Shown: piece after piece, positions 1 to 11,597 of the stretch
Layout of the letters: each line of letters begins with the position of its first letter
How positions within the stretch are numbered: the first letter of the stretch is position 1
From: Dunaliella salina
Taxonomy: Eukaryota > Chlorophyta > Chlorophyceae > Chlamydomonadales > Dunaliellaceae
NCBI GenBank assembly: GCA_002284615.2
Contig: MU070148.1
Coordinates: 17,858 to 29,454, forward strand
Length of the DNA: 11,597 nucleotides
Direction of reading: 5' to 3'
The notes under the pieces: generated by a model
Databases searched by the model: none
Seen by the model: only the letters and a program-made list of their open reading frames with translations
What the model was told of the DNA's origin: nothing
Made by a program: the position numbers and the translations under genes

Positions 1-199
1 AGCTTATGGCATGCTTAGACATAGGTTTCCATATCTCTTTGACAAAGAAGAAAGAGAGCAGGAGGGTACACACTGTATTTGCCTTTGGGGAGCAGCTGCA
101 CAGACTCAATTCCCTAAGACCGCCTACGGAATGAAGAGGTTCCCAGGGAGGCATTACTACACCATGCAGTTTCCTCAATTCTTGTATTTCCGAGGAAAG
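1..199. other. Left edge, no gene assigned
   Basis: There are short open stretches on the plus strand, but no recognisable motif, repeat or RNA gene. The segment may be the continuation of the eroded cysteine-rich remnant that becomes visible from about position 200. I see no promoter or splice signal that I would defend. Confidence 0.4.
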
Positions 200-1556
200 A
201 GGGCAGCCCTGCTTCACAGAAGTGTTCCAGGAAAGAACACAGGCAGTCCTCTGTGAGTCCTCTGTCCATCTTCGGGGGTATTTTCAGCAGAGGCGTGCAT
301 GTTTTGAATGATTTTCGGCATATTCAGGTGCCAGAGTGCTTGCCTCGGATCGGTGTTGTGGACTTGTTGAAGTCATTACCAGGTAGATGCAGTGTGCAAC
401 TGGCTGTCAGCCATTGCCCTGGTTTTCATGTGTGTACTACACGCTGCGAGTGCTGCAGATTGTGAATCTGCTGGAGTGTGTTGCAACCAGGGTAGAAACG
501 AAATGGAGTGTCTGGAACCTCTTTAGCTGCAGTGCACCATCAGTAATGAGCAAGCTGCATTGGCATACATGCAGCATGTATTGCTACTAACAGCCAGCAT
601 GAGATAGCTATTGGGATCAAGGAGTGGCCCCATCTTGAAAAGCAGGGTCAGCTCTGCATGCTTTCATCATTCACATGTGCAAGCGTTATCACAAAGCAAC
701 TTCAATAGCCAGCCAGTGCATGGCTACAAAACAGTGAATAAATATATCCAGTGTCCCAACCACCCGTGCGGGAGTGGAGCAGCATGCAGTATGAGGACAA
801 GAATGGGCGCTCAAATGAGGCCCACACTATCTGTTGTGGGGGAATGCAACACTTATGCTTAGGCTGCCTGAATATGGCATGCGTGTCAGAACTCTTTGCG
901 CACAGCTCTTTCAGTCTGCTGGCATCTCTGTAATCAAAAAGACCTTCCTGGCCTGCCTAGTTCTTGCAAGGAGAACAGGCCAGGCAGGCCTGCACCACGA
1001 GTCCTTGCTTTGCTGTTGGCAGGCCCAATGCAAAACATGGTTAGTGCCACAAGCACAGGGCTTGAAACTCATGTGAGGGCCCATTGCTTCCAGTTGAAGA
1101 ATTTGTCTTTGAAGAAGCAGCCCATGCTGGCCCAAAGGATTGCCCAGTTTGGATAGCGTCCTTGAGTGCACACCACAAAATGTAGTAATTTTTCCCCTAA
1201 TTCTGGATGTCCCAACCGAGTGTTCATTTTGCAGAACTTGTAAATTCTTCCCCAAAGGATGTGCCCCTCAGGATTTGATCCCCTGGCGCATGTGATGGGC
1301 ATATTCCCTTTGTATCCCGGCGAAGCTGCTGCCACACGCCACCAGGGAATCCTGGCTTGCAACCATTGTAAGCTAACATTTTGTAAATATTGTCTTGTCT
1401 GCATTGCAATACTTGTCTACAAAAGCAGCTGAGGAGAAATGCAGAGGCCTGTAACAGACCTGACCAAAAAATGCCCAAACCACAAAACTTAACCTGGAAA
1501 AATTCGCCGTAAATTGTGCTCCTGTTGCAGTTTGGTGCTGGATGAAATGGCATGAC
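200..1556 (+). pseudogene. Eroded cysteine-rich (zinc-binding-like) protein remnant
   Basis: I do not recognise this protein. Protein-like sequence can be followed on the plus strand in pieces that change frame. About 210-590 reads in frame 3 with two stops. 752-790 reads CPNHPCGSG in frame 2. 832-882 reads CCGG, then CLGCL and a further Cys, in frame 1. 896-1556 reads in frame 2 with several stops. The clearest part is 1358-1402, where cysteines are spaced C-x2-C-x4-C-x2-C-x2-C (CNHCKLTFCKYCLVC). It is followed in the same frame by CPNH at 1472-1483 and a CSCC cluster near 1517-1528. Such spacing is typical of zinc-binding modules of the IBR/RING/PHD type, and the CP..C...CxxC..CxxC order is loosely IBR-like. 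Assignment to that class is inference. At least four in-frame stops and two or more frame changes make it a pseudogene. Minus-strand ORFs across 911-1571 overlap in three frames and look like shadows. It is not obviously part of the neighbouring LINEs. Confidence 0.4.
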
Positions 1557-1772
1557 ATAGGAAACGCTCAAAAAACTTCACAGTTTTTGTGAAAAGTGTA
1601 CAGCTGCGGACGCTTCCGATGCACTCATTTCAAATATTATCGCATAAAGCTCCAAGTTCACTGGGAAGTCAAGCAATGAGAGCACTACCAACTCAAGAAA
1701 GGAGGGTTCTTTGTCTTGCCTACGTCATGACGATCTGGGGGCACAAAACATGATGTTACATGCACAGCACCT
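1557..1772. other. Intergenic stretch, nothing recognised
   Basis: No coding remnant, repeat or structured element was seen. It directly abuts the polypurine end of repeat A1. The expected 3' end of LINE-1, which should reappear on this side of A1, is absent, so the A1 boundary probably coincides with a deletion or rearrangement. Confidence 0.4.
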
Positions 1773-2109
1773 AAAGAAAAGGAAAAGGAAATTCTACGCA
1801 AGCCAGAGGCTGCGTGCATTAAGGGAGGGTCCACTAACTAACAAGCTAGCAAGCTAGCAAGGTAGCGGTAGCCTCGCCAGAAAGCCCTCAGAACCTACAC
1901 TAGACACAGCTAGCCTAGGAGAGAGCCACAGACAGATCTTGTGGAGGATCTGGAGGGTTGCTGCTCGCCATGCCTCTTGACGCCCGGGCTCTCCTCCTCC
2001 CGTTCTCCGCCGCCGCACGCCCAGCAAACTTTCTCCCAGAAGCCCCCTGGTTACAAAGGGTGTGTCTAGTGTTTTTGATAGTGGTAAATCCTTGGATGTC
2101 ATGGTCCCA
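1773..2109 (-). repeat. Family A SINE-like repeat, copy A1 (full length)
   Basis: This copy of about 337 bp is one of three long copies in the window (also A2 and A3). RNA sense is the minus strand, inferred from the pyrimidine 3' tail that it shares with the LINEs. In that sense it begins near GGGACCATGACATCCAAGG at about 2109, passes through a GC-rich middle with GCCCGGGCGTCAAGAGGCA, and contains CTCCTAGGCTAGCTGTG. It ends with CCCTTAATGCACGC, a hairpin (1796-1815) and a CCTTTTCCTTTTC tail. A short tandem run based on AAGCTAGC at about 1842-1860 is peculiar to this copy. I found no tRNA-type A or B box. An ORF of 82 codons on the minus strand (2102-1854) starts at the same ATG as a shorter ORF in A2. 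No target-site duplication is evident. LINE-1 coding sequence stops at its right edge and does not resume on the left. Confidence 0.75.
1796..1815 (-). other. 3' terminal hairpin of repeat A1
   Basis: In RNA sense the strand reads ACGC-AGCC-TCT-GGCT-T-GCGT. That is an outer 4-bp stem, an inner 4-bp stem, a 3-nt loop and a single T bulge on the 3' side. It lies between the CCCTTAAT box and the pyrimidine tail. Equivalent hairpins occur at 6325-6344 (A2), 7117-7136 (A3) and 5618-5637 (truncated A). The structure is inferred from base pairing only. Confidence 0.6.
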
Positions 2110-2686
2110 AAGCTCGGCTGCTAGTGATTTGGCTTTCTGTTTAGTCAGGCCCAGATTTATAAGGGGTGTGACTGTAAACTATTGTAAATGGTACCGGCCA
2201 CACCGATTAGGATGATGTGTTAAGTCACTTTGTTATTCCTGTCTGGATTTCTGGAGCTGCGGGTTTCAAGTCTGGTTATGGTGTGAGAATGTTGGGTCAC
2301 TGCACGTTCAAGAGTGATGAAGGGGGTTGTGTTTGGACAGAATGTTAGTTTAACAAGATGTATGTCCCTGTCTTGAGGAGGGATCTTGGAAGGATCAAGG
2401 TGAGTTTGTCTGGCTGGAAGAGGGCGCACAGAGATAGCATCAGGGCAGGTTTGGTGCCGGGCAGGGAAGCAATTACCATTAGGGAAATTCCAGTCTGGAA
2501 TAGCTCTTGATATGTTTTCAGGGACTTGTATGCCCTGATCCAAGAGTTTCTCGTTACTGCAGCCATCCATACCAATGAGGGATGAGCCATACCGGCCTTT
2601 TCTGAGGGCTTTCACACGAAGACTTAGGTCTGCATGGTGTCTGTTGGTGTGCATCCCGCTCATTGTTGAGTTTGTGCACCTGAGGA
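2110..2686 (-). pseudogene. LINE-1 C-terminal nuclease-like (PD-(D/E)xK type) domain, damaged
   Basis: The clean frame 2663-2220 encodes 147 codons, and LRCTNST precedes its first ATG in the same frame. It shows RHHADLSLRVKAL, then PDW.FP, then CPDAISVRP (Asp codon 2441-2439), then DRDIHLVKLTFCP (2363 onwards). By comparison with the other copies in the window, the second motif should read HLVE.K. Here Glu is replaced by Lys (2351-2349) and the second Lys by Thr (2345-2343), so both catalytic positions of an ExK motif are lost. After a TAA at 2217 the frame continues as HIILIGVAGTIYN. A further shift gives TPLINLGLTKQKAKSLAAEL, up to the edge of repeat A1. The position after RNase H and a zinc knuckle matches the restriction-like endonuclease of R2-type LINEs, which nicks target DNA. 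That homology is inference from motif and position. Confidence 0.7.
2677..2686 (+). repeat. Target-site duplication of insertion B1 (5' side)
   Basis: CACCTGAGGA, identical to 3216-3225. The flanking bases differ on both sides, so the duplication is exactly 10 bp. Confidence 0.9.
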
Positions 2687-3215
2687 CCTGAGGAGAGTCA
2701 GCTCCACCCAGATCAGCGACACATCCACCTTGTAGAAGTCAAAAACTGCGAAGACACACAGTCTTACAGCCAGCTTCAGGCCTCCAAGCAGCAGCACCGT
2801 GACCTTTGCCGTCATCTTTCTAGGGCTTCTGCTCAAGTCACCCTCCATACTATCCTGCTAGGTGTCGGAGGAGTCATCTACACCCCGCACACATTGGAGC
2901 CTCTTAAGGATCTTGGTCTTGACACTTTCAAGACCACCAAGCTTGTCCGGAAGCTTCATGCTCATTCTGTCCTGTATGCTTACAAACTTGCCAACACCAG
3001 ACGTGCTCTTGAGAAAACCTTTTTTCAGCTCTTAACAAGGTCAGGCACGGGATACTGCTAGTGACCCACCTGATCCCCACTGACTTCTTTCTTCTGCTTT
3101 CTCTTGGTGAAGAGGATACACGGTGCCTTGGCCCTGGGTATCCCCTTTTCCTTCATTGATGTGGGAGTGTTTTCACTGCCTGCGTAGTTTTTCTTTTTTT
3201 CCTTTCTTTTCTTTT
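2687..3215 (+). mobile_element. Insertion B1: 5'-truncated LINE copy with pyrimidine tail
   Basis: This 529-bp plus-strand insertion sits in LINE-1, bounded by perfect 10-bp TSDs. Its frame is open from 2684 to a TAG at 3059-3061 without any ATG, as expected of a 5'-truncated copy. It encodes the second half of the nuclease-like domain: HPDQRHIHLVEVKNCEDT (Glu 2735-2737, Lys 2741-2743, so E-x-K is intact), then QQHRDLCRHL, then TLHTILLGVGGVIYTPHTLEPL, then RKLHAHSVLYA. The frame is readable past the TAG as LIPTDFFLLLSLGEEDTRC. The 3' end has CCTTCATTGATG, a hairpin at 3161-3183, GCGTAG, and a tail of TTTTTC-like units ending at 3215. There is no poly(A). It is closely related to B2 at 8998-9618. 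The truncation, TSD and 3' tail are hallmarks of target-primed reverse transcription. Confidence 0.9.
3161..3183 (+). other. 3' terminal hairpin of insertion B1
   Basis: Sense strand GTGGG-AGTG-TTTT-CACT-G-CCTGC forms an outer stem with two wobble pairs, a perfect 4-bp inner stem, a TTTT loop and one bulged G on the 3' side. The LINE-2 counterpart at 5677-5698 has GAGA/TCTC as its inner stem, so pairing is kept while sequence differs. Confidence 0.6.
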
Positions 3216-3225
3216 CACCTGAGGA
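3216..3225 (+). repeat. Target-site duplication of insertion B1 (3' side)
   Basis: CACCTGAGGA, a perfect match to 2677-2686, directly after the pyrimidine tail of B1. Confidence 0.9.
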
Positions 3226-3719
3226 GTATTTCGTCAATTTGGTCCATACCATCACCTAGTGGGTATCTTCCATAACTTGAAAAGTTTATTTTAAAGGCAT
3301 GATTCTGATTGTACAGCATATCTGCACAATACTTCATTACATTTATGTGCTGTTTAAGGGTAATCCCTGGATTTTCCCAGAAGAAATTGCTAATCTCTTT
3401 GTTAGCAAGTTGAGAGGTTAGGTTGCAAGATTCAGTACTTGCAATGATGGTTGCTGGTATGGCATCAATAAGTTTCTGCCATTTCTAATAGTGGTAGCCA
3501 GAGGTGTCAGCAGAACCAAGCTTGTGCTTCTTGTGCATGTGTGCTTTACGTTTTCCGCTCAGGCTGGTGAAGTAGTGCATTGGGAAAGCGTGGGAGCGGT
3601 GTATGCCATCATGTGATGCATCATCATATGCAAAGTACGCATCATCATGCATCACATGAGAAAGACGTCTTCAATGAAAGCCAATAAAAATTGTGGAAAG
3701 GATCCCTGGCTTCTGGATA
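3226..3719 (-). pseudogene. LINE-1 linker and degenerate zinc knuckle
   Basis: Downstream of RNase H the minus strand reads RDPFHNFYWLSLK, then a low-complexity ATCATC segment with a frameshift (3610-3658). From MHYFTSLSGKRKAHMHKKH onwards it is one frame with a single TAG near 3487. It continues through QLANKEISNFFWENPG and the MLYNQNHAF stretch to YPLGDGMDQIDEILL at 3226. Across the B1 insertion the next residues are RCTNSTMSGM. LINEs of this type usually have a C-x2-C...H-x4-C knuckle here. In this copy the first two cysteines appear as Tyr and Gly, the His position as Glu, and only the last Cys (just across the insertion) is kept. Knuckle assignment is by position and spacing. Confidence 0.65.
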
Positions 3720-3871
3720 TGCAATGTCTATAGTGTCTGAGAGGGCTGCGGTGCGAGCGCAAGCATCAGCCCCCTCATTTCCTACAATGCCAGAGTGGGC
3801 TTTGACTTTGTAGAAATATAGGATAGGGTGAGGGGAGTGTTTTAACATGGATGACGTTGCATGACTGAGCC

Positions 3872-3881
3872 CTGCATGTAG
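3872..3881 (+). repeat. Target-site duplication of insertion C (left)
   Basis: CTGCATGTAG, identical to 4255-4264. On the minus strand it carries the LINE-1 codons for HLHA-type sequence within RNase H. Confidence 0.9.
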
Positions 3882-4254
3882 AAAGAAAAGAAAAGGAAAA
3901 AGAAAACCTACGTAGGTAGAGAAACCTCACTACATCAATTAAGGAAAAGGGGCCACATGGGTGTGCAGACCGGATGACCCCCCCCACCACAAAGTTCAGA
4001 CTGAGAGAAGCACGACAAGCAGAGAAAGAGGACAGGTTCAGCAACAGAGAGCAGGAAAGTATCTGAAAGACTGGAGTTCCAGACCTTCAACAACAAGCAG
4101 AGTCCACACTATCCAAAAGAGCCTTCCAAGCAAGGAAAGCCATGCCCAACAGTTGCGCATGGCAACTTCTGACTGCAAGGCTGGACTTCAGCCTGCACAT
4201 TTCATGCAGCTGATGACCACAAACAGAAGCCTATGGAACAGCCCTCAAAACCCT
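3882..4254 (-). mobile_element. Insertion C: 373-bp retro-insertion with B-type 3' tail
   Basis: The insertion lies inside the LINE-1 RNase H, in the same orientation as its host, between perfect 10-bp TSDs. In minus sense it ends with CCCCTTTTCCTTAATTGATG, a hairpin (3912-3933), CGTAGG and a TTTTC-type tail at 3882. That 3' end is clearly related to those of LINE-2, B1 and B2. The body, 4254 to about 3965, shows no similarity that I can see to the other copies. It has no open frame of LINE type and no tRNA-like A or B box. It could be a 5'-truncated LINE 3' UTR of another subfamily or a distinct SINE. A plus-strand frame (3961-4302) crosses it, but I regard that as fortuitous. Confidence 0.85.
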
Positions 4255-4264
4255 CTGCATGTAG
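4255..4264 (+). repeat. Target-site duplication of insertion C (right)
   Basis: CTGCATGTAG, a perfect match to 3872-3881. Confidence 0.9.
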
Positions 4265-4639
4265 GTGATATCTCATGCGCATCAGATTCAGGGTTTGTTT
4301 AGAAATCTGGGAGAGGCATGATGCACTATAAGTGGCAATTTGAGTTTGCTCGTTTTGGAGTGCCACGAGGATACCCACAAGTTCTGCTCTGGTGGTGGTG
4401 TTGGTGGGCCCATGGCCATTGGGTTTCATGTGCAGTTGCAGGTGTTGAGAGGGTGGAGCTGTATCCCTTCCCGGTTTGTAATCACCTGAGCCAGAAAGTG
4501 GGAGTCGTCATCTTTGTGTTTAATAACACTGCCATCAGTGTAGGTGCTTTCTCTCCAGTCCTTGATTTCAGGTGTAGACTTTTTTTGTAGTTGTTTGGGA
4601 TGAAGGCTGTCCTCGCCTGAGGGAACTTTTGTGAGCAGC

Positions 4640-5582
4640 TATGAATGTCAGGGAGAAGTGATTGAAATTTCTGTTGTCAAGTGTTTGATGTAAGGTGTTG
4701 GTGCCCGTGGGCACACAATGGCGTTAGGTTTGCAGGATCCAGGGGTAGCCAGTCAGCCGGAACATCTTTTTGGAGGAGTTCAAACCAATCTTTGTTAGCG
4801 GTATTTAGTGCTTCTCTGGCATTGGGATTCCAGACAACAATGAGTTGCATAGGATAGGAAGGTGGGGTGGAATTGGGTATGGCATCAAACGAGTGCTGTG
4901 GTGCCTGGAATTGGATGTTTCTGGCAGGGAATTTGGCAAGCACTTTTGCAAGGTGTGGGTATTGGGTAAGCCGTCTCATGTAAGCATTACAGCTGAAGCC
5001 TCTCCAGTGGGCAGGAGCATGAAGGTGGCAACTGGGTCTGTAGTTTGGAGGGAGGAGTGCACTGCGTGGCGCAGGAGTTGAAACGTTGTTTCATCATCAT
5101 GTGGGGGATGGCAGAAGGAGAAGCCAGTGTAGCGCACAGAGAGGGCGTCTGTGTGCGCTCCACAGACTTGGTCTCGGCTGTGTGCTGAAAATAAGTTTAG
5201 TAGGTCTCGCCAAATTCAAGGGGGGTGGAAAATCTTTCTGTTGAGACCATGCGCCATTTATGCAGGTCTAATTGGATGTGAGGAGGTGTGATAAGCGTGT
5301 TGGAAGTGTGAAGCTGTTTGCTCTTTGCTGAAAACTCTCTTTGTTGAACTTTTTGACGAGAGAGCAGTCCTTTAATTTCAGTTGCTGAATCCTGGGCAGG
5401 TGGTTGAATGGTGGCATGGATGCCTGCCCTTTTGGCTGCTTCATACTATCCTACTAGGCTAGTAGCCTAGGAGGCTTCGAGCTGGGTCACAAGCCTGTCT
5501 ACAGTGAGCATGCCAACGCACTTGCCATTGGCATTGTAAACACAGGTGCATTCAGTGGTGGTTACCTCCGACATTTGTGCTG
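4640..5582 (-). pseudogene. LINE-1 N-terminal region of unknown fold (possible relic methyltransferase-like domain)
   Basis: Reading starts plausibly at ATG 5574 (MSEVTTTECTCVYNANGKC), with a CTCVYNANGKCVGML cysteine segment. It is broken near 5464 by a palindromic CTAGGCT-AGT-AGCCTAG sequence. It then runs open for about 80 codons, shifts frame near 5205, continues as FSAHSRDQVCGAHTDALSV with CHPPHDDE at about 5092-5110, and shifts again near 4985. The last part, 4979-4677, is a clean 100-codon frame with MQLIVVWNPNAREALN. The order of an acidic/aromatic strand, a PP-containing loop, a helix and a hydrophobic strand ending in P is reminiscent of NPPY/NPPF-type N6-adenine methyltransferases. 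The key Asn would be replaced here (CHPPH), so I treat this only as a hypothesis. Function is not assigned. The sequence leads directly into the RNase H module. Confidence 0.5.
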
Positions 5583-5603
5583 GCATGGCAACCTCAAGAA
5601 AAG

Positions 5604-5658
5604 AAGAAGAAAAGTCTACGCAAGCCAGAGGCCGCATGCATTAAGGGAAGGTCCACTA
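5604..5658 (-). repeat. Truncated family A copy inside the LINE-2 tail
   Basis: These 55 bp match only the 3' end of family A: TAGTGGACCTTCCC, TTAATGCATG, a hairpin at 5618-5637, GCGTAG and a TTTTC tail. It is flanked by AAGAAAAG at 5596-5603 and 5659-5666. This fits insertion of a severely 5'-truncated A copy into the polypurine strand of the LINE-2 tail. Because the target is itself repetitive, the duplication is weak evidence taken alone. Confidence 0.65.
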
Positions 5659-5676
5659 AAGAAAAGAAAAAGCTAC

Positions 5677-5698
5677 GTAGGCAGAGAAATCTCCCTAC
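5677..5698 (-). other. 3' terminal hairpin of LINE-2
   Basis: RNA sense GTAGG-GAGA-TT-TCTC-TG-CCTAC: a 5-bp outer stem, a 4-bp inner stem, a 2-nt loop and a 2-nt bulge on the 3' side. It is preceded by CCTTAATTGAT and followed by GTAG and a TTTTTC tail. The architecture matches B1, B2 (9026-9049), C (3912-3933) and, with different sequence, family A. Confidence 0.65.
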
Positions 5699-6281
5699 AT
5701 CAATTAAGGAAAAGGAGACACGTTGGCTCAAAAAAGAGCCGTGAGCCCCCTTCAGCACAAGGTACTAAAAAAAGAAGTCTGGAGGGTTACTAGAAGCACT
5801 TGGCTCTAGAACCTGGCTGTGGGAAGTGTTCTTGTTTTCAATAGAGCGCGGCGTGTGGAGACTAGTTTGTGGGCATATTGAACAGAATGGGCATGAAGTT
5901 GTTGAGCAAGCTTCGTGGCAAGCTGGTGATCCAATCCTAACTGTTAAATTGCTTCAGGGTATGCTCAGCGTAAATAGTTCCACTTACACCCAGGAGAATA
6001 AGGTGAATTGTAACGGCTTTAGCATTTTTTAGTTTACAAAGTTCTGCATGCTGCTGTTTTGCCGCGTTAAACTTATGCTCTGGCCTTTTGTCTTTACAGA
6101 ACTTGATTTGTATTAGGTGCACCTGCACATGACGTTCATTTGCATCAAGTTCATGGGGTTGCCTCATGCGGATAGTTCTGGTGGTCCTCTTCGGGGAGCT
6201 GCGCAAAGCGTGATGGGAATAAGTAGGAGAAACACCGGTAGAAGTATGATTGGCATTGAAATTGGTGATCAAAACAGCATC

Positions 6282-6292
6282 TGGTCGAATGG
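6282..6292 (+). repeat. Target-site duplication of A2 (left)
   Basis: TGGTCGAATGG, matching TGGTCGACTGG at 6616-6626 with one mismatch. Confidence 0.85.
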
Positions 6293-6615
6293 AAAGAAAA
6301 GAAAAAGAAAAAAAAGAAGGGTCTACGGAAGCCAAAGGCCGCGTGCATTGAGGGAAGGCCCCCTAACAAAAGTCAGAGGCCTCACCAGGGGGCCCTCTAC
6401 CTAAACTAGACAAAACTAGCCTAGGAGAGGGCAAGAGACAAGACTAATGGGGATCTGGAGGATTGCTAGCCATGCCCCTGAGCGCTCGGATTCTCCTTCT
6501 TCCATCCTCAGCCGCCTCCGCGCGCCAAGCGAATCCCCTCCCAGATGCCCCCTGAAATCAAAGTGCATGTTTAGTGTTAATGATGGTGGATAATCTTTGG
6601 ATGGCATGGTCCCTA
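6293..6615 (-). repeat. Family A SINE-like repeat, copy A2 (full length, with TSD)
   Basis: This 323-bp copy is inserted into the LINE-2 nuclease-like domain between 11-bp TSDs with one mismatch, which defines both ends of the family. In minus sense it starts TAGGGACCATGCCATCC at 6615. It contains CTCCTAGGCTAGTTTTG and ends with CCCTCAATGCACGC, a hairpin at 6325-6344 (one stem mismatch) and a TTTTTCTTTTC tail. It is more diverged from A1 and A3 than they are from each other, so it looks older or from another subfamily. A frame of 63 codons (6607-6416) starts at the same ATG as the 82-codon ORF in A1. The two stay in phase for about 50 codons. Copy A3 lacks that ATG and has early stops. Confidence 0.85.
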
Positions 6616-6626
6616 TGGTCGACTGG
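6616..6626 (+). repeat. Target-site duplication of A2 (right)
   Basis: TGGTCGACTGG, the partner of 6282-6292. Removing A2 and one copy rejoins SSRP to DAVLI in frame on the minus strand. Confidence 0.85.
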
Positions 6627-6841
6627 AGTTGAGTCTTTTCCTCTCTGGAAGGTTACGAGGGAAAAAGTGAGCAGGTAAAGTTCTGTTTGAGGCATGTATA
6701 GGGAGTTGGAGGTTGTGTTGAGCAAGCTTTAAATCGCTTCCTATGTCTATATATACTAGGCCTGCCCCTACAAGGGATTTGCTGAGGGCTTTTGTAATCA
6801 TTCTGCCTGCAATGTTATTGCGTTCAGTTCTCACGTTGGAG

Positions 6842-7155
6842 TATCCAAAGATTAACCACTATCAAAAACACTAGACACGCTCTTTGCTCTCAGGGGGCTT
6901 ATGAGAGGGGGTTGCTGGGCGCACGGTGGCGGAGGATGGGAGAAGAAGAGTCCGGGCGTCAAGAGGCATGGCGAGCAGCGACCCTCCAGACCTCCATTAG
7001 ATCTGTTTCTGGTTCTCTGTTTTTGGCTCTCTCCTAGGCTAGCTGTGTTTAGTGCAGGTTCTGAGGGCCTTCTGGTGAGGCCTCTAGCTTCCAGATAGAG
7101 GACCTTCCCTTAATGCATGCGGCTTTTGGCTTGCGTAGGCTTTTCTTTTCTATTC
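6842..7155 (+). repeat. Family A SINE-like repeat, copy A3 (opposite orientation)
   Basis: RNA sense is the plus strand. From 6842 it reads TATCCAAAGATTAACCACTA, then the GC-rich middle with GTCCGGGCGTCAAGAGGCA, then CTCCTAGGCTAGCTGTG. It ends with CCCTTAATGCATGC, a hairpin at 7117-7136 and a TTTTCTTTTC tail. The first bases are shortened compared with A1 and A2. Imperfect flanking repeats GTTGGAG (6835-6841) and TTTGGAAG (7156-7163) may be the TSD. Without the insertion the LINE-2 protein joins GAYLP to NVRTERNN. With A2 it forms an inverted pair about 230 bp apart. Confidence 0.8.
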
Positions 7156-7163
7156 TTTGGAAG

Positions 7164-7955
7164 ATAAGCTCCAGTCTTAATGCTAGGGGCAGCCATGCTG
7201 TCAGTGTAGAAGTTTTCCGCAATACCGGCTAATTTGCTCAGAACCATCTCTAGTTTGCCTGTGTTGGGGTCTGTAAGTACTTGGGCTTGAGAAGGAGCAT
7301 TGCTTTTGCCATGAAAATTTCCTTTTTGGCAAGAGCAACGTCTTTTGCAATTTTCTTCTGTTGGCGTGTTCGTGCTCTGGCACTGTGCGCTGTTCTTTTC
7401 TGTTTCTTTTCTTTTCTTGTCTTTTCTTTTCTTTGCTCCTTCAGATTCTTATCTTGGTCTTGGAGGACAGTCCCCAATGGTGGCAGAGGGGGTGAATCGC
7501 TGTTTGAGTTAGGGGCAGAGGATGTTATATCTGGGTGAGAGAAGCTTCGGACAAAGAGCATGGCCCTATGAAGATTGGGGTCATGACTGTTAATGGCTGG
7601 GACTTCATAAGAGAGGCTCAGGGTGGCCTGGGGTAAGTTGTATTGCATGTGGCAAACAGATTTGAGTTTGTTACAGAGTGGTTTGCGATGTTGCTGATCC
7701 TCCTGGTTCTGAAGTGTTTGGATATTGTGAGCTTACTTTTGGTGTAGCACACTTGCAGAGCCACCTCGTGGCACTCTTTGATAAGATTAAGAACAATGTT
7801 GTCGGCAATGTTCTCAACAACATTTTCCTTTGGTGTCATAATTACATGCAGCTTGAGTGGTTATTGGCAGAGGAGTTTTTGGTTGTTTGTCAATAGCTTT
7901 GCAGGTGGTAGCTTCGTCGGTAAGTGTGGTTCGGTCTGATGTAGGCCCAATTCAG
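7164..7955 (-). pseudogene. LINE-2 N-terminal coding remnant
   Basis: The minus strand reads TLTDEATTCKAIDKQPKTPL (about 7925-7865), then after a one-base shift LKLHVIMTPKENVVENIADN (7854 onwards) in the frame 7839-7618. A shift near 7630 leads into the frame 7648-7250, which contains NLHRAMLFVRSFSHPD and a very basic segment rich in Lys, Arg and Gln (KEKTRKEKKQKR, then ARARTRQQKK). That segment is probably nucleic-acid binding or nuclear-targeting, by composition only. A shift near 7285 leads to QAQVLTDPNTGKLEMVLSKL and then GAYLP, directly before the A3 insertion. I do not recognise a catalytic domain. Repeated one-base frame changes show that it is dead. Confidence 0.6.
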
Positions 7956-8420
7956 GACAGTCAGTTCTGATTTGAATCTGAATCAGGAGGTACGTCTGAT
8001 CTGGGCCTGATCCACCCCTGATTCAGGATGGGAAACACCTGATTTAGAACTGCCTTACGGTAATCTTGTTGGCTTACTTGAGGCAGGTCTGAATCAGTTC
8101 TGATGTACACCTGAGTCAGGATGAACAACGCCTGATTCAGAACTGCCTTTTTTAAATTTATTTTGCGTGCTCGGAGCAGGTCTGAATCAGTTTTGATATA
8201 CACCTGATTCAGGATGGACAACCCCTGATTCAGGACTGCCTTTTTTATAATCTAGTCGGCTTACTGATCTGGACCTGATCCAGGTCTGATTCAATCAGGA
8301 CCTTGCCTGTATAAGGTTTGCTTGGTTCAACCCAGTCCTACCAACTCCCTAGAGGTCTGAGTCAGTTCTGAAGTGCACCTGATTCATGGGTGTTTGCACC
8401 TGAATCAGGAAACCTCTACT
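7956..8420. repeat. 93-bp tandem repeat with palindromic TGAWTCA motifs
   Basis: Three adjacent units start at 8021, 8114 and 8207, a period of exactly 93 bp, with degenerate partial units on both sides. Each unit carries several copies of the near-palindrome CTGATTCAGG or CTGAATCAG. Examples start at 8019, 8089, 8132, 8182, 8204, 8225 and 8400, and CTGAGTCAG variants are at 8111 and 8357. Shared blocks are GAACTGCCTT and GCAGGTCTGAATCAGTT. Because 93 is divisible by three, a minus-strand frame stays open through the array (8221-7961) with a 31-residue repeat carrying a YI.TDSDL-like motif. I think this is a by-product of the period. Function is unknown. Confidence 0.85.
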
Positions 8421-8468
8421 AATAAAATGTCTTAGCACCATGTATGGCCCCCTAAAGGCCACTTGTCC

Positions 8469-8493
8469 ACACACACACACACACACACACACA
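8469..8493. repeat. (AC)n microsatellite, first tract
   Basis: An uninterrupted AC dinucleotide run of 25 bases. It translates into meaningless Cys/Val or His/Thr strings in several frames. Confidence 0.97.
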
Positions 8494-8521
8494 AGACACG
8501 AATTTCTTTTGGAAGTGTAAA

Positions 8522-8528
<7 letters not shown>

Positions 8529-8554
<26 letters not shown>

Positions 8555-8555
8555 N

Positions 8556-8595
<40 letters not shown>
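8529..8595. repeat. (AC)n microsatellite, second tract with an ambiguous base
   Basis: A CA dinucleotide run with an N at 8555, preceded by CGCGCG. The N marks an assembly join or an unresolved length, so the true tract length is unknown. Confidence 0.97.
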
Positions 8596-8599
<4 letters not shown>

Positions 8600-8810
8600 T
8601 TTATGTATACCATATATGTTGCGCATATGGACACGTATTTTTTAGCACATATATATGTGCATAGAAACAATTACATGTACATATATGATTGCCAAAGGGA
8701 GCCACACACTGCAGTCATCACGCTGCCCCTGAGCCCATGATACCCTATTCCAGAGCATCTGTGGAGCCGCATGCTTCTGCAAGGCTTTGTCAGAAAGTTC
8801 TCATTTGGAC
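8596..8810. other. AT-rich spacer without a gene
   Basis: No coding remnant was seen. It contains the perfect 16-bp palindrome GCACATATATATGTGC at 8645-8660 and several TGTATAC/CATATATG-like words next to the microsatellite, a common property of alternating purine-pyrimidine DNA. Confidence 0.5.
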
Positions 8811-8932
8811 GTGATTCAGGCAAAAGCCGTTCTGAATTTCAAGCTGGATCAATTCAGCCTAAAGAGCCGAATCAGGTTGCTTCCCTCTTGGATCAGATAA
8901 GGTTAGACCTGAATCAGGTTCAGATCAGAAGA
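8811..8932. repeat. Second block of GATTCAGG/CCTGAATCAGG motifs
   Basis: The same word family as in 7956-8420, for example TGATTCAGG at 8812, GAATCAGG near 8870 and CCTGAATCAGG near 8909, without a clear 93-bp period. This suggests that the microsatellite region was inserted into, or expanded within, a once longer array. Confidence 0.6.
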
Positions 8933-8997
8933 ACCACACTTTCCGACGTTTGTTGGATCCCAGAACCATGGGATCCACATTTCGTAGCGAAATTTCA

Positions 8998-9618
8998 GAA
9001 AAGAAAGAAAGAGAAGAAAAACTACGCAGGCAGTGAAAACACACCCCACATCAATTAAGGAAAAAGGGATACCTAGGGCCAAGGCACCGTGTATCCTCTT
9101 CACCGAGAGAAAACAGAAGAAAGAAGTCAGTGGGGGTCAGGAGGGTTACTAGCATTATCCCGACCTTGTTGAGAGTTGAAGAAAGCTTTCTCAAAAGTGC
9201 GTCTGGTGCTGGCAGTTTCTGGGCATATAGGACAGAATGAGCATGAAGCTTCCGAGCAAGCTTGGTGTCTTTGAAAATGTCAAGTTCAAGCTCCTTAAGA
9301 GGCTCCAAAGTATGTGGGGTATAGATGACTCCTCCCACACCTAAAAGGATAGTATGGAGGGTGACTTGAGCTGAGGCCCCTGAAAGATGACGACAAAGAT
9401 CGCGGTGCTGCAGCTTGGAGGCCCGAAGTTGGCTGTTGAGCCAGGTGTCCTCACAGTATTTGACTTCAACAAGGTGGATGTGCCTCTGATCTGGGTGGAG
9501 CTGACTGGGGTCACGAGCCTTGAGTGTTGGTGGAGTGGCTGTGGCTGGCGCTGAGTCCTATTTGTTTCCCCCGCGCCCCCCTGCACTTCTCAATTCATAA
9601 TGAGGATTCGACCTAGAC
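8998..9618 (-). mobile_element. Insertion B2: 5'-truncated LINE copy related to B1
   Basis: Minus-strand coding from about 9580 includes DPSQLHPDQRHIHLVEVKYC (E-x-K intact, Glu codon 9467-9465), CEDTWLNSQLRA, and after a disturbed stretch GGVIYTPHTLEPLKELELD, KLARKLHAHSVLYA and TPTDFFLLFSLGEEDTRC, ending near 9056. The 3' end has CCTTAATTGATG, a hairpin at 9026-9049, GCGTAG and a TTTTTCTTC-type pyrimidine tail down to 8998. A possible 8-bp duplication AAATTTCA flanks it (8990-8997 and 9619-9626). It is closely similar to B1 over its shared length but about 90 bp longer at the 5' end. A TAG near 9583 and the frame disturbance near 9380 mark it as dead. Confidence 0.8.
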
Positions 9619-9715
9619 AAATTTCACACCTGTTTGTTGGTATGATGTCTGTCTGGGGCTTAGTAGCTTTGAAGCTACCTCAAGGTCAAAGATGCCTTCA
9701 AGGCATACAGCAAGT

Positions 9716-10060
9716 CTACAACAAGTTGTTGCGCATGTGGTGGCCTTGGGTTGTGATCCAGTGGCTGTTTGGAGACTCTGTGGTTCCTTCAAAACTTTGA
9801 CGAGTGAGATTACCTGCAGTGACGTCAGCAACTGGTGAGTGTTGTTGTGGAAAAGCAAGGCTGTCTGTATGAGATTGCTCAAATTCGTGGACATGCTCTT
9901 TGAAATCTGGATCTTTAAGGAGCATAGAAGTCGGTTTTCAAGTGGGGTCACGGTGCCAGGTGACTTGGACCATTTCTGTTTCTTCTGCTGTCCTGATCCC
10001 TGAGACAAGGGATGCCAGGAGGGACGCATGAGGCCAAGCAGTACATGGTTCAGGCAAAAC
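9716..10060 (-). pseudogene. Unassigned protein-like ORF with one internal stop
   Basis: On the minus strand one frame runs from about 10060 to 9716 with a single TGA near 9942. It includes RTAEETEMVQVTWHRDPT before the stop and LLKDPDFKEHVHEFEQSHTD, then AFPQQHSPVADVTAGNLTRQ and FEGTTESPNSHWIT after it. Composition and lack of low complexity suggest genuine former coding sequence, possibly the N-terminal ORF of a LINE, but I cannot identify a domain. A different minus frame covering 10119-9613 overlaps it and looks like a shadow. The rest of 9619-10077 shows nothing else. Confidence 0.4.
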
Positions 10061-10077
10061 AATGTAAAATCATGTAA

Positions 10078-11476
10078 ATGTTTCATTATGTGAAGGCCCT
10101 GACTGCATGCCCTCCTCACCGTCCATGGACAGAAGTGCTCCTTGCTAGTTGGTCTGCGTTAGCAGACAGTGTTACTGACATTGATGTTGGTGTTGCTACT
10201 ACTAAAGTTGAAACTCTGTTCCCTCTTTTTGGAGTTAAGCAAGGCTGCCCGCTTTTCCCCCTGCTGTTTTCCCTGTACATCAATGATGTGGATTGCGTGG
10301 CAGAAAATGTGCAAGGGGTAGTTACCGGTGCAAGCAATCTCCATGTTACGCATATGCTGTGTGCAGATGATCCGTGCCTTACCAGTAACCAGCCTGGTCA
10401 GCTCCAGTTGATGTTGGATAGGTTGCACGCTTATGCTCNGCGGAAAGGATTGGTGACAAATGCTGCCAAGTCTGAGATTGTGCATTTTAATTCTAAGGGC
10501 AATAATGTGCCAGTCTTTACTTTCGGTGGAGTGCGCTTGGCTTGTGCAAAGTCTTTCAAATATTTGGGCATGCTGTTCACAAAGCAGCGCAACCCTCAGG
10601 CCACTGCCGAACACATGTGCGCTCCTTTCCTGGCTGGATGTAGACGGATCAGGCAGTTTGCGTCAGAGTACCACTTGACTGACAGGCCGCATACCATGCT
10701 CTGGCTGGCTAAAGCATATGCTCTCCCTGCTAGCATGTATGCTTGTCAAATCTGGGGCACTAGATATATGAAAGAAGGTGCTGAATGGACTGCCCTTTAC
10801 AAACTGTGCACCTGTGCTTACTGAAGCGTTTCCTGGGGGTGAAGCGTACCGCCCCTAACTGGTCCGTTCTTCGGGAATGTGGTCATGAGCCTTTGCAGTT
10901 TTATTGGTTCCGTGCAGAAGTCAGATTTTACAATGCTTTGCTGCGCAGCAACAGTACTACACTACGCAAGGTGCTGCAAGCAGATGTTGACATGAGCTGC
11001 ATATCTCGTAAATGTTGGACCTCAGTGTTTTTGGCAGCATGTAATGGCTTGGACAGGTGCAATATGTTTATCCAATGTGTGCGTTCAGGGCAGCTGGTAG
11101 CACTGAAGGAGTTCGTTGTTGATTTGAGAAAAAGGCTACGAGGCGTTTGGAATGCGGCTGCCTTGGCAGAGCACAATGACGTGTGAACAAATTAGCCAAG
11201 TATCATCACTGGGTGGCTCTCCCTTTGAAGCCTTTGGCTACTTATGGAGCGCCCTTTTCTGTCCCTAGGTATTTGCGTCTTGATTTAGGCAAGCACATGC
11301 TGAGAAACATCGCACGCTTTTGATTGCATGCACACACCCTAAGAGTTGAGACGTCACTTTGGCAGGAGCACACTTCAGTTTGTGATAAATGTGACCTAGG
11401 AGGACTTCAAGATGAAAAACATGTTGTGTCCCTTTGTTCCTGCCTGTGTGTTCTCTTACGTCAGAAATATCTGGCC
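10078..11476 (+). pseudogene. LINE-3: 5'-truncated reverse transcriptase with C-terminal zinc knuckle
   Basis: The enzyme would copy LINE RNA into DNA at the nicked target. The open frame 10078-10824 contains RT motif B as GVKQGCPLFPLL (residues 52-63; the usual Ser is Phe) and motif C as HMLCADDPCL (residues 92-101; YADD has become CADD). Motif D is NAAKSEIVHF and motif E is KYLGML, followed by thumb-like sequence. Fingers and motif A are absent, so the copy is 5'-truncated near 10078. A one-base loss in an A run near 10782 shifts the frame to 10785-11186 (HLCLLKRFLGVKRTAPNWSV). A second shift near 11184 leads to NKLAKYHHWVALPLKPL. There is a TGA at 11321-11323, probably from CGA. The knuckle is CDKC...KHVVSLC (C-x2-C-x9-H-x4-C). 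The base at 10439 is N. The sequence stops abruptly at the foldback repeat. Confidence 0.9.
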
Positions 11477-11597
11477 TGCGGCTGAACACGGCTGATGCGG
11501 CTGTAGCGCGGCTGAAAATTTTTCAGCCGTGTTCAGCCGCTAGCGGCTGTCAGCAGCCGCACGGCTGATTTCAGCCGCTTCAGCCGCGTTCAGCCGT
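11477..11597. repeat. Foldback repeat of CGGCTGAA / TTCAGCCG, runs off the window
   Basis: Dense alternation of CGGCTG and CAGCCG words. A perfect 16-bp inverted repeat pairs CGGCTGAACACGGCTG (11479-11494) with its complement at 11524-11539. A nested 10-bp palindrome CGGCTGAAAA/TTTTCAGCCG occupies 11509-11529 and would compete with it. Further copies follow to the window end. It interrupts the LINE-3 reading frame just after YLACG. It could be a foldback (MITE-like) transposon end or a satellite; the right boundary is not visible. Confidence 0.75.

Follow-up and report, generated by a model that had tools for sequence, protein, structure and literature searches.

A conserved 3' hairpin and TTTTC tail as a probable template-choice tag of related LINEs and SINE-type elements in Dunaliella salina

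In an 11,597-nt stretch of Dunaliella salina contig MU070148.1 (positions 17,858-29,454; referred to herein as the window), eight retroposon 3' ends carry a hairpin followed by a pyrimidine repeat. Our analysis indicates that this hairpin together with (TTTTC)n is very probably a tag for template choice by related LINEs with a restriction-like endonuclease (RLE), a tag that SINEs would also use. Each of the eight sites is the 3' tail of a 5'-truncated LINE copy. The copies belong to three related families, L (LINE-2), B (B1) and A (A1), of one clade whose protein is predicted to end in an R2-like RLE. This protein would bind the hairpin and thereby select its own RNA for target-primed reverse transcription by a presumably LINE-encoded reverse transcriptase (RT); copying would begin in the TTTTC repeats, and two short elements with tails on the same plan, E and Ap, would be copied in trans.

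A first-pass annotation had placed hairpins at eight retroposon 3' ends in the window, and we found all eight, in RNA sense on the + strand at 3161 and 7117 and on the - strand at the remaining six sites. A scan with covariance model R1 recovered seven of them (E 8e-10 to 0.012), missing only 6325. The A-type tails lie at 1788-1824 (hairpin 1796-1815, - strand; E 0.012, together with the fold), 5609-5646 (hairpin 5618-5637, - strand; E 0.007) and 7108-7145 (hairpin 7117-7136, + strand; E 0.01), and a decayed A-type hairpin with a CCTCAAT box and CCGTAG, identified by its fold and without an R1 match, occupies 6325-6344 (- strand). L-type tails were located at 3902-3944 (hairpin 3912-3933; E 1e-7) and 5667-5709 (hairpin 5677-5698; E 7e-9), both on the - strand, and B-type tails at 3150-3193 (hairpin 3161-3183, + strand; E 5e-8) and 9016-9060 (hairpin 9026-9049, - strand; E 8e-10). 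The window also contains RLE ORF fragments of a B-type copy at 2684-3061 (+ strand; 80% to the B ORF of copy L040), an L-type copy at 5937-6362 (- strand; 78% to the L ORF of L039) and a second B-type copy at 9051-9557 (- strand; 84% to the B ORF of L040). The + strand B copy is flanked by a 10-nt target-site duplication, CACCTGAGGA (5' flank 2677-2686, second copy 3216-3225), and the - strand B copy by an 8-nt match, TGAAATTT (5' flank 9619-9626, second copy 8990-8997). Within the window, ARAGORN predicted no tRNA, no Rfam family matched, and neither E nor Ap was recognised.

The LINEs had been described as unrelated, a description contradicted by their proteins. Longer L, B and A copies carry homologous C-terminal ORFs (B/L, 50% over 246 aa, E 6e-72; A/L, 32% over 144, E 2e-17; A/B, 34%, E 8e-14), as do copies of a further type, C. 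In L039, L040 and L041, which are longer copies, this ORF ends less than 100 bases from the tail. The same homology makes A1 a LINE rather than the SINE-like element it had been taken for: an RLE-type ORF precedes the A tail in L041 and again in the window at 2220-2738 (- strand), where the fragment matches the A ORF of L041 at 70% and that of L at 28%. When the fold predicted for the last 322 aa of the L ORF was searched with Foldseek, R2 proteins took PDB ranks 1-7 (E 1.5e-5 to 5e-5, probability 1.00), and this end of the ORF is accordingly predicted to resemble the R2 linker plus RLE. The RLE motif RPD...EIK can be read in the ORF, and an RNase H domain (E 2e-12 for a B copy) is located before the RLE. 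No RT was recognised in the 933-aa upstream part of the open 1606-aa L frame or in pieces further upstream, and Pfam RT models had no match in the L117 ORF or the L104 and L096 pieces, a search that covered only a small part of the sequence further upstream; the absent match in the upstream L pieces counts against a tag. Among the best 120 of 187 matches to the L ORF, the closest named relative is a Dunaliella salina protein, and the numerous 'Pelagomonas' rows from EukProt appear to us to be contamination.

Copies show varied 5' truncation and varied insertion sites. Of 92 tails, 80 were scored for flank matches, and 24 of these had a match of at least 8 nt versus 2.9% of shuffled controls. 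For E, target-site duplications (flank match of at least 7 nt) were found in 11 of 14 copies versus 6.2% shuffled. Pyrimidine runs make up 2 of the 24 matches and 1 of the 11 E matches, which counts against a tag.

That SINE-type elements share the tail was borne out by E and Ap, both recognised only outside the window. E is 189 nt long, with a fixed body and a common 5' end, and is full-length in 9 of the 14 scored copies (a fifteenth, L105, was dropped for want of a recognisable head, and L122 was not entered). It contains an A box (TAGCCTAACGGG at +50) and a B box (GGTTCGACCC at +93; its last base deviates from the consensus) with tRNA-like spacing. Its tail follows the plan of the LINE tails with different stem letters. 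ARAGORN found no tRNA in Ap or in L103-L105, two of which have no head or a cut one, and Rfam gave no match in Ap and one below the gathering score near E. Ap measures about 631 nt, and its tail, with a 1-nt 3' bulge, resembles that of A. The possibility that Ap is merely a truncated LINE was rejected, as 8 of 12 long copies (10 loci from 40 listed plus two others) have a common 5' end. In L108, an Ap-like body carries a tail resembling that of C (86% over 69 bp). These short elements seem to borrow LINE machinery.

How many machineries are involved is a separate question. Somewhat favoured is an arrangement of one-to-one pairs, in which each SINE follows one LINE with a matching tail and the common plan reflects LINE ancestry rather than a single reader. 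The likeness of the Ap tail to that of A and the composite L108 both fit such pairs, and zebrafish ZfL2-1 and ZfL2-2 are reported to reject each other's stem-loop (PMC4176376). As far as the search has gone, no E-tailed LINE has been identified, which speaks against one-to-one pairs and also against a tag. One-to-one pairs are compatible with a tag for template choice; they compete only with the proposal that one RLE-LINE machinery reads mainly hairpin shape between two fixed boxes and accepts the unlike stems and loops of many LINE and SINE families. We regard this proposal as possible but doubtful. If it held, SINE bodies could exchange tails, as in the Ap-like body with a C-like tail, and the genome would represent a naturally mutagenised series for template choice based on structure.

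The common plan of the tails consists of CCTTAAT, an outer stem of 5-7 bp, an inner stem of 3-4 bp, a small loop, AG and (TTTTC)n, with a mismatch or bulge between the stems in most families. The annotated 1-2 nt 3' bulge holds for A and Ap (1 nt), but in L and B the consensus shows a symmetric G.G mismatch (1x1) instead, and C lacks a bulge; that not every family has the bulge counts against a tag. The GTAG reported after the hairpin is present in sequence, but its GT belongs to the outer stem. As isolated cores, all eight window sites fold as a hairpin, although 3912-3933 as cut does so in another register and 6325-6344 in a weaker one. When 20-30 flanking bases are included, the minimum free energy structure keeps the hairpin at six sites (1796, 3161, 3912, 5677, 6325 and 9026), whereas 7117 retains only the outer stem and 5618 takes a different fold. 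Folding energies were exceptional for L (z = -5.0) and B (-4.1) and unexceptional for single A-type cores (about -1 to -2).

Across the 285-Mb genome, a strict box-hairpin-GTAG-TTTTC pattern gave 3585 matches, and the reversed control pattern gave 1. In the first 100 matches of the list, 43 of 52 long-type cores have all seven outer pairs and the other nine have six, while 39 of 48 short-type cores have all five, with four pairs in 6, three in 2 and two in 1. Patterns blind to pairing yielded further tail types (C, E and others) in which stem letters differ and pairing is kept. To quantify this, we used an alignment, A4, of 29 L, B and E variants hand-picked from about 300 listed rows (~4000 matches in all). 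Tails of types A, Ap and C were left out, as was any row containing an indel. In three rows a single base was added to or removed from the pyrimidine tail, which lies outside the pairs; one of the added bases is provisional. In A4, 93.7% of cells are paired, versus 75.2% when shuffled and 29-50% when slid, and 64 cells carry two-sided changes versus 25 in shuffled alignments. Seven pairs show two-sided changes, a number that 161 of 500 shuffles reach, which counts against a tag; because the changes are common to whole families, independent compensatory events are few. RNAalifold recovered 10 of the 11 pairs unprompted. When arms were swapped among six hand-chosen families (one of which has 6 of its own 7 pairs), exchanged arms paired worse than own arms. 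The three approaches agree that pairing is kept across families despite changed stem letters.

The earlier view that structure rather than sequence is shared thus stands for stem pairing and fails for CCTTAAT, the basal A-Y-G-Y/R-C-G-T pairs, AG and TTTTC, which are near-universal. Since nearly all tail types have these in common, common descent explains much of their likeness. It is nevertheless unlikely that the tails resemble each other by descent or borrowing of sequence only, with the protein reading CCTTAAT, CGTAG and TTTTC and the hairpin incidental. The boxes indeed hardly vary, nor do four basal pairs; the constancy of the boxes also weighs against a tag read as a hairpin, and A-type hairpins are energetically weak. 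However, across L, B, E and C both arms of the upper and inner stems have changed their letters and still pair, and two E subfamilies, L119 and L123, have compensated stem changes.

Less probable still is a hairpin whose role is in host-type processing or export of the transcripts, or in forming their 3' ends, instead of in template choice. The pyrimidine run that follows the hairpin at the 3' end of the RNA could, for E and Ap, also be a polymerase III stop, but the tail occurs both on long LINEs with ORFs and on a short SINE with A and B boxes, and their transcripts are probably of different origin. That TTTT is missing from the bodies of Ap and E is not significant, since 0.28 and 0.44 of simulated sequences likewise lack it, and we rejected TTTT avoidance as a polymerase III sign. 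Inverted repeats arising by chance at a pyrimidine-rich repeat end, which would suit the modest z-scores of single A-type cores, are refuted by the excess over the reversed control and by covariation.

A template-choice tag of this kind has precedents. Stringent LINEs need bulged 3' hairpins, and sharing of tails between LINEs and SINEs is known (PMC4176376, PMC5135761, PMC3747384). The stringent-type L2 clade elements UnaL2/UnaSINE1 of eel and ZfL2-1/ZfL2-2 of zebrafish have a bulged or internal-loop 3' hairpin and (TGTAA)n (PMC4176376, PMC5135761). As in that type, D. salina has a conserved hairpin on several LINE families and the same kind of tail on SINEs; the need for the hairpin in retrotransposition was shown there, whereas our case is built from sequence (PMC4176376, PMC5135761). 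The Dunaliella LINEs belong to another group, with an ORF containing RNase H then a terminal RLE, and differ in their TTTTC repeat and in having several stem-letter types within one genome. In the alga Chlamydomonas, RandI/Dualen LINEs occur with SINEX SINEs whose tails derive from LINEs, and SINEX-2 ends in (CTTT)n (PMC3747384); these tails are likened to ours by description, not sequence. Dualen/RandI carry RLE and RNase H, both also recognised in the Dunaliella LINEs, the RLE as a predicted fold; Dualen additionally has APE and RT (PMC4640811). Monocot LINE1-1_ZM and ZmSINE2/3 share a conserved 3' hairpin with compensatory changes and CGAG 3' of the stem, but belong to the L1 clade and have a conserved UCU loop, whereas loop letters vary between Dunaliella families (PMC3747384). 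The R2 retrotransposon protein (PDB 9nl3, 9dou, 9nl2) resembles the predicted fold of the L C-terminus, yet identity is about 12%, RNase H is present and insertion sites are varied in Dunaliella.

Published work already describes 3' hairpins with a bulge and tails common to LINEs and SINEs, and several stem-letter types in one genome are a variant of these. The way LINE proteins discriminate their own and SINE RNAs from the rest is understood for few elements. The D. salina genome offers thousands of tails from several families, of one geometry and different letters, together with a homogeneous 189-nt SINE, an unusually clear natural series. With so many letter-varied tails of one geometry, the roles of shape and sequence in template choice become directly testable, in LINEs whose endonuclease is predicted to be R2-like.

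Throughout the 285 Mb genome (1403 contigs) of D. salina, a strict tail pattern, CCTTAAT-N14..44-CGTAG-N0..4-TTTTC, gave 1725 + 1860 matches versus 0 + 1 for the reversed pattern. The main types among the first 100 strict-pattern matches listed were the tails of the LINE families L, B and A and of the SINE-type element Ap, and all outer-stem pairs were kept in 43 of the 52 long and 39 of the 48 short cores of this set. The core reads ATGTAGG-G-AGAG-TTT-CTCT-G-CCTACGT in L, ATGTGGG-G-AGTG-TTTT-CACT-G-CCTGCGT in B, ACGCGGCC-TTT-GGC-T-TGCGT in A and ACGCGG-CCA-GACT-TGG-A-CTGCGT in Ap. All eight 3' hairpins reported in the window by the first-pass annotation were found; the stem defect, which it gave as a 3'-side bulge, is a single bulged 3' base in A and Ap, whereas L and B have a symmetric mismatch there.

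We also used search patterns in which the boxes were fixed and the common stem letters excluded, so that tails were not picked by their pairing. A non-C base before GTAG gave 533 matches (control, 7), a pyrimidine at position 14 gave 144 (control, 3) and a purine at 14 without G at 15 gave 163 (control, 5). Judged by eye, almost every match in this last set came from a degraded copy of L, B, A or Ap. The pyrimidine-14 set included new tail types: E (ATGCTAT-C-GGAC-GAT-GTCT-A-ATAGCGT), whose 7-1-4-3-4-1-7 plan is identical to that of L, C (ACGCTGG-TAAGTG-CCAGCGT), and single others. When 17 C-like or odd tails were picked from the non-C and pyrimidine-14 sets, nine formed 7/7 outer pairs, six formed six, one formed five and one formed three, all counted in this seven-pair register.

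Pairing was preserved while letters changed. In an alignment of 29 chosen L/B/E variants, 93.7% of cells paired, versus 75.2% when shuffled (0/500 as high) and 29–50% when slid, and RNAalifold, unprompted, recovered 10 of the 11 pairs. The cells with two-sided changes (64 versus 25.4 shuffled; 0/500) and the covariation score (0.565 versus 0.251; 0/500) also exceeded their shuffled values, but the number of pairs with such changes (7/11) is uninformative by itself because 161/500 shuffles reach 7. Arms were then exchanged among six families picked by hand. In the upper outer stem, own arms formed 2.83 of 3 pairs versus 1.27 for exchanged arms, and 4/720 permutations were as good because the L and B arms are interchangeable; in the inner stem, own arms formed 4 pairs versus 2.4, the best of 24. 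Since members of a family share their changes, these comparisons represent few independent events.

In longer copies of L, B and A (loci L039, L040 and L041), the ORF ends less than 100 bases from the tail. The C-terminal ORF parts of these families, which had been annotated as unrelated LINEs and a SINE-like family, are homologous (identity: B/L, 50%; A/L, 32%; A/B, 34%); in a C copy, the corresponding part resembles that of A (43% over 128 aa, E 8e-24). Among the matches listed, the best named relative of the L-type ORF was P0196 from D. salina (74%, with 32% of the query covered). A structure model of the L C-terminal part, built from an alignment with 36 relatives (pLDDT 79.8, pTM 0.77), retrieved R2 retrotransposon proteins at ranks 1–7 in the PDB (best E 1.5e-5; 3/7 below 0.001), and RNase H precedes this predicted restriction-like endonuclease (RLE) part. 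One L copy, on contig C718, has a 1606-aa open frame followed by an L tail (L118). In the 933 aa at its upstream end (L117:3-2801, minus strand) there is a match to PCIF1_WW (E 3.8e-9) and, by eye, a Cys/His-rich, PHD- or RING-like stretch. Both precede RNase H and the RLE, which makes for an unusual set of domains. No RT was recognised in the 1606-aa frame, and pieces further upstream in other copies gave no Pfam RT match; by eye, these pieces resemble the last part of an RT. In the A copy L041, 5018 of 7051 bases are N, the 5' part among them. Bacterial MAG protein P0162 and many transcript-derived EukProt 'Pelagomonas' proteins also match these algal-type retroelements, probably through contamination.

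Copies have many 5' cut points, Ap included, and flank matches of at least 8 nt occurred in 24 of 80 scored copies, across all families, versus 2.9% of shuffled pairs; two of the 24 were pyrimidine runs.

Both SINE-type elements were studied outside the window. With 40 of 408 candidates scored, E had at least 42 matches, 40 of them 92–100% identical. It is 189 nt long from its common 5' end, and 9 of 14 scored copies were full-length; flank matches of at least 7 nt were found in 11 of the 14 (one a pyrimidine run) versus 6.2%. In E, TAGCCTAACGGG at +50 agrees with the A-box consensus, and GGTTCGACCC at +93 agrees with the B-box consensus except at its last base. Two relatives (L119, L123) have compensated stems, and a different short body (L122) bears an E-like tail. 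At locus L113, the hairpin of a B-type tail contains an inserted E copy whose flanks match over 12 nt. Ap measures 631 nt up to the first TTTT in its C72 copy, with a 5' end common to 8 of 12 long copies compared; no ORF was recognised in it, and the C72 copy has a B-box-like GGTTCGATCCC and no clear A box. One copy, L108, has a body resembling Ap (79% over 286 bp) joined to a tail resembling C (86% over 69 bp), the expected outcome if SINE bodies can change tails. Elsewhere (L074/L091, contig C22), an Ap element lies within an A-type RLE ORF, splitting the tblastn match around it.

The window also holds a reverse transcriptase ORF at 10078–11440 on the plus strand (RVT_1, E 6e-11; 112 relatives found) with frame-shifted ORFs downstream, tandem-like repeats of CTGATTCAGG-type units spaced ~93 bases apart (7980–8420), a long (CA)n microsatellite containing one N (8467–8597) and, at its right end, dense CAGCCG / CGGCTGA repeats (11470–11597).

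A bulged 3' hairpin has been reported as characteristic of stringent LINEs (PMC5135761), compensatory changes are described in a monocot LINE/SINE tail, and RandI/Dualen tails are common to SINEs in Chlamydomonas (PMC3747384). A literature search of partial coverage, with Repbase outside it, found no paper on the present tail families. A hairpin tail common to LINE and SINE is a likeness to UnaL2/UnaSINE1 and ZfL2; here it is described from sequence. What appears distinctive, from the tails compared, is how widely stem and loop letters vary within one clade, together with a SINE, E, that follows the common plan in its own letters. By analogy with UnaL2/UnaSINE1 and ZfL2 (PMC4176376, PMC5135761), the LINE protein would bind the 3' hairpin of the RNA, and copying would start at a nick, within the TTTTC repeats. 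Four features agree with such hairpin recognition: the geometry of the tails, the duplicated flanks, the truncated 5' ends and the sharing of tails with SINEs. Under this scheme, we infer, the LINE machinery may bind these hairpins, start copying in TTTTC and mobilise the SINEs in trans.
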